Assembly (NCBI RefSeq): GCF_001693255.1
Contig: NZ_CP016474.1
Coordinates: forward strand, 2,188,661 to 2,252,660
DNA from: Picosynechococcus sp. PCC 7003
GTDB taxonomy: Bacteria > Cyanobacteriota > Cyanobacteriia > Cyanobacteriales > MRBY01
DNA: 64,000 bases
Direction of reading: 5' to 3'
The notes under the pieces: model-generated
Seen by the model: only the letters and a program-made list of their open reading frames with translations
Database searches by the model: none
Told to the model about the DNA's origin: nothing
Made by a program: the position numbers and the translations under genes
In this document: piece by piece, positions 1 to 64,000 of the stretch
Layout of the letters: each line of letters opens with the position of its first letter
How positions within the stretch are numbered: position 1 is the first letter of the stretch

Positions 1-1135
1 GATGTTGGATTTTTTGGTAGCTCAGGCTGTGATCAACGCGGATCACACTGGGGGTAATTTCAAATTCTGCCACGTTCCCCTGGTCATCAAAGGTGAGGAG
101 AATGGACATCGTGAGACGATCTGCCCCAGGACGCAGTTCTACTTTCTCTTTAAATTCTGGTGGAAATAGCGGAATGGTCATTTGACAGAGAAACACCGCC
201 GTGCCATGTTTTTTCGCCCACCGATCCAGAACCCCCTGGGCCGGAACAAATTCTGCCACATCCGCCAGGTGGATTCCCAGTTGCCACTGTCCAGCTTCGG
301 TTTTTTGGAGCGTAAATGCATTTTCAATAAAGGCTTGGTTCCCTGGGGTGAGGTGAATTTCATCCTCGATGGTGAGGGTCAATTGGTCGCGAAAATCCCG
401 CCGCTTGGCGAGCATTTTTTTGGTTAGTTTTGTAGGAATGTCCTTAACGGCGGCCAAGACTTCCTCGGGAAATTGGCGCAGTAAATCATGCTTACAACAG
501 ACAATATCTGTATCTGCGGCGGCCTCGGCATCACTTCCCAACACTTTCGTGACAGACCCCTGGGGGAGGTACTGGGCAATGGGATATTGCACCACGGAGA
601 CATGGACGAGGTGATCAATGGCCTGCTGGAGCCGGTCCGCTTCGTCCTGGAGTTCAAGCTCAAACAAGAGGCGATCATCGAGGGGCACTGCCCGGAAACC
701 TTCTTCTTTTTGCACGACTCGCGCTAGGAGGGAAGGATTAGCCCGTTCTAAAATTAAACGCACCACCCCTTCTGGCGATCGCCGCCGCGTTCCTTCTTTA
801 ATAATCTTGACCAAAACGCGATCGCCGTTCCAAGCATTGCTGAGATAACTTTCACGAATGTAAATATCATCAGCGTCCTCAGAATCCTGGATCGCAAAAC
901 AAAAACCCTTACTCGAACACCGTAGCTTTGCCTCGACCACATCCGCTTCCGGTACCCGGCGATATTTGCCCCGTTCCTTTACCAAAATATTCGAGCGCTC
1001 TAGGGCATCAAGAATAATCTGGAGCTGTTCTGTATCTTCCTCAGAGCGACACTCTAATTTCTTTTCGAGGAATTTACCGGCAACCAATTTGTCATCTGTA
1101 AAGAAAGACAGCAGTGTGGCGATTGAAAAATCCAT
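1..1135 (-). CDS. zam: RNB-family (RNase II/R) protein, Zam-like, 3' end missing
   Basis: The gene runs off the left edge; 378 codons are visible from an ATG preceded by AAGGAT. The N-terminus (MDFSIATLLSFFTDDKLVAG) looks like a winged helix, followed by a cold-shock-like OB region (about residues 70-125) and an RNB domain. RNB hallmarks seen are GIHLADVAEFV, MTIPLFPPE and ITPSVIRVDHSLSY. RNase II and R are 3'-5' exoribonucleases whose Mg2+ site is an Asp cluster of the form TID-(5)-DxDD. Here the equivalent stretch reads TIED...FIEN, so most of these Asp residues are replaced, and the protein may bind RNA rather than cut it. The name zam, after the acetazolamide-resistance RNB protein of Synechocystis, is from memory of that family and is less certain than the domain call. 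A long gene-free leader lies upstream. Confidence 0.8.
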   Translation of the reverse strand, partial: MDFSIATLLSFFTDDKLVAGKFLEKKLECRSEEDTEQLQIILDALERSNILVKERGKYRRVPEADVVEAKLRCSSKGFCFAIQDSEDADDIYIRESYLSNAWNGDRVLVKIIKEGTRRRSPEGVVRLILERANPSLLARVVQKEEGFRAVPLDDRLLFELELQDEADRLQQAIDHLVHVSVVQYPIAQYLPQGSVTKVLGSDAEAAADTDIVCCKHDLLRQFPEEVLAAVKDIPTKLTKKMLAKRRDFRDQLTLTIEDEIHLTPGNQAFIENAFTLQKTEAGQWQLGIHLADVAEFVPAQGVLDRWAKKHGTAVFLCQMTIPLFPPEFKEKVELRPGADRLTMSILLTFDDQGNVAEFEITPSVIRVDHSLSYQKIQH

Positions 1136-1181
1136 GCAAAACTATCCTTTTCGTTAGAAAGTAAAGTGAAACGACAACAGT

Positions 1182-1260
1182 CCATCAGAAAAGCAGTATC
1201 AGCCTGCTGTTTATCGCTATCATTAAACCGAGACAGTCAACAGACCTGTATTTCTGATGG
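1182..1260 (-). promoter_or_regulatory. Cloverleaf-like structured element in the RNB gene leader
   Basis: A perfect 10-bp inverted repeat (CCATCAGAAA at 1182-1191, TTTCTGATGG at 1251-1260) encloses three hairpins: AGCAG/CTGCT (1192-1196/1204-1208), GTTTA/TAAAC (1209-1213/1224-1228) and ACAGTC/GACCTGT with one bulged C (1233-1238/1243-1249). The helices abut, as in a four-way junction. It is not a tRNA. It lies 47 nt upstream of the RNB-family start codon, so a role as a leader element of that gene is the natural guess. The fold works on either strand, so strand is inferred. Confidence 0.45.
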
Positions 1261-1700
1261 GAAACGCCACAAATTCCCCAGGAACCCCAAGGTTGACTGA
1301 TCAAAACAATGTCCTTTCCGAAAGGATGGCCTGTTTTACGAAGAAAACAAAGCCTTATGGGGGCGAGGCCGATAACACCTCAGGAAATGACAAGTTCGCA
1401 AGTACACAGTCGAAAAACTTGAGCAAACATCGAACAGGGGAGCTCCCGCGCCAACCCTTCTAGAGGTCATTACGTTTAGGAAACGGCTATGGCGGGGACT
1501 TGGTTCTGAAACTGACCCAAAAAGACGTGTTTCAGGAAAAGAGCAGGGACTGCCTGTGGCTAAGCAAACCCAACGGGAAAACAAGCAATGTGATTAAAGG
1601 AGGATCGTCCGATACAATCGTGGCCGGGACAATGGCAAAATCTAAATGACCTAGCCACTAGACGTACGTGTTGACTATCTAGTCACAATGCTTTTTCGAT

Positions 1701-1709
1701 ATTGTACCC
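1701..1709 (-). promoter_or_regulatory. Candidate -10 box for the minus-strand leader
   Basis: Reads GGGTACAAT on the minus strand, containing a good -10 (TACAAT). No well-spaced -35 is visible; a perfect TTGACA lies only 3 nt upstream. Mirrors the box at 1779-1787. Confidence 0.35.
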
Positions 1710-1778
1710 TGTCAAGGGAATTCTCTCCATGGCTTCTGGGGAATTCACCATCACATTGCCCTGAATTAGGAAGAATAA

Positions 1779-1787
1779 GGGTACAAT
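1779..1787 (+). promoter_or_regulatory. Candidate -10 box for the proline-rich gene
   Basis: GGGTACAAT with TACAAT as a -10, about 46 bases before the ATG at 1833. TTGCCC lies upstream but at 20 nt spacing, longer than ideal. Forms a 9-bp inverted repeat with the opposed box at 1701-1709. Confidence 0.35.
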
Positions 1788-1832
1788 TGCACTCAACTAA
1801 TAAATTGAGTCAAACTTTTCCCATTGCGTTCC

Positions 1833-2483
1833 ATGACACCAGAGATTTTTCGGCAGCGTTATCCCTACGGGGGCTTAATTAGTGAACTGGCAGCCATTGA
1901 ACATGGTCAGTTTATTGTGCGGGTTGTGGTGGAATTGGAAGGCAAAAAACTCGCCAGTGGTTTGGCGGCGGCCCCTTCCGTGGAACAGGCAGAAGATCAA
2001 GCGAGAATCCGGGCTTTAAATCTTCTCGGATCTGGGGCAATTCCAGCCCCAGCCCCTACGAAACCAACTCTGCCGCCTCAAGCTCCGGCTCCGACAGTCC
2101 CGGCAAAACCCGCCCCGGCGATCGCCCCACCAACAGTTACAGCCCCGACCCCCCCAGCCCCGACACCGAGTCATCAAAATGATTTGTCCTTGCCATCTCC
2201 GGCTAAAGTTGTAGACCAGACGCCTCAAATCCCCCTAGAGCAGACTCAAGCGACACCAGACGCAACCCTCGACTTTGAATCAGCAGGCACCTCGACAGAC
2301 GCGTTGGATTTTTCTGAGATTATTGCCCGCAGTGACGTGGAACTCAAGCGTTTGGGCTGGTCGAGTGAGCAGGGACGCACCTATTTGCTCGAAACCTATG
2401 GGAAGCGATCGCGCCAACTTCTGTCCGACGACGAGCTCCTGGAATTTTTGCAATACCTAGAGTCTCAACCGACGCCCTCTTAA
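1833..2483 (+). CDS. Hypothetical protein with Pro/Ala-rich linker
   Basis: A 216-residue protein, function not recognised. Residues 1-65 form a compact domain (MTPEIFRQRYPYGGLISEL..., then a strand pattern around FIVRVVVELEGKKLASG), resembling a small double-stranded-RNA-binding-like alpha/beta fold only in general outline. Residues about 70-135 are a low-complexity linker of Pro, Ala and Thr. The last 65 residues form a helical domain (DFSEIIARSDVELKRLGWSS, then GKRSRQLLSDDELLEFLQYL). The ATG at 1833 is preferred to a TTG three codons upstream. It is divergent from the RNB-family gene and shares its promoter region, and it sits upstream of the convergent purQ. Confidence 0.75.
   Translation: MTPEIFRQRYPYGGLISELAAIEHGQFIVRVVVELEGKKLASGLAAAPSVEQAEDQARIRALNLLGSGAIPAPAPTKPTLPPQAPAPTVPAKPAPAIAPPTVTAPTPPAPTPSHQNDLSLPSPAKVVDQTPQIPLEQTQATPDATLDFESAGTSTDALDFSEIIARSDVELKRLGWSSEQGRTYLLETYGKRSRQLLSDDELLEFLQYLESQPTPS
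2117..2126. repeat. HIP1 palindrome, one example of a window-wide dispersed repeat
   Basis: GGCGATCGCC with core GCGATCGC. This octamer occurs dozens of times in the window, in genes and between them, typically every 0.3-1.5 kb. It is the highly iterated palindrome of many cyanobacteria. The notable exception is 7853-12872, where I see none. Confidence 0.95.
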
Positions 2484-2567
2484 ATTTTGAGCCGGGGCGA
2501 TTAGATGCCTTTTAAGTAACTCAATGGTCGTTTAGATCGGTTTTTTTGCTGTCGTCCAATCCTAAAA

Positions 2568-3260
2568 CTATCCGGCAACGAGGTTTAACAACCCTTCAAA
2601 TAAGCCTTTGCCGTCGACTAAACCAAGACTGCCATCGGCGGCCCGTTCCGGGTGGGGCATCATCCCTAAAACATTTCCGGCTTGGTTAGTAATACCAGCG
2701 ATGTTATTGAGAGAACCGTTGGGGTTAGCGGCCTCATTCACATTCCCCTGGGTATCGCAATAACGGAATAAAACCTGCCCCTGGTCTTCGATCGCCTTGA
2801 GGGTGTCGGGGTCGGCATGGTAGCGGCCTTCGCCGTGAGCGATGGGGATATTGATCACCTGGTTTTGGCGATAACCCCTCGTCCAAACCTGGGTATTATT
2901 TTCAACTCGCAGGTATTGGCGATCGCAAATGAAATGCAGATCCCGGTTTCGCACCAAGGCCCCAGGCAGCAGGCCGACTTCTGTCAAAACTTGGAAGCCA
3001 TTACAAACCCCCAGCACATATTTCCCTTGATTAGCATGGTCAATGACGCTCTGCATGACCGGGGAAAATCGGGCGATCGCCCCACAGCGGAGATAATCTC
3101 CATAGCTAAAGCCCCCTGGCACCGCAATCACATCGATATCCGCAATGTCCGTTTCCTTGTGCCAGATCATCCGCGTCGGCTGCCCAAAAATCCCTTCCGT
3201 CACCATCGCCATGTCGCGGTCACAGTTGGAGCCAGGAAAAACAATTACACCAAATTTCAT
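2568..3260 (-). CDS. purQ: Phosphoribosylformylglycinamidine synthase, glutaminase subunit PurQ
   Basis: A 230-residue class I glutamine amidotransferase that supplies ammonia to FGAM synthase (PurL) in step 4 of purine synthesis. The start [16 protein letters not shown] is typical for PurQ. The nucleophile elbow GVCNGFQ (Cys about 91) and the His/Glu pair in MMPHPERA near the C-terminus are visible. It lies 50 nt downstream of purS in the same direction, the usual purS-purQ pair of organisms with a small three-subunit PurL. purL itself is not in the window. Confidence 0.97.
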
Positions 3261-3310
3261 CGTGTCGTTACCAATTGATTAATTACTGCAAGGGAATTGG
3301 GCTAGAAAAT

Positions 3311-3568
3311 TTAGCTATTTAGGGGCGTGAGGTCGAAGCGATAATTTTCAATGACGGGATTGGTCAGGAGCTGATCGCACATTTGATCCACCTTGGCCTT
3401 AGCTTCTGCCTCGTCGGCGGCAGCAAGATTTAACTCAATGTATTTCCCAATGCGTACCCCAGAAACGCCCCCATGGCCCAATTGACTGAGACCTGATTCT
3501 ACAGCGGCACCAGCCGGATCAAGAACAGAGGGACGGAGCGTGACATAAACTTGTGCGTGGTACTGCAT
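3311..3568 (-). CDS. purS: Phosphoribosylformylglycinamidine synthase subunit PurS
   Basis: An 85-residue protein beginning MQYHAQVYVTLRPSVLDPAG, the characteristic opening of PurS, which dimerises and bridges PurQ and PurL in the FGAM synthase complex. The pattern VRIGKYIELNL and the closing NPVIENYRFDL also fit. The ATG at 3568 matches the family N-terminus; an in-frame TTG three codons upstream is ignored. First gene of the purS-purQ pair. Confidence 0.95.
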   Translation of the reverse strand: MQYHAQVYVTLRPSVLDPAGAAVESGLSQLGHGGVSGVRIGKYIELNLAAADEAEAKAKVDQMCDQLLTNPVIENYRFDLTPLNS

Positions 3569-3660
3569 AGAACTCAAACTGTGAAGACGGTTTTTATTGT
3601 ACGTTGCGGTGGACTTCTGGAAAACTGAAACGCGCCTCCCTCCGAAAATTCCCTGGCTCC

Positions 3661-4680
3661 CTAGAGAAAATAGCTATAGCCGAGGGCAAAGAGAAAGGTA
3701 AGCTGACCCGCTAACAGGAAAAAATACAGGATGAAGCGGGGTTTAAAAATCGAGAGCATCAGGCCGACCGCTTTGATATCGATCATCGGCCCGAAAATCA
3801 GAAAGGCGAGCAGAGAGCCCGTCGTGAAGGTGGAGGCAAAAGATAGGGCAAAGAAAGAATCCACCGTCGAACAAATGGAAACAATCGCCGCCAACAGCAT
3901 CATCGCCACGATGGAGGTAATTGTCCCTTGGCCGAGGCTCAAGACCACTTCCCTGGGCACAAAGACTTGAATTAAAGCGGCGATCGCACTGCCGAAAATC
4001 AACACCGCCCCCAGTTCCCGCAATTCCACAGAAATGTTGTTGACCAAGGCCCCAAAGAGGGTTTTAAAACTCCGGTCTTGGGTCGCCGCTGGTGCTGGCA
4101 TTTGGGTCGCCACTGTTTCGAGGGGGACTGTCTGCTGGGCACCGAGGAAAAATGTCCCCGACTGGAGCAGAGGGCTGGTGTTCGCCGCCTGGGCCTGGTT
4201 TTCATTGACCTGCTGGACAAATTTTAAGCGTTGGGCCAGTTTCGGTTGGAGCAGCTTTTTGGGGTCTGATTCGACACTAAACACTGTGCCGACGATGGTG
4301 GCGATCGCCAAAGAACCCAGCACCCGGTAGAGCACAATTTCCGGCTGACCCCGAAAGGCGATCCAGGTTGACCAAATCACCACCGGATTGAGGGTCGGGG
4401 CCGACAACAAAAAACCCACCGCCACGGAAGTGGGGATCCCCTGGAGCATAAAGCGACGGGCCACGGGCACATTGCCACATTCACACACCGGAAACAAAAA
4501 CCCAATGCAACTGCCCATAAAGGCCCCTAAAACTGGATTTTTCGGTAAGCGCTGGATCAGTTGGCGCTCATCAACACACACCAACAGCACACTCGAGAGG
4601 ATTACCCCCAGCAACAAAAAGGGCATCGCCTCCACCAACAGGCTGACAAACAGGGTAAAGGCATTGTGTAATTGACTCAT
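3661..4680 (-). CDS. YraQ/DUF318-family permease
   Basis: A 340-residue polytopic membrane protein with about eight hydrophobic segments and a hydrophilic central loop (about residues 150-215). The family signature is seen in FPVCECGNVPVARR near residue 70 and again after the loop in ICSTVDSFFALSFAS and FGPMIDIKAVGLM. This family is annotated as predicted permease; substrates are not settled. The ATG at 4680 (MSQLHNAFTLFVSLLVEAMP) places a hydrophobic helix at the N-terminus and leaves a 22-nt gap to the upstream kinase gene. The longer open frame from 4761 would overlap that gene. Probably co-transcribed with the kinase. Confidence 0.85.
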   Translation of the reverse strand: MSQLHNAFTLFVSLLVEAMPFLLLGVILSSVLLVCVDERQLIQRLPKNPVLGAFMGSCIGFLFPVCECGNVPVARRFMLQGIPTSVAVGFLLSAPTLNPVVIWSTWIAFRGQPEIVLYRVLGSLAIATIVGTVFSVESDPKKLLQPKLAQRLKFVQQVNENQAQAANTSPLLQSGTFFLGAQQTVPLETVATQMPAPAATQDRSFKTLFGALVNNISVELRELGAVLIFGSAIAALIQVFVPREVVLSLGQGTITSIVAMMLLAAIVSICSTVDSFFALSFASTFTTGSLLAFLIFGPMIDIKAVGLMLSIFKPRFILYFFLLAGQLTFLFALGYSYFL

Positions 4681-4702
4681 GGAGAAAAAATAACGGCGGG
4701 CA

Positions 4703-5860
4703 CTAACTGAGGCGGTTTTCTGTCGAAATTTGTTCCGAGGTCGCAGTCGGAAATGTGACAATCACCGTGGTTCCTATCCCTACAGTACTCTTAATCGTCA
4801 CCGTCCCATTATAGATTTTTGCGATCCGCTCGGCGATCGCCAACCCCAGGCCCGAACCCTGCTGTTCATACTGTTGCCGGTCAAACTGCATATAAGCACC
4901 TAAGGCCCGAATCTGTTCCTGGCTCATGCCGCGACCATGGTCTTTGATCGCCAACTGCCACAAATTGCCATTGATCCGACTTTTCAACAAAATGGTGTCC
5001 TTCGCCTGGGAAATATGTTCCGAAAATTTAAACGCATTATCAACAATCTCCCGCACCAGGGTAACGAGCCACTTCTCTGAGACTGAAACCTTAGCCGCAC
5101 ATAGCTCCAGTTTCAAATCCCCTGAGCGATGGTATTGTTTGGCAATTTGCCTGGCCAAAGTAGCGATGAGCGTGTCACTTTTTTCAGTGATGGGGCTATA
5201 CCAACGGTGAAAATCATCGGGGTCGTGGGTTGCCAAGTCTAGCTTGGTGTAGAGCAAAAACTTTTGGATCAAATTGTGGAGACGATCCGCTGAAATGCGG
5301 ATGCTCTCACTAATTTCGCGGATTTCTTGGCGGTCTAGGGTTTCCCAACATTCCCCTAGCAATTCCGCCGCAGTCATGATGCCTTGGAGGGGCGTCCGCA
5401 ACTCATGGGGGAGGGCCATGGTTAAATTGCGCCGCAGTTGTTCTAACTGTTGTGCTGAATGTTGGGCGAGACCCTGGCGGCGATTGAGGCGTCCCTGGAT
5501 CGCATTGAGCAGTTCCTGGCGGGTAAAGGGCTTGGGAATGTAGTCATCGGCCCCCAGATCCATCCCTTGGCGTTGGGCGGAACGGGAAGCGCGGGCTGAC
5601 AGAAAAATAAATGGAATTGTGGTGGTGGCTGGGTTGCTATGGAGCGCTTTGAGGACACCGTATCCGTCTAGTTGCGGTAAATTTATGTCGCAAATGATGA
5701 GATCGGGGAGCTGTGCATAGGCCGTTTCTAAGCCAATTTGACCGTTGGTCGCCGAGATCACGTCAAACCCTTCAACGGTTAAAATGTCTCGCAAAATATT
5801 TAAAACACTGAGTTCATCTTCAATGACTAAAATGGTCGCCACAAAATGTAGAATCTCCAT
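4703..5860 (-). CDS. Response receiver-histidine kinase fusion protein
   Basis: A 385-residue soluble two-component protein. Residues 8-120 are a CheY-like receiver (ILVIEDELSVLNIL; phospho-acceptor Asp in DLIICDINLPQ; K in YIPKPFTRQE). A histidine kinase core follows with H-box ALPHELRTPLQG, N-box EIVDNAFKFSE, G1 DHGRGMSQEQ and G2 GSGLGLAIAERI. There are no membrane segments, so the input comes through the receiver. Receiver-first kinases of this type are common in cyanobacteria. The start MEILHFVATILVIEDE is chosen because the receiver begins at once. No separate response regulator is nearby; the downstream permease may be functionally linked. Confidence 0.92.
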   Translation of the reverse strand: MEILHFVATILVIEDELSVLNILRDILTVEGFDVISATNGQIGLETAYAQLPDLIICDINLPQLDGYGVLKALHSNPATTTIPFIFLSARASRSAQRQGMDLGADDYIPKPFTRQELLNAIQGRLNRRQGLAQHSAQQLEQLRRNLTMALPHELRTPLQGIMTAAELLGECWETLDRQEIREISESIRISADRLHNLIQKFLLYTKLDLATHDPDDFHRWYSPITEKSDTLIATLARQIAKQYHRSGDLKLELCAAKVSVSEKWLVTLVREIVDNAFKFSEHISQAKDTILLKSRINGNLWQLAIKDHGRGMSQEQIRALGAYMQFDRQQYEQQGSGLGLAIAERIAKIYNGTVTIKSTVGIGTTVIVTFPTATSEQISTENRLS

Positions 5861-6064
5861 CTGATGAGTTGAGGGAAAAGAACACGGCACAGGGCCCACA
5901 GACCCGCCTGGAGCAACATTAGGGGCATTGGGTGAGCTACTTTATGCCAGGGTTAGGGAACGTTGTGATGGGAAACCTTAGATTGGGGAACCACATCAGC
6001 AGCCCGTGGGGGGTAATTTTTCCCTATTATGATAAGTGCTTAAGCCTGCTTTTTTGGTGATTTC

Positions 6065-8956
6065 ATGGTTAATCTGCAACAGTTGCCGACGCTTTCTAAT
6101 GTTTCTGAGGATCGTTCGTTTGCTCGCCGCCACATTGGTATTGGTGATCGGGCAATGGCAAAAATGCTGGCATTTTTAGGGTATGACTCAGTGGATGAGT
6201 TGATCGAGCAGGCAGTTCCAGCAAAGATTCGGCAGCCTTTGGAGCTAAATTTACCCGCTGCCCAAAGTGAGCAAGAAGCGCTACAAACCCTAGGGGCGAT
6301 CGCCAACCAAAATCAGGTTTACAAAAATTTCATTGGGATGGGCTATTACGACTGTGTAACCCCCCCCGTGATTCAGCGCAACATTTTGGAAAATCCGGGT
6401 TGGTATACGGCCTACACGCCCTACCAGGCGGAGATTGCCCAAGGAAGATTGGAAGCGTTGCTCAATTTCCAGACGATGGTGATCGAGTTAACGGGGCTGG
6501 AGATTGCCAATGCGTCGTTATTGGATGAGGGGACGGCGGCGGCGGAAGCGATGGCGATGAGCTATGGGCTGTGTAAGAAGAAGCAGGCAAATACGTTTTT
6601 TGTGTCGGAACTCTGTCACCCGCAAACGATTGAGGTGGTCAAAACGCGGGCGATTCCCTTGGATATTAAGGTGATCGTCGGTGATCACCGCACCTTTGAA
6701 ATTACTGAGGCTGTGTTTGGGGTACTGCTGCAATATCCGGCGACGGACGGGGCCATTTTTGACTATTGGGACTTTATCCAAAAAGCCCACGCGCAACAGG
6801 CGATCGCCACGGTGGCAGCGGATTTATTGAGTTTATGTTTACTTACGCCACCGGGGGAAATGGGCGCAGACATTGCGGTGGGAACCAGTCAACGGTTTGG
6901 GGTTCCCCTCGGTTATGGTGGGCCCCACGCCGCCTATTTTGCGACGAAAGAAAAATATCAACGGCAAATTCCGGGGCGCATCGTCGGGGTTTCTAAAGAT
7001 AGTCACGGGCAACCGGCGTTACGGTTGGCATTGCAAACCCGTGAACAGCACATCCGGCGGGACAAGGCGACCAGTAATATTTGTACGGCGCAGGTACTCC
7101 TCGCGGTGATGGCTTCGATGTATGGGGTCTACCACGGCACAGAAGGGCTAAAGGCGATCGCCACTCAGGTGAACCAACTCACCCAAATTCTCGCTAAAGG
7201 CTTAGAGAAACTCGGTTATGGCATCGGCCAAGCCCCCGTATTCGACACCTTGAAAATTTTTACCTCCCCCGAACAATCGGCGCAGATTCAACAAACAGCA
7301 GAAGCTCAGCATCTAAATTTCCGCTATTTTGAGGACGGTGAAATTGGGATTAGTCTCGATGAAACCACCACACCGGAAGACATCAAAACCATTTGGGGCT
7401 GTTTTCACGCGGGACAATTGCCCTTCACTTGGGAGCAACTAGAACGAGAAATCCATCCCATTCCGGCAAATTTAGCCCGTACCAGCGACTTTTTAACGGA
7501 TCCCGTCTTCAATCGCTACCGCTCCGAAACCGAATTACTGCGCTACATCCACCACCTCCAGAGCAAAGATTTATCGCTGACCACTTCGATGATTCCGTTG
7601 GGTTCCTGCACGATGAAACTCAATGCCACAGCGGAAATGATGCCGGTCACTTGGGCGAGTTTTGGCAAAATGCACCCCTTTGCGCCCCGCAGCCAAACCA
7701 AGGGCTACCAGCAGATGTGCGACCAGTTAGAACATTGGCTCGCTGAAATTACGGGTTTTGCCGGAGTTTCCCTCCAGCCCAATGCCGGCTCCCAAGGGGA
7801 ATATGCGGGGTTACAGGTGATCCGTCAATACCACATCAAAAACGGCGATCGCCACCGGAATATTTGTCTGATTCCCGAATCAGCCCACGGCACTAACCCC
7901 GCCAGTGCGGTGATGTGCGGCTTTAAGGTGATTCCGATTAAATGTTGCAGTAGCCAAGGGGATATCGAGCTAGAGGATCTCAAGGCGAAGGCCGAAAAAT
8001 ACAAGGATAATCTCGCGGCTTTGATGGTGACCTATCCCTCCACCCACGGCGTGTTTGAGGTGGGGATCAAAGATATTTGTCAGATCGTCCATGACAACGG
8101 CGGACAGGTCTATCTCGACGGCGCAAACATGAATGCGATGGTGGGCATTTGTCGTCCGGGGGATTTCGGTGCGGATGTGTGTCATCTGAATTTACATAAA
8201 ACCTTTTGTATTCCCCACGGTGGCGGTGGCCCTGGTGTTGGCCCGATTGGGGTGGCGGCTCATCTCGTTCCCTATTTACCCAAAACCAATTTAGAAGGCA
8301 ATGCTGAGAATATCGGTTTAATTTCCGCCGCGCCCTATGGCAGTGCTAGCATTCTGCCGATCTCTTGGATGTACATCGCGATGATGGGGACAGCGGGTTT
8401 AACGAAGGCAACCCAAACGGCGATTCTCAGTGCCAACTACATCGCTAAACGCTTGGATGATCACTATCCAGTGTTATTTAAAGGGACGAATGGCTGTGTT
8501 GCCCATGAATGCATTATCGACCTGCGGGATCTGCGAAAATCAGCAGAGATTACGGTGGAGGATGTGGCGAAACGCCTGATGGATTATGGGTTCCATGCGC
8601 CGACGATCTCTTGGCCTGTGGCGGGGACGATGATGATCGAACCGACGGAAAGTGAGTCTTTAGAAGAGTTAGACCGCTTCTGTGAAGCGATGATCGCGAT
8701 TCGGGAGGAAATTCGCCAGATTGAACGGGGAGAAATTTCTCAGGAAGATAATCCGGTGAAAAATGCGCCCCATACGGCAGAGTCGGTGATTTGTGGTGAG
8801 TGGACGCATCCCTATTCCCGTGAGGTGGCGGCGTATCCTGCCCCTTGGCTGAAACAGCATAAGTTCTGGGCGACGGTGGGCCGAATTGATAATGCCTATG
8901 GGGACAGAAATTTGGTCTGCTCTTGTGAGGGGATGGAGGCGTACCAAGAAAGTTAG
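6065..8956 (+). CDS. gcvP: Glycine dehydrogenase (decarboxylating), P protein
   Basis: A 963-residue PLP enzyme that decarboxylates glycine and passes the aminomethyl group to lipoyl-H protein in the glycine cleavage system, the photorespiratory step in cyanobacteria. The opening [19 protein letters not shown] and the internal [18 protein letters not shown] are typical. The PLP lysine lies in [18 protein letters not shown] (about residue 715). Length matches the fused single-chain type. gcvT and gcvH are not adjacent. A TATTATGAT-like -10 lies about 40 bases upstream, and a strong hairpin terminator follows the stop. Confidence 0.98.
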
Positions 8957-8971
8957 TTACTTCTGTTGGTC

Positions 8972-9006
8972 GGGGTTTACGATGGTGAACCCCTTAATTT
9001 TTTCTT
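8972..9006 (+). terminator. Rho-independent terminator of gcvP
   Basis: Nine-base-pair stem GGGGTTTAC/GTGAACCCC (one T-G pair) with a GATG loop, then a T-rich tail. It lies 15 nt past the gcvP stop codon. Confidence 0.8.
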
Positions 9007-9041
9007 GTTACTTTAAATCAAGTCAGTTTTTGTGAAGTGAC

Positions 9042-9224
9042 CTATTTCGAGACTTCTGTAAGCATGACTTCATTGGCAACTTCTAACCAACCTTGAATGA
9101 CATCTTGTAAGTTTTCTAATATTTCTTTTATCGAATCGTCTTCTATGATGCAGCCAGTTAATGCTGGCACTTCTACCCAGTAGTTACCTTCTTTTGCTAT
9201 ATAAATAATTGCTCGATGCTGCAT
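9042..9224 (-). CDS. HicB-like antitoxin domain protein, orphan
   Basis: A 60-residue protein with the HicB N-terminal pattern: YIAKEGNYWVEVPALTGC followed by an acidic helix (SIKEILENLQDVIQGWLEV). HicB proteins are antitoxins of HicA mRNA interferases. No HicA (a double-stranded-RNA-binding-like protein of about 60-80 residues) is seen on either side, and the C-terminal DNA-binding domain present in longer HicB proteins is absent. It sits between gcvP and the restriction-modification gene, 32 nt from the latter's stop and in the same direction, within a HIP1-free stretch that suggests acquisition. Confidence 0.75.
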   Translation of the reverse strand: MQHRAIIYIAKEGNYWVEVPALTGCIIEDDSIKEILENLQDVIQGWLEVANEVMLTEVSK

Positions 9225-9256
9225 GATGCTGTCTTGTGTTTTTCCTTGCTATAAAA

Positions 9257-12200
9257 TCAGGAAAATATTTGAATTTCGGCGGCATAATAGCGTTTTGTTT
9301 CGGCTTCGGTGTGGCTAAAGATTACGCCTAAATCTTCGAGGATTTCTAAACATATTGGGATGGCTTTTGCTTTGGTTTTTGTGCTGCCTTTAAACTGGGC
9401 AGAAATTTGAGTTTGTGTCCATTCGCTGCCTTGGGTGCGGAGGAGATCGCGGATGGCGGCGAGTTGATCTTTGAGTTTGGTAGGGAATTTTTGTTGTTCG
9501 GGTGGGGCGATCACCTCTTCTTTTTCTTCTTCTACCCCTAATCCTTCAATGACTTTTTGGGTGATGACTTGATCGGGGGCTTGGTATTCGGGTCGGAGCC
9601 AACGGACAAAGCCGTTTCGTTCTTCTTCGGCACGTTCTGCATTCAAATCGACTAATCTTTGCAGGATAGTTTGTTCGAGTTGTTCTTTGAGTTCGCTGTT
9701 GTTGGGTTCGGTTTGACATCCCTCTAAATCTTCCATCCCTCCGCCTTCGGCACCTCCCTTGGGAAGGGAGACAAGATCGCCATAAACCTTTTGCCACAGG
9801 GGGATCAGGTCGTCCCATCCGTAGGCTTGGAAAACGAGGCGATCGAGGTCGTCATGGATTTGTTTTAGGGTCGTGATTAGGGCTTTATTGTTAAATTCTC
9901 TGTCTGCATCGGTGAAGGGTTCAACCCGTCGCATTTTTTCGAGGCAGTTATACATCGCGGTGATGGTGACTTCGGGATGTGCGCCTTGGACTTGTTTGCG
10001 GTGGCTGTCTAATCTCTCGCCTAATTCGCGGATTTCTTGTTTCAGTTCTGCCGATGGATCTGGAAATGGAAAAGGATCAAAACAAACAGAATTGTTATAA
10101 CGTGGTCGGTCTTCTAAAGTTCCCCCCATCGCTAATGTCCAACAGATATGTATTTGGCTTGATACAATTCCAAGAGTAAAAGCATCTTCTAGAGAAAGAA
10201 TAATCAAGCTGCCATCAGGTAAAACATTAGAATCGACAAAAATAAAAAATCTATGCTTTGAAACTTCACTTGTGACAATATATCTTTTCAAGTCTTGGTT
10301 TGCTTGTCTCATTGCTGGTCGTGTTCTACCAAAAAGCCACCATTTTTCTCTAAATAAACGGTCTGTACTTTGTTCTCGATGCGGTCTGATTTGTTCAACA
10401 ATTCTCTGATACGCCGTTGGATTAAGTTGTTGCGCTGAATTAGAGTCATATCCAAAAAAATCAATTACAAATGCATTTCTTGTAAGACCTGTTATATCGT
10501 CACCTGATAAATATGGACGAATAACTGAGGAATTTTGTGCAGACTTATATTGAGATACTTCATCACTTTGTATCAAGAATCCTCTAGCCCAATGCTCTCC
10601 TTTATTTCTGCGTGGTTGAACTAATTTACATCCTTGGTAGCTGATTTGTGAATTAGATTGCAGAGAGGCAGCTTTTATAATATCAACACCAATTCTTAAA
10701 TCGTCATAAATAATCCCTTTTGACCAAGAAAATTTTAATAAGCTTGCTTTTTCTTCTGGGGTTTCTCCCTCAATTTCTTGAATGATTTTACCTAAACGAC
10801 CACGATATAACTTTTCGTGTGCTGTAGTCATTGCAATTCTCACTTGTGCTGCACCTTCTTCTTCATCTACCCAAGGATGGTCTGGGATTGCAAAAGAAAT
10901 TGATAACGCTCTTTTTTTTCGATGAGTATGTAAGCAAACAACTTGTCTATTCCGAATTTGACTAATGCTATTGCTTGTAATTAAACCAAAGCTTTTAATA
11001 CTCTTTTGAGATAATAATTCCCCACAGCGATTCCACCAATACATAACATAATCGATATTGGCAGGGGTTTTTGAATATGTACTAACTAATGAATCTACAT
11101 AACCGTCACCTAATTTTGTTCTCATTTTTTTAGTTCCCAAAAAAGGCGGATTGGAAACAATATAATCAGCCTGTTGCCATTGCGCTTCCCGTGGATTGAT
11201 ATACTCTAAAATTTTCACCTGATCACTCGGATCCGGCACATCCTCTCCCGTTACTGGATGCCTCATCGTGCGTCCACCCCAGCGCGTTCTCACCTTGCCC
11301 GTTTTCGGATCAATCGCCGGTTTCGTCCCGTCATAATCCAACACCGCATCCCGACACTCAATATTTTTATATTCCCGTAACACAGGCTCCACAGGCGGCA
11401 AATTCCCAAACAAACGAAAATGCCATTGCAAATAGCCAATCCAGATCACCAAATCCGCAATCTCCGCCGCCCTCGGATTAATTTCAATGCCCAAAAACTG
11501 CGAAGGATTCACCTGATCAAAATCCAGCCGTAACTGAGAAGACCCCAACACCGTCCCTAAACGATTCAGAACCTCAAGCTCCAGCGTTTTCATCAAATCC
11601 ATCGTCACATAGAGAAAATTCCCCGACCCACAAGCCGGATCAAGCACCCGAATCTGCCGCAATTCCCCCAGAAACTCCGTCAATTTTGCCGCCGCCTCCT
11701 GCCGTTTTTTGGTTTTAGCCGCCGCCGATTTCGCCGCTTCCTCCTCCTCTAAAAGCGTTTCCACTTCTCCTTGGAGCAACTGCCATTTTTCCTGTAATGG
11801 CTCAATAATCACCGGACGCACCAACCGCTCCACATAAGCCCTCGGCGTATAATGCGCCCCCAATTTGCTCCGTTCCTTCTTCTCCAACGCCCGCTCCAAC
11901 AACGTCCCAAAGATCGCCGGCTCCACATTTTTCCAATCCCGTTCCGCCGCCTTCAGCAAAATCTTTAACTGTTCCGCAGTAAGTTCAAGGGCTTGCGGAT
12001 TCGCAAACAGCCCCCCATTAAACCGGAGCAACTGCCCATGAAACCCAAAACTCGTCCCCCCATTCATCGCCTGCCATAACGCCTCCACCTGCGGTTTAAA
12101 ATCCTGCGGTTTCAGCAACCAACGACTTTCCAGAGCCTCCGTAAACAACTGCTCTTTTAATAAGCCCACATCCTCCGCAAACATCGTAAAAATACACCGC

Positions 12201-12853
12201 ATCAAAAATTGCGCCACCACCTGCGGATCCGCCGTTTTTTCCAACGTTTTCGCCAAATCCGCCAAATCCGCTGCCACTTCCCGCGTCACCTGCGCTGCAA
12301 TCTTTTCAGGATTTAACGACTGCGGATCCGTGAAAATTTTATAGAAAAATTCCTTAACATCCGGCTTTTCCAGATCCGTAAACAGAATTTTCGGCACACT
12401 GTCATAGGTTCCGTAATTCCCATTCGCACTGAGCCAAGACTCACTAAAATCCTGCCACACCCGAAAATGATCGCCGATATCGCAGGTAATCAAAAACGGC
12501 GGTTTCGGAGTCACAAAGCGCGCATAGGTACGAGCCTGTCCAAATGCTTTCTTCATCTCCTTACGATAGGTTGCCGTCCCTCTTTTCCCCGTCCCTTTAT
12601 TGCTGCTATTACTACCCTGCTTGGCCTCTAGGACAAAGCAACCCTCTTTATAAAAATCGATAAAATTCGTTGTTGTCACCCCACTCGGCGCAATAATTTT
12701 TACATCCCGATCAAAGCAATAATAATTATTCTCCCGTCCCTTCGGTGGCGACGGCTCCACCCCTAGAAATTCACAAAAGTCATTCAAAAAAGTCTGGTAA
12801 TTTGCCCGTTCATTCCCTTCCGAGCCTGCCCACTTCTGAATAAAATCCGTCAT
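9257..12853 (-). CDS. Single-chain restriction-modification enzyme (MmeI-like, type IIG/IIL)
   Basis: A 1198-residue protein starting MTDFIQKWAGSEGNERANYQ, the usual opening of MmeI-family enzymes that combine endonuclease and N6-adenine methyltransferase. A PD-(D/E)xK-like element is seen in FIDFYKEGCFVLEAKQG (about residues 85-100). Methyltransferase motif I is VLDPACGSGNFLYV (about 410) and motif IV is YIVSNPPFLG (about 570). A target-recognition region follows, then a C-terminal coiled and winged-helix-like part. The ATG at 12853 is taken over a GTG three codons upstream. The segment coding residues about 565-920 is much richer in A+T than both flanks, and no HIP1 site occurs in the gene. 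No separate methylase or nuclease gene adjoins it. No frameshift is seen. Confidence 0.9.
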   Translation of the reverse strand: MTDFIQKWAGSEGNERANYQTFLNDFCEFLGVEPSPPKGRENNYYCFDRDVKIIAPSGVTTTNFIDFYKEGCFVLEAKQGSNSSNKGTGKRGTATYRKEMKKAFGQARTYARFVTPKPPFLITCDIGDHFRVWQDFSESWLSANGNYGTYDSVPKILFTDLEKPDVKEFFYKIFTDPQSLNPEKIAAQVTREVAADLADLAKTLEKTADPQVVAQFLMRCIFTMFAEDVGLLKEQLFTEALESRWLLKPQDFKPQVEALWQAMNGGTSFGFHGQLLRFNGGLFANPQALELTAEQLKILLKAAERDWKNVEPAIFGTLLERALEKKERSKLGAHYTPRAYVERLVRPVIIEPLQEKWQLLQGEVETLLEEEEAAKSAAAKTKKRQEAAAKLTEFLGELRQIRVLDPACGSGNFLYVTMDLMKTLELEVLNRLGTVLGSSQLRLDFDQVNPSQFLGIEINPRAAEIADLVIWIGYLQWHFRLFGNLPPVEPVLREYKNIECRDAVLDYDGTKPAIDPKTGKVRTRWGGRTMRHPVTGEDVPDPSDQVKILEYINPREAQWQQADYIVSNPPFLGTKKMRTKLGDGYVDSLVSTYSKTPANIDYVMYWWNRCGELLSQKSIKSFGLITSNSISQIRNRQVVCLHTHRKKRALSISFAIPDHPWVDEEEGAAQVRIAMTTAHEKLYRGRLGKIIQEIEGETPEEKASLLKFSWSKGIIYDDLRIGVDIIKAASLQSNSQISYQGCKLVQPRRNKGEHWARGFLIQSDEVSQYKSAQNSSVIRPYLSGDDITGLTRNAFVIDFFGYDSNSAQQLNPTAYQRIVEQIRPHREQSTDRLFREKWWLFGRTRPAMRQANQDLKRYIVTSEVSKHRFFIFVDSNVLPDGSLIILSLEDAFTLGIVSSQIHICWTLAMGGTLEDRPRYNNSVCFDPFPFPDPSAELKQEIRELGERLDSHRKQVQGAHPEVTITAMYNCLEKMRRVEPFTDADREFNNKALITTLKQIHDDLDRLVFQAYGWDDLIPLWQKVYGDLVSLPKGGAEGGGMEDLEGCQTEPNNSELKEQLEQTILQRLVDLNAERAEEERNGFVRWLRPEYQAPDQVITQKVIEGLGVEEEKEEVIAPPEQQKFPTKLKDQLAAIRDLLRTQGSEWTQTQISAQFKGSTKTKAKAIPICLEILEDLGVIFSHTEAETKRYYAAEIQIFS

Positions 12854-12901
12854 ATTTTGCACACATACTGAGGCGATCGCCCCTTGATTTTACCCCATAC
12901 A

Positions 12902-13564
12902 CTAAGGAACCCCTTCTGTCTGCGACATCTCCCCCAAGGGAGTGGGTTTTTGGAAGGCGATCGCCGCTGCCCAAATATGGAGATAATCTGCTGCCCGTCG
13001 CCAGGAGCCTTGGGATTGAGCCACGATTTCCGCCGCTTTTTCCGCAGACAGGGTTAAAAGACAGGTTTGTTCTGGGATAGTAGCCGCCACAATTTTGAGT
13101 GCGGCCCAAGCTTGCAAAGTTGAGATATCGAGGGGTGGCAGCGTGATCGTTGTTGTTTTCAGCCCCGCAAGTTTCGCCCAAAAACTCACATCTACATGGC
13201 TGCCGACCACCACTGTCCCCTGTCGCATCCGCACCCGGAGCAGTCCCCCCACAAACAAACCCAGGGGCAGGCGATCCACCTCGTCCCAATAGGCGATCGC
13301 CCCCGTTTTGAGCCATTGCCAGCGCTGGAGATAATTGGGCGGCACGTAGCAATAATTTCCCCCCGTTTGCGATCGCCAATGGTGCAGATGGGCCGTTTTC
13401 CCGAAACCCTTTTCCCCCAAGATTTGCACAAATTGATTTCCTCCTGGCAAGGGAGCTTCAGAATAACCGCGATCCAGCCAGAAAGTGACATCTTGCGCCA
13501 GTTGTTCCGTACCGATAAACGGATTGTGCCGTAAACCGATTGCCTGGTAAGGATTTATCGTCAT
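12902..13564 (-). CDS. AAA-type ATPase, last gene of a three-gene operon
   Basis: A 220-residue P-loop ATPase. The N-terminus (NPYQAIGLRHNPFIG) recalls the opening of ExeA/MoxR-like AAA proteins. Walker A is LGEKGFGKTA (about residue 50), Walker B is AIAYWDEVDRLP, and a sensor-1-like VVVGSHVD follows, so the nucleotide site looks intact. A small helical lid (ALKIVAATIPEQT... to AADYLHIWAAAIAF) ends the protein. Its start lies 2 nt after the stop of the arrestin-like gene, which points to translational coupling. Specific function not recognised; I infer that it acts with its two operon partners. Confidence 0.8.
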   Translation of the reverse strand: MTINPYQAIGLRHNPFIGTEQLAQDVTFWLDRGYSEAPLPGGNQFVQILGEKGFGKTAHLHHWRSQTGGNYCYVPPNYLQRWQWLKTGAIAYWDEVDRLPLGLFVGGLLRVRMRQGTVVVGSHVDVSFWAKLAGLKTTTITLPPLDISTLQAWAALKIVAATIPEQTCLLTLSAEKAAEIVAQSQGSWRRAADYLHIWAAAIAFQKPTPLGEMSQTEGVP

Positions 13565-13566
13565 GC

Positions 13567-13950
13567 TTAGGCCAATACCTGAAAAGAAGCCACTGCCGTA
13601 TCTTTGTCACCAAACAAGCCTGGAAACGTGATCTTCACTTCCACTGCCCACATCAACCGAAACAAAAAGCCATCGTAGGAAATGGGCACGTCTAAGGGGA
13701 TTTCAAAGGAAAAAGAGTGCTTCCGACCGATCAGGTTCATCACCATATTTGGGTCAAGGATTTGGAAATTTATTACTTGGCGATCGCCTTTCCCACGACC
13801 TTCCGTTGACCAGAGAATTGAAACTGTCGCTTTTTTCGGGCAACGGTCTGGATTTTCCGGCTGCCAAATAAAATAACCCGATAATCTTTCCCCTAACCTC
13901 ACTTCATCGCAGTCTAGGTGTAGCTCAATGGGCGTTTTCAGCGTCGTCAT
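13567..13950 (-). CDS. Arrestin-like beta-sandwich protein
   Basis: A 127-residue protein with alternating strand pattern and the arrestin/Spo0M-type layout: IELHLDCDEVRLGERLSGYF at the start, then a mid-section ending HSFSFEIPLDVPISYDGFLF, then MWAVEVKITFPG and a closing FQVLA. No catalytic motif and no membrane segment. Its ATG overlaps the stop of the upstream membrane gene (ATGA) and it is followed 2 nt later by the AAA ATPase. The fold call rests on pattern only. Function unknown. Confidence 0.7.
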   Translation of the reverse strand: MTTLKTPIELHLDCDEVRLGERLSGYFIWQPENPDRCPKKATVSILWSTEGRGKGDRQVINFQILDPNMVMNLIGRKHSFSFEIPLDVPISYDGFLFRLMWAVEVKITFPGLFGDKDTAVASFQVLA

Positions 13951-14843
13951 GGTTTATTTACTACTCTCAGCTTAAAAAATGAGGTGTCCCGTACCACCTG
14001 GGGCAAATGACAACGCACTTGCAATTCCCAGCGCAGTTGATTATGGGTCGGTGCGTAGATGCTCGGCTTGGCATCGGGGGGAATGGTCAGGTCAATGGTA
14101 TATTCCAGTTGTTTGACCCCCCGACTAATGGCGCGCTCCAAGCAAGTCTGGGTCGAAAACCCATGGGTCACCGTTTCGAGGTCTGTGCCACGGTAATATT
14201 GCACCCATTCGTAATGCAGCCAGATGGCAGACAAGAGGGCTGTTTGGGTCGTGTGTCCATTGCGCAAGGGACGACGATAGCGCACCCGATAGGTTTCCCC
14301 GGCATAGAGCGGATAGGTCGGTAAAATAAGCATTCCGGCTTTGATCCGATATTTTTGGTAGAGGAGCCGCCCCACCCAAATCAAACCACCCACGCCGATG
14401 GCCACAAAGGGCGTTAGAAATAGCAACATCAATACATTGCCGACAGCTGGTGTTCTGAGAAGTTGTAATAGGGCGATCGCAAACATCGTAAAAGAAACCC
14501 CGCACCAAATGCCGAGCCACGCCGTAATAAAAAGACCCGCACAGCCCACTGCCGCCCAGCTACTCGATTGGGGAGACTCTGCTGAGAGGACATAACCTTC
14601 TGGAGTATATTTTGGCTCCCAGCATTGGGCATTGGGGCAATACTCTTGCTGTGGGATTTTGAGATTGGCCATGGGCGATCGCCTGAAGTTCCCCACCATT
14701 TTCCCTAGAATTTCGACGGGCGTCTCAAAAAAATAGATAAACCTTATCAACCAAAGCCCAAGGGATACCCACAGTCCCCACAGAAGCAAAAGTCCTGCAA
14801 ATTTGACGTTCTCCCATACCCTTAAATTATTATGCTGCGACAA
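13947..14843 (-). CDS. Membrane protein with C-terminal arrestin-like domain
   Basis: A 298-residue protein, function not recognised. Transmembrane helices are seen near residues 13-38 (FAGLLLLWGLWVSLGLWLIRF...), 97-125 and 135-160. The C-terminal 130 residues look like a second beta-sandwich: YPLYAGETYRVRYRRPL, then a strand-rich middle, then PSIYAPTHNQLRWELQVRCH and FFKLRVV at the end. This closing pattern matches that of the downstream 127-residue protein, so the operon encodes one membrane-anchored and one soluble arrestin-like protein plus an ATPase. It is the first gene of the operon, divergent from ahcY. Confidence 0.7.
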   Translation of the reverse strand: MSQHNNLRVWENVKFAGLLLLWGLWVSLGLWLIRFIYFFETPVEILGKMVGNFRRSPMANLKIPQQEYCPNAQCWEPKYTPEGYVLSAESPQSSSWAAVGCAGLFITAWLGIWCGVSFTMFAIALLQLLRTPAVGNVLMLLFLTPFVAIGVGGLIWVGRLLYQKYRIKAGMLILPTYPLYAGETYRVRYRRPLRNGHTTQTALLSAIWLHYEWVQYYRGTDLETVTHGFSTQTCLERAISRGVKQLEYTIDLTIPPDAKPSIYAPTHNQLRWELQVRCHLPQVVRDTSFFKLRVVNKP

Positions 14844-15044
14844 ATCACGCCGAAGACAAGCCTGACAAAGTCAATGGACTTAAGGTTAAACTTTAGAATA
14901 CTTTAAACACACTGCTGATTTTAAGGAAAAATTCTATCTGAGCCATGCAAGCGAGTGGCATGATTACCAGACCGATGTATTTCTAGATCAGCCACAATAT
15001 ATTTTTAATCACCTTTCTCTGGACATTCACTAAACAGCAAAACT

Positions 15045-16421
15045 ATGAGCACTTCAACCCTCACCCGTGACTACAAGGTCGCCGATATTAATTTAGCAAG
15101 TTGGGGACGCAAGGAAATTGCGATCGCCGAAGGCGAAATGCCCGCCCTGATGACCATCCGCAAAAAATACAGTGCAAGTAAGCCCTTAGCTGGTGCAAAG
15201 ATTATCGGCTGTATTCACATGACCATTCAAACGGCGGTGCTGATTGAAACCCTAGTCGAACTGGGGGCAGAAGTGCGTTGGTCATCCTGTAATATCTTCT
15301 CTACCCAAGATCACGCCGCAGCGGCGATCGCCGAAGCAGGCGTACCCGTCTTTGCCTGGAAAGGGGAAACCGAAGAAGAATACATGTGGTGCATTGAGCA
15401 AACCTGCCGCACCCCCGCAGGCGAACTGTGGGATGCCAACATGATCCTCGACGATGGCGGTGATCTCACGGGTTACATCCACGAAACCTATCCCGAAATG
15501 CTCACCAAGATTCATGGCGTGACCGAAGAGACCACCACTGGAGTCCACCGCCTCTATGAAATGCTCGAAAAGGGCAAACTCAAAATTCCGGCGATCAATG
15601 TCAACGACTCCGTCACCAAAGCGAAAAACGATAACAAATATGGTTGTCGCCACAGCTTAAACGATGCCATCAAGCGCGCCACTGACCACCTCCTCGCCGG
15701 GAAAAAAGCCCTGGTGATTGGTTATGGGGATGTAGGCAAAGGATCTGCCGCTTCCCTCCGTCAGGAAGGCATGATCGTCAAGGTAACAGAAGTCGACCCC
15801 ATCTGTGCAATGCAGGCTTGCATGGACGGCTTTGAAGTGGTTTCACCCTTTATTAACGGCATTAACAACGGGCCAGAGAGCATCAACAAAGACCTCTTGG
15901 CGAATACGGATCTTTTAGTGACGGCTACGGGTAACTTCAACGTCTGTGATGCTAATATGCTCGCTGCCCTGAAGCCGAGTGCAGTGGTCTGTAATATTGG
16001 TCACTTTGACAATGAAATTGACACGGCCTACATGCGGAAAAATTGGCAGTGGGAAGAAATTAAGCCCCAAGTCCACAAGGTTTATCGTAGTGATGATCCC
16101 CAAGACTTTTTGATTCTCTTGGCAGAAGGTCGTTTGGTAAACCTCGGTAATGCAACGGGTCATCCCTCCCGGATTATGGATGGTTCGTTTGCTAACCAAG
16201 TTCTTGCCCAAATGTTCCTTTTCGAGCGTAAGTTTGCGGATCAAGACCCCGCGACGCGCAAGATCACGGTTGAAGTATTACCGAAGCATCTCGATGAGGA
16301 AGTGGCTCGCTACATGGTGCAAGGGTTTGGCGGCGTAATCACTCAACTCACCCAAACCCAAGCGGACTATATCCATGTGCCTGTGGCAGGGCCTTTCAAA
16401 ACTGAAAGCTACAAGTACTAA
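15045..16421 (+). CDS. ahcY: S-adenosylhomocysteine hydrolase
   Basis: A 458-residue enzyme that hydrolyses S-adenosylhomocysteine to adenosine and homocysteine, removing the inhibitor of methyltransferases. NAD-binding [12 protein letters not shown], the catalytic stretch [15 protein letters not shown] and the C-terminal PFKTESYKY identify it. It carries the insertion of about 35-40 residues around [20 protein letters not shown] seen in the long bacterial form. The 200-nt upstream region, divergent from the arrestin operon, has a small hairpin (CATGC/GCATG near 14945-14960) but no S-adenosylhomocysteine riboswitch that I can recognise. Confidence 0.97.
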
Positions 16422-16455
16422 GGCTTGATTTCGTTTCAGCTTGAATAAAGATGGC

Positions 16456-16484
16456 AGGGGTTGATCTTGGTCAACCCCTTTTTG
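16456..16484 (+). terminator. Rho-independent terminator of ahcY
   Basis: Nine-base-pair stem AGGGGTTGA/TCAACCCCT with loop TCTTGG and a T5 tail, 35 nt past the ahcY stop and just before the convergent dihydroorotase-like gene. Confidence 0.85.
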
Positions 16485-16494
16485 ATGGCGGGTT

Positions 16495-17760
16495 TTAGCC
16501 TAAAAATGTATTGATGACTTTGCCCGTGAGCGTTTTTTCCCACCAAGGAGTATTGGTTTGGGGACAGTGGAGATTTTCTGGGCTAACCTGCCATGTTTTG
16601 CTGGGATCGAACAGGATTAAGGGTTGGCAATTTTCAGGAGTAATTGCCTTCACTTCATAACCTAAGCATTTCTGAGGATTTGCGCTGAGGGCTTGCCAGA
16701 GTTGGAGGGGTTGCCATTCTTGGGAGACAACAAAATTTTGCCAGAGGATCGGCAGGGCAATTTCTAAACCAATCACTCCGGGAGGGGCTTCGGCAAAGCT
16801 GACAGTCTTTTCTTCGTAGAGATAGGGTTGATGATCGATGGCGATCGCCTCAATAATCCCAGTTTTCACGCCCTCGATTAATGCCTGTTGATCTTCCGGA
16901 TTACCAAGGGGCGGATCCAGGCGGAGATTCGGGTCATAGGTGCTGAGGGCCTTCGTATTCCAGAGCAGATGCATCCAGGTGACGCTCGCTGTAATCGGTA
17001 GCCCCCGCTGTTTTGCCTCCGCAATCAAGGCCACCCCCCGGGCGGTGGAGATGCGCATGAGATGAACAGGGGTTTTCAGTTCGGCAACAAGCTCACAAAT
17101 CGAGGCGATCGCCGTCGTTTCCACCGAGGCCAATTCTTCCACCAGACCATAGGCTAAACTCGCTTTGCCGTAGCGGGCCGTCCCCCCATTATGCAGCGCT
17201 AAATTTTTTGGGTAGAGGGCGATCGGTTGTTGATAGGGCCGGAGATATTCCAACGTGCGTCGCAACAGGAGCCAATTGCTTAACGCTTGGCCATCACTAA
17301 ATCCGGCAATAGGTTCGGTTGCCAGTTCTCCCAATTCCGTGAGATTTTCCCCTTGGCATTTTTTCGTCAAGGCAGCCCAAGGCAAAAACTTTGGTTTTGG
17401 GTAGGGCAGTTGGTTAATCAGTTGTTGAAAGCTTTGCAGTTGGCCAACATTATCGAGGGGAGGCTGAGTATTCGGCAAAATGCCCACTTGGGTAAATCCA
17501 CCCGCAAGGGCACCCTGGGCTAACTGGGCCAGAGTTTCACGGGATTCATAACCGGGTTCGCTACTGTGGCTATAAAGATCCACTAAACCGGGCGCCAGGA
17601 TCAGGTCTTCAGCTTCGATGGATTCTACTTCAGCGGGGAGATCTGACAATTGCGGGGCGATCGCCGCTAACTTGCCATTTTTTAACCATACGTCTTGGCG
17701 ATGATCCAAGTTGGCGACGGGGTCTAGTACCCGCACCTGCCGTAAAACAACGTTATCCAT
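16495..17760 (-). CDS. Dihydroorotase-like protein lacking metal ligands
   Basis: A 421-residue amidohydrolase of the class I dihydroorotase family (ILAPGLVDLYSHSSEPG, PNTQPPLDN, APPGVIGLEIALP). In active enzymes the first motif is HxH; here it is YSH. The HVST motif is RIST, the HAED-like motif is YPKN, and DHAPH is DHQPY. Three or more metal-binding His residues are therefore absent, so hydrolysis of dihydroorotate is unlikely. A complete class II pyrC lies at 36825-37859. Inactive homologues (PyrX type) can act as structural partners of aspartate transcarbamoylase, which is a possible role here. Start ATG at 17760 (MDNVVLRQVRVLDP) fits the family; the longer frame upstream does not. Confidence 0.85.
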   Translation of the reverse strand: MDNVVLRQVRVLDPVANLDHRQDVWLKNGKLAAIAPQLSDLPAEVESIEAEDLILAPGLVDLYSHSSEPGYESRETLAQLAQGALAGGFTQVGILPNTQPPLDNVGQLQSFQQLINQLPYPKPKFLPWAALTKKCQGENLTELGELATEPIAGFSDGQALSNWLLLRRTLEYLRPYQQPIALYPKNLALHNGGTARYGKASLAYGLVEELASVETTAIASICELVAELKTPVHLMRISTARGVALIAEAKQRGLPITASVTWMHLLWNTKALSTYDPNLRLDPPLGNPEDQQALIEGVKTGIIEAIAIDHQPYLYEEKTVSFAEAPPGVIGLEIALPILWQNFVVSQEWQPLQLWQALSANPQKCLGYEVKAITPENCQPLILFDPSKTWQVSPENLHCPQTNTPWWEKTLTGKVINTFLG

Positions 17761-17925
17761 TGCCGCACTTACCACCGAAATATTCCCCTTCCATGAAAAT
17801 CCGTCCCCCATTCTACTGTTTCTGCCCTAAATCCCCCTGGACTTTGTGAAATTCAACAACATTTACGACAAAAGCGAATCAGTCTCACTATGATGATTTT
17901 GTGCTGATTTTGGAGTGAATTGAAC

Positions 17926-18525
17926 ATGAGTGCATTACGGGTTGGTATTGCGGGGCCAGTGGGGTCAGGAAAAACGGCGCTTTTGGATGCCCTGTGTAAG
18001 GCGCTGCGGGATCAATATGCGATCGCCGTCGTCACCAACGATATCTACACCAAAGAAGATGCCCAGTTTTTAACCCGCTCCGGCGCACTCCCTCCCGAAC
18101 GCATTATGGGGGTGGAAACAGGGGGCTGTCCCCACACGGCGATCCGCGAAGATGCGTCCCTAAATTTGGCAGCGATCGCCGAATTAGAAGAAACATTCCA
18201 GCCCCTAACCCTAATGTTCGTTGAGAGTGGGGGTGATAATTTAGCCGCAACCTTCAGTCCCGAACTGGTGGATCTGACGATCTACGTGATTGATGTGGCC
18301 GCTGGCGACAAAATTCCCCGGAAAGGCGGCCCCGGAATCACCAAATCTGATCTGTTAGTCATCAACAAAATCGATTTAGCCCCAGCGGTAGGTGCCGACC
18401 TAGATGTGATGGATCGCGATGCAAAAAAAATGCGAGGGGATAAGCCTTTTATTTTTACTAATCTTAAGACCCAAATCGGCTTAGATGCGGTGATTGATTT
18501 CATCAAAAAACATATTATTGAGTAG
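17926..18525 (+). CDS. ureG: Urease accessory GTPase UreG
   Basis: A 199-residue SIMIBI GTPase that drives nickel delivery to urease with UreD, UreF and UreE. Walker A is [11 protein letters not shown], the nickel-binding CPH lies in [14 protein letters not shown], and base recognition is by VINKIDLA. The ATG at 17926 is chosen over a TTG two codons upstream. No other urease gene is adjacent; ureD is 40 kb away at 58263-59120 and the structural genes are outside the window. Confidence 0.97.
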
Positions 18526-18626
18526 AGAGAAACACAAAAATTCTGACTCGAATCTCAATGCTTATTCGCTCAAATAATGGCAGCTTTTTTTTGCGGTTTA
18601 AAAAGTAACAGAATTCCCTCTTAATA

Positions 18627-19388
18627 ATGTCCTACTTTTTTGCCTGGTTTATCGGTTTTTGGTTCATTCTCTTCGGGGGAATGCTCCTCAAAGCCACGAT
18701 TGGGCAGCAACTACGCCCTTTGTTGCGTTACCGTAAGCCTTCCCCAGGACAAATTCACCCCGGTGAAAAGATTTATTTTCAGGGACAATATAGTGTCGGC
18801 AAAAGCATTGTTTCTCCCTTAACAAAAACGCCTTGTTTGAGGTGGCAACTAACAGTCACAGAAGCAAAGGGAAAACAGTCAAGACTTCTCCTTAATCAAT
18901 CATCTAAAACTACTTTTTTTGTCGCAGATCAGCAGCAAATCCTGGCAGTGCTGCCCCGTCAGCAACAATCTGGCACGGCGATCGCCATCGGTAAAAGTCG
19001 GGTTGTATTACCGTCGCCCCAGCAAGAACTCGATAGTTATGTGGGCCTCGGTAAATGTCATTACCAAGTGCAGCAAAATATTTTTATGCCCCTCAGGGAT
19101 CCCCAGGCGATCGCCTTTTTAGAGGCCCATCACATTAACCCCAAAGGCCCCCTGGGAAATCGTCGCGGGCTGGTTTTACGAGAATACATTTGGGTGGCAG
19201 GAGATCCGGTTTACATCTATGGCAAGCTGATCCAACGCGATCGCCAGCACAAACTCCTAATTCCTTGGATTATTACCCACCAACCCCGCGCCCGTATCGT
19301 GATCATTTTGGGGAGCTTGGGGTTAATCGGTTTAGGTTTATTGATTGCAGGGATTACGGTGATTCTTCAGGGGGGGTTGCCGCTTTAG
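18627..19388 (+). CDS. Membrane protein with GIDE-like domain
   Basis: A 253-residue protein with a hydrophobic N-terminal helix (MSYFFAWFIGFWFILFGGML) and a C-terminal helix (VIILGSLGLIGLGLLIAGIT). Between them lies a soluble domain whose end, LVLREYIWVAGDPVYIYGKL, resembles the GIDE domain of MUL1-type membrane proteins (pattern E-x-x-L-x-x-G-D-x-V-Y-V-x-G). There is no RING finger, as expected for a bacterium. Function unknown. Its last 35 bases overlap the convergent lipid kinase gene. It follows ureG by 101 nt, with no terminator obvious between them. Confidence 0.7.
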   Translation: MSYFFAWFIGFWFILFGGMLLKATIGQQLRPLLRYRKPSPGQIHPGEKIYFQGQYSVGKSIVSPLTKTPCLRWQLTVTEAKGKQSRLLLNQSSKTTFFVADQQQILAVLPRQQQSGTAIAIGKSRVVLPSPQQELDSYVGLGKCHYQVQQNIFMPLRDPQAIAFLEAHHINPKGPLGNRRGLVLREYIWVAGDPVYIYGKLIQRDRQHKLLIPWIITHQPRARIVIILGSLGLIGLGLLIAGITVILQGGLPL

Positions 19389-20289
19389 GGGGAAGTTGTA
19401 CCCAGAGACTCCGGGGCACCGCCGCAAACTGGGTGGTTGTTATTTCCTCCAACAATTCTCCATCTAACAGAAGCGCCTGGGGTGATGCGGTTGTCACTGT
19501 TAACTCGGCGATGCGCCAAGATTGAATGTGGGGATGATCGGCGGGATTGTCTTGGAGGGCTGCCTGGAATAATTCGTAGGACGCACTGAGCACCCCAAAA
19601 AGCTCTCCCTCGTCGGCCATGGTGAGTACGGTGACATCGAGCAGAGCATCTTGACCCGAAGCCCCACCCGTTCCCTGGGCCAAAATCGAAGTATTAGGGG
19701 CCAAGTTTGCCACGGTGATCGCGAGCACATCGTCAAAGGTCTGTTGGCGATCGCCAAAATCGAGGGTCGCTTGGAAGGGTTGTAGATTTTGTAGTTGCTG
19801 TACCGCCGTGGATAAATAAGCAAAGAAACCAAACCGTTGTTTACTATCGCGGTCAGTTTCGCCAATGGTCGTCGCCTCTAGGCCAATCCCAGCTAAAAGA
19901 ATCATCGGTTGACCATTGCAGGTGGCGCAGTCAATCTGTTGGGGTTGCCCCTGCAAAATCACATCACAGGCTTGGTCGATGGCCGTGGGAATATCTAAGG
20001 CTGCGGCGAAGGCATTGGCTGTCCCCCGAGGAATAACGGCTAGGGGAATATTGCTGTGCATCAAGACCGTCGCCACCGCTGAAATAGTCCCATCGCCACC
20101 AGAGGCAATAATCAGATCAGCCCCCTGGGCGATCGCCCTTTCCGCCAGGGCCGTCGCACTTTCTTCGGGGGAGGTAAATTGAATCTCTAGCTCGACCTGA
20201 TCAAGGAGCTTGGCTCGAATTTGTTCCAGTTCCTGGGGGGCATGACCCGAACCAGACACTGGGTTAAAAATGAGATGCACTTTTTTCAT
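19354..20289 (-). CDS. Diacylglycerol/lipid kinase family protein (YegS/BmrU type)
   Basis: A 311-residue protein with the DAGK catalytic domain. MKKVHLIFNPVSGSGHA carries the NPxSG nucleotide-binding motif, IIASGGDGTISAV the GGDGT motif, and AVIPRGTANAFAAAL the PxGTxN motif. YegS-like enzymes phosphorylate membrane lipids such as diacylglycerol or phosphatidylglycerol; the substrate cannot be told from sequence. The ATG at 20289 gives the family N-terminus. It lies 39 nt downstream of the DUF2103 gene, so it may belong to the clpS transcript. Confidence 0.88.
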   Translation of the reverse strand: MKKVHLIFNPVSGSGHAPQELEQIRAKLLDQVELEIQFTSPEESATALAERAIAQGADLIIASGGDGTISAVATVLMHSNIPLAVIPRGTANAFAAALDIPTAIDQACDVILQGQPQQIDCATCNGQPMILLAGIGLEATTIGETDRDSKQRFGFFAYLSTAVQQLQNLQPFQATLDFGDRQQTFDDVLAITVANLAPNTSILAQGTGGASGQDALLDVTVLTMADEGELFGVLSASYELFQAALQDNPADHPHIQSWRIAELTVTTASPQALLLDGELLEEITTTQFAAVPRSLWVQLPPKAATPPEESP

Positions 20290-20328
20290 CGCGTTCTCCA
20301 AGGGGATAAAAGAGTCGCCCTAAACTTC

Positions 20329-20616
20329 CTAGAGTACCGTGGCGATCGCCGCTTGGAGTTGTTCCTGGGCGAGGTCAGTAATAATAAACACCTCCTGTAC
20401 CGATTTCCCCTTGCGGGCAATGACCTTAAAGCCCCCTTGTAATGGCACAGACACCCGCAGCTTCAATCGGGGAATATTGCCCCTCGTTCGACTGAGGGCT
20501 CCTGGAGTAATCGTGCGAATGCCCTCACAGTTGACCAATTTTTCGAGCACTGGGATCAACCCCTCAATGTGGGTCGAATGATTCCAAACGAGTCTTCCCT
20601 TTTCACCTGGTGCCAT
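20329..20616 (-). CDS. DUF2103-family small protein
   Basis: A 95-residue basic protein (KGRLVWNHSTHIEGLIPVLE, then TITPGALSRTRGNIPRLKLR, then GFKVIARKGKSVQEVFIIT) that I assign to DUF2103, described as predicted metal-binding. The ordered His and Arg residues in WNHSTH and RTRG are the likely functional core, but no activity is established. Its ATG directly follows the clpS stop codon (TAGATG), so the two are almost certainly translated from one message. That pairing is the main clue to its role. Confidence 0.75.
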   Translation of the reverse strand: MAPGEKGRLVWNHSTHIEGLIPVLEKLVNCEGIRTITPGALSRTRGNIPRLKLRVSVPLQGGFKVIARKGKSVQEVFIITDLAQEQLQAAIATVL

Positions 20617-20910
20617 CTATGCCGCCTCGAGGGGAGCCATGGTTAACCCTTCCCGTCGCAATTGTTGGTGATAAAGTTCCGCTGGTTCCTGGGGGCCTAC
20701 CCAGACAATGGCCTGACCATCGAAATGCACTTGATTGGTTAAATTCCAAGCTTGATCCGCTGTCATGTTCGGGATGTAGGTCATTAAACAATGGGCAACA
20801 TGCTCAAAGGTGTTGAAATCATCGTTGAGGACAATCACCTTAAAATTTGGATAAGGCTTACGGACTGTTTGGCGATCGCTTTCTTTGAGAATACCGGGAG
20901 CAGGGGCCAT
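20617..20910 (-). CDS. clpS: ATP-dependent Clp protease adaptor ClpS
   Basis: A 97-residue adaptor that binds N-degron residues and delivers substrates to ClpC/ClpA. The core VIVLNDDFNTFEHVAHCLM holds the NDD and hydrophobic-pocket residues; AIVWVGPQEPAELYHQQLRREGL closes the domain. The N-terminal extension is short. The ATG at 20910 is used; the frame stays open for another 58 codons upstream, but this extension runs through an IS605-type remnant and is not clpS. DUF2103 follows without a gap. Confidence 0.93.
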   Translation of the reverse strand: MAPAPGILKESDRQTVRKPYPNFKVIVLNDDFNTFEHVAHCLMTYIPNMTADQAWNLTNQVHFDGQAIVWVGPQEPAELYHQQLRREGLTMAPLEAA

Positions 20911-20944
20911 GGTAACCGAATCAATTCTTGGGATAGACGAAGAA

Positions 20945-21175
20945 CGGTGAACTACTCCGCCGCAAGCGGACGGAGCTTCCTGTTTCAATGGGATGCGCTT
21001 TTTACCCCTAAAGATAGCAAGTCTTATCATCCCTCGCCAGGCAGGAGTCCTAGTTCCTAAGACCCATACTTTTTCTTGCAACACGTCCCTTTAGCTTGGT
21101 TTTCACTTTGGGAGTTGGTGGTCAAGATAATTCTATTGTACGCCTCAAGCGGCGGGGAATTGACCCTGAGAGATT
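20945..21175 (-). mobile_element. Internally deleted IS200/IS605-type remnant
   Basis: On the minus strand, the left part carries a hairpin (GGCG/CGCC at 21151-21154/21141-21144) in a context typical of cyanobacterial IS605 left ends (CTCTCAGGGTCAATTCCCC). The right part has the imperfect hairpin CTCCG-CCGC-AA-GCGG-A-CGGAG (20955-20975) followed by AGTTCACC, typical of right ends. Between them an open frame reads residues such as WVLGTRTPAWRGMIRLAIFR and KQEAPSACGGVVH, the latter like a TnpB tail. tnpA and almost all of tnpB are missing, so it could only move in trans. Ends are approximate. The identification is from remembered family patterns. Confidence 0.55.
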
Positions 21176-21367
21176 AAAACAAATTTGTTAGAAAATTTAT
21201 AGTGGGAGCATTTGGCTGATTAACCAGAATCACTTCCTCTGGGGGCAAAAGTTGTGCCGATAATGCCCCTCATTCTAGAGAGAACCCCCCTGCTTGACAA
21301 GATGGGAACGCCCCAGGAGATCCGTGAACGACATTTTTCAGAAAAAAGTTAAAGCAAAACCTTGCGC

Positions 21368-21397
21368 TTTCAAAAATTCGGTGCTACATTGTATAAC
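21368..21397 (+). promoter_or_regulatory. Promoter of tRNA-Lys
   Basis: TTTCAA (21368-21373) and TATAAC (21392-21397) with 18-nt spacing; the tRNA starts 19 nt after the -10. Confidence 0.5.
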
Positions 21398-21415
21398 TGT
21401 GTTGAAAAGCACAAC

Positions 21416-21487
21416 GGGTCGTTAGCTCAGCGGTAGAGCACTCGGCTTTTAACCGATTGGTCCAGAGTTCGAATCTCTGACGACCCA
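21416..21487 (+). tRNA. trnK: tRNA-Lys (TTT)
   Basis: Seventy-two bases folding as a cloverleaf: acceptor GGGTCGT/ACGACCC with discriminator A, D-arm AGCTCAGCGGTAGAGC, anticodon loop CTTTTAA with TTT, T-arm AGAGTTCGAATCTCT. CCA is not encoded. Confidence 0.97.
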
Positions 21488-21597
21488 TTTTTAAGGAAGT
21501 CCCTCAAGCATAACGTTTGTGGGGCTTTTAAGTTTTTTAGCCTGGTCTTTGTTAGAGGTTTCGGTATGATGGGCTGTGTTTGTTTTTTGGGTCATTT

Positions 21598-22320
21598 ATG
21601 GTTTGGCAGCGTCCGGATAATCGTTCCTTCGATCAATTGCGTCCCTTTAATTTTGAGCTAGATTTCACAAAATTTGCCAAGGCTTCTGTTTTAACAAGCT
21701 GTGGCGAGACGAAGGTTTTGTGTACGGTTTCTGTAGAAGAAGGGGTACCACCATTTTTACGGGATAGTGGCCAAGGCTGGCTTACCGCAGAATATCGAAT
21801 GATGCCCGGCGCGACCCCGGAACGGCAACGGCGCGAGTTTATGAAATTGTCGGGCCGCACCCAGGAAATTCAAAGGTTGATCGGCCGCAGTTTGCGGGCG
21901 GCCATTGATCTCAAGGCTTTGGGAGAACGGACAATTACCATCGATGCGGACGTGCTCCAAGCGGATGGGGGAACGCGTACCACGGCGATCACCGGGGGTT
22001 ATGTGGGCTTGGCGATCGCCTGTGAACGTTTAGTCAAAGCAGGCATCCTAGGGAAGTCACCGATTATTGCGCCGGTGGCGGCCATTTCCGTGGGTCTCAT
22101 CAAAGGAAAAGCTTACCTAGATTTGAATTATCTCGAAGATGTGGCGGCGGATGTGGATTTTAATGTGGTGATGATCGGCGGCCAAGGGCTAAACCTCATT
22201 GAAGTGCAGGGTACCGCTGAAGCAGGCAATTATAATCGCGCCCAACTGAATCAAATTCTCGATGTTGCAGAACAGGGAATTCAAACAATTATGACTCTAC
22301 AAGCGAAGGCCATTCATTAA
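21598..22320 (+). CDS. rph: Ribonuclease PH
   Basis: A 240-residue phosphorolytic 3'-5' exoribonuclease that trims tRNA 3' ends. Signatures include [15 protein letters not shown] at the start, [39 protein letters not shown] and [14 protein letters not shown]. The phosphate-binding Arg/Gly residues in [16 protein letters not shown] are present. ATG at 21598 is the family start; the frame opens a few codons earlier. It lies just downstream of tRNA-Lys, which fits its substrate but may be chance. Confidence 0.97.
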
Positions 22321-22347
22321 ATAGATTTTTCGGGGCAAGGCGATCGC

Positions 22348-23316
22348 CTATTTCTGACCCTGCTTCGGACTTTGGATTTGTTGCCGGAGGGTTTGTACCG
22401 CCTCTAACCAGGGAGCCTGTTGTTGTTGGCCGTAGAGCGAATGAGCATAGTCCAACAGGGGCATTGCGGCGGCACGTTGATTATTTTTGATTAAAAGTTG
22501 GGCGGCGGCAAAGTAGGCATTGGCGTAGGTCGGATCCCGCTCGCTACTGGCCCGAAAAGCTTGCAAGGCTTCTGCAAAATCCCCCTGCTGGGCTAACCAG
22601 CGTCCCTGGAGATAATGCACAGCAGCGAGGTTCGGCTGGCTTTTCAATAACTCTTGGATCAAGGGTTGGGCCGCTTCGGGGCGATCGCCGGCGAGGTACA
22701 GCTCCGCCAATTGGATGGTGGCGTCGGGAAAATCGGGAGCGAGTTCACGGGCTTTTTGCCATGCTTGGATGGCGGCGTCCCGGTTGCCCTGGTGACGATA
22801 AATTAAGCCGAGGTTGTAATGGGCGATCGCCAAATTGGGATCTAAAGATAAAGCCCGCCGCAGATAGGGTTCTGCCTGGGGCCAATTTTGACTATCGATG
22901 AGCACGCCCCCCAGATTGCCATAGGCCACTGCAAAATTAGGCTGAAGTTCAATGGTTTCAAGAAAAGCCTGGGCCGCAGCAAGTAAATCACCCCGTTGTC
23001 CCAGGGCTAAACCCAGATTGTAATGGGCCTGCCACAGGAGCGGATCGAGGGCGATCGCCGCTTGAAATTGCGCGATCGCCCCGTCTAAATTTCCCTGTTG
23101 GATGATCGCTAATCCTTCACTGAGTTTGGCTTTGGCCGCTGGGGTTGTTGGGGTAATGCTCGGCCATGGTTGCGGTGCTGGAGTCTGGGGGATTTCTTGG
23201 GCGATCGCCTCTCCCCTAGGCAAACCCAAAAAGATCAGCGCGATAAAAACATTGCGAAGCGTAAACAAATTCAGCACAGATTTACAGATATTTATCCAAC
23301 TTAAACTTAAACGCAA
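22348..23316 (-). CDS. Exported TPR-repeat protein
   Basis: A 322-residue protein with an N-terminal signal-like helix (VFIALIFLGLPRGEAIAQE) followed by a Pro-rich spacer and at least six tetratricopeptide repeats from about residue 60. Recurrent units are seen as LDPLLWQAHYNLGLALGQRG, LQPNFAVAYGNLGGVLID, LDPNLAIAHYNLGLIYRHQG and RDPTYANAYFAAAQL. TPR domains mediate protein contacts; the partner cannot be inferred. The likely location is periplasmic or membrane-facing. Convergent with rph. Confidence 0.85.
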   Translation of the reverse strand: MRLSLSWINICKSVLNLFTLRNVFIALIFLGLPRGEAIAQEIPQTPAPQPWPSITPTTPAAKAKLSEGLAIIQQGNLDGAIAQFQAAIALDPLLWQAHYNLGLALGQRGDLLAAAQAFLETIELQPNFAVAYGNLGGVLIDSQNWPQAEPYLRRALSLDPNLAIAHYNLGLIYRHQGNRDAAIQAWQKARELAPDFPDATIQLAELYLAGDRPEAAQPLIQELLKSQPNLAAVHYLQGRWLAQQGDFAEALQAFRASSERDPTYANAYFAAAQLLIKNNQRAAAMPLLDYAHSLYGQQQQAPWLEAVQTLRQQIQSPKQGQK

Positions 23317-23516
23317 AATACCTTACGAGACATATCAGTTTTACGCGGTGGGCCGCCAAACGGCGTTAGGCTTACCACTAGGGCGTATCTTGTCCCTCTT
23401 ACCCAAGAAGATTAGCTTTTCCCATAAGTTCCAGCGTTTTTCAGCGGATCATCTCCAGCTTCCCCGCAAAGATTGCCCCATTGCGCCCACTGCTTCAATC
23501 ACGAGACGAGAACATT

Positions 23517-25544
23517 ATGACCAGAACGACCGAAAATATCCGTAACATCGCGATCATTGGCCCCTATTCTGCGGGGAAAACAACCCTCCTCGAAAGCCTA
23601 CTTTTTCTGACCCAAGCCACCACCCGCAAAGGCCGCATCGAAGACAAAAATACCGTTGGGGACAGTAGCCCCGAAGCCCGTGACCATGCCATGAGCGTCG
23701 AACTGTCCATCGCTAGCACTACTTACCAAGATATCGAACTAACTTTTCTCGACTGCCCCGGCTCCATTGAATTTCTCCAGGAAACCTACAATGCCCTTGT
23801 CGGTGTTGGCACTGCGGTCATTGTTTGTGAGCCAGAAACCGAAAGAATTCTCACCCTGTCGCCCCTGTTTAAATTCCTCGACGATTGGAATATCCCCCAT
23901 ATTGTTTTTATTAACAAAATGGACCGGGCGAAGAATAACTTCCTCGATGTCCTCGCTGCCCTCCAGGAAGCCTCGAACCGTCCGATGGTGCCCCAACAGT
24001 ACCCCATCCGTAAGGATCAGCAAGCCCTCCTGGGCTACATCGATTTAGTTTCAGAACAGGCCTACCACTACCACCCCGATTGTCCGGCAGACCCGGTGCC
24101 TTTCCCGGAAGAACTACACATCGAAGAAAAAATTACCAGGGAAGAAATGCTAGAAACCCTGGCCGACTTTGATGATGAACTGTTAGCCATGCTCCTGGAA
24201 GAAGTGGCCCCCTCTTCAGAAGAAATTCTCCAGGATCTCCGCAAGGAACTCAGCGCTGATCAAATTGTGCCAGTGGTGTTTGGGATTGCCAGCGAGGATT
24301 ATGGTGTCCGACCACTCCTCGATATTTTGGTGCAGGAAGCCCCGGCCCCTGTGGATACGACTGCCCGTCGGGAACTCAAAGCTTCTCCCCAGGAAACCGT
24401 TGTGCAGGTCTTAAAGAACTTCTATACACCCCAGGGTGGAAAACTCTCCCTGGTGCGGGTTTGGCAAGGGGAAATCCAGGAAGGTATGCTCCTCAATGGT
24501 CTCCGGCCAGCGAGCATCTATCAACTGATGGGACACCAACAAAAGCCGATCCAAAAGGCCATTACCGGGGAAATTGTTGCCTTGGCTCGCCTAGAGGATG
24601 TCAAGGTCGGCGAAACCCTTAGTAGTGGCGATAAACCCCTCAAACCGATGCGAACAGCCACGGTGATGCAACCGGTTTATGCTTTGGCGATCGCCCCAGA
24701 AAATCGCAAAGATGAAGTCAAGCTGAGTAATGCCCTCAATAAATTGGTCGATGAAGATCCCTCCCTGGCCTGGGAACAACATGGTGATACCCACGAAGTC
24801 ATCCTCTGGGGTCAAGGGGATATCCATCTCCAGGTGGCCCTCGAACGTCTTCGCCGCAAATATAACCTGCCGATGACCACCCATCTACCACGGGTGCCCT
24901 ACAAAGAAACAATCCGCCATGGCGGTAGCTCCCATGGTCGTTACAAACACCAAACCGGGGGCCATGGCGCCTTTGGGGATGTGTACCTCGAAATCAAACC
25001 CCTCAATCGAGGCACGGGTTTTCAGTTCCACGAAACCATCGTCGGTGGTGTTGTCCCGAGACAATACATTCCTGGGGTGGAAATGGGGGTGCGCGAATAC
25101 CTAAATCAAGGGCCTTTGGGGTTCCCGGTGGTGGACGTGGATGTGACCCTCACCGATGGTTCCTATCATTCCGTAGACAGTTCTGAGCAGGCCTTTAAAC
25201 AAGCGGCACGCATTGCCATGACGGAAGGGATGCCCCTGTGTGATCCCCAGTTGCTAGAGCCTATTTTGCTGATCAATATCTACATTCCCAACGACTTCAC
25301 CTCCAATGCATTGCAGTTAATCAGCAGTAAACGGGGTCAAATTCTCGGCTACGAAAGTTTGACGGACTGGCGCGGTTGGGACCATATCACGGGTTATTTC
25401 CCCCTCGCCGAAATGCACAATTTAATCATTGAACTGCGATCGCTCACCTTTGGGGTCGGCTTCTTTGATTGGCAATATGACCACCTCCAGGAAGTACCAG
25501 ATAAAGTCTCGGAACAGGTTTTGGCAACCCTAAAAGATCATTAA
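23517..25544 (+). CDS. Elongation factor G-like GTPase (paralogue)
   Basis: A 675-residue translational GTPase with all five EF-G domains by length and order. G1 is IIGPYSAGKTTLLES, G3 is LDCPGSIEFLQ, G4 is VFINKMDR. In canonical EF-G, G1 starts AHIDAGKTT and G3 is DTPGH, where the His activates the hydrolytic water; here that position is Ser. Domain IV (GGHGAFGDVYLEIKPL) and domain V are present. This is the divergent EF-G-like subfamily, distinct from the housekeeping fusA in the str operon. Its role is not established. The ATG at 23517 begins MTRTTENIRNIAIIG; upstream frame is not conserved in style. Confidence 0.88.
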   Translation: MTRTTENIRNIAIIGPYSAGKTTLLESLLFLTQATTRKGRIEDKNTVGDSSPEARDHAMSVELSIASTTYQDIELTFLDCPGSIEFLQETYNALVGVGTAVIVCEPETERILTLSPLFKFLDDWNIPHIVFINKMDRAKNNFLDVLAALQEASNRPMVPQQYPIRKDQQALLGYIDLVSEQAYHYHPDCPADPVPFPEELHIEEKITREEMLETLADFDDELLAMLLEEVAPSSEEILQDLRKELSADQIVPVVFGIASEDYGVRPLLDILVQEAPAPVDTTARRELKASPQETVVQVLKNFYTPQGGKLSLVRVWQGEIQEGMLLNGLRPASIYQLMGHQQKPIQKAITGEIVALARLEDVKVGETLSSGDKPLKPMRTATVMQPVYALAIAPENRKDEVKLSNALNKLVDEDPSLAWEQHGDTHEVILWGQGDIHLQVALERLRRKYNLPMTTHLPRVPYKETIRHGGSSHGRYKHQTGGHGAFGDVYLEIKPLNRGTGFQFHETIVGGVVPRQYIPGVEMGVREYLNQGPLGFPVVDVDVTLTDGSYHSVDSSEQAFKQAARIAMTEGMPLCDPQLLEPILLINIYIPNDFTSNALQLISSKRGQILGYESLTDWRGWDHITGYFPLAEMHNLIIELRSLTFGVGFFDWQYDHLQEVPDKVSEQVLATLKDH

Positions 25545-25568
25545 ATCTAATTATTGCCAAAAAGTAAT

Positions 25569-25604
25569 GTATCCCTGATGTGAGTGGCATTGGGGATGCT
25601 TTTT
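25569..25604 (+). terminator. Rho-independent terminator of the EF-G-like gene
   Basis: Twelve-base-pair stem GTATCCCTGATG/CATTGGGGATGC (three G-T pairs) with loop TGAGTGG and a T5 tail, 25 nt past the stop codon. Confidence 0.75.
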
Positions 25605-25672
25605 GGGGGCGATTGCCTCTAGGGATCTCGCTATACTAAAACAAAGTTCCGTAACCCCTGGAGGTGCGCCCC

Positions 25673-25921
25673 ATGTGCATTTGCGTGGACTGTGAATATG
25701 TTGACCGCTGCGAAACCTACCATGTCGTTGAAACCCAACACCAACAACCCCACCTGACCGACCAGCCTGATTTTTCGCCCATCGAACCGACGATCAACGT
25801 CAATATCCGCTCCGAGGGGGAAATAATCGAAATGGAATGGGATGTGGTGGGTTGCGCGAGTTTTTCCCAAGAAAAAGGAAAATGGGCGCGGCTCCGGCCT
25901 GGGGAGGCGATTCCCACTTAG
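25673..25921 (+). CDS. ycf34: Ycf34 family protein
   Basis: An 82-residue protein conserved in cyanobacteria and red-algal plastids. It opens MCICVDCEYVDRCETYH, with four closely spaced Cys (residues 2, 4, 7 and 13 or so) suited to an Fe-S cluster, then HHQQPHL-like and FSPIEPTINVNI segments. Work on Synechocystis points to an iron-sulphur role linked to photosynthetic regulation; mechanism is open. A strong ribosome-binding site (GGAGGT) lies 10 nt before the ATG, and TATACT (25632-25637) is a likely -10. The opposite-strand open frame here is a shadow. Confidence 0.93.
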   Translation: MCICVDCEYVDRCETYHVVETQHQQPHLTDQPDFSPIEPTINVNIRSEGEIIEMEWDVVGCASFSQEKGKWARLRPGEAIPT

Positions 25922-26003
25922 ACAATCGCTTAACCTTTCATCAAAGTCTAAAGGTTTTCTCCAGTAAAATATGGGCGTGAACATCGCTGTGAGGAAACAT
26001 CCG

Positions 26004-26384
26004 ATGAATATAAAAGGTTTTGTTTGGGCCTGCGCCTTAGTGGGAATGATGCTACCTGGGTCAAAGGCGATCGCCCAGGCGAATATGAAAAACGGCTTTC
26101 TCAATGTTCAGATGCGGGAAGCCCTCTGTGGACAAAATTGGCCCCGTGCGATTCAAGTCCTCGACACCATGAAGCGCATTAGCCCCAAAGACCAGTCTAG
26201 TTTGGAACAATATCGCTCTTTCCTCGTAAATTTCCGTAATAACAATACCCGCATCGCCGCTTGGCCAGCACCTGATTATTGTGCAGGGACAGTGGAGGCG
26301 CTTCCTAATCCCAATGTAACCAACCCCAACCCCAGCGCAGGCAGTAACCCCAATATGCGCACTGATACGGTGCCAACTTTTTAA
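26004..26384 (+). CDS. Small exported hypothetical protein
   Basis: A 126-residue protein with a clear signal peptide (MNIKGFVWACALVGMMLPGSKAIAQA, cleavage expected after AQA). The mature part is a helical domain (REALCGQNWPRAIQVLDTM, then DQSSLEQYRSFLVNFRNNNT) with two Cys, and an Asn/Pro-rich tail (NPNVTNPNPSAGSNPNMR). The ATG has GAGGAAAC upstream. Function not recognised. It follows ycf34 by 82 nt; a weak hairpin (AACCTTT/AAAGGTT, 25932-25956) lies between. Confidence 0.75.
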   Translation: MNIKGFVWACALVGMMLPGSKAIAQANMKNGFLNVQMREALCGQNWPRAIQVLDTMKRISPKDQSSLEQYRSFLVNFRNNNTRIAAWPAPDYCAGTVEALPNPNVTNPNPSAGSNPNMRTDTVPTF

Positions 26385-26411
26385 GATTTTCAAAGTTAGA
26401 AAAATCGATGG

Positions 26412-27554
26412 TTAGTTCTTGTGGGCGATCGCCTCAGACTGGGTTTCGGCTCCATGGGCAAAAATAATCGTGCTGTAGAGGTGCCAGGCAGGGTCCCAAT
26501 AGGTATCTTGGTGAGCTTCCTGGCGGAATAGATTCACCTGGGGTTGAATTTTGCGCAACAGTTCCGGAAAATCACGGACATTATTCGCGAAACTTTTGAA
26601 GTCTGACCACTGTTGACCATGGGTAAGGTGCGGCGCAAGGCGGTGTTGCATCTGATTCCAGTTGCGGCGGTTACTGAGCTGTTCGATGGGATTTTGGCTG
26701 GCTTCGAGGAAAGATAACCCCTGCTGGAATTGGTAATGCTGGTCATTTAGCCGGAGAATTAGCTGGCGATCGCCCCAATGTAAATCGCAAAATTGAGCAT
26801 AATCAAGGATTTTTGTTTTGTAATAAGATTTGCCGCGACCGTCTTTTTCGAGAGATTCTTCAAAAATGGGCAACATGCCCGTTACCCATTGGGAAATCTC
26901 TGGCCAAGGCACTGTATATTCAACGACCTGCTGGGTTTCATCAAGACCCCGGAACACCAGATGGGGATCGAGTTGCTCAATGGTCTGGACTTGGATCACC
27001 GGAATATTTTGCAACTGCGCCAAAGAGAGACAAAAACTGGGAATATTGCCTTGGGTGAGAGCTTTCTTTAAAAAACGCAGTTCCCCCAGGGCACCTGTGC
27101 GGAATAGACGCCAGGATTTGAGGGGGAGTTGTAATCCCGCAGAGTAAGCATCGGTGCGCAATACCGTCGCAAAATGTTGGGCGGCCGTTTTCTTTTGCTT
27201 GGGGCTAATGGGCTCTAACACCATCAGGCCATAGGCTTCTCCGCCGGGGGCGGCCTTCTCCTGGGCGATCGCCGCCTGGGTGAGGGCTAATTCTCTTGCT
27301 TCAAGTCGGGCCAAACCTTGCCGCGCTTGGGTGACTACCTTGGGCACAGAAACGCCTTTGAGTAACCGTCGATAACCTTTTTCGGCCTTCTGCCATTGTT
27401 CCGTTGCTTCACACCAGCGGGCCACATACAAACGAAACCAGGGATTTTTTGGGTCTACCTTTTGCCATTGCAACAGCAGTTGGCGCATCCGGCCATAGTC
27501 CTTTGCAGCAAGGGCGACCTGAATTTGTTTGAGGATCGGAACAGATTGAGCCAT
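26412..27554 (-). CDS. Hypothetical protein with N-terminal TPR-like region
   Basis: A 380-residue soluble protein. The first 110 residues are helical and TPR-like (QVALAAKDYGRMRQLLLQWQ, WFRLYVARWCEATEQWQKAE, KGYRRLLKG). The remainder has alternating strands and helices (LMVLEPISPKQKKTAAQHFA, LKSWRLFRTGALGELRFL, VIQVQTIEQLDPHLVFRG, DYAQFCDLHWGDRQLILRL). No catalytic motif is recognised and no signal peptide is present. Conserved-looking but function unknown. It lies downstream of rpsD in the same direction, separated by a terminator. Confidence 0.7.
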   Translation of the reverse strand: MAQSVPILKQIQVALAAKDYGRMRQLLLQWQKVDPKNPWFRLYVARWCEATEQWQKAEKGYRRLLKGVSVPKVVTQARQGLARLEARELALTQAAIAQEKAAPGGEAYGLMVLEPISPKQKKTAAQHFATVLRTDAYSAGLQLPLKSWRLFRTGALGELRFLKKALTQGNIPSFCLSLAQLQNIPVIQVQTIEQLDPHLVFRGLDETQQVVEYTVPWPEISQWVTGMLPIFEESLEKDGRGKSYYKTKILDYAQFCDLHWGDRQLILRLNDQHYQFQQGLSFLEASQNPIEQLSNRRNWNQMQHRLAPHLTHGQQWSDFKSFANNVRDFPELLRKIQPQVNLFRQEAHQDTYWDPAWHLYSTIIFAHGAETQSEAIAHKN

Positions 27555-27616
27555 AGCAACACAAAGAAAAAGGCGATCGCCTCTGACATTCCCTTCATTT
27601 TAGCCACTCCCCTCCA

Positions 27617-27640
27617 CAAAAAAAGGGGCACAATTGCCCC
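27617..27640 (-). terminator. Rho-independent terminator of rpsD
   Basis: On the minus strand: stem GGGGCA/TGCCCC with a short ATTG loop, then a run of seven T. It lies 43 nt past the rpsD stop. Confidence 0.75.
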
Positions 27641-27682
27641 ATTTCCAAAAATGAACTTTGCAATAAAAATTGCCAAATGATT

Positions 27683-28291
27683 TTAGGCCATCCGGGAGTA
27701 GTATTCCACCACGAGTAGCTCATTAATCTGCAGAGCAACCCATTCCCGTTCGATGATGCCGTTAACCTTGCCGGTCAAAGTGGGCTTATCAAATTCCAAG
27801 TGGCTAGGAATATTCGCTAAACCAGGAAATTCCATGTTCGCTTCGACTAATTTCCGAGAGCGATCGCGGTCACGCACAGTGATCACATCTCCAGGACGAC
27901 ATTGGTAGCTCGGAATATCCACAACCCGGCCATTGACCAAGATGTGACCATGGTTTACCAACTGGCGTGCCCCAGGAATAGTACCAGCCATCCCCAGACG
28001 GAAGACGGTATTATCCAAGCGCATTTCTAACAACTGCAGAATCGTCTGTCCGGTAGAACCAGTCGTCCGACGCGCTTTACGCACATAACGAATCAGTTGC
28101 TTCTCAGACACACCATAATTGAAGCGTAGCTTTTGCTTCTCTTCTAAACGAATTGCATATTCAGAACGCTTGCGGCGACCCTGGCCATGCTGTCCCGGGG
28201 GATATTCCCGACGGGCGCTTTTACGGGTTAAACCCGGTAATTCTCCGAGTCTACGGGTGATGCGTAGACGTGCTCCACGATAACGAGCCAT
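27683..28291 (-). CDS. rpsD: 30S ribosomal protein S4
   Basis: A 202-residue primary 16S rRNA-binding protein. The start [20 protein letters not shown] and [19 protein letters not shown] are the cyanobacterial/plastid S4 form. The S4 RNA-binding domain is [20 protein letters not shown] with [18 protein letters not shown]. It lacks the zinc-binding Cys set of some bacterial S4. The ATG at 28291 has AAGGAG upstream. It stands alone, not in an alpha-type operon. The leader (see 28292-28604) carries repeated GC-rich words that could serve S4 autoregulation. Confidence 0.98.
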
Positions 28292-28604
28292 AAGGTTTTC
28301 TTTCTCCTTACAAGTAAAAAATGGATGTAGAAATAAAGACCCCAAACCGCTTACTACGGCTCTTTTTGAGATTTTTACCCACGGGAGGGAGGTCGAAACT
28401 GGACGTCCCACGGGCTGTAAACATTCCAAAACTTGACTGTCTTTTCAATAGAGACAATCGAGAATTTTAGAAAATTCCACAATTTAACAAGCATATCATG
28501 CTCTCACTTGAAACAGTGACTAAATTACTTTTCTGGGGCAATAAGCAGAGGTGAATGCTTGTCGAAACCTAAAAACTATGATTTACTTGTAAGAGTGCCC
28601 AAAC
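28292..28604. other. Leader of rpsD and upstream region of tRNA-Leu
   Basis: No gene in 313 bases. On the rpsD (minus) side, a direct repeat CCCGTGGG occurs twice about 30 nt apart (near 28380 and 28410), with the palindrome GGACGTCC between them. The tRNA-Leu side has TATGAT (28577-28582) as a likely -10. Confidence 0.45.
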
Positions 28605-28689
28605 GGGGGTGTGGCGGAATGGTAGACGCTGCGGACTTAAAATCCGTTGACAGTAAAATGTCGTGAGAGTTCAAGTCTCTCTACCCCCA
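28605..28689 (+). tRNA. trnL: tRNA-Leu (TAA), without intron
   Basis: Eighty-five bases: acceptor GGGGGTG/TACCCCC with discriminator A, anticodon TAA in the loop of GCGGACTTAAAATCCGT, a long variable arm (TTGACAGTAAAATGTCGTGAG) and T-arm GAGTTCAAGTCTC. This tRNA carries a group I intron in many cyanobacteria and plastids; here it is uninterrupted. Confidence 0.96.
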
Positions 28690-28806
28690 TCAAAAGTCAG
28701 ATTTGTATTTTCAGATTAATATTTGTATCGCAACCCTTTGCTTCATAAAGATCAATTGGGTAACGCAAATCCGGGAAGTTGTAAAGAACTTTGAAAGCGA
28801 GAGATT

Positions 28807-29058
28807 CTAGAATCGCTCAACACTGCCGAGAAATACGGGTTCTACCCGAATGGCTTTGATGCTAGAAGGACGAATAACCATAAATTCTCCCTGCATATTC
28901 TTAATCGGCACATTGATAAAGTCGTCGGCCTCCGCTTTTGGGATCAGAATACTGCTGTACCATTTTTGAAATTCTTTGATGTCGCTAAAGCGAACTTCCT
29001 CGCGGTGACCACCTTCGATCAGGAAAAAAATAGCGTATTCGTCTGCTTGTCTGGGCAT
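28807..29058 (-). CDS. Conserved-type small hypothetical protein
   Basis: An 83-residue soluble protein (MPRQADEYAIFFLIEGGHRE, then FSDIKEFQKWYSSILIPKAE, then GEFMVIRPSSIKAIRVEPVF). The alternation of strand and helix and the closing basic strand suggest a compact beta-rich fold. Not recognised as a named family. It stands alone between tRNA-Leu and the Mo-dependent nitrogenase-like gene. The start is the only in-frame ATG at the end of the conserved-looking region. Confidence 0.7.
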   Translation of the reverse strand: MPRQADEYAIFFLIEGGHREEVRFSDIKEFQKWYSSILIPKAEADDFINVPIKNMQGEFMVIRPSSIKAIRVEPVFLGSVERF

Positions 29059-29162
29059 AGGGTCTTGTACTCAGCAGGGGTCAAATTCAGGAAAACCAAA
29101 GGGTAATTGATTCTTGACCTAGTGTATCTCAGGTTGTGGGATCTGCCATAGTGCTGTGTGTC

Positions 29163-29483
29163 TCATTGGCAGTACATGTTGATGTCTTCACCGGTTTCAG
29201 CGAGGAAGGTGAGGGCCCGGAAGCGGAGTGCGACCAGTTCGTTATAGAGGGGATTGAGTTTGCACAGGGGCGGAATACTAAACAAAACGCGACCTAACAG
29301 GCTCACATCGCGGGCAAAGGGACATTGGGCAGGAATCAAGCGACAGACGAGATGGGCGGCTTCAGGAGTTGTAAATTCGATGGCATTTAGCCAAAATCGT
29401 AGGGATTGAAATAAGTCGAAGCGTCGGTTACGAAAGAAGCCAGAATAACGGAGATGATGACGATTACTAGGGGAAGAGTTCAT
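29163..29483 (-). CDS. Mo-dependent nitrogenase C-terminal-like family protein
   Basis: A 106-residue protein with two helical parts (FDLFQSLRFWLNAIEFTTPE; VSLLGRVLFSIPPLCKLNPL) and the closing FRALTFLAETGEDINMYC, which I associate with the cyanobacterial family annotated as Mo-dependent nitrogenase C-terminal. The name is historical: the family occurs in non-fixing strains and no enzymatic role is shown. Conserved Cys residues in LVCRLIPAQCPF and near the C-terminus may bind a metal. ATG at 29483 chosen. Divergent from modB. Confidence 0.7.
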   Translation of the reverse strand: MNSSPSNRHHLRYSGFFRNRRFDLFQSLRFWLNAIEFTTPEAAHLVCRLIPAQCPFARDVSLLGRVLFSIPPLCKLNPLYNELVALRFRALTFLAETGEDINMYCQ

Positions 29484-29740
29484 TGAGATGATCCCTTGGT
29501 AAAAAATTGTAGATGTGCGGCTGATGATAGGGGAATTTATGGAGAGAGTCACTGTTGGAGCGACTTTGGGATGACTACAAAAATAGCGGTGGCTTGTACA
29601 GAGAGCTAACTCTATTTTAGTATCGACAAATTGGCTTGGAAGAAACGTGATTAAATTGACAATTTTCCGGCAAATCGAGATTTTTCCCGGGATTCACCGA
29701 TGTTTTCTGAAATTTGAGCGAGCTTTGAGGTCCGTGGTTG

Positions 29741-30442
29741 ATGTTTTCGCCTGAGGCGATCGCCATTGTGTTGCCTGCCTTCTGGATTTCCCTCAAGGTG
29801 GCCGGATTCGCCACGATTTTATCGGCGTTTTTGGGGGGCGGTTTGGCCTATGGAGTGGTGCGTTATCAGTTCTGGGGGAAGTTTTGGCTAGAGGCGATCG
29901 CCACTCTACCGTTAGTGATGCCGCCTACTGTCGTTGGGTTTTATCTCTTACAACTTTTGAGTCAACAGGGCTTGCTGGGATTTTGGTTAGATCAATGGCT
30001 GCAAATTCGCCTCATTTTTTCCTGGCAAGGGGCGACCATCGCGGCGACGGTCATGGCCTTCCCCCTCATGTTTAAAAGCACTAAAGTGGCTCTACAAAGC
30101 GTCAATCCCATTTATTTAGAGGCGGCAGCGACCCTGGGGCAATCGGAATGGCAAATTTTTTGGCGTGTGTGGCTGCCATTAGCCAACCGGGGCGTTTTAG
30201 TGGGAATTTTGCTGAGTTTTACCCGGGCCCTCGGTGAATTTGGCGCGACTCTGATGGTGGCTGGCAATATCCCTGGGCTAACCCAAACGATGCCCATGGC
30301 CATTTATGAAGCTGTGCAAACGGGAAATCAGACCCTTGCGGCCATATTTGTGGCGATTTTGACGGGGATTTCTTTCCTCAGTTTACTGATGACCCAATAC
30401 CTAGAATCTCGTACCGCAACTAAACCGCAGTTTTTCCGATAA
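29741..30442 (+). CDS. modB: Molybdate ABC transporter permease
   Basis: A 233-residue inner-membrane permease with five to six transmembrane helices. The start IVLPAFWISLKVAGFATILS and the ABC-contact (EAA) loop EAAATLGQSEWQIFWRVWLP followed by LGEFGATLMVAGNIPG are typical of ModB. Neither the ATPase (modC) nor the binding protein (modA) is adjacent, which is unusual for the family. The ATG at 29741 follows an in-frame TTG. Downstream is tRNA-Gly. Confidence 0.92.
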   Translation: MFSPEAIAIVLPAFWISLKVAGFATILSAFLGGGLAYGVVRYQFWGKFWLEAIATLPLVMPPTVVGFYLLQLLSQQGLLGFWLDQWLQIRLIFSWQGATIAATVMAFPLMFKSTKVALQSVNPIYLEAAATLGQSEWQIFWRVWLPLANRGVLVGILLSFTRALGEFGATLMVAGNIPGLTQTMPMAIYEAVQTGNQTLAAIFVAILTGISFLSLLMTQYLESRTATKPQFFR

Positions 30443-30532
30443 TAATCCTTGGGTGGAAGAGAAAAAATTCCACAATTTTTCTGGTCAAAGTGACTTAAAG
30501 ATGCTAGATTTGTGTGAGTGTCTAAATCACTT

Positions 30533-30603
30533 GCGGGTGTAGTTTAGTGGTAAAACCTCAGCCTTCCAAGCTGATGATAGGGGTTCGATTCCCCTCACCC
30601 GCT
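30533..30603 (+). tRNA. trnG: tRNA-Gly (TCC)
   Basis: Seventy-one bases: acceptor GCGGGTG/CACCCGC with discriminator T, D-arm AGTTTAGTGGTAAAAC, anticodon TCC in CTTCCAA, T-arm GGGGTTCGATTCCCC. An extended -10 (TGCTAGATT, 30502-30510) lies upstream. Confidence 0.96.
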
Positions 30604-30709
30604 TAATTTACAAAAACCGAAGTTTCCAGTTGTCCTAGAAAGAATTCTGGATGAGGTCGCTTGTACTGGCCCAGGCTGATTTTTGAAATTAGATGGGGCC
30701 AAATGTAAC

Positions 30710-31669
30710 TTACTTGCCGCTATAGGAAGCCAGGGGTTCCTTGATAAAGCGAATGTAGAGGTTCCGAAAGGTGGATTTGAGGATGCGCGGCAGGGCAAAA
30801 TCAATGGGCATCAAGGCTTCGGGGAGCTTCCAACTGGCGATCGCCAATTGTTTCGGCGTCGCTAGGGGAAAATGAATTTCGGCAAGATCACTACAGAGTC
30901 CCAGTTCCATGGATTTCGCCACCGTCGGCACTAATTCTGGTTCGACGCCCAAAATATCTACCATTGCCCGGTCTAGGGCAAAAACGTCAGCAGAGGCACC
31001 CAATACGCCCAATTGCTTCGGTTCGCCACCACTGGGGCCATTGCCTTCGTGGCCAATAATCCCATCGAGGATCGTTAAATCCGGGGCGATCGCCTGGGCT
31101 GTTTCGATGAGCATCGTCGCAAACTGTTCGGGGTTTTTACCCGCTTCCATGTGCCACCAAGCCTTCATTTTCCCAGGGACGCAGCCAAACAAATTCTTCA
31201 CCCCCAAAGTCAAGGTCAGTTGCACGTGGGATTTTACCTTGGGCAGATTAATCACCACATCCGCCTCCATCGCTTCCTTCGAGAGGCGCAAATTTTGATA
31301 GTTGTCCCCTTCCGTACGGTACCGTTTGCCGTGGAACTCCACCAGGGGAATCCCCAATTCTTCTAACAAGGGTAAATAGCCATTGTTTTTCGCGACCCCC
31401 TGGGCTGACCCAAAGGCCGGACTATCGCCAATAAAGGGTTTGCCACCTGCCTCTAGAACCATCTGAGCGACGCAGTAAACGATTTCCTTACGGGTAATAC
31501 ATTCTTTGGTCGGTCGCGCCCCGGTGAGCATATTCGGTTTCAGCAAAACGCGATCGCCAGGTTTCACAAAAGCTGCCATGCCCCCCAAGGGTTCCAGTAA
31601 CGCCTCTAGGGATTGGCGCAGTTCAGGCAATTCGTAGGCTTGGGCCGCAAGTAAGCTAACGGTAGACAT
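30710..31669 (-). CDS. DUF362 domain protein
   Basis: A 319-residue protein with the DUF362 pattern: VLLKPNMLTGARPTKECITR near residue 45, GDSPAFGSAQGV, EADVVINLPKVKSHVQLTLT, and LTILDGIIGHEGNGPSGG. The ordered Asp, His and Lys residues suggest a metal or Fe-S-linked redox role, but no reaction is established for the family. The C-terminus lacks the ferredoxin-like domain found in some members. Stands alone between tRNA-Gly and a transporter permease gene. Confidence 0.85.
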   Translation of the reverse strand: MSTVSLLAAQAYELPELRQSLEALLEPLGGMAAFVKPGDRVLLKPNMLTGARPTKECITRKEIVYCVAQMVLEAGGKPFIGDSPAFGSAQGVAKNNGYLPLLEELGIPLVEFHGKRYRTEGDNYQNLRLSKEAMEADVVINLPKVKSHVQLTLTLGVKNLFGCVPGKMKAWWHMEAGKNPEQFATMLIETAQAIAPDLTILDGIIGHEGNGPSGGEPKQLGVLGASADVFALDRAMVDILGVEPELVPTVAKSMELGLCSDLAEIHFPLATPKQLAIASWKLPEALMPIDFALPRILKSTFRNLYIRFIKEPLASYSGK

Positions 31670-31787
31670 GGCAAATGAACGGAAATAATGGGCGAAAAAA
31701 AAGCACTTCCCATAGAGTAGCGTAGGAAATGCCCTGGGGTTGTGATCATCTCAGCGACAATGGCGGAATGACCGAAAATTTTGCCAA

Positions 31788-32888
31788 TTATTTACCGAGG
31801 GTCAACTCATCTTTATTGCCCAAAATGCCCTGGGGCCGCCACACCATCAACACCATCAAAATTAGACCAATCACCATCACCCGCAAAGCTCCCAGGCGGG
31901 CATCGTCCACCAAGTTCAACTGGGGCAACACAAACCGCGTCAGGGAGTCATAGGCAAAGAAAATGAGCGCACCGATTAAAGTGCCGGGATTCGTGCCAGC
32001 GCCGCCCAAAACCACAATTGTCCAGGCGTTGAAGGTGACTAACGGATCGAAATTAGCTGGATAAACGTTGGTTAATTGCCATGCATAAAAAGAACCCGCC
32101 CCACCGGCGATCGCCCCACCGAGCATAAAGGCCTGTAATTTATACCAAAAGACATTCTTACCGAGAGCACGGGGAATTTCTTCATCTTCGCGAATCGCCT
32201 TAAGCACCCGGCCCCAGGGGGATTGCACCAAATATTCCAAACCTGCATACACCAAGGTCAAGGCAATCACCGACAGCAGCATCAGCCCTGCTTTGTAGTT
32301 GTAATTTTGGAGGGCAATGCAGCCATTGATAAACAAACTGGTGATAATCCCGCCCCCAAGGATGCCCCAAACGACGACTCCTAGACCAGATTTTTCCTGT
32401 TTTTTGAGTTTTTTCCAGCGCCAGCGCAACCCCCGCCACAGTTGCCACACCGCAAAAATTGCAATGATTGTCAACCAAAAAATTAAAGCAATCTTACCCA
32501 CCTGATTAGGCCGAAAGCCTCCCAGGGGCAACGGATAACCCTGCACCCCAAAGGCCCCCCTTGTTAACCACTCTTCGTTGAGGGCCACCAACCGCACCAA
32601 TTCAGACACCCCAATGGTCACAATTGCCAAATAATCTTCCCGCAGCCGCAGGGTTGAGAGGCCAATGAGCAGCCCTAGTAAGGCCGCGCACCCCGCGCCA
32701 ATCGCCAGGGAGAGCAGTAAGGGCACGCCTTGGCTGGAGAGTAAAACTGTGGCGTAGGCTCCGACGGTCATAAAGGCCACATGACCAAAGTTAATCAGGC
32801 CCGTAAAGCCCCATTGCAAATTTAGGCCCAGACAAAAAATACCGTAGGTTGCCGCTGAGATGGTGAGATAGACGAGATAGCCGACCAT
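31788..32888 (-). CDS. LivM-type ABC transporter permease
   Basis: A 366-residue permease of the branched-chain amino acid (LivM) family with about nine to ten hydrophobic segments. Family features are LQWGFTGLINFGHVAFMTVGAY and, in the coupling loop, WGRVLKAIREDEEIPRALGKN; WTIVVLGGAGTNPGTLIGAL follows. A hydrophilic insert (WRGLRWRWKKLKKQEKSGL) makes it longer than the LivM at 37916. It resembles the NatC permease of the cyanobacterial neutral amino acid system, or UrtC of the urea system; sequence alone does not decide. No partner gene adjoins it. Confidence 0.85.
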   Translation of the reverse strand: MVGYLVYLTISAATYGIFCLGLNLQWGFTGLINFGHVAFMTVGAYATVLLSSQGVPLLLSLAIGAGCAALLGLLIGLSTLRLREDYLAIVTIGVSELVRLVALNEEWLTRGAFGVQGYPLPLGGFRPNQVGKIALIFWLTIIAIFAVWQLWRGLRWRWKKLKKQEKSGLGVVVWGILGGGIITSLFINGCIALQNYNYKAGLMLLSVIALTLVYAGLEYLVQSPWGRVLKAIREDEEIPRALGKNVFWYKLQAFMLGGAIAGGAGSFYAWQLTNVYPANFDPLVTFNAWTIVVLGGAGTNPGTLIGALIFFAYDSLTRFVLPQLNLVDDARLGALRVMVIGLILMVLMVWRPQGILGNKDELTLGK

Positions 32889-32953
32889 AGTTATTTGTGA
32901 TTTTTATAGGGATGGAGATGAAAAAGGTTGTTAAAAAAATGTGGAGGAAACCC

Positions 32954-33637
32954 TCAAACTGCCCCATCATATAGCATCCATTCCCCCCGGTTTGTAAACT
33001 GGGCACCGGGTTGATCAATGGCGATCGCCCCCCAATGATCAGCGCTGGGGGCAAACAGCGATAATGACCAAGGCTGTTGCTCTGACGTCAAGAGTTGTGG
33101 CGTCGGCGTTAAGCGGACTTCGACGCGGTCTAGGCCCCCTTGGAGACCGCAGCCGATTCCCTTTAGATAAGCTTCCTTTGCTGTCCAGAGTTGCAAAAAG
33201 GCTGATTGTCGCGCTGTTTCTGGCAGCTGTTGCAGGAAATTAGATTCTGTCGCTGTGAAAAATCGTTTTGCTAGCCCTAGAATGTCACTTTTTCGTCTTT
33301 TTGCTTCTAAATCCGCCCCTAAATGGGCTTGGGGGAAGTCTAAGCTAATGGCGCAGAGGGCTAATTTGTGTGTGTGGGATAAATTAAACGCAATGTCCGG
33401 TAACAGCGGTTTGCCGTGGTCACCATAATCAAAGGCGATCGCCCTTGGATCTCGCTGGAGATAAAACCCAAGGATTTGCCGTAAACCGGCCCGCGCCAAA
33501 ATAAAACGCCGTTGCAAGTCTAGAAATTTAAACCCCTTGGCCCGCTGCTGTTCAGCATCGCTCAATAGCGACCACAGCTTTGTTGACAGTCCCAGTTGCT
33601 CCAGGGAAATTAGCCAATATTCCACCGACACTGCCAT
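32954..33637 (-). CDS. 4'-phosphopantetheinyl transferase (Sfp/HetI type)
   Basis: A 227-residue enzyme that transfers phosphopantetheine from CoA to acyl or peptidyl carrier proteins. Motifs are FNLSHTHKLALCAI, the Mg-binding LGADLEAKRR (usually GVDIE or GIDLE) and LWTAKEAYLKGIGCGLQGGL. In cyanobacteria without separate AcpS, the Sfp type serves fatty-acid ACP. It is the last gene of the run cpcT-ndhO-mdh-this gene, 11 nt after mdh, so probably co-transcribed. Confidence 0.92.
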   Translation of the reverse strand: MAVSVEYWLISLEQLGLSTKLWSLLSDAEQQRAKGFKFLDLQRRFILARAGLRQILGFYLQRDPRAIAFDYGDHGKPLLPDIAFNLSHTHKLALCAISLDFPQAHLGADLEAKRRKSDILGLAKRFFTATESNFLQQLPETARQSAFLQLWTAKEAYLKGIGCGLQGGLDRVEVRLTPTPQLLTSEQQPWSLSLFAPSADHWGAIAIDQPGAQFTNRGEWMLYDGAV

Positions 33638-33648
33638 GGATCGATCTG

Positions 33649-34620
33649 TTAAAGACTCAGTTTAGAGAGGGCTTTATCAAAGCTATCCCGTACCGAGGCC
33701 GCAGAGCGATGCAATTGTGCCAATTCTTCATCCGTCAAGGGGATGTCAACAATCGCTTCCACACCACGACAGCCCAACTGACAGGGCACGCCCAAAAATA
33801 AATCCGTCAAACCATACTGACCTTGCAGATACACCGAGGCGGGCAACAGGCGGGATTGATCCTGAATGAGGGACTCAATCATGTGACAAACAGATGACGC
33901 AGGGGCATAGAAAGCACTGCCTGTTTTGAGGAGGGACACAATTTCTGCACCACCATTGCGCGTGCGTTCGATCAATCCTTGAATTTTAGCGGCATCCATC
34001 AGCTCAGTAATCGGGATGCCACTGACCGTACAGTAATGGGGCAGCGGCACCATCAAATCTCCATGGCCACCAAGGACGAGGGTTGAAACATCTCCGGTAC
34101 TAACCCCCAGTTCCATCGCAATAAAGGTGCGCAGACGGGAAGAATCTAAAACGCCCCCCATGCCCAGCACATGGTTCACTGGTAAACCCGTCGCCTTCCA
34201 AGTCAGGTAGGTCATCACATCCATCGGGTTCGTCACCACGATAAAAATGGCTTGGGGGCTACGCTCCATGGCTTCTCTCGCAGCATGGACGACGATCTTG
34301 GCATTGTAATGGAGCAGATCTTCTCGACTCATGCCGGGTTTGCGGGCCAGCCCAGCGGTAATCACCACGATGTCAGAACCCGTCGTATCCGCATAATCAT
34401 TGGTGCCGAGAATTGTTTTGTGGTGGCCTTCTAAACCCTGGGCCTCGTATAAATCAAGGGCAATGCCTTGGGGAAGACCTTCAACAATATCGAGCAAGAC
34501 CACATCGGCGAGGTTTTTTTCGATAACCCGTTGGGCCAGGGTACTACCAACTTTCCCGGCACCGATCACCGTCACTTGGGGTGCTTTACAGGAAATGGAA
34601 GGGACGGCGATCGCACACAT
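33649..34620 (-). CDS. mdh: Malate dehydrogenase
   Basis: A 323-residue NAD-dependent dehydrogenase of the LDH-like MDH group. NAD binding is by VTVIGAGKVGSTLAQ and the Asp in VVLLDIVEG; substrate specificity for malate is indicated by the Arg in AGLARKPGMSRED; the catalytic His is in LVLGGHGDLMVPLPH (usually GGHGDTMVP). In cyanobacteria this enzyme (also called citH) joins the open TCA cycle to malic enzyme. It sits 15 nt after ndhO and 11 nt before the phosphopantetheinyl transferase gene. Confidence 0.94.
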   Translation of the reverse strand: MCAIAVPSISCKAPQVTVIGAGKVGSTLAQRVIEKNLADVVLLDIVEGLPQGIALDLYEAQGLEGHHKTILGTNDYADTTGSDIVVITAGLARKPGMSREDLLHYNAKIVVHAAREAMERSPQAIFIVVTNPMDVMTYLTWKATGLPVNHVLGMGGVLDSSRLRTFIAMELGVSTGDVSTLVLGGHGDLMVPLPHYCTVSGIPITELMDAAKIQGLIERTRNGGAEIVSLLKTGSAFYAPASSVCHMIESLIQDQSRLLPASVYLQGQYGLTDLFLGVPCQLGCRGVEAIVDIPLTDEELAQLHRSAASVRDSFDKALSKLSL

Positions 34621-34635
34621 GGGATTATTCCAAAT

Positions 34636-34851
34636 TTAGACAGCTTCGAGTTGATCGAGACGGAGCCAAACACTGGGGGTTGGGGTATAAAAACGCACAA
34701 AGGCGTATTCATCGTCGAGATCGAGGATTTCGCCTTGGCTCCCGAAAAAGTAGGCGGGTAAACGAGAGTCACTCGCTTTTGCTTCGAGGCTGTTGGTGAA
34801 TTGTTCTTTAATCACCCGCACAAGGCTTCCTTTCTTTAGTTTAGCCGCCAT
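34636..34851 (-). CDS. ndhO: NAD(P)H-quinone oxidoreductase subunit O
   Basis: A 71-residue peripheral subunit specific to the photosynthetic (cyanobacterial and chloroplast) NDH-1 complex. The opening [20 protein letters not shown], the middle [20 protein letters not shown] and the closing [14 protein letters not shown] match NdhO. NdhO acts on the cytoplasmic arm near ferredoxin binding and influences cyclic electron flow. Second gene of the cpcT-led run, 44 nt after cpcT. Confidence 0.95.
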
Positions 34852-34895
34852 AATTTTTACGTCTCTCCTAATTGTGATGAATTTTATTTTAGGGG

Positions 34896-35495
34896 TTAAT
34901 GGGGTTGAACTTCCCCGGAGAAATTGTTGATCTTTTCAAACTCAAACGCCCCCGCCAGGGAACCCCAGAGGATCTTATCGGTGACCGGATCACGACCGCG
35001 ATCAATACTGATCAACGCGTTATCGGTGATTTCAAAGCTATTGTCGAGGTAGCTTTCTTTGTTATAACGCACAACCCGGCAGCCTTTCCCAGCTTGGACA
35101 GTGCCCTTAAAGCTCGTCCCACTCCAGGTAACAATCATGTCGCAACCGGGCATCGGGTCTAGATCCGCCATATCAAAGTGCTGCATCATGGCAGGGTTGC
35201 GGGCGGCGCCCATGTATTTGGTTTTGGCATCGTCTTTGGGTTTGTAATGTACCAGTTCCATGTGATCATCGACGGGTTTGATGTGGAAGAGGCGCAAACG
35301 GTAGGGGGCAGAGGTATCGGAGCTATAAGCCTGTTCGAGGTAGAGACCATAGCCATCAAAGAATTGATTGGGCAGGGGACGCATACAAACTTTGATGTGG
35401 GCCCAGAGAGGGGGATTAGCGAGGGCTTGGGATTCGTTAGAAAATTCCCCTGCCATCCAGCGGGCAAGGGTATGGGCATCGGTAGAGTGGGACAT
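34896..35495 (-). CDS. cpcT: Phycobiliprotein chromophore lyase CpcT/CpeT
   Basis: A 199-residue T-type bilin lyase, which attaches phycocyanobilin to Cys-153 of the phycocyanin beta subunit. The family pattern is seen in [62 protein letters not shown] and [16 protein letters not shown]. Conserved Cys, Tyr and basic residues are in place. It heads an operon-like run with ndhO, mdh and a phosphopantetheinyl transferase. Assignment to CpcT (phycocyanin) rather than CpeT (phycoerythrin) assumes no phycoerythrin, which this window cannot show. Confidence 0.92.
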
Positions 35496-35799
35496 AGGAA
35501 ATTGCGTTGATAAATGGGTTGGTAAAGAATTTTCTAAAAAAATTGGGGTCAGCTTGGGGGCTGATTGTCTAAGCTTAGGAAAAAGGGGGACGGCTAGGCA
35601 ACATCTGTAGTCTTGACTTTCCCCAGCAGAAATTGATGGATTAGGTGGGGCGATCGCCCCTTGGGTGGTGCGGCATCCTCCCTTTCCTTTTCGCTGACCA
35701 TCCTAGACAATGGGACATCCCAAGGTTTGATTTTTGCAATTGTTATATCGTGAACAAGTCCCAGCGGACACCCGTACACCATTAAGATTTAGGAAGTGA
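35496..35799. other. Divergent intergenic region, no gene seen
   Basis: Three hundred bases between cpcT (minus) and the 342-residue gene (plus). It holds one HIP1 site near 35650 and TTATAT near 35741 as a possible -10 for the plus gene. I see no RNA gene or repeat. Confidence 0.5.
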
Positions 35800-36828
35800 A
35801 TGGTCAAAGCAATTGAACAGGTTCGTCGAGATTTAGCCACCATTAGTGAGCGGGTGGTGGGGGTACGGGAAGCCCTGACCAGCGCCTATGGCGATTACCT
35901 CAATTGCCTCGGAGATAGCCTCAAACGTCAATTGGTTCTCGCCAGTTACCAACTCTGCACTCAGATTTATCCCCAAAAATTTTTGCAACTCTCCCATAGT
36001 CAACGGCAAGCCCTGCAACAGGAACTGCGCCAACTGGGAATCGATCTCCAGACCCGCCTACACACCCTCCTCACGGATCCAGAGGAGCAGCCGAGCGAAG
36101 CGGAATCGGAAGTGATGGCCGAATTTTTCGTTGATGCTGGGGACATGGAAAATACCGAGGATCTCGATCAAGAATTGTTTGAAGTGTTTGAAAGCCTCGA
36201 TCAGGCGATCGCCACCGATGATCAACTAGAAGAAAAAACAGATCAAGCGGATCAACTGCCCCCCCAACTCGCAGACAAGGAAAAGCGGCGAGAATTGTCC
36301 CAGTTGGCAGAGCGCATCGCCGACAGTTTAGCCGAAATGATGCAAGGGTCTCCGGTAGAAGTCTCCACCGACGAAAATAGCCCAGACTATTGGCTGGAAT
36401 GGTGCAAAACCATTGAAAAACGTATCCGGCGTACCCTCAACCAAACGTCCCAAGCAGTCAATCACCAGCTCCAAGACGCTAAAATTCTCCCGGAAAATAT
36501 TCCAACCACTGTCCTCGATATGGCGATCCAAGCCGACAATCAACAGCATGGCGGTCAGATGCCGAGCCATCTGGTAAACGTCGTCATCGAAGCTGAACTG
36601 GGTAAGAAAAAGAAAAAGCGGAAGCACCGTACCCACCTAACGGCTGTGCACCTCAAAGTTTCAGAAGTTGAGTTTACGGAACCAGGGGTTTCAGCCCAGC
36701 GCCGTCGGCTCCGGGAACAGGTGGATAAGCTTCGTAATTTGCAAAAGTATTACCAAAAGGCGAAACAGGATTTGGCGATCGCCGAAGCAGAGGCCGCCTG
36801 GCGTGCTAGTTGGTACGAAAATCCCTAA
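35800..36828 (+). CDS. Hypothetical helical protein
   Basis: A 342-residue soluble, largely helical protein. The N-terminal 100 residues ([39 protein letters not shown]) form a compact domain; an acidic Asp/Glu/Gln-rich linker spans about residues 105-170. The middle has helices around [21 protein letters not shown] very basic patch ([13 protein letters not shown]) lies near residue 270, and the C-terminus is a coiled coil ([20 protein letters not shown]). I do not recognise the family. The basic patch could bind nucleic acid. Its last four bases overlap the convergent pyrC. Confidence 0.75.
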
Positions 36829-37859
36829 GGGGTAAATTTCCAGGTTAATTCCTGACCAGCCCAGAGGGGCACCAAACTCGATTCCGGAAAAGGCAACTCA
36901 GCGGGAATCTGCCAGGGGGTTTTCGTTAAAGTAATTTTTTCTGTATTACGGGGCAGTTGGTAGAAATCTGGCCCATAGAAACTGGCAAAACCCTCGAGCA
37001 GATCCAAGGCTTCCGCTTCTTCAAACACTGTGGCGTATAACTCCAGGGCATGGAGCGCCGAATAACACCCCGCACAACCGCAGTCACTTTCTTTGCGATC
37101 GCGGCCATGGGGCGCACTATCGGTGCCGAGGAAAAATTTGGGATTACCAGAGGTCGCCGCTGCTAGCAGGGCTTCCCGGTGGGTCTCGCGTTTCAAAATC
37201 GGTAAACAGTAGAAATGGGGGCGAATGCCGCCCTGGAAAATACTGTTGCGATTGAACAACAAATGCTGGGGGGTAATCGTCGCCGCCACTTTTTCATCGC
37301 TAGAGAGGACAAATTCCACTGCATCTTTGGTGGTGATGTGCTCTAAAACGATCCGTAGCTGCGGAAAGCGTTCCTTAAGGGGACAGAGGTAGGTTTCGAT
37401 AAAAACTTTTTCCCGGTCAAACACATCCACTCGATGATCCGTTACCTCCCCATGGAGCAGCAGGGGCAGATCAACCGCTTGCATCGCCTCAAACACCGCA
37501 TCACAGTTGCGGATATCCGTCACGCCAAAGTCTGAATTGGTCGTTGCCCCAGCGGGATAATATTTCACTGCTTTGACAAACCCTGATGCTTTCGCGGCCT
37601 GAATTTCGGCGGGACTGGTATTGTCCGTCAGGTAAAGAGTCATCAACGGTTCAAAGGTTTGCCCTGCAGGAATGGCCGCCAAAATGCGATCGCGGTAGGC
37701 GGCGGCATCGGCAACGCTACGCACCGGGGGCTTGAGATTAGGCATAACGATAGCCCGGGCGAATTGGCGCACTGTATCGGGTAAAACAGCTTTGAGGGCT
37801 GCACCATCCCGGAGGTGCAAGTGCCAGTCATCGGGGCGGGTAAGGGTGAGTGTTTCCAT
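36825..37859 (-). CDS. pyrC: Dihydroorotase (class II)
   Basis: A 344-residue zinc enzyme that closes carbamoyl aspartate to dihydroorotate in pyrimidine synthesis. It is the E. coli type: [20 protein letters not shown] with the HxH pair, the carboxylated Lys in [44 protein letters not shown], and catalytic Asp in [15 protein letters not shown]. All metal ligands are present, in contrast to the homologue at 16495-17760, so this is the working enzyme. Confidence 0.97.
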
Positions 37860-37915
37860 TATTTCAAGATAAATTGGTCAAATGAGGGGAAAAAGCGGAG
37901 ATTTCACGACAAAAA

Positions 37916-38812
37916 CTAGATTTTAGGCTTCAGGGCAGCAGGTAAACAACGGCGAAGCAGTTCTGGGGTGATGAAACCCTGGGGATAGAAAATCGTGCCC
38001 AGCAGCAACAGCAAACCGAAGAAAATTAACCGGGCATCCCCTAGACCTCGCAATACTTCCGGGAGCGCCGTAAGGACAATGCCCCCCAAGATTGGCCCCA
38101 AAAAGGTACGGCTACCCCCGACCAACACAAAGGCAAGGTAGGTAATGCTGGCATCAAAGGTTCCTTGGCGGGCATTCCAGGTGTTGAGAAAATGAGCGGC
38201 GATCGCCCCGACAATCCCCGCTAAAATGGCCCCCAACACAAAGGCTAAAACTTTATACTGGGTCGGGTTAATGCCCATGGCACTGGCGGCGAGTTCATCC
38301 TCACGAATGGCGTTAAAGGCGCGGCCCACCTTGGTATTTTCCAGACGCCACACCAAAACGCCCACAATGATTAGCAACGGCCCCACCAACCACAGATAAC
38401 CCAGGGGACTGGGAAAGGGTTGGGGAATGCCAAAAATTCCCACGGCCCCTCCGGTGATGGGCAAATTTAACGACAATACCCGGACAATTTCGACGAGGGC
38501 AATGGTGGCGATCGCCAAATAAATTCCCCGTAACCGCAGCACGGGCACCCCAATGATCAGGGCAACAATCCCAGAGGCGAATCCCGCCAGGGCCATTTCC
38601 CCCAGGAGCCAAGGCAGTGGAAAGGTTGTCCCCGTAAAGGCGATCGCCTGGGTCGAGAGGATCGCCGCAATGTAACCCCCCAGGGCATAGAAACCCGGTG
38701 TCGCCAGAGAAAGCTGCCCCGCCATCAATGGCAAGTAAACCGAGATCCCCAACAGCGCCCCCAGGAGAGTCGAGACGATCAAATAGCCGTAGGTACTCAA
38801 AAATGTCGCCAT
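37916..38812 (-). CDS. LivM-type ABC transporter permease
   Basis: A 298-residue permease of the LivM family: LMAGQLSLATPGFYALGGYI, then PVLRLRGIYLAIATIALVEI, and the coupling loop KVGRAFNAIREDELAASAMG. Eight to nine transmembrane segments. The ATG at 38812 lies one base after the stop of the LivH gene (TGAGATG), so the two are translationally coupled and should form the heterodimeric channel. No ATPases (LivG, LivF) or binding protein follow. Confidence 0.88.
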   Translation of the reverse strand: MATFLSTYGYLIVSTLLGALLGISVYLPLMAGQLSLATPGFYALGGYIAAILSTQAIAFTGTTFPLPWLLGEMALAGFASGIVALIIGVPVLRLRGIYLAIATIALVEIVRVLSLNLPITGGAVGIFGIPQPFPSPLGYLWLVGPLLIIVGVLVWRLENTKVGRAFNAIREDELAASAMGINPTQYKVLAFVLGAILAGIVGAIAAHFLNTWNARQGTFDASITYLAFVLVGGSRTFLGPILGGIVLTALPEVLRGLGDARLIFFGLLLLLGTIFYPQGFITPELLRRCLPAALKPKI

Positions 38813-38813
38813 C

Positions 38814-39764
38814 TCACACCTTTTGAATCGTTTTTTGGCCCAATAGACCCTGGGGCCGGAGCAGCAACATCCCAAACAGTAACGCAAAGGCGATCGCCTC
38901 TCGATACCCCGAAAAATCCGCTGGAATAAACGCTTCTGCCATGCCGATAATTAAACCGCCCAGCACCGCCCCCGGAATATTCCCTAGGCCCCCCAGGACG
39001 ATTACCCCCAATCCCTTCAGGCCATAGCTAATGCCGAAATAAGGCCCCGCAATACTCACACTAGACCCCACCAACGTTCCGGCTAGTCCCGCCAAGGCCC
39101 CGCTAATAAAAAACGTCACCCGCACCACCTGTTCCGTATTAATTCCTAACAGGCTGGCGGTCGTACTATCCTCTGCCACCGCTTGGATCGCTTTCCCAAA
39201 TTTCGTCTGGGTCATGCCGTAGGTCAGCAAAGTCACAACCAGTGCAGACACCACCAAGATAATTAGTTGTACCGTCCGGATCAAAATAGGTTGCTCTGGG
39301 GAACCGAAGTTAATTGACTCCGGTAAACCACCATAAATATCCGCCGGAAACGTATAGATTTCTGCACCCACCAACAGCTGAATCCCATTGACAATAACCA
39401 CTGCGGCCCCCAAGCTGGACACCAGACTCAGGAGGGGATCGGCGCCCCGTTGGCGCAAGGGGCGAAAAGCGAGCCATTCCAATAACACCGACACACAGCC
39501 CGCGAGGCCACACCCGATTAATAAGGCTAAACCGAAGGGCAGGGCAAAGGGTAATTTCACCTGGGCTAAAAACCCATTGAACCCAAATTGTCCCCCGACA
39601 AAAAGATAGGTAAAGTAAGCACCTAGGGTAAAAATCGCCCCATGGGCAAAATTAATAATGCCAAGAATCGAAAAAACGAGGGTATAACCCAGGGCAAAAA
39701 TCGCGTAGACACTACCAATGGAAAGACCATTGAGAAGTTGCTGGAGGAACAGGGTAAGATCCAT
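38814..39764 (-). CDS. LivH-type ABC transporter permease
   Basis: A 316-residue permease of the LivH family: FLQQLLNGLSIGSVYAIFAL, then GIINFAHGAIFTLGAYF, with the coupling loop FGKAIQAVAEDSTTASLLGI and GLKGLGVIVLGGLGNIPGAV. Eight hydrophobic segments. It resembles NatD of the cyanobacterial neutral amino acid (N-I) system, by family only. Coupled to the downstream LivM. Substrate is not readable from the permeases. Confidence 0.88.
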   Translation of the reverse strand: MDLTLFLQQLLNGLSIGSVYAIFALGYTLVFSILGIINFAHGAIFTLGAYFTYLFVGGQFGFNGFLAQVKLPFALPFGLALLIGCGLAGCVSVLLEWLAFRPLRQRGADPLLSLVSSLGAAVVIVNGIQLLVGAEIYTFPADIYGGLPESINFGSPEQPILIRTVQLIILVVSALVVTLLTYGMTQTKFGKAIQAVAEDSTTASLLGINTEQVVRVTFFISGALAGLAGTLVGSSVSIAGPYFGISYGLKGLGVIVLGGLGNIPGAVLGGLIIGMAEAFIPADFSGYREAIAFALLFGMLLLRPQGLLGQKTIQKV

Positions 39765-39902
39765 GTTGTCAGGCGAGGAACGGCACGGTGGTTTCTAAAT
39801 AGTAATACCACCAATGGGAAAGTCCTGCCCCATTCTCCACGCCATCACCCTGAGTAACCCCTAGCAAGTAACGGCGATCGCCAAAAGCACCCGTATCGAA
39901 GC

Positions 39903-41198
39903 ATGATTTGGATTCCGATCATCATTGGCTGTGGCACAGCAGGCATTATTTGCTTCACCTGGCAACAGCGCCAAAAGCAACAAGTCCGGCAAATGCTTTA
40001 CTCCTACGGTGAACATCCCAGCGATGAGCTTCTTTTTGCGCCCCTGTCCTCTCTCCGCCGGGAGCTAAAAAGCCTCTACGAAGAAAAACAAAAACTCCAG
40101 ACAGAATTAGACCAATGGTATCGGGTCATCGAAAATGCCCCCTTTGGTTATCTGCGGGTTGATATGGATAATCAACTGATTTTGTGTAACCCAAAAGCGC
40201 GACAGTTGCTGTGCTTAAATCGTTGGCAACCGGGACAAATTCGTCTCCTATTGGAATTGGTGCGTTCCTACGAGCTAGACCAACTCATCGAGGCCACCCG
40301 CAGCACCCGTACCGCCCAAAGTCAAGAATGGGAATTTTTTCCGAGCCATGATGCCCAAACCCGTGCCGATGGCCCTAACCAACCGGTTCACCTGCGGGGC
40401 AGCACCATCCCTTTAAGTCGTGGTGATGTGGCGGTCTTTTTGGAGAACCAAGAGCCGATTCATCTGCTGAAGCGTTCCCAAGAAAAATTATTATCCGATC
40501 TCACCCACGAGCTCCGGACGCCCCTCACGGCGATGCGGCTCCTCGCCGAAACCCTAGAACAGCGGCTAACGGGTTTGGAATTGAAATGGGCTGGTCAAAT
40601 TCTGAAAGAAATTAATCGTTTGTTTTACCTTGTCCAGGACTGGCTAGAATTGAGTCGATTAGAATCCCATCCCCACCAGGTACTGAGCTACCAAACTTTT
40701 GATCTGGTGCAGCTGATCAACAACGCTTGGGAAACCCTGGCCCCCCTCGCCCAACAAAAACAGGTCACGCGACAATACCAGGGGCCAGACACATTAAAAA
40801 TGACCGCCGATGGCGATCGCCTCACCCAAGTTTTTCTTAATCTCTTTGACAACAGCATTAAATACAATCCCGTTGGGGAAGCCATTTTTGTTACTCTCTC
40901 CCCCCCCAAAGCCGATTCAGACTTCGTGACCGTAGAAGTCATTGATCAAGGCGTTGGCTTCGATCCAGAAGACCTGCCCTTTGTGTTCGAGCGCTTGTAC
41001 CGAGGCGACCAAGCGAGAACAAGACCAGGAGATAATGCCGATTTGCGCCAGGGGAGTGGGCTGGGCCTTGCAATCGTGCAGCAAATTATTACGGCCCACG
41101 GCGGAAAAATTACTGCCTGCAATCACCCAAAATACCGAGGGGCCTGGCTAACCTTCACCCTACCGCTGCAACTGCCTAATGAGGATCTTGATATTTGA
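39903..41198 (+). CDS. sphS: Sensor histidine kinase, SphS/PhoR-like
   Basis: A 431-residue kinase. One hydrophobic segment opens it (IWIPIIIGCGTAGIICFTW); a helical linker and a PAS-like domain (WYRVIENAPFGYLRVDMDNQ, about residues 75-170) follow. The kinase core has H-box LSDLTHELRTPLTAMRLLAE, N-box FLNLFDNSIKYNPVG, G1 IDQGVGFDPEDLPF and G2 GSGLGLAIVQQII. This architecture is that of the phosphate sensor SphS (PhoR). The cognate regulator sphR is not here and no clear Pho box is seen, so the name is likely but unproven. Confidence 0.75.
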   Translation: MIWIPIIIGCGTAGIICFTWQQRQKQQVRQMLYSYGEHPSDELLFAPLSSLRRELKSLYEEKQKLQTELDQWYRVIENAPFGYLRVDMDNQLILCNPKARQLLCLNRWQPGQIRLLLELVRSYELDQLIEATRSTRTAQSQEWEFFPSHDAQTRADGPNQPVHLRGSTIPLSRGDVAVFLENQEPIHLLKRSQEKLLSDLTHELRTPLTAMRLLAETLEQRLTGLELKWAGQILKEINRLFYLVQDWLELSRLESHPHQVLSYQTFDLVQLINNAWETLAPLAQQKQVTRQYQGPDTLKMTADGDRLTQVFLNLFDNSIKYNPVGEAIFVTLSPPKADSDFVTVEVIDQGVGFDPEDLPFVFERLYRGDQARTRPGDNADLRQGSGLGLAIVQQIITAHGGKITACNHPKYRGAWLTFTLPLQLPNEDLDI

Positions 41199-42036
41199 TT
41201 TTCTCCCACAGGATCGTGAATAGATAAACAACGATCAAGAAATAAATTTGTACTGGCATATGATCTTCCCCCACATATCTGAACTAAATGGTGTCTCTCT
41301 GTGCTGGACAGAGACAATCAACTACAGCTAAAAGTTGCATTCCGAAGCACTAACTTTTCCGGTGGTCACTCTTTATGCCACAGGTAAAATTGCTTTTTTG
41401 TTCCCCATAATCCGAAATTACAACTGGAAATCACGTTGGGTCCCCAGGTTTGCCCCGAAGGGATCAACCCGAGACTTTTATGCGCTTTTCTTTACAGCTT
41501 TAATATTCCCATTCTTCGCTTTCTACACACATACTTAAGGAAAACAAATGCCAAAATTAGGCCGTGTTTTCTCGAATAAGATAAGATCTAAAATAGATCA
41601 ACCCACTTAAGGGGAAATCCCAAAAGCATTGACTCAATGGCGTTTCACTGGGGCTTAAGGGGTTATTGCTCTGTGTAGAAAACTAAGGTTTTAAAAAATT
41701 TAATTATCTCTATCCGGTTTCATCCTAACATCTAACCCCCCCCTCAATTCAAGGGGGAATTTCCGGGGCAAGGTTTTTTGAGGGGCGAAAGAAACTGATC
41801 TATGTCCACAATGATGACTATTACTTCTAGGATAAATCATTGTTCATTTGTACTTAATCATGAGGGCAAATAAGCGGATCTTGGCGCGATAATCCCTAGG
41901 CAACACTCCGTAAATTTCTGTGGCACCTCCTGATTTTTGGAATATTTTCTGTATCATTAAATACAAACATTGCAGTGATTAGAATGACTAATCATTTATT
42001 TTCTGTTTTCCAACGCTCACCTCGGAGAAGATTCTG
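41199..42036. other. Gene-free 0.84 kb region
   Basis: No convincing gene between the SphS-like gene and the 84-residue gene. Visible structure: an imperfect hairpin TGTCTCT/AGAGACA (41292-41298/41310-41316) and a C-run/G-run hairpin CCCCCT/AGGGGG (41739-41744/41752-41757), the latter of the kind found in dispersed cyanobacterial repeats. A 67-codon open frame at 41335-41538 looks like chance. The right end is AT-rich and probably holds the promoter of the next gene. Confidence 0.5.
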
Positions 42037-42291
42037 ATGCAACGCACCCCTTCCCTTGATTTATCTAGTATTCGCTACTGCCTTAACACAAGGGAACACC
42101 CCTTTGACACGGCTTTTGCGCCAGCCCAAGCAAATAGTGATTGGGTCAAGTTAGCCCAAACCCCTGAGGCGATCGCCGAAGAAGAATATGCGCTTTTGTT
42201 ATGTCCCCATGGGGAACAGTCCTGGGTCGCTTGGCTGCCATCCCAAGGGGAAGTTGTGCTCCACCAAGATCAACTGTGTCGCTTGGTTTAG
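42037..42291 (+). CDS. Small hypothetical protein
   Basis: An 84-residue soluble protein (SLDLSSIRYCLNTREHPFDT, then WVKLAQTPEAIAEEEYALLL, then EQSWVAWLPSQGEVVLHQDQ). Family not recognised. A ribosome-binding site (GGAGAAG) lies 8 nt before the ATG and a HIP1 site is inside the gene, both in favour of a real gene. It precedes argC by 136 nt in the same direction. Confidence 0.65.
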   Translation: MQRTPSLDLSSIRYCLNTREHPFDTAFAPAQANSDWVKLAQTPEAIAEEEYALLLCPHGEQSWVAWLPSQGEVVLHQDQLCRLV

Positions 42292-42427
42292 GGGCGGACT
42301 GAGCGGCGGTTTTTCGAGGCCATGGTGATGACTCAAAATTAAATCGGTTGTCTTTTGCTTTTCCCTGTACAATTGCAGCCAACAAGGGCGATCGCCCCTA
42401 GGCAATGTTCAGGTAGTAGCAGAATTT

Positions 42428-43486
42428 ATGAGCAGTTCGGAAAAGGTTTCGGTCGGGATTGTCGGCGCGTCGGGCTATGGTGGGATGCAACTCGTTCGTC
42501 TGCTGAGTGATCATCCCCAAGTGGAGCTGACCTATCTGGGTGGGAATAGCAGCGCCGGAAAACCCTACGCAGAACTTTATCCCCACGTTGGCCACCGCAT
42601 CAAAATGATCGTCGAGCCCATTGATCTCGATGTGATTGCCAGTCGCTGCCAGGTGGTTTTTCTCGGTCTACCCAATGGTTTGGCCTGTAACCTTGCACCC
42701 CAACTGCTCGAACGGGGTTGTAAAGTCCTTGACCTTTCGGCTGACTATCGCTTCAAGGATCTCGACACCTATCAAGCTTGGTATAAGACAGAACGCACCG
42801 ACCAAGATACGAATGCGATCGCCGTTTATGGTCTGCCAGAACTCTACCGGGACGACATTCGCCGCGCCCAACTGGTGGGCTGCCCTGGCTGTTATGTGAC
42901 CGCCAGCCTCTTAGCCTTGGCCCCCCTCTTCAAACAGGGTTTGATTCAGCCAGAAACTGCGATTATTGACGCCAAATCTGGAACCTCTGGCGGGGGCCGC
43001 CAAGGAAAAATTAATTTACTCTTAGCTGAAGCCGATGCTTCCCTAGGGGCCTATGGTGTCGCTTCCCATCGCCATACCCCAGAAATTGAACAAATTTGTA
43101 GTAAACTCGCCAGCCAAGATATTCGCGTTCAATTTACTCCCCACCTGATCCCGATGCCCAGGGGCATTCTGGCGACGGTCTATGCGACTCTCCGGGATCC
43201 TGGTTTGGTGCGCGATGATTTATTGACAATTTATAGTGCTTTTTACCGGGCGGCTCCCTGTGTTGAGGTTTTACCCAACGGTGTCTATCCCCAGACGAAG
43301 TGGGCCTGTGGCACAAATCTCTGCTATTTAGGCGTTGAGGTAGACCACCGCACGGGCCGCGTGATTGTGATGTCCGCCATTGATAACCTCCTCAAGGGGC
43401 AGTCGGGCCAAGCCGTCCAATGTATGAATATCATGCTGGGCTGGGAAGAAACGGCGGGCTTACCTCAGTTGGCGTTTTATCCTTAA
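42428..43486 (+). CDS. argC: N-acetyl-gamma-glutamyl-phosphate reductase
   Basis: A 352-residue NADPH enzyme of arginine synthesis that reduces N-acetylglutamyl phosphate to the semialdehyde. NADP binding is by [18 protein letters not shown]; the catalytic Cys is in [19 protein letters not shown] (about residue 158); the His is in [12 protein letters not shown]. Length is that of the bacterial monofunctional form. A TACAAT box lies about 60 bases upstream. Its last four bases overlap the convergent helicase gene. Confidence 0.97.
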
Positions 43487-45732
43487 ATCTTCTTTTGTAA
43501 AACGGCAAAAATCGGACAAGGTTCCTGGGACTGCAATGAACTCTGGTGGGGTTTGAAGGTGCTCCAGGAAAAGGGAGCTTGTTTAGCCGCAGAAAGCCAC
43601 AGGAGACGTTTGGCGCGGGTCATGGCCACGTAGAGGAGTCGGTATTCCTCTTCGATTTTAAGCTGTTGGGCTTCTTGCCAAAGGGTCGAAATGGTAGCTG
43701 GTGCCGTTGGCGATCGCCCCTGGTCTTGGCCATGGACAAAATGGCGAATTTGGGCCCGGGCGACTTCTGCAAGGTTATAATCACCGAGAAATTGCGCCCC
43801 GCTGGGTACCCAACTCGTGCCGGGAATTTCGGAGTTGTGCAAAAAGGGAATAAACACATAGTCCCAATCTAATCCCTTTGCCTTGTGCATGGTGATCACC
43901 GTAATTTGCTGCGGGCGAGTGTAGCGGGCGTCTGTGTCGAGTTCAATGCCTTCAAAACCATCCCGGAGAAGCATCTCTAAGACGTCGAGGGTCTGGCGGA
44001 GATTTTTTTGACCCTGGGTTTGTTGGGCGATGCGTTCGGCGAGTTTTTGCACCGTGGCGAGTTCGACATCGCTATAGTCTAGGGCTATCGCCAAAAAAGG
44101 TAGTAGCTGGTAATGGGGCAGTTGCCAGCGGGCCTGGAGCAATTGAACACAGAGGGTTTGGGCCGCCTGGGCTGGGTCAGAGGAGAGGGCTGGATCGAGG
44201 GGGCCTGGGTAGAGAAATTGTTCTGGATAGGTGGCTAGACGAGCCAGATCTTGAGTAGGGATTTTTTGGCGATCGCCTAAAACATCCAGGGCCCCCTTGA
44301 GGCAGTCAGGGGAGTGGGGCCGTTCCAGAAACCGCAGAATTTGATAAAGCTCCAGCACTAGATGATTGGCATCATTACCACTGCGGGCGTCATAAAGGCG
44401 AATCGTGGTTGGCTGAAATCGCTCCCTTAATTGCTCAATGACAAATTTGGCCTGGCGTTGTTTGCGCACGAGAATTGCTGCACTGTGGTCTGGGTTCGCG
44501 GTTAATAAAGTTTCGAGGCGATCGCCAAGTTGTTGCACCGTCGCGTAAATATCCTTTGGGTAATGGAGTTCTACCCCCGCGCCAACAGGATCAGGATTAG
44601 CATTCCTTTGGGGGTCATGGTTGGGCACCGGAAAAATTTCCTGCCAGCGAAACGCAAACCGATCCGGCGGCGAAAGGGTATGGCTGGCCCAGTGGAGCAT
44701 TTGATTTGCTGCGGTAATAATCGGCAGACTAGAACGACCTGCATAGTGAATTTCGGCACAGTTCACGGCCTGACAAAAGCGATTGAAATAGAACGGATCA
44801 GCGGGGGTAAAGGTGGAGTTGATCGCCTGATTTGGATCGCCCACCCGCACGAGGTTACATTCCCCAGACTGGGGGACCGTGGCCAGGAGGCGGATCAGTT
44901 GCTCTTGGAGGGGACTAGAATCCTGGGCCTCATCTTCAAAAATCCCGTAAATTTGTCCCTGCCAATATTGCTGTAACTCCGGTTGTTGCAGAACGCGAAT
45001 GGCTCCCAACACCAAATCGTCGTAATCGAGGACATTGTTTTGCTGAAGCAGTTGTTGGTAATTCTGATAAATGCCAGCGGCGATCGCCAAGGATTGGTAG
45101 GGATCCTCCAGGGTTTCTCCCAGTTGGGCCACGGCCTGGGGCGAGAGATTAGAACTTTTGCTTTCGTGGATCACCGTATGGGCGAGGTGGGGCAAAATTT
45201 CTGTGCTGAGGGCAAAGCGGCGGCGCAGTTGTTCCGTTTTTTCTTGATCAGAGCGTGCCCCCTGGCAAAGGCGTTCATATCGTTCTCCATGGGTTTGAAT
45301 CCACTGCTCAACAGCAGTGCGAAGAATGGGGTGATTAGCAGGAATATCCTGGAGAGAAAGACTATCTAGATCAACGCCCGAAACCTCCGGGTGCCGACTG
45401 GCAATTTGCAACGCTAAACCATGGATCGTCTGTACCGAAAAACCCACAACAGGCAATTGGGCGGCCTTGAGGTGGGTTAGAATTTTTTGCTTAATGCCCT
45501 CGGCAGCGGCTCGCGTAAAGGTCACAATGACTAACTGTTGGCCATGGTACAAAGACTGCCGAGCAAGGGTGAGGACGGCGGCAACAGCCAGAGCATGGGA
45601 TTTTCCGGAACCAGGAACGGCGGCGATCGCCATTTGTCCAGACTGCCATTGAGCCAAAGCCTCTTGACCAGGGCGGAGGCCAGCGGCCAATTGCGTTAAA
45701 AATTGCTGTTGATGCACACTAAGGTGGTTCAT
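43483..45732 (-). CDS. UvrD/Rep-family DNA helicase
   Basis: A 749-residue superfamily 1A helicase. Motif Q and I are [15 protein letters not shown] and [15 protein letters not shown]; motif Ia is [19 protein letters not shown]; motif II is [12 protein letters not shown]; motif IV-V includes [19 protein letters not shown]; motif VI is [19 protein letters not shown]. Compared with UvrD or PcrA (about 720-780 residues) the core is standard, but the flanking parts differ from housekeeping UvrD, so I leave the symbol blank. Start ATG at 45732. Repair or recombination role is inferred from family. Confidence 0.9.
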
Positions 45733-46132
45733 AGGTCTCACTGACTGCCTGGGCGTTTTGTCGCAGAACGAACAAAATATCAGGATTTTAAATTAGCTTT
45801 CGTTATCAATGGTGATTTTTTACATTAGTAAAGGCATTAAATAAGAAATCATAATGTCGTGTTAACCAGAGGTTTTCCTCGCGGTGCCTAAAGGTGTTCA
45901 CAGTAAGCGCTGGCGGAATTTTAGGGGATAACGGCGGGAGAGTTTTCCTGCTAATTTTGCCCAGAATTATCGATCAATGCCAACTTTTTAGGGAAATTCA
46001 TGGGCTATAAAACATAGAGCAATTTATCTGATGGACCTGCAATGTAACGCGGCACCTAAAACCCAGTTTTTAGATCATCTCACCGGAACGACGGGTGCCG
46101 TCCGTGATTTTTAGCTTTTCTTTTTATTCTGT
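45733..46132. other. Gene-free 0.4 kb upstream of the RlpA-like gene
   Basis: No open frame of note. It could hold a long leader for the RlpA-like gene; the last 60 bases contain the inverted word CACCGGAACGACGGGTG. I compared it in memory with the c-di-AMP (ydaO) riboswitch, which often precedes cell-wall genes, and did not find its conserved core. Confidence 0.45.
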
Positions 46133-47260
46133 ATGCATTTACCGAAATTCACAGGATTATTATCCACCCTGGGAGCCTCCCTGGTAATGGGCCTCGGCAC
46201 GGCAGCCGTTAATCTCGCTCCATTTCAAAGTAAGGCGATCGCCACCAGTCCCGATCAAGTCAAAACAGTGAGCCTCAAGGCCCAACGGGAAACCCTCGCC
46301 GAAAATCCCCTATGCCGTTTAGCGAGTGCCCTGGACAAGGCCCCAGAGGCGAAACTCGTGGCCGATACAAACCCGGAACAACTCACGCCCCAAGTCTCTA
46401 AGTGGTGGGCCTTTAATTTATTTCAGCGATTTACCCAAAGTCTGGGCCTCGATTCTCTACTCCAGTTAGAAGCGCCGATGGCCGCTGCCCCCCTCGTCGC
46501 GGTGGTTCCTGCACCTGAAGCAATATCCCAAACTGCTTCTGATTCTGGGGCACAGCTTATTAGCTACGACCCAGACCGCCCCGCCACAAACCCCCAAAGC
46601 CATCAACTCTGGCTCCAGAATAAGCCCGTTGCTACCATTCGCTCCCAACAGCAGGCGGAACGATTGGCCCAACGCCTCGAACAATTAACGGCAATGGCAG
46701 AATTTCAACCCACGGCGATCACCCCGACATTGCACCAAGACAAACCGGCGATCGCCTTTGGTGACGATATTCTTTTGGTTGTTGACGAAACGATTACCCA
46801 TGAGGACGTTCTCAACCATGAGATCCTTGCAATCCAATGGGCCAATAATCTCCGCCTTGCCCTCGGTGTTCCGGCCCTGGATATGGTCACCGCCCAGCAG
46901 CAAATGTACCAGCTCGAAGAAACGGGTCAATCCCTCGAAGGACTTGCCTCCTGGTATGGCCCCTACTTCCACGGTCGCCTGACGGCCAATGGGGAAACCT
47001 ACGACCAATACGCTCTGACGGCGGCCCACCCTTCGATGCCCCTGAATACTTACCTCAAGGTCACTAACCTCAACAACAACCGTAGTGTGATCATTCGTCT
47101 CAATGACCGTGGCCCCTATATTCCGCCCCGGAGCCTGGATTTGTCCCTCGGTGCCGCCCGCTGTCTCAATAGCGTAGAAACAGGCGTCATTCCCTACAAA
47201 GCCACAATCATGGAACCAAAATCCCCCGAACCAGAAGTGATCGCCCCTGATATGATCTAG
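46133..47260 (+). CDS. RlpA-like double-psi beta-barrel protein
   Basis: A 375-residue exported protein. A signal peptide is likely at the start (FTGLLSTLGASLVMGLGTAA). A long linker follows, and the C-terminal 110 residues form the RlpA-type double-psi barrel: GLASWYGPYFHGRLTANGET, AAHPSMPLNTYLKVTNLNNN, IIRLNDRGPYIPPRSLDLSL. RlpA proteins cleave denuded peptidoglycan glycans at the septum; the Asp and His equivalents in HGR and LNDRGPY are present. No SPOR domain is seen. Followed 37 nt later by an ABC ATPase gene in the same direction. Confidence 0.88.
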   Translation: MHLPKFTGLLSTLGASLVMGLGTAAVNLAPFQSKAIATSPDQVKTVSLKAQRETLAENPLCRLASALDKAPEAKLVADTNPEQLTPQVSKWWAFNLFQRFTQSLGLDSLLQLEAPMAAAPLVAVVPAPEAISQTASDSGAQLISYDPDRPATNPQSHQLWLQNKPVATIRSQQQAERLAQRLEQLTAMAEFQPTAITPTLHQDKPAIAFGDDILLVVDETITHEDVLNHEILAIQWANNLRLALGVPALDMVTAQQQMYQLEETGQSLEGLASWYGPYFHGRLTANGETYDQYALTAAHPSMPLNTYLKVTNLNNNRSVIIRLNDRGPYIPPRSLDLSLGAARCLNSVETGVIPYKATIMEPKSPEPEVIAPDMI

Positions 47261-47297
47261 GTCTATTTTGAGTGCGGCCAAAGCCCGCTCCCTGACC

Positions 47298-48281
47298 ATG
47301 CCAATTATTGAAGTCGATTCCCTGAGCAAAATCTACCCCGTCGCCCTCAAGCAACCTGGTTTTAAGGGAACCCTCAAACACTTTTTTCAGCGGCAATACC
47401 GACAAATCAAAGCCGTTGAAGAGATCTCGTTCACCATCGAACCCGGCGAAATTGTCGGTTTTCTGGGGCCAAATGGGGCCGGAAAAACCACCACCCTCAA
47501 AATGCTCACGGGGCTAATTTATCCTTCCATGGGGGTGGTGCGTGTGGCGGGGGCGATTCCCTTTCAGCGACAACGGGCATTTCTCAAGCAAATTAGCCTG
47601 GTCATGGGGCAAAAACAACAACTCCTTTGGGATCTCCCTGCCCTCGACTCCCTCCGCATCAATGCTGCCGTCTACGACATTCCCGAACCTGTTTTTGAGG
47701 AACGCCTAGAGGAACTCAGTACGATGCTCTCCCTGGAGGGAAAACTGACCCAACCCGTGCGCAAACTCTCCCTAGGAGAACGCATGAAGGCGGAACTGCT
47801 CGCTGCCCTATTGCACCATCCCCAGGTGCTCTTTTTGGATGAGCCGACCCTTGGTTTAGATGTAAATGCCCAGGTGGCGGTACGGGACTTTCTGCGGGAA
47901 TACAACCAGCGCTATGGGGCGACAATTCTTTTAACTAGCCACTACATGGCGGATATTACGGCCCTCTGTGAGCGAGTATTGCTCATTTACCAGGGCCAAC
48001 TAATTTACGATGGCAATTTAGAGAGATTGCTTGATCAATTTGCCCCCTATCGAGAAGTGCGGGTCGAACTCACAGAAACCTATTCCCGCGAGGCCCTGAG
48101 CTTTTTTGGGGAGGTGGAACACATCGATGGTCAAGCGGTACGCTTTTTGGTAAAGCGAGAAAATTTGACCCAGAGCATCGCCAAAATTTTAGAAAATTTA
48201 CCCGTGGCCGATCTCAGCGTTAACGATCCTCCCGTTGAGGAAGTAATTGGGCGAGTGTTTAGTGAAGGTATCGTCGCCTAG
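47298..48281 (+). CDS. ABC transporter ATP-binding protein (ABC-2 export type)
   Basis: A 327-residue ATPase. Walker A is FLGPNGAGKTTTLKML, signature is KLSLGERMKAELLAAL, Walker B is VLFLDEPTLGLD, H-loop LLTSHYMADI. A C-terminal extension of about 80 residues (YREVRVELTETYSREALSFF onward) is usual for ABC-2 export ATPases. Its membrane partner is not adjacent: the next gene is a P-type ATPase, so the permease must lie elsewhere. ATG at 47298 (MPIIEVDSLSKIY) is chosen over an upstream TTG. Confidence 0.9.
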   Translation: MPIIEVDSLSKIYPVALKQPGFKGTLKHFFQRQYRQIKAVEEISFTIEPGEIVGFLGPNGAGKTTTLKMLTGLIYPSMGVVRVAGAIPFQRQRAFLKQISLVMGQKQQLLWDLPALDSLRINAAVYDIPEPVFEERLEELSTMLSLEGKLTQPVRKLSLGERMKAELLAALLHHPQVLFLDEPTLGLDVNAQVAVRDFLREYNQRYGATILLTSHYMADITALCERVLLIYQGQLIYDGNLERLLDQFAPYREVRVELTETYSREALSFFGEVEHIDGQAVRFLVKRENLTQSIAKILENLPVADLSVNDPPVEEVIGRVFSEGIVA

Positions 48282-48407
48282 TGATCAAGTACAGCATTTT
48301 TTTTCGGTGATCTTTTCCTTTGGCGAGCCTGGATGATTTCCTGGGGACAAAGGGCTCAGCGCAGTCGACCAGAGACTAAATTTTTCTAACGTTCCGCCCC
48401 ACCGGCC

Positions 48408-48468
48408 AAAAGGTGAAACCTACCATAGGGATAGAAGTAGCGACCACTACCGTAAGGGTCAGCCTTTT
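48408..48468 (+). promoter_or_regulatory. Possible structured leader of the P-type ATPase gene
   Basis: Closing stem AAAAGG/CCTTTT (48408-48413/48463-48468) encloses CCTA-CCA-TAGG (48419-48429) and GACC/GGTC (48442-48445/48457-48460), with an alternative GTAG/CTAC pairing (48437-48440/48447-48450). It ends 16 bases before the ATG at 48485. The layout loosely recalls manganese (yybP-ykoY) leaders but lacks their GGGGAGTAG core. Confidence 0.3.
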
Positions 48469-48484
48469 CCTAGCATTACTACCT

Positions 48485-51430
48485 ATGACTATTGCATCTC
48501 CAGGCGATCGCCATCTGCCCTATGCAGGGTTGACGGCCGAACAAGTTCAGGCGAATCGTACCGAATATGGCGCCAATGTTTTAACCCCGCCCCAGCGGCG
48601 TCCCTGGTGGCAACTTTTTTTAGAGAAGTTCACTGATCCGGTCATCCGCATCCTCATGATTGCGGCGGCGGTGGCCCTCGCAGTGGGGGTATTGCGGGGG
48701 GAATATGCCGAGGGCCTGGGGATCATTGTTGCGATTTTGTTAGCCACGGTGATTGCTTTTTTCAATGAATTTAAAGCTAACCAAGAATTTGCCCTCCTCA
48801 ACCATGTTTATGATCAGGTCACGGTTAAGGTAATTCGTGAAGCCCAATATCTCAGTCTGCCGCGCCAGGATTTGGTGGTGGGCGATATTATCTACATCGA
48901 ACAGGGCCACGAAGTTCCCGCCGATGCCAAGATTCTTGAAAGTGTTTCTCTCCATATCGATCAAGCAAAGCTCACAGGGGAATCAGAACCCGCTAGCAAA
49001 TCGGCCCAAGCAGATCCTTTTGAAATGGAAGCCGAGCAGTCTGCTTATCCGTTTAATTGTGTCTACCGCAGCACGATCGTCACCCAGGGCCATGGTTTTT
49101 GTGAGGTCATTGCCGTCGGCGATCGCACTGAAATTGGCAAGTTAGCCCAAGCCGTGGCCACCGTTGAGGACGATCCCAATACACCCCTCAATCAACAACT
49201 CGAAACCCTGAGTAAAGCCATTGGTGTGGTGGGTTTAACCGTCGCCCTCTTGACGTTTATTGCCCTGCTTATCCGGGGTCTCCTCACCCAAGAACTGATG
49301 CTGACGGGATCCCAGGGCTATGTCATGGCCTGTTTACTGGGGGCGATCGCCGTGATGTCAGCCCCCGTATGGCTGCCGGTACTCGAAGATGGCCAAGAAC
49401 TACTCAAACGCTTGGGAGCTTTACCCAAAGTTTTAGATTTTCCGATCCCTGCGGCCCTGAAAAATACCCCCTTAATGTTGCTTGGGGGCAGCCTCTGGCT
49501 AGGAAGCAGCCTCGGCTATGGTGTTGCCACCCGCTGGCTATCCCCTACGGTGGGAGAATGGCTTCCCCTAGAGGTGGGGCTAGCCCTCCTCAATTACTTC
49601 ATGGTGGCCGTGACGATTATTGTGGTGGCTGTGCCGGAAGGATTGGCCATGAGTGTCACCTTATCTTTGGCCTATAGTATGCGGCGCATGACCGCAGAAA
49701 ATAACCTGGTGCGGCGGATGCATGCCTGTGAAACCATCGGCGCAACCACCGTGATCTGCTCCGATAAAACCGGGACACTGACCTGTAATCAAATGCATGT
49801 CCATGAAACCTGTATTCCTGGGCTGGTGGATGCGGAACCGGAGCAAGCAACCCATATTCGTCAGGTGCTCGCTGAGGCGATCGCCGCCAACAGTACCGCT
49901 GACCTAGAGTACGCCACCCAAGCACTGCCCACGGTCATTGGTAACGCCACAGAAGGAGCTCTTTTACTCTGGCTCGATCAGCAAAACCTCGATTACCTCG
50001 ACTACCGTTACAATTTCGACCTCAGTTCCCAGGGAGCATTTTCTGCCGAAAAAAAGTACATGACGAGTCTCGGCAAATCACCGATTTTGCAAGAAGAAGT
50101 CTTATATGTCAAAGGCGCTCCAGAAGTGGTACTACGACATTGTGATTATCAATTGAGCGCTGCTGGGGTTGTGCCTCTCACTGAACAAACCTCGATCATC
50201 AAAACTCTCCAAGCCCACCAGAGTCGAGGGATGCGGACCCTGGGTTTTGCTTACCGTCCCCTGGGGGATCTCAAGCATTTTAAAATCACAGAGATCGAAC
50301 GGCACTTGGTATGGCTTGGTTTTTTGGCGATTATTGATCCCCTGCGAGACGACGTACCCGCTGCCATTAAAGCCTGTCTCCGTGCAGGTATTCAGGTCAA
50401 AATTGTCACCGGTGATAGCCCCCAAACGGCCCGGGAAATTGGCCGACAAATTGGCCTCTGGCACCAAAGCGAGGAAGCACATTTCGAAACTTTTCATCTG
50501 ACGGGGCCGCAGTTTGCCGCCATGGATGATGACACCGCCCGGGAAGCCGTGAAGTCCTTGAAAATTCTTTCCCGTGCTTGTCCCCTCGATAAATTACGCT
50601 TGGTGAAGTTGCTCCAACAAACAGGGGAAGTGGTTGGTGTGACGGGGGATGGCACCAATGATGCGGCGGCCCTCAAACAGGCCCAAGTCGGTCTTGCCAT
50701 GGGGAGTGGTACGGCGATCGCCAAGGAAGCCAGTGACATTATTCTCTTGGATGATTCCTTTAGCAGCATTGTGAATGCAGTACTCTGGGGGCGATCGCTC
50801 TATGAAAATATTCAGAAATTTCTCCTCTTTCAGCTCACCATTAACGTGGTGGCCCTGGGGACAGCCCTTTTAGGGCCATTCATTGGTATCGAGCTCCCCC
50901 TAACGGTGACCCAAATGCTGTGGGTAAACTTAATCATGGATACCTTTGCCGCCCTGGCCTTGGCCACAGAACCACCCAACCCAGAAGTCTTGGAGCGATC
51001 GCCCCGTCAAGCCGATGCGTTTATCATCACCGAGGCAATGGCCAAACAAATTGCTTTTTTGGGGTGTGGATTCTTGGTGCTGATGGTGGGCATTTTGAAA
51101 TATCAACTGCGCGATGGCACCATCAATACCTATGAACTTTCGGTATTTTTTGCGATTTTTGTCTTTCTGCAACTGTGGAATTTATTTAATGCCCGCTGTT
51201 TTGGACTTTCGATCTCTGCTTTTACAGGGCTCTCAAAGAACCCGGCCTTTAGCGCCATCATTGCCACTATTTTTATCGGTCAAGTGGCGATGGTGCAGTG
51301 GGGCAGCAGTGCCTTTCGCACCGTTCCCCTAACTTACCGCGATTGGCTGTGGATCATCGGCGGGACATCTGCTGTGCTGTGGCTCGGAGAAATTTGGCGC
51401 AAAGTGCAAGGTTCTCTCCAGAAATCCTGA
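48485..51430 (+). CDS. P-type Ca2+-transporting ATPase (PMCA-like, type IIB)
   Basis: A 981-residue ion pump. Actuator motif is KLTGESEPASKS, phosphorylation site ICSDKTGTLTCNQM, hinge GVTGDGTNDAAALKQAQVG, and TM4 reads VAVPEGLAMSVTLSLAYSMR, where PEGLA stands for the usual PEGLP. Ten membrane helices are expected; an extra hydrophobic stretch of about 100 residues sits between TM3 and TM4. Family points to Ca2+ efflux; Mn2+ is possible. The ATG at 48485 lacks a good ribosome-binding site; a GTG at 48413 would add 24 residues but falls in a structured leader. Confidence 0.9.
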   Translation: MTIASPGDRHLPYAGLTAEQVQANRTEYGANVLTPPQRRPWWQLFLEKFTDPVIRILMIAAAVALAVGVLRGEYAEGLGIIVAILLATVIAFFNEFKANQEFALLNHVYDQVTVKVIREAQYLSLPRQDLVVGDIIYIEQGHEVPADAKILESVSLHIDQAKLTGESEPASKSAQADPFEMEAEQSAYPFNCVYRSTIVTQGHGFCEVIAVGDRTEIGKLAQAVATVEDDPNTPLNQQLETLSKAIGVVGLTVALLTFIALLIRGLLTQELMLTGSQGYVMACLLGAIAVMSAPVWLPVLEDGQELLKRLGALPKVLDFPIPAALKNTPLMLLGGSLWLGSSLGYGVATRWLSPTVGEWLPLEVGLALLNYFMVAVTIIVVAVPEGLAMSVTLSLAYSMRRMTAENNLVRRMHACETIGATTVICSDKTGTLTCNQMHVHETCIPGLVDAEPEQATHIRQVLAEAIAANSTADLEYATQALPTVIGNATEGALLLWLDQQNLDYLDYRYNFDLSSQGAFSAEKKYMTSLGKSPILQEEVLYVKGAPEVVLRHCDYQLSAAGVVPLTEQTSIIKTLQAHQSRGMRTLGFAYRPLGDLKHFKITEIERHLVWLGFLAIIDPLRDDVPAAIKACLRAGIQVKIVTGDSPQTAREIGRQIGLWHQSEEAHFETFHLTGPQFAAMDDDTAREAVKSLKILSRACPLDKLRLVKLLQQTGEVVGVTGDGTNDAAALKQAQVGLAMGSGTAIAKEASDIILLDDSFSSIVNAVLWGRSLYENIQKFLLFQLTINVVALGTALLGPFIGIELPLTVTQMLWVNLIMDTFAALALATEPPNPEVLERSPRQADAFIITEAMAKQIAFLGCGFLVLMVGILKYQLRDGTINTYELSVFFAIFVFLQLWNLFNARCFGLSISAFTGLSKNPAFSAIIATIFIGQVAMVQWGSSAFRTVPLTYRDWLWIIGGTSAVLWLGEIWRKVQGSLQKS

Positions 51431-51433
51431 TTA

Positions 51434-51928
51434 TTACCGCCACCCAAACCAACTCCGCCACCGCTGGAAGCGAGTACTCTGCTGTTTTTGGGCCATATGC
51501 TGGGCTAATTCTGCCCGTTGGGCGGGGGTAAGCACCTCACGAATGTCTAACATCTGCCGGAAATGAAGGTTAGCTAAATCTTGGCGTAGGTTCGTAATGG
51601 TGCGATGTTGAGCTTCCAATTGGTTACGGGTGGTGGTGCTATTACGCATTAATGTCCGCATGGCATTTTTCGCCTGTTGAACTGCGGCCCGTTTGGCCCC
51701 CATTTGACTACGGTAGTTGGCGCGGATCCCTTGGATTTGTTGTCTTTGAGCGGCACTAAGATCGAGCTTGTCAATGAGATCTGCTTCTCGATCATCTCCT
51801 TGGCTCACGAGGACTGGTGTTGGTGAAGCCGTGAAGTTCGTCAGTGTTGTGGTTGAGTCGGCGATCGCCATTTGCCCCGTCAACGAGAGGGCTACTGCAG
51901 AAGCCATCAATACTTGTTTTTTAAACAT
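51434..51928 (-). CDS. Spy/CpxP-like periplasmic protein
   Basis: A 164-residue protein with a signal peptide (MFKKQVLMASAVALSLTGQMAIA) and a helical domain carrying two LTxxQ-like repeats: LDLSAAQRQQIQGIR and VLTPAQRAELAQHM. Between them is a long basic helix pair (KRAAVQQAKNAMRTLMRNST). Spy and CpxP proteins act as envelope chaperones or stress sensors. It lies 82 nt after the anti-sigma gene in the same direction, so it is probably the third member of an ECF stress module. Its stop nearly meets the convergent P-type ATPase gene. Confidence 0.85.
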   Translation of the reverse strand: MFKKQVLMASAVALSLTGQMAIADSTTTLTNFTASPTPVLVSQGDDREADLIDKLDLSAAQRQQIQGIRANYRSQMGAKRAAVQQAKNAMRTLMRNSTTTRNQLEAQHRTITNLRQDLANLHFRQMLDIREVLTPAQRAELAQHMAQKQQSTRFQRWRSWFGWR

Positions 51929-52010
51929 GATTAAAACTAACCTCCAAAACTAATCACAGATTCTGATCGGACACCCTTGGCCCAGTATTTAGGGATATTT
52001 TTTAAGAAAT

Positions 52011-52433
52011 CTAAGGATAGGTATCGACCACAAAATCAACATACTCGTAGGACAGTTCCTGTTCTTGATAGAGATGCTCCCCAAAGGAGTAAGACCAGCT
52101 CTCTTCGAGGAAAGCCTCTAGTTCTTTATCGGCCCGCTCGGCGATCGCCTTTGGCTGGGGTTGTTCAGATCTCCCCCAATACTGTTGCGGCATCACCTCT
52201 GGCAGTGCCCCAAATTCCTGGTGCAGTTGTCCGTGGCCGACCACAAGCACAAGCCCAGCAGCAACCATTGCTGGAAACCACCATTTTCCCTGGGGTGGGA
52301 TTGTCAAGTTTGACGGTTCTGTGTGGTTGAGTCGCGCCAACAGCCTGTCTTCGTGATCCGCTGGTGGCGGTGGCCCGTAAGGTTCATGGTTTTTTAAAAA
52401 CCGGATTAAGTTGTCATGGTCATGGAAATTCAT
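52011..52433 (-). CDS. Putative membrane anti-sigma factor
   Basis: A 140-residue protein with one transmembrane helix (WWFPAMVAAGLVLVVGHGQL, about residues 52-70), a short cytoplasmic N-terminal part and an acidic C-terminal part (ELEAFLEESWSYSFGEHLYQ). No zinc anti-sigma motif (HxxxCxxC) is present. Its ATG overlaps the stop of the sigma factor gene by 4 nt, the normal arrangement for an ECF sigma and its anti-sigma. Assignment is from position and topology rather than sequence motif. Confidence 0.8.
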   Translation of the reverse strand: MNFHDHDNLIRFLKNHEPYGPPPPADHEDRLLARLNHTEPSNLTIPPQGKWWFPAMVAAGLVLVVGHGQLHQEFGALPEVMPQQYWGRSEQPQPKAIAERADKELEAFLEESWSYSFGEHLYQEQELSYEYVDFVVDTYP

Positions 52434-53029
52434 AGACTGACTCCTTGGGCTTCTAAAAATTGACGCAGCGATCGCCGGGCATGGTGAAGACGAGATTTCA
52501 CCGTTCCTGGCGGAATCCCAAGAATTTCGGCCACCTCTTTTTGGGGCAAATCCTTGAGATCATGGAGCACCAAGACCGCCCGGTGCTCTAGGCTTAACGA
52601 TTGCAAACCCCGCTGCACCAAATCCTGATAATAAATTTGACTCAGCCCCTCCGGCCCAGGATCTGCCACCGCACCAATTTGCGCCTCTAAGCCTGTGATT
52701 AAGGTCATCTGCTTTGCAAATCGTCGTCGTTGATCCGTCGCCACATTCCAAGCAATGCGGTACAACCAAGTGGCAAAGTAGTCCGGGTTTTTGAGGCGCG
52801 GTAGCCCCTGCCAAGCCTTTAAAAAAACCTCTTGAACCAAATCATCCAAGAGCGCCACCCCACAGAGTTGATACAGGGTAGACCGTACCTTGTGGTGATA
52901 GCGTCGGTACAAAATTCGGAAACTTTGGCGATCGCGTTGCCCCCGAATAGACCCTATTTTTCCTTGGCAAAGACAGACCAATTCCCTATCCGAAATGGCA
53001 GTAGGGTGGTCAACAGCTTGATCGGGCAT
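52430..53029 (-). CDS. ECF-type RNA polymerase sigma factor
   Basis: A 199-residue group 4 sigma factor. Region 2 is FRILYRRYHHKVRSTLYQLC then DLVQEVFLKAWQGLPRL and YFATWLYRIAWNVATDQRRR; region 4 is LSLEHRAVLVLHDLKDLPQK followed by the helix-turn-helix VAEILGIPPGTVKSRLHHAR. Regions 1 and 3 are absent, as expected. It is coupled to the anti-sigma gene and followed by a Spy-like gene, an arrangement fitting an envelope or heat stress response. Confidence 0.95.
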   Translation of the reverse strand: MPDQAVDHPTAISDRELVCLCQGKIGSIRGQRDRQSFRILYRRYHHKVRSTLYQLCGVALLDDLVQEVFLKAWQGLPRLKNPDYFATWLYRIAWNVATDQRRRFAKQMTLITGLEAQIGAVADPGPEGLSQIYYQDLVQRGLQSLSLEHRAVLVLHDLKDLPQKEVAEILGIPPGTVKSRLHHARRSLRQFLEAQGVSL

Positions 53030-53116
53030 ATCCCTCTCCAGTCATCGCACGTCCCTTTAGACTCAACCTCAACCCAAAAAGTTCAACCAGCTCAGAAAAA
53101 AACTTGAATCAAGGTC

Positions 53117-53145
53117 TTGCCAAATCCAAAAACTGTGGCTACAAT
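53117..53145 (+). promoter_or_regulatory. Promoter of tRNA-Asn
   Basis: TTGCCA (53117-53122) and TACAAT (53140-53145) with ideal 17-nt spacing, 32 nt before the tRNA. Confidence 0.65.
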
Positions 53146-53177
53146 GTTAAACCGTTGGAAGACAACGCTCCACACAA

Positions 53178-53249
53178 TCCTCAGTAGCTCAGCGGTAGAG
53201 CGGTCGACTGTTAATCGATTGGTCGCAAGTTCGAATCTTGCCTGGGGAG
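53178..53249 (+). tRNA. trnN: tRNA-Asn (GTT)
   Basis: Seventy-two bases: acceptor TCCTCAG/CTGGGGA with discriminator G, D-arm AGCTCAGCGGTAGAGC, anticodon GTT in CTGTTAA, T-arm CAAGTTCGAATCTTG. CCA is not encoded. Confidence 0.97.
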
Positions 53250-53437
53250 TACAAAGTTTAAATTGCTGATTAGCTGATTAACCCACTAGCTAGATCATCT
53301 GGGATCCTATGGGTTCATACCTAAGTTAAAAAGATTGACAGGTTACTATTTTGCTTTACGGCTTCAGTGGGATTCATGCTGAATTCGAAGGATAGGGGTA
53401 GTCTAGTAAAAGGTTTTTGATTTCCGCCTACAGCACG

Positions 53438-55819
53438 ATGACATCTCCCTCTCCCCAACGCCTTAAACCGAAATCCTTTGCGGATCTAGTGGCCCAATTT
53501 CGCAATTTTCCCAAACCCCAGAGCGAAGACTCTGCGCTTCTGCGGGCTTTGGTGCAGCTACTGGTGGTTGTCGGCATTATTGCGACGGATGTGGCCTCAG
53601 AAGGCAATATGATCTGGTTTGGCTGGCCAATCAGTGTTTTAGCGGTGCCCTTAACGCTCCTGGGGGGAGTCTGGAGTTGGCAGAACCGTCAGAAGGCGAA
53701 TGTGGGGGCGAAATTTTTTATTGCCATCGGCATGTTGGGCATGTTGTTGCTCTTTTTCCGAAATTTGTATGCCAATTTAAACGATACTCGCTTGGTGCTA
53801 GCAGAGCTTCTCATTCAACTGCAAATTCTCCACAGCTTTGATTTGCCTCGCCGGAAAGACCTAGGGTATTCGATGGTGATTGGTCTCATTTTGCTAGGGG
53901 TGGCTGGCACCGTTTCTCAAACGCTAACCTTTGCGCCCTGGTTAATTTTATTTTTGGCGATCGCCCTCCCAGTTTTAGTTTTAGACTACCGTTCACGTCT
54001 CGGTCTAGCGGGTTTGGAGACAATTCTTTGGCCGCAGCGCTCCAGTTCCCGTAAAGGCCGCGCTGATCTGCTAAAAAATTCTCCCCTGTCACCCAAGCGC
54101 CTGGGGGCAATTTTAGGGATTACGCTGGTATTAGGCTTGGGACTCTTTAGCATCATGCCCCGTTTCCCTGGCTATCAGCTCAGCACCTTGCCTGTGAGTT
54201 TGCCCGCCGATGCCCCTGAAAATGAACGTTTCAGTCCCACCAACCTCAGCTTAGTCAATCCTGGTTACGAAAATCCTGGCGGTGAAGGGAGTGAAAATAC
54301 CGATGGGGCAACTTTTGGAAATAGTCCGGGCACTGGCGAAGGAAGCAGCCCCAGCGAAGGTCAGGGGGAACTCGATAAAACCCAGTATTACGGTTTCAAT
54401 AGCAAAATTAATCAAAATCTCCGGGGGGAGATGGAAAAGGTGCTGGTGATGCGGGTGCGATCGCAGGCTCCTGGTTTTTGGCGCGTGATGTCCTTTGACC
54501 GATATACAGGCCAGGGCTGGGAAGTCACCAATGCCGATGATTTGCAACTCACGGAGCGTTCTCGGTGGGCGGGTCGTTTTTTCCTGACGCCTTTTATTCC
54601 TAACCAAGTCGAAAAGAAAAGAATTATCCAGAGCTATACCGCCGTGTTGTCTTTGCCCAATATTGTCCCGGCGATGCAGTATCCGACGGAACTTTATTTT
54701 CCAACGGCGGAGATTGGTCAAGATCCAGAGGGCAATTTGCGATCGCCTTTGGGACTTTTAGAAGGCTTAACCTATACCGCTGTCTCTAAAGTGCCCTATC
54801 GTAACCGGACGCAATTGGCAGCAGCAGGAACTGATTATCCGCCCTTTATCACGGAGAAATATTTAGATGTTCCCCCAGCACTAAAAGCAGAGGTACAGGC
54901 CGTGGCGGAGGAGATTCTTTCCCAAGCCAATAGCCCGATTACTTCCCCCTACGAAAAGGCTCTCTACCTCGCCCAAGGTTTGAAACAGCGTTTCCCCCAG
55001 GCCCAAGAAATTCCCTTCTTCGCAGAAGATGAAGACCTCGTTGAAGCCTTCTTGTTTAAATACAAAGGGGGCTACGCCGATCATTACGCGACAGTCCTCA
55101 CAATTATGTTGCGTTCTATTGGGATTCCAGCCCGGTTTGCGACAGGATTTGACCAGGGGGATTTTAATCCATTTACGGGTTATTATCTCGTCCACAACAC
55201 CGATGCCCATGCTGTCACCGAAGCCTATTTTCCGGGCCAGGGTTGGTTTGCGTTCAACCCCTTACCGGGCTATGAGGTTGTCCCGCCTTCCTTTGAAGAT
55301 AGCGGTGCTTTTGGCGTATTGAGATCGTTTTGGCGCTGGGTTGCCGGTTGGGTGCCGTCGCCGATCCTTGGCTTCTTTGAGGGGCTTTGGTTTACGACCC
55401 TTAAAATCCTGGGCTATGTGGTTTCGCGATTGTGGGGCTTTGTTTCTAGTGGTCTCGTTGGGGCGGTTACCGGGGCGATCGCCGTTGTCATTGCCAGCAT
55501 GGGCGGCTGGTTTGTCATTAAGCAAATTCGTAGTTGGTTCCAGCGGCGACGTTTTGCCCAATTACCCATGATGGAACAGCTTTATCAACAGATGCTCTTA
55601 CTGCTCCAAAATAAAGGGCACCAGAAACAACGGACTCAAACTCCCTGGGAATTTTTGCGGGCGATCCAACAGCAATACCGTCCCGAAACCCTAGAAATTT
55701 TAACGGAACTGACCGAAGCCTATGTCAACTGGCGCTATGGTGAACAGCCAGCCAATACGGATTACCTCAAGCAGCAGCTCAAACGCCTGCAGCGCTCCTT
55801 TTATCGGGGTCGATCTTAA
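53438..55819 (+). CDS. TgpA-like transglutaminase-fold membrane protein
   Basis: A 793-residue protein with about six N-terminal membrane helices (residues about 30-250), a periplasmic transglutaminase-like domain, and a C-terminal helix (AVTGAIAVVIASMGGWFVI) with a cytoplasmic DUF4129-type tail. The fold signature LTIMLRSIGIPARFATGF and AHAVTEAYFPGQGWFAFNP are clear. In active members the segment before it reads GYCxxFA; here it is GGYADHYATV, so the catalytic Cys is Ala, and the Asp near the end (FDP) is Asn. The His is kept. It may be inactive or use other chemistry. ATG at 53438 preferred to an upstream alternative start. Confidence 0.85.
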   Translation: MTSPSPQRLKPKSFADLVAQFRNFPKPQSEDSALLRALVQLLVVVGIIATDVASEGNMIWFGWPISVLAVPLTLLGGVWSWQNRQKANVGAKFFIAIGMLGMLLLFFRNLYANLNDTRLVLAELLIQLQILHSFDLPRRKDLGYSMVIGLILLGVAGTVSQTLTFAPWLILFLAIALPVLVLDYRSRLGLAGLETILWPQRSSSRKGRADLLKNSPLSPKRLGAILGITLVLGLGLFSIMPRFPGYQLSTLPVSLPADAPENERFSPTNLSLVNPGYENPGGEGSENTDGATFGNSPGTGEGSSPSEGQGELDKTQYYGFNSKINQNLRGEMEKVLVMRVRSQAPGFWRVMSFDRYTGQGWEVTNADDLQLTERSRWAGRFFLTPFIPNQVEKKRIIQSYTAVLSLPNIVPAMQYPTELYFPTAEIGQDPEGNLRSPLGLLEGLTYTAVSKVPYRNRTQLAAAGTDYPPFITEKYLDVPPALKAEVQAVAEEILSQANSPITSPYEKALYLAQGLKQRFPQAQEIPFFAEDEDLVEAFLFKYKGGYADHYATVLTIMLRSIGIPARFATGFDQGDFNPFTGYYLVHNTDAHAVTEAYFPGQGWFAFNPLPGYEVVPPSFEDSGAFGVLRSFWRWVAGWVPSPILGFFEGLWFTTLKILGYVVSRLWGFVSSGLVGAVTGAIAVVIASMGGWFVIKQIRSWFQRRRFAQLPMMEQLYQQMLLLLQNKGHQKQRTQTPWEFLRAIQQQYRPETLEILTELTEAYVNWRYGEQPANTDYLKQQLKRLQRSFYRGRS

Positions 55820-55823
55820 AAAA

Positions 55824-55910
55824 CGGAGAGGGGGGGATTCGAACCCCCGACTGAGTTGCCCCAGTAACGGTTTTCGAGACCGCCGCATTCAACCACTCTG
55901 CCACCTCTCC
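55824..55910 (-). tRNA. trnS: tRNA-Ser (CGA)
   Basis: Eighty-seven bases on the minus strand: acceptor GGAGAGG/CCTCTCC with discriminator G, anticodon CGA in CTCGAAA, a long variable arm (class II) and T-arm GGGGGTTCGAATCCCCC. It begins 4 nt past the stop of the convergent TgpA-like gene. Confidence 0.95.
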
Positions 55911-56040
55911 AGGGGCCTAGACTATTCTAAGCACAATTTAGGGTCTTGGCTAGTCCGATTGCCGCAAAGAATCCAAAAGTCATTTACATTCAAAATAAAC
56001 AAAAAAAAGCCAAAGAAGTTAAAAAGGTTACATTTCCCTA

Positions 56041-56118
56041 GTGATCCCCGCGCTAGGTTAGCAATACCCTCCGATTGCTTATCAAGCTAGACCGTCCCCC
56101 CCAGTGGCGGTTTTTTAT
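56041..56118 (+). ncRNA. Candidate small RNA
   Basis: Short region with small-RNA character: a TACATT -10-like box (56029-56034), a hairpin AGCAAT/ATTGCT (56060-56065/56074-56079) whose loop reads ACCCTCCG, and a terminator hairpin with a T-run. An extra hairpin CCTAG/CTAGG (56037-56041/56053-56057) would be included if transcription starts earlier. The C-rich loop could pair with a Shine-Dalgarno sequence. No family recognised. The alternative is that only the terminator is real, ending transcription from the TgpA-like gene. Confidence 0.4.
56091..56118 (+). terminator. Rho-independent terminator
   Basis: Stem ACCG(T)CC/GGCGGT with a C-rich loop, then six T. It lies upstream of the NDH-2 gene, so it must end either a small RNA or read-through from the TgpA-like gene. 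Confidence 0.65.
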
Positions 56119-56197
56119 TGCCCAAAGGCTGGCCCCCTCGACCGAAAAATTAAGGCACAATAGTTAGACGTTGCCCGCCCTCACCTTTTATTTCTCC

Positions 56198-57379
56198 ATG
56201 AGTCAGCCCCACATCGTCATTATCGGCGGCGGTTTCGCCGGACTCTACACGGCTCTCCGTCTGTTGCAATTTCCTTGGGAAACCTCCCAACGGCCAGAAA
56301 TCACTTTAATCGATCGCCAGGATCATTTTGTTTTTAGTCCCCTCCTCTACGAACTGATCACTGAGGAAATGCAGCCCTGGGAAGTGGCTCCCACCTACAC
56401 GGAGTTGTTGCGTCATGGCCCGGTGAAATTTGTCCAAGCCCAAGTACAAACCATTGACCCGGAGCAAAAAACTGTAGTCTGTGGCGATCGCCAAATCACC
56501 TATGACTACCTGGTGATTGCTGCTGGGGGGACAACAAAATTTGTGGATTTGCCTGGGATCAAGGAATACGCCCTACCTTTTAAAACCCTCAATGATGCCC
56601 TCTGCCTCAAGGAAAAATTGCGGGCCTTGGAAACCAGTGCAGCGGAAAAAATTCGCATTGCCATTGTTGGAGGTGGTTACAGTGGCGTGGAATTGGCCTG
56701 TAAATTGGCGGATCGCTTGGGTGATCGCGGGCGACTACGAATCATTGATCGCGGCGATGAAATCCTAAAAAATGCCCCCAAATTCAACCAACAGGCTGCC
56801 AAAGAAGCCCTGGAAGCACGGGGGATTTGGGTAGACTACGCCACGGAAGTCACCGAAGTCACCGCCGATAGCCTCAGCCTGCGCTACAAAGGAGAAGTGG
56901 ATACCATTCCCGCTGACCTCGTGTTGTGGACTGGCGGAACGGCGATCGCCCCTTGGGTGAAGGATCTCGCCCTCCCCCACGCAGACAATGGCAAACTAGA
57001 GGCCAATGCTCAATTACAGCTCCAAGACCATCCCAACATTTTCGCCCTTGGGGATGTTGCCCAGACAGACGAAACCTTACCTATGACAGCCCAGGTGGCG
57101 ATTCAGCAGGCCGATGTGTGCGCCTGGAACCTACGGAGCCTGATTACAAATAAGCCTCTGTTGCCCTTTAAGTTTTTTAATCTCGGTGAAATGCTCACCC
57201 TCGGCGAAAATAATGCCACCCTCAGCGGTTTGGGCCTCGAACTCGAAGGTAATCTCGCCCACGTGGCTCGTCGCTTGGTTTATCTCTACCGTTTGCCCAC
57301 CTGGGAACATCAAGTGCAGGTGGGGCTCAATTGGCTCGTGCAACCCCTCGCAAAATTATTGGCTCAGTCAGCAAAGTGA
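56198..57379 (+). CDS. ndbB: Type 2 NAD(P)H dehydrogenase (NdbB-like)
   Basis: A 393-residue single-chain flavoprotein that passes electrons from NAD(P)H to a quinone without pumping. FAD binding is by IVIIGGGFAGLYTALRLL, the NAD(P)H site by IAIVGGGYSGVELACKLAD, and the second FAD contact by IFALGDVAQTDETLPMTAQV. The C-terminal membrane-attachment region is present. Cyanobacteria have three (NdbA, B, C); resemblance to NdbB, which reduces demethylphylloquinone in Synechocystis, is my best guess. ATG at 56198 begins MSQPHIVIIGGG. The HAD gene starts 6 nt downstream. Confidence 0.85.
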   Translation: MSQPHIVIIGGGFAGLYTALRLLQFPWETSQRPEITLIDRQDHFVFSPLLYELITEEMQPWEVAPTYTELLRHGPVKFVQAQVQTIDPEQKTVVCGDRQITYDYLVIAAGGTTKFVDLPGIKEYALPFKTLNDALCLKEKLRALETSAAEKIRIAIVGGGYSGVELACKLADRLGDRGRLRIIDRGDEILKNAPKFNQQAAKEALEARGIWVDYATEVTEVTADSLSLRYKGEVDTIPADLVLWTGGTAIAPWVKDLALPHADNGKLEANAQLQLQDHPNIFALGDVAQTDETLPMTAQVAIQQADVCAWNLRSLITNKPLLPFKFFNLGEMLTLGENNATLSGLGLELEGNLAHVARRLVYLYRLPTWEHQVQVGLNWLVQPLAKLLAQSAK

Positions 57380-57385
57380 AAATTC

Positions 57386-58060
57386 ATGGAAACACAGCCG
57401 AAGGTCATTTTTTTCGATGCAGTCGGAACCCTCTTTGGGGTCAGAGATGGAGTTGGGGCGACCTATGCCAAAATTGCCCAACGCCACGGTGTCAGCGCAG
57501 ATCCAGATCGCTTGGAACAAGGGTTTCGCCAATCCTTTAAACATAAACCGGCCCCCGCCTTTCCGAATATTGGTGCTGAGTTGATCCCGAAACAGGAATT
57601 TCTTTGGTGGGAGGCGATCGCCCAGGAAACGTTTAATACTGCGGGAGTAATTGATCAATTTCCCGATTTTCGTGCTTTTTTTACGGATTTGTATCAGCAT
57701 TTTGCAACGGCAGAACCCTGGTTTATTTTCGCGGAAACTTTGGCTTCGGTGCAGGCTTGGCATGCCCAGGGCATTGAGTTGGGTTTGATTTCAAATTTTG
57801 ACTCCCGCCTGTTACAGGTGTTAGATGCCTTAGAACTAGCCTCCTATTTCCAGAGTGTGACCATTTCCTCCCTAACGGGGGTGGCAAAACCAGACCCTAA
57901 AATTTTCCAGACAGCCCTTGCCAAACATGATTGTCAACCAGAGGAAGCGCTCCACATCGGAGACAGTCGCCTGGAAGATTATGAAGCAGCAAAACGATTG
58001 GGGATGCAAGCTCACCTTATCGAACGGGATCAGCCTTTTCCTTACAGTCGCCAGCCTTAA
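57386..58060 (+). CDS. HAD-superfamily hydrolase (subfamily IA)
   Basis: A 224-residue phosphatase-like protein. Motif I is VIFFDAVGTLFGVRDG (nucleophile Asp about residue 11; the usual second Asp of DxDxT is replaced by Val, as in REG-2/HDHD3-like members). Motif II is LGLISNFDSRL, motif III is the Lys in TGVAKPDPKIF, and motif IV is HIGDSRLEDYEAAKRLGM. A helical cap lies between motifs I and II. Substrate unknown. Its start is 6 nt after the NDH-2 stop, so the two are likely co-transcribed. Confidence 0.9.
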   Translation: METQPKVIFFDAVGTLFGVRDGVGATYAKIAQRHGVSADPDRLEQGFRQSFKHKPAPAFPNIGAELIPKQEFLWWEAIAQETFNTAGVIDQFPDFRAFFTDLYQHFATAEPWFIFAETLASVQAWHAQGIELGLISNFDSRLLQVLDALELASYFQSVTISSLTGVAKPDPKIFQTALAKHDCQPEEALHIGDSRLEDYEAAKRLGMQAHLIERDQPFPYSRQP

Positions 58061-58121
58061 CCCCCACCCCCCTTTAGCTCCCCCCAGGGGGAGATCTTTC
58101 TGGTTCCCCTCCGTGGGAGGG

Positions 58122-58229
58122 GTTAGGAGAGGGTCAACTACCTCCCTCAAGGGACACTGACAGAGCGCTTGAGTATGTTCAATCTGAAATTGAGTTAGGA
58201 GAGGGTCAACTACCTCCCTCAAGGGACAC
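58122..58229. repeat. Direct repeat, two 36-bp copies 72 bp apart
   Basis: Two perfect copies (58122-58157 and 58194-58229) starting GTTAGGAGAGGGTCAACTAC, separated by 36 bp. They sit in a C/G-run-rich patch (58060-58258) with short inverted runs (CCCCCAGGGGG, CCCCTC...GAGGGG), typical of dispersed intergenic repeats in cyanobacteria. A two-unit CRISPR was considered and judged unlikely. Confidence 0.85.
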
Positions 58230-58262
58230 CCCTCTAACTCCCCTCAAAGGGGAGAATGTTGG

Positions 58263-59120
58263 TCAATAGGTTTGCCAGACGCGGGACATAACTGGTGGTT
58301 GCGGGGAATAGAGCGATCGCCAATTTTGCCAGAGGCTAATGAACCAGCGTTTTACTTCCGTGCTGGAGTGGCCCCGGTAGCGACAGAGAACACCTTTCGG
58401 TAATTGTGTGATTCCACCCAAACCTTTCTGAAGAACTGCCATGGTTTGCCGCAACTCGCTAATTTGAGCCTCGCTAACTTCTAAACCCACCAAGGCCAAA
58501 CTCCCCACCACCGGCTGATTATTGAGACCATTCCAAGCCGCGAAGACCTCTGGGTTTCCTGGTAGCCATTGGCGATCGCCCCAGAGCAGTTCGTCCCCCT
58601 GCCAAATTTCTGTCATCCCCCGCCAGTTACCGGAGATAAATTTCTCGCCCCGGGCCGTGCGCCCAAACCGGAGAATTTCCCAGCCACACCACACCGCCCT
58701 TGGGGCTAGATTGATCCGAAAGCTCTGGTGATATTCCGCTCCGTCAAAAACGATCATCTCCTGGGGAAAATATTCCAAAATACTGCCCGGTGCCTGATTA
58801 ATCACCCCATCCTGCCGCGCCGTTTCCCCGTTGGTGCGATAAATTTTGTTGGCTGCTGCTGTTGTGAGGAAAACATGACTTTCCGGTTGCAGTTCGAGAT
58901 CTAAAGATAGGCGATCGCCCCCAACAATGCCCCCCGCCGTATGGAGCAATACCGTGTGACAAATGCGATCGCCCTCCGGATAAAACGGCCGCTGAATCCG
59001 AAAGGGCGCCTGGGTAAAACAGCGTTGCATTTCCGTCTTGCCCTGACGCTGCCCGTAGATTAAGCCCACCTTGCCGTGCCAGGGCTGCGCTTTATGAATC
59101 ACCTGTTGTTGATCTTGCAT
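58263..59120 (-). CDS. ureD: Urease accessory protein UreD
   Basis: A 285-residue protein that scaffolds nickel transfer to urease with UreF and UreG. Signatures are HTAGGIVGGDRLSLDLEL, VFLTTAAANKIYRTNG, LEYFPQEMIVFDGAEYHQ and GWEILRFGRTARGEKFISG. Length is normal. It lies 40 kb from ureG, with no urease structural genes nearby, so the urease genes are dispersed in this genome. Convergent with the HAD gene across the repeat patch. Confidence 0.95.
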   Translation of the reverse strand: MQDQQQVIHKAQPWHGKVGLIYGQRQGKTEMQRCFTQAPFRIQRPFYPEGDRICHTVLLHTAGGIVGGDRLSLDLELQPESHVFLTTAAANKIYRTNGETARQDGVINQAPGSILEYFPQEMIVFDGAEYHQSFRINLAPRAVWCGWEILRFGRTARGEKFISGNWRGMTEIWQGDELLWGDRQWLPGNPEVFAAWNGLNNQPVVGSLALVGLEVSEAQISELRQTMAVLQKGLGGITQLPKGVLCRYRGHSSTEVKRWFISLWQNWRSLYSPQPPVMSRVWQTY

Positions 59121-59389
59121 TTTTGTCTGAAATTGATGGGATTAGGGGAACTAAAAATTGCCGCCAAAACAGCCCCCAACAGCGGTCTCTTTTCTCGATC
59201 ATCCCACTGATCTGGGAAGTCACAACGGCGATCGCCAAATATTTTGTTCCCAAAACAATGGGACAAACAAACCTCAAGAATCCTAATCAAACTTCCGTCT
59301 CCGTATAGTTGCTGCTCACAGACAGATGCTTTATCTTTGAAAAAATTTTCACGAATTTCCCATTCTTTCAGAAACATAAAGGAGTCCCT

Positions 59390-60862
59390 ATGTACATCGT
59401 CCAGATTGCTTCGGAATGCGCCCCCGTCGCGAAAGTAGGTGGACTCGGAGATGTGGTTTACGGACTCAGCCGCGAGCTTAGTCTACGCGGTCATTGTGTT
59501 GAAATTATTTTGCCCAAATATGATTGTCTCCGTTATGACCATATTTGGGGGATGCACGAAGCCTATCGGGATCTGTGGGTACCCTGGTTTGGCGGCGCGG
59601 TTCACTGCACTGTCTTCTATGGTTGGGTTCACGGCCAACAATGTTTCTTTATCGAACCCCACTCCGGTGATAACTTTTTCAGTCGGGGCTTTTTTTATGG
59701 CGCCTTAGACGACCACATGCGTTTTGCCTTCTTTAGCAAGGCCGCCCTCGAATTTTTACAAAAATCCAACAAACGTCCCGACATTATCCACTGCCATGAC
59801 TGGCAAACCGGTCTTGTCCCAGTAATGCTCTTTGAAATGTATAAGTGGCATGGCCTGTGGAATCAACGGGTGTGCTACACCATCCATAACTTTAAACATC
59901 AAGGGATCGTCGGTGCTGACGTACTGTGGGCAACGGGCCTCAATAATGAAGGCTACTATTTCCACTATGATCGCCTCCGGGATAACTTTAATCCCTTTGC
60001 CTTGAATTGCATGAAGGGGGGCATTGTCTATGCCAACGCGGTGACCACCGTTTCGCCCCACCACGCCTGGGAAGCCCACTACACCGATATTGGTTGCGGC
60101 CTCAGCCATACCCTCCACCTCCACCAAGACAAGTTCAAGGGAATCCTTAACGGCATCGATTACAGTACTTGGAACCCAGAAGTAGACCACAATATCGAGC
60201 TGCAATACGGTTGGGATAGCCTCGAAAATAAAGCAAAAAACAAAAAAGCCCTACGCGATCGCCTTTTACTGGAAGACAATGACCGACCGATCATCACCTA
60301 CATTGGCCGTCTCGATGACCAAAAAGGCGTGCATTTAGTTCACCATGCCATGTACTATGCCCTCAACCGGGGGGCGCAATTTGTCCTCCTTGGGTCTGCC
60401 ACCGAAGGGTCAATCAATTCCTGGTTCTGGCACGAAAAATTCCACCTCAACGACAACCCCAACTGTCACATTGAGCTAGGCTTCAACGCAGAACTGTCCC
60501 ACATGATCTATGCTGGGGCCGATATGCTGGTAGTCCCCAGTAACTATGAACCCTGTGGTCTGACCCAACTCATCGCCCTTAAGTACGGTGTGGTGCCCAT
60601 TGTCCGGGGTGTCGGTGGCCTCGTCAGTACCGTATTTGACCGGGATCACGACGACAAGCATCCCCCCGAAGAGCGCAATGGCTATGTCTTTTACCAAACA
60701 GATAACCACGCCCTTGAATCAGCCATGGAACGGGCCATTGGTTTATATACGGTGTACCCCGAAGAATTCCGAAAGCTACAAATCCAGGGGATGAAATATG
60801 ACTATTCCTGGAACAACCCCGGCAATGAATACATCGATCTCTACGAGTTTATCCGTGCCTAA
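59390..60862 (+). CDS. glgA: Glycogen synthase, GlgA2 type
   Basis: A 490-residue GT5 glucosyltransferase that extends alpha-1,4-glucan from ADP-glucose. The start MYIVQIASECAPVAKVGGLG contains the KxGGL sugar-nucleotide motif; IIHCHDWQTGLVPVML, TIHNFKHQGI, YIGRLDDQKGVHLVHHAMYY and VPSNYEPCGLTQLIALKYG follow. The sequence is the divergent second cyanobacterial isoform (GlgA2) rather than GlgA1, judged from features such as HIWGMHEAYRDLWVPWFGG. A ribosome-binding site AAAGGAG precedes the ATG at 59390; the frame opens 27 codons earlier without one. Confidence 0.95.
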   Translation: MYIVQIASECAPVAKVGGLGDVVYGLSRELSLRGHCVEIILPKYDCLRYDHIWGMHEAYRDLWVPWFGGAVHCTVFYGWVHGQQCFFIEPHSGDNFFSRGFFYGALDDHMRFAFFSKAALEFLQKSNKRPDIIHCHDWQTGLVPVMLFEMYKWHGLWNQRVCYTIHNFKHQGIVGADVLWATGLNNEGYYFHYDRLRDNFNPFALNCMKGGIVYANAVTTVSPHHAWEAHYTDIGCGLSHTLHLHQDKFKGILNGIDYSTWNPEVDHNIELQYGWDSLENKAKNKKALRDRLLLEDNDRPIITYIGRLDDQKGVHLVHHAMYYALNRGAQFVLLGSATEGSINSWFWHEKFHLNDNPNCHIELGFNAELSHMIYAGADMLVVPSNYEPCGLTQLIALKYGVVPIVRGVGGLVSTVFDRDHDDKHPPEERNGYVFYQTDNHALESAMERAIGLYTVYPEEFRKLQIQGMKYDYSWNNPGNEYIDLYEFIRA

Positions 60863-61003
60863 TCAGTGCTTAGTTAATACGTTTTGAGATCAAACGGCCC
60901 AGTCATCCTTGGGAAATATATCCCCAAAGCCTGAACCAAGGCCCCTAACAATTCCCAGGGAAGTCGCTACCATGGTAGGCAAGTTCCTCTTTTGTCCGTG
61001 CCT

Positions 61004-61285
61004 ATGGATGCCTTTAGTCCCTATCCGCCTGAGTGGATCAAAAATGCCAGCCACGCCCTCAGTTTCCATTGTCCTAGTTGTGAAGCGCTCCCCCATGATG
61101 CGAAACGGGCCTGGTTAAATCGTTATGCCCCAGTGACTGATGCCCTACACCGTCGTCGCTGGCAGGAGTTTTATGAATGTCAATGTGGCACTGTTTGGTG
61201 GGCCTGGAGTAGCGATCGCCCCCCGTCCCGCTACCAAACAGATGACCGGGGTGAAAATGACGAATTTCGGCGGGGCTTGTTTTAG
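61004..61285 (+). CDS. Small Cys-rich hypothetical protein
   Basis: A 93-residue protein. Cys pairs in FHCPSCEALPHD and FYECQCGTVWWAWSSD form a likely zinc ribbon (CxxC...CxC). Otherwise basic and Trp-rich, with no membrane segment. Family not recognised. It lies between glgA and accC on the same strand; 111 nt separate it from accC. A GTG two codons upstream (60998) is an alternative start. Confidence 0.6.
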   Translation: MDAFSPYPPEWIKNASHALSFHCPSCEALPHDAKRAWLNRYAPVTDALHRRRWQEFYECQCGTVWWAWSSDRPPSRYQTDDRGENDEFRRGLF

Positions 61286-61396
61286 AGAAATCGCGAAAGT
61301 CTTTTCCGGGGCGATCACCGCTTGCCGAGGGATACCCCTTACCATGATAATGTTGGCTACCCATCACACTGGGGACGCAAACGCCAACGGAACACC

Positions 61397-62743
61397 ATGC
61401 AGTTTTCAAAGATTCTCATCGCCAATCGCGGAGAAGTTGCCCTACGCATTATCCACACCTGTCAGGAGCTCGGCATTGCCACCGTCGCCGTCCACTCCAC
61501 CGTAGATCGCCAAGCCCTCCACGTTCAGCTCGCCGATGAGAGCATTTGCATTGGCCCGCCCCAGAGCAGCAAAAGCTATCTCAACATTCCCAATATCATC
61601 GCTGCGGCCCTCAGCAGTAACGCCGACGCAATCCACCCAGGCTACGGTTTTCTGGCTGAGAATGCTAAATTCGCAGAAATTTGTGCCGACCACCAAATTA
61701 CCTTTATTGGCCCTTCCCCGGAAGCGATGATCGCCATGGGAGATAAATCCACCGCCAAAAAAACGATGCAGGCAGCAAAGGTGCCCACCGTACCCGGGAG
61801 TGCTGGCTTAGTGGCCTCCGAAGAACAAGCCTTAGAAATTGCGGCCCAAATTGGCTACCCCGTGATGATCAAAGCCACGGCGGGTGGTGGTGGCCGGGGA
61901 ATGCGCCTTGTGCCGAGCGCCGAAGAATTACCCCGTTTGTACCGAGCGGCCCAGGGGGAAGCAGAGGCAGCCTTTGGCAATGGCGGCGTTTATATCGAAA
62001 AATTTATTGAACGGCCCCGCCACATTGAGTTTCAGATCCTCGCGGATCAATACGGCAATGTGATCCACCTAGGGGAACGGGATTGTTCGATCCAACGGCG
62101 ACACCAAAAACTCCTCGAAGAAGCGCCCAGCGCGATTCTCACTCCCAGACTCCGGGACAAAATGGGGAAAGCAGCAGTCAAAGCGGCGAAATCCATTGAT
62201 TATGTCGGGGCTGGAACGGTGGAATTCCTCGTGGATAAGAATGGGGATTTCTACTTTATGGAGATGAATACCCGGATTCAGGTGGAACACCCGGTGACGG
62301 AGATGGTGACAGGACTAGATCTGATCGCTGAACAAATTAAAGTCGCCCAAGGCGATCGCCTCAGCCTGAATCAAAACCAAGTGCATCTTAATGGCCATGC
62401 CATCGAGTGCCGGATTAATGCCGAGGATCCCGACCACGACTTCCGGCCGACCCCTGGCAAAATCAGCGGCTATCTTCCCCCCGGTGGCCCCGGCGTGCGG
62501 ATGGATTCCCATGTCTACACCGACTATGAAATTTCCCCCTACTACGATTCTTTAATCGGCAAACTAATTGTCTGGGGGCCAGACCGAGACACCGCCATTC
62601 GCCGCATGAAGCGCGCCCTCCGAGAATGTGCCATTACTGGGGTGTCTACCACCATCGGCTTCCACCAAAAGATTCTGAATCACCCGGCTTTTTTGGCGGC
62701 TGATGTCGATACCAATTTTATCCAGCAGCACATGTTGCCCTAG
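61397..62743 (+). CDS. accC: Acetyl-CoA carboxylase, biotin carboxylase subunit
   Basis: A 448-residue ATP-grasp enzyme that carboxylates biotin on AccB in the first step of fatty-acid synthesis. [20 protein letters not shown] is the family opening; [20 protein letters not shown], the glycine loop [16 protein letters not shown], and [17 protein letters not shown] with the catalytic Glu and Arg are all present. The ATG at 61397 gives the normal length. accB is not adjacent. A short hairpin (AAGGC/GCCTT, 62744-62760) separates it from the convergent lipoprotein gene. Confidence 0.97.
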
Positions 62744-62759
62744 AAGGCTGGCAACGCCT

Positions 62760-63245
62760 TTATTTCTTCGCAGTCACCTGCACCAAGGTTTGCCCCTGAT
62801 CTTCGTAGATCATGATTTGGGAAGCGCGGTCTTGCTTCTGAAATCCAAACATCGATTGCCCGTTAACATCCATGGTCATCTCTTGGCTCCAACCATTTTT
62901 CGCCATTTCTGCGGTGTATTTGTCCTTGACAGCAGCCACACTTTCGTTGCTGACAAAGGTGACAGAAACCCCCTCCGGTAAATCCATCGCCATTCTAATT
63001 TCTGCATTTTTGTCGAAATAAATGTCCTTGGGGAAAGTGTCAGGAAGTTTGACATTGTCGCCACTGCTGACAGACAGATTTCCTTCGTTGGTTTTGATAT
63101 CGACGGATTCTTGAGACATATCAATATCAACTTTTTCGCCGGAGCCAGCCTCAATTGCTTTTTCAAAAATCATTTCCTGAACCATGCCGCAACCACCGAG
63201 GCTGAGGGCACAGAGAAAGAAGACGGGTAGAATAAACTTTTTCAC
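62760..63245 (-). CDS. Predicted lipoprotein
   Basis: A 161-residue precursor with a lipoprotein signal: VKKFILPVFFLCALSLGGCG, with lipid attachment at the Cys. The mature part is rich in beta strands (VDIDMSQESVDIKTNEGNLS, LPEGVSVTFVSNESVAAVKD, WSQEMTMDVNGQSMFGFQ). I choose the GTG at 63245 because AAGGAC lies at the right distance and it gives a proper short n-region; ATG starts further upstream add over 20 residues of implausible leader. Function not recognised. Confidence 0.75.
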   Translation of the reverse strand: MKKFILPVFFLCALSLGGCGMVQEMIFEKAIEAGSGEKVDIDMSQESVDIKTNEGNLSVSSGDNVKLPDTFPKDIYFDKNAEIRMAMDLPEGVSVTFVSNESVAAVKDKYTAEMAKNGWSQEMTMDVNGQSMFGFQKQDRASQIMIYEDQGQTLVQVTAKK

Positions 63246-63509
63246 GGCTTTTGTCCTTAAATTTTGTTTGTTTATGGCTTGGCTTACGGTGCTCACCATC
63301 GCCCTTTGCATAATGCGTTCCAGTTTTTTTAGGGGCAATGGTTAAAACAGATAGCCAATACTTTAATAGTGGCTCCCCAGGTAGACTGATGCAGTTTCTA
63401 AAAATCCCAGGTCTTTGCCCCTATTCTCGATGGATTCGCTAAAAATCAAGGTCGCAGTTAAGTTAAATTAAATGAAGTCTTAACGTGATGAATTTTTTTG
63501 GTGAATGCG

Positions 63510-63797
63510 ATGTCTTGGTTAGCTGTGACCAGTTTGGGCCTCAACCTGCTGTTGGGTGCGATGACGCTATTTTTCATTTTCCGCATTGTGCTCACTTGGT
63601 ATCCCCAGGCGGAGTTAACGAAACTGCCCTTTAGTTTGGTCGTGTTACCGACGGAACCGCTTTTGGCCCCGACGAGAAAACTGGTGCCGCCCCTAGGAGG
63701 CATTGATATTTCCCCCGTGATTTGGGTCGGGATCGTCACCCTCCTGCGAGAGGTGCTCTTGGGTCAACAGGGTCTATTGGTCATGTTATTGCGTTAG
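63510..63797 (+). CDS. YggT/Ycf19 family membrane protein
   Basis: A 95-residue protein with two hydrophobic helices (LGLNLLLGAMTLFFIFRIVL and ISPVIWVGIVTLLREVLLG) around the family signature TWYPQ...LVVLPTEPLLAPTRKLVPPLGGIDISP. The family (Ycf19 in plastids) is linked to membrane organisation, cytochrome b6 maturation or K+ homeostasis in various bacteria; the role here is open. The ATG at 63510 is used; upstream GTG and TTG codons are alternatives. Confidence 0.88.
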   Translation: MSWLAVTSLGLNLLLGAMTLFFIFRIVLTWYPQAELTKLPFSLVVLPTEPLLAPTRKLVPPLGGIDISPVIWVGIVTLLREVLLGQQGLLVMLLR

Positions 63798-63885
63798 TTA
63801 GATTGAAGGGGCGGGCCATTGGAACCCCAGGCTTTTGATCCGCGTCTAGCGAGATAACATTGGCAATAAGTGAAGAATATTTGAT

Positions 63886-64000
63886 ATGTGGCGACGGTGT
63901 TTATTGGCTTTGACGGGGGCTTGGGGTATGGGACTGGCGATCGCCCCGGTGATGGCTCAGCCGTTACCAAAGCAAGCCATCTTTGAAAATCTCCAGTTAC
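63886..64000 (+). CDS. Start of an exported protein, cut by the window edge
   Basis: Thirty-eight codons are visible. They begin with a signal peptide (MWRRCLLALTGAWGMGLAIA, cleavage expected after VMAQ), then PLPKQAIFENLQL. A HIP1 site lies within. The product cannot be named. Confidence 0.6.
   Translation, partial: MWRRCLLALTGAWGMGLAIAPVMAQPLPKQAIFENLQL

Follow-up and report, generated by a model that had tools for sequence, protein, structure and literature searches.

Arrestin-clan proteins are central to the regulation of membrane proteins in eukaryotes, and the bacterial members of the clan are little studied. Eukaryotic alpha-arrestins carry both lobes on a single chain and recruit ubiquitin ligases. 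Spo0M is soluble and is not known to need a transmembrane (TM) partner or an AAA+ gene. Passages of PMC2515105 name Spo0M as a bacterial family and place it in the arrestin clan. Here, we analyze a trio of adjacent genes encoding a membrane protein (MEM), a soluble protein (SOL) and an ATPase in a window of 64,000 nucleotides from Picosynechococcus sp. PCC 7003. An earlier note on this DNA knew of no described system with this composition, and literature searches found none either. The term ‘arrestin’ is absent from PMC7159879 and PMC13092281, and the main text of PMC11237479 contains neither ‘arrestin’ nor ‘Spo0M’.

Locus Organization

The trio lies on the minus strand in the order MEM, SOL, ATPase. 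The MEM gene (13947–14672) encodes 241 amino acids from its preferred start, the ATG at 14672; the SOL gene (13567–13950) encodes a soluble protein of 127 amino acids with a single arrestin-like domain, and the ATPase gene (12902–13564) a minimal AAA+ protein of 220 amino acids. The tight coupling reported for these genes is indeed present in the DNA, as the stop of MEM and the start of SOL share an ATGA at 13947–13950 (13950 to 13947 in reading direction) and a spacing of 2 nt (13565–13566) separates SOL from the ATPase gene. The three-gene unit as first described therefore stands with respect to its minus-strand ORFs (listed as 12902–13564, 13567–13950 and 13947–14843), its junctions and the ATPase motifs, but not with respect to the 5′ end of MEM and the third helix of this protein. 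The listed MEM frame opens with a TTG at 14843, whereas homology to relatives begins only at the ATG at 14672. The DNA common with the trio locus of Picosynechococcus PCC 7117 (G002) ends at 14749, and from 14802 on the window, including the TTG, corresponds to the DNA upstream of ahcY in G002, where no trio is found. Based on this homology limit and the ahcY-upstream DNA at its distal end, the extension at 14673–14843 is not considered protein. An in-frame ATG at 14699 is a possible alternative start. Promoter and terminator scans gave hits at about chance expectation. All three genes are under purifying selection, with dN/dS values of 0.075–0.27 in three genome pairs.

The block shared with G002 (12954–14749; 85.9% over 1797 columns) comprises the trio and about 77 bp upstream of it, while the flanks differ and G000 and G002 carry the trio at distinct positions of the chromosome. 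Horizontal transfer may be inferred from such comparisons. ahcY was tried as a species yardstick and failed, with an identity of 40–41% in some cyanobacteria versus 84% in another; these values suggest that the ahcY genes concerned belong to different subfamilies. Because of this failure, the case for transfer draws on group codes and on the differing chromosomal positions only; in the trees, family f8, from the order of the window, branches outside family f45, from another order. A chromosome rearrangement could also explain the different positions in G000 and G002.

Distribution and Co-Occurrence

The three genes are adjacent at 13 of the loci read, so that the trio recurs outside this genome and in two phyla, scattered among cyanobacteria and present in a few actinobacteria. 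Two of these loci are actinobacterial, and one of the two (G771) has a permuted gene order with a 4-nt overlap of the SOL start with the MEM stop, as in the window. This recurrence, together with the dN/dS values, indicates that the trio is more than a product of chance, and it points to a molecular machine that is undescribed as far as literature searches go. Ten genomes in the sample of the cyanobacterial class (n = 388 genomes) reach E < 1e-10 for the ATPase; every one of them reaches it for SOL too, and eight of the ten encode MEM as well, while the remaining two have broken MEM genes. The same threshold excludes G069 and G125 (fusions), G082 and the MEM match of G062. As relatedness is not taken into account, the hypergeometric figures for co-occurrence (down to 6e-19) serve description only. 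The ATPase is not detected in G240, G125 and G069, despite the presence of MEM/SOL domains, and the trio is missing from G001, which belongs to the same genus, so that presence is patchy even within the genus. After reading of the frames, the MEM matches of G072, G076 and G103 and the ATPase match of G126 proved spurious, as did the SOL match of G243, whose ORF reads like a radical-SAM-type protein. The tail of the G415 ATPase is a 37-codon open stretch.

The trees of the three genes have several groups in common (G000 with G002, G004 with G005, G250 with G385, and the core of the genus). G240 groups with the genus in the SOL tree but not in the MEM tree, and the actinobacterial rows are placed differently in the three trees. 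No ATPase relative was found in phages, and searches with ATPase and MEM found no relative of either in viral contigs and a single plasmid record with relatives of both.

Domain Composition of SOL and MEM

None of the three window proteins has a useful match in Pfam, NCBIfam or PADLOC, and PDB sequence searches with profiles of the three families returned nothing credible; the 5HT2B matches obtained with the MEM profile are noise from TM segments. The similar beta-sandwich ends that the earlier note had seen in MEM and SOL are nonetheless homologous domains (hhalign E = 1e-8). The likeness to arrestin and Spo0M that it had proposed holds at the level of the families: Arrestin_N (PF00339) is matched at E ≤ 1 by eight of the 13 SOL rows and 10 of the 12 MEM rows, with a best value of 3.7e-7. 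Nearly all of these matches fall under the Pfam cut-off, and one relative, the SOL of G113, exceeds it (30.7 versus 24.9 bits) and thereby reaches a curated cut-off of the arrestin clan (CL0135). The window MEM and SOL match no arrestin profile, and neither do the MEM of G475 and the SOL of the Anabaena plasmid. Taken together, it is well supported by these profiles that MEM and SOL would each represent one arrestin-clan lobe. In the trio, MEM and SOL would carry one such lobe each, while G125 and G069 encode a SOL-2TM-MEM fusion with both lobes in a single chain, which points to a bipartite, membrane-anchored arrestin. Since the arrestin likeness holds for the families and the trio is conserved elsewhere, neither of the two outcomes that the earlier note had named as contradicting it (structure predictions without arrestin-like folds, or a trio confined to this genome) was found, although the MEM model described below is of too low quality to prove the fold.

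In MEM, the arrestin-like domain (13950–14339; about residues 112–241) is preceded by a predicted pair of TM segments with a short loop (14379–14522; residues 51–69 and 80–98 by hydropathy and charge counts). A tether of three helices had been proposed, of which the third is spurious; a membrane anchorage by a two-helix hairpin is well supported. Lysine and arginine number 0–1 between the TM segments and 2–4 over the stretch of 20 residues that follows the second one, in 11 of the 12 rows, those with both segments called. The arrestin-like lobe probably lies on the cytoplasmic side. In the N-terminal segment, positive charges do not clearly predominate in several rows (e.g., two K/R versus eight D/E in G250). 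The MEM model contains helices at residues 40–73 and 77–107 followed by eight strands. It is poor (pLDDT 52, pTM 0.35), and therefore the arrestin fold rests on the sequence profiles; the alignments behind the MEM and ATPase models, drawn from the window and from L048, L049 and L050, are shallow, with three rows in one case and four in the other. Foldseek ranks the KirBac channel 2x6c first, which suggests, for this model, a layout of two TM segments and an Ig-like domain. A channel reading was dropped, as the model is poor and no selectivity-filter motif of potassium channels is visible in the alignment. Among the further Foldseek matches are the N-lobe of ARRDC3 (ranks 4 and 8) and the N-domain of TXNIP (VDUP-1; ranks 21 and 47), with E-values of 6e-3 to 4e-2. 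In VIA, all matches have Z < 8 and arrestin chains are absent among the best 50 matches listed; the top match, seipin (Z 7.8, rmsd 3.0, 110 aligned), is taken as a generic sandwich because its Z lies below 8.

The model also resembles many unrelated beta-sandwiches. This resemblance, and the missing arrestin matches of the window proteins, would be expected if unrelated genes were adjacent by accident and the arrestin likeness were that of any beta-sandwich. Such an explanation is highly improbable: co-occurrence in two phyla, including a permuted order, largely refutes it, and the SOL-MEM fusions and the score of the G113 SOL also argue against it.

The ATPase

Walker A, Walker B, sensor 1 and sensor 2 follow each other in AAA+ order in the 12 aligned rows, the window ATPase among them. 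Two alignments were used, one of 12 sequences including the window and one of 13 rows with two further actinobacterial sequences. The intact Walker A, Walker B and sensor 1 noted earlier are all confirmed on the minus strand. Walker A (GEKGFGKT; 13394–13417, residues 50–57) has G53, G55 and K56 invariant in 12/12 and 13/13 rows; the same holds for W93, D94 and E95 of Walker B (IAYWDE; 13280–13297, residues 90–95) and for H123 at the end of the sensor-1-type strand (TVVVGSH; 13196–13216, residues 117–123), of which the two further actinobacterial rows lack T117. The arginine R189 of the sensor-2-type motif (SWR; 12998–13006, residues 187–189) is found in 12/12 and then 12/13 rows, being replaced by W in G771. 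R98 is invariant in 13/13 rows, and no Arg finger was identified. The model, of moderate confidence (pLDDT 63, pTM 0.58), has an AAA+ fold. Foldseek gives five PDB matches at E ≤ 0.001, the top ranks listed being AAA+ proteins (RFC, E 4.3e-4), and VIA gives three chains at Z of at least 8, among which are Hda (Z 8.7, rmsd 5.2, 157 aligned) and MuB (Z 8.3, rmsd 4.2, 169 aligned). Judged from its sequence, the assignment of this protein as an ATPase with the motifs of an active AAA+ enzyme and almost no extra domains is well supported.

Genomic Context

The trio is adjoined by a type IIG restriction enzyme-methyltransferase gene (MmeI-like by profile matches; 9257–12862, minus strand), which is not part of it and from which a defence role had been hinted at. 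This gene has no relative at the 23 other loci searched, but some of these loci have defence-type genes of other kinds nearby. The Anabaena cylindrica plasmid carries cas1/cas2/csx18 and a CARF-WYL gene nearby, G004 a gene for a C5 DNA methyltransferase at a distance of about 3.4 kb, and the decayed locus of G062 genes for CHAT, XisH and XisI; at the split locus of G277, Uma2 genes matching the PADLOC candidates PDC-S17 and PDC-S03 lie beside both pieces. These neighbors, the patchy distribution and the differing chromosomal places in G000 and G002 are consistent with an anti-phage or anti-plasmid system in which the ATPase senses infection and acts via the membrane protein. Yet, no protein of the window trio has a PADLOC match up to E = 1 or a recognisable effector domain. 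Ten chosen neighbors from nine other loci have no credible PADLOC match, the two hits near 4e-5 belonging to an HlyD-type protein with a coiled coil; of eight further neighbors, four have no match. Many neighbors, mostly judged by eye, are housekeeping genes (e.g., pheT, gcvP, ppc/upp, prfB), and, as described above, no relative was found of the ATPase in phages or of the ATPase and MEM in viral contigs. A role in defence is a rival reading that we consider unlikely, if somewhat less so in view of the Uma2 and methyltransferase genes.

Weak hints at a possible client come from permease genes. One of the CitMHS type overlaps with MEM-SOL in G240, and one for an ABC permease overlaps with the separate ATPase gene of G425, whose locus is split. 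The split pieces of G277, adjoining Uma2 genes and not transporters, speak against this hint.

Proposed Mechanism

Our preferred reading, held tentatively and with chances clearly below even, is that the trio forms one module in which SOL docks on MEM to give a two-lobed adaptor that is loaded or remodelled by the AAA+ protein. Since two genomes encode both proteins as a single chain, SOL is proposed to supply the second arrestin lobe by docking on MEM, on the cytoplasmic face of the membrane. The AAA+ protein would be a nucleotide-driven loader or remodeller that puts SOL onto MEM or takes it off, or that detaches SOL from a bound client in the membrane, for example a transporter or a receptor. 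The trio would thereby set the activity of this client, working like an arrestin adaptor whose cycle is driven by ATP. Counted in favor are the SOL/MEM homology, the fusions, the 4-nt overlaps, co-occurrence, the shared tree groups, purifying selection, the K/R pattern around the TM segments and the likeness of the ATPase to AAA+ proteins of the clamp-loader, DnaA and MuB types. Counted against are the poor MEM model, the window proteins without arrestin match, the genomes G240, G125 and G069 without a detected ATPase, the lack of an identified Arg finger, the sensor-2 W of G771, the discordant tree placements and the weak N-terminal charge of MEM. It is quite unlikely that the full picture holds, i.e., a split, membrane-anchored two-lobe arrestin that a dedicated AAA+ ATPase assembles on membrane clients, encoded on a 1.8-kb cassette that has spread horizontally among cyanobacteria and actinobacteria.

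A membrane-anchored adaptor with a small AAA+ protein would also fit membrane stress response or quality control. On the model of PspA/AAA+ or ESCRT/Vps4 pairs, MEM/SOL would then capture damaged membrane or damaged membrane proteins for extraction or remodelling by the ATPase. The MEM-SOL pair of G425 adjoins an ECF sigma factor gene, which agrees with such a role. However, unfoldases usually carry extra domains, for which 220 amino acids leave little room, inspection of the neighbor lists by eye revealed neither a protease nor a PspA-type partner, and the absence from G001 is unlike core quality control. This role appears rather unlikely, even if sub-membrane scaffolds of PSP systems are presented with AAA+ partners in PMC11237479.

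Comparison with Known Systems

Should the adaptor reading hold, the trio could reveal a new bacterial way of controlling membrane proteins. As a conserved, compact and genetically tractable module of about 1.8 kb, it would allow a direct test of the roles of the arrestin fold before receptors and ubiquitin; Picosynechococcus, in which it occurs, includes transformable laboratory strains. Its ATPase shares the core fold and motif order of Hda, DnaA, MuB, RFC and TnsC. Unlike these, it has no visible DNA-binding domain in its 220 amino acids, and its partners are membrane and arrestin-like proteins instead of replication or transposition genes. With PspA/Vipp1 and ESCRT-III, as treated in parts of PMC11237479, the trio has in common the pairing of a sub-membrane scaffold with an AAA+ protein, but no PspA or Snf7 gene was recognised by eye at the trio loci. 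The likeness to Spo0M (PF07070) consists of weak profile matches in five of the 13 SOL rows and one of the 12 MEM rows (best E 0.015); the window proteins have none, and in an individual scan of ten proteins the cut-off was not reached (best 15.3 versus 23 bits). In contrast to Spo0M, the lobes of the trio are separate chains, one of which is membrane-anchored. The alpha-arrestins ARRDC3 and TXNIP are linked to the trio by Arrestin_N, the family matched by most SOL and MEM rows, and differ from it in that the trio is a split pair with an AAA+ ATPase. If the proposed mechanism is true, the trio would be a prokaryotic counterpart of transporter control by alpha-arrestins, with ATP hydrolysis replacing ubiquitin.

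Gene organization and the start of MEM
The three ORFs lie head-to-tail on the minus strand of the window, in the order MEM (14672-13947; 241 aa), SOL (13950-13567; 127 aa) and ATPase (13564-12902; 220 aa). The tight coupling described in the earlier note is borne out, as an ATGA overlap joins MEM to SOL and 2 nt separate SOL from ATPase. A divergent gene identified by eye as ahcY is located upstream. In alignments A3 and A6, the residue encoded by the ATG at 14672 is the start, or near the start, of the MEM relatives. Among named relatives carrying the trio, Picosynechococcus sp. PCC 7117 (genome G002) is the closest, and its trio DNA matches positions 12954-14749 of the window (genome G000) at 85.9%, with nothing beyond in the first 20 kb compared. 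From 14802 onward, the window aligns with the region upstream of ahcY in PCC 7117, a site where the trio is absent; the trio occupies different positions in the two genomes, with sharp edges. Because homology starts at or near the ATG at 14672 and the DNA match to the PCC 7117 trio ends at 14749, MEM includes neither the TTG at 14843 nor the hydrophobic stretch that precedes residue 58 in the ORF starting from that codon. Instead of the three-helix tether proposed earlier, MEM has two predicted transmembrane (TM) segments (residues 51-69 and 80-98). In 11 of 12 MEM rows, those in which both segments were called, the loop between the segments contains 0-1 K/R and the 20 residues past the second segment 2-4. 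Given this distribution of charge, the C-terminal domain of MEM is probably cytoplasmic. The N-terminal segment lacks a clear positive excess in several rows.

Domain assignment
By hhalign, SOL and the domain at the C-terminus of MEM are homologous over 116 columns, with a probability of 95.7 and E = 1e-8. For the window proteins themselves, Pfam, NCBIfam and PADLOC gave no useful match, apart from one meaningless NCBIfam hit (E = 0.69). When the rows were scanned individually, Arrestin_N was matched at E ≤ 1 by 8 of 13 SOL rows (best 3.7e-7) and 10 of 12 MEM rows (best 1.9e-5), and the SOL of genome G113 exceeds the curated cut-off of the profile. Weak Spo0M matches occur in five of the 13 SOL rows and one of the 12 MEM rows. 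Among ten proteins scanned singly, seven match Arrestin_N, mostly the C-terminal half of the profile; no match to it was obtained for the Anabaena plasmid SOL, the G475 MEM and the single ATPase in this set. The MEM model, which is of poor quality, comprises two helices followed by eight strands. Its Foldseek list includes the N-lobes of ARRDC3 and TXNIP beside unrelated sandwiches and two-TM Kir channels, and the structure comparison with VIA did not single out arrestins. The proposed resemblance to arrestin/Spo0M folds stands at the level of family profiles, the MEM model being too poor to establish the fold. It is well supported that the trio encodes two arrestin-clan lobes, one held in the membrane and the other soluble.

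The third protein is, with good support, a bare AAA+ ATPase. The Walker A and Walker B motifs reported as intact are retained across 12 aligned rows, together with a sensor-1-type motif (the sensor 1 of the earlier note) and a sensor-2-type motif. In a set of 13 rows (G475 and G771 added, G002 left out), the checked Walker A glycines and lysine, the Walker B WDE, R98 and H123 are invariant, G50 is replaced by A in one row, and the sensor-2 arginine is W in G771. The predicted structure (pLDDT 63, pTM 0.58) retrieves AAA+ proteins, as it matches RFC in Foldseek (4.3e-4) and Hda and MuB in VIA (Z of 8.7 and 8.3).

Distribution and evolution
Five of the six sampled Picosynechococcus genomes (window included) carry an adjacent trio, while G001 has none of the three genes. 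Across 388 sampled genomes of the class, SOL, MEM and ATPase have hits in 14, 14 and 12 genomes at E ≤ 0.01, some weak hits being false, and in 11, 9 and 10 at E < 1e-10. At the latter threshold, SOL is present in all ten genomes with the ATPase, and eight of these have all three genes. MEM and ATPase are broken in G062 and G290, and SOL as well in G062; as these broken copies coincide, the trio decays together. The neighbourhood survey confirms that the trio is conserved in other genomes: it is contiguous at 13 loci (G000, G002, G003, G004, G005, G250, G385, G350, G113, G380, a plasmid of Anabaena cylindrica PCC 7122, G475 and G771), two of them outside cyanobacteria. G475 stems from a class sample around the Acidimicrobiales MAG G425 (2 of 198 genomes positive, G425 included) and G771 from a phylum sample around the same MAG (2 of 217, G425 included). 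The G475 operon is split over two contigs that share 160 bp at their ends (99.4%), and in G771 the order is permuted to ATPase-MEM-SOL with a 4-nt overlap at each join. The Anabaena plasmid ATPase gene is interrupted after Walker A by a segment with a 474-codon open frame, transposase-like by eye. In G277 and G425, all three genes occur in two places, with MEM-SOL paired and the ATPase elsewhere. MEM-SOL is present in G240, with no ATPase detected in the whole genome at E ≤ 0.01. Additional MEM-like genes lie apart from SOL in G277 (L078:1-765) and G240 (L077:8639-8917, with an internal stop).

For MEM, SOL and ATPase, respectively, dN/dS is 0.112, 0.165 and 0.150 between G000 and G002, 0.075, 0.110 and 0.108 between G004 and G005, and 0.181, 0.120 and 0.270 between G250 and G385. 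These same three pairs and a well-supported genus group recur in quick trees of all three genes; in the SOL tree, the genus group also includes the long-branched G240, and the actinobacterial rows are placed differently among the trees. The window sequences are closer to those of family f45 than to those of f8, even though f8 shares the order of the window and f45 does not. This suggests that the trio may have spread by horizontal transfer.

Gene neighbourhood and possible function
The earlier note took the adjacent restriction gene as a hint of defence. A type IIG, MmeI-like restriction enzyme-methyltransferase (9257-12862, minus strand; PDLC03627, 1428.6 bits) does adjoin the trio as the next gene downstream, its GTG start about 40 bp past the ATPase stop on the same strand, but a search of 23 other loci found no relative of it, and neighbouring genes vary from locus to locus. 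Other defence-type genes occur near some loci: cas1/cas2/csx18 and a CARF-WYL gene beside the trio on plasmid pANACY.03 of A. cylindrica PCC 7122 (L080:5865-9429), Uma2-family genes (PADLOC candidates PDC-S17 and PDC-S03) adjoining each of the two pieces in G277, MEM-SOL and the lone ATPase gene (L070:8148-9020; L071:9991-10716), in G004 a gene for a C5 cytosine DNA methyltransferase some 3.4 kb away from the trio (L074:13778-14983), and CHAT, XisH and XisI genes beside the decayed trio of G062 (L072:2-2070). PADLOC gave no credible match when ten neighbours, picked at nine further loci, were scanned, and many other neighbours read by eye are ordinary genes. Defence is a rather improbable purpose of the trio, at nearly the same odds as membrane quality control.

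Transporter genes overlap two incomplete or split sets. In G240, a CitMHS-type permease gene comes after MEM and SOL, overlapping by 4 nt (L069:8794-11127), and in G425 the ATPase (L050:3106-3711) starts within the end of an ABC permease fusion (BPD_transp_1; L050:894-3119). The MEM-SOL pair of G425 is located elsewhere (L083), adjoining an ECF sigma factor.

In G125 and G069, both of family f43, one protein combines a SOL domain with two hydrophobic segments and a MEM-type domain (L117:4988-6046; L118:960-2228), the MEM part being weak in G125 (E = 0.008), with no ATPase near either fusion gene. Based on these fusions and the translational overlap, the MEM and SOL lobes may come together as a composite, membrane-located arrestin, which the ATPase would load, release or remodel on a client. 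Control of a client through such an arrestin adaptor is the purpose we tentatively prefer; membrane quality control is rather improbable, and the remaining probability falls to functions not thought of and to chance. G082 contains a solitary MEM relative with two hydrophobic segments (L079:7768-8676) and neither SOL nor ATPase nearby, a hint that the family of arrestin-like membrane proteins is broader.

In line with the earlier note, which knew of no described system of this composition, no arrestin plus AAA+ system was found in the literature searched or in the family libraries (Pfam, NCBIfam, PADLOC). All folds of the trio belong to known superfamilies, and the trio can be regarded as an arrestin-clan module.
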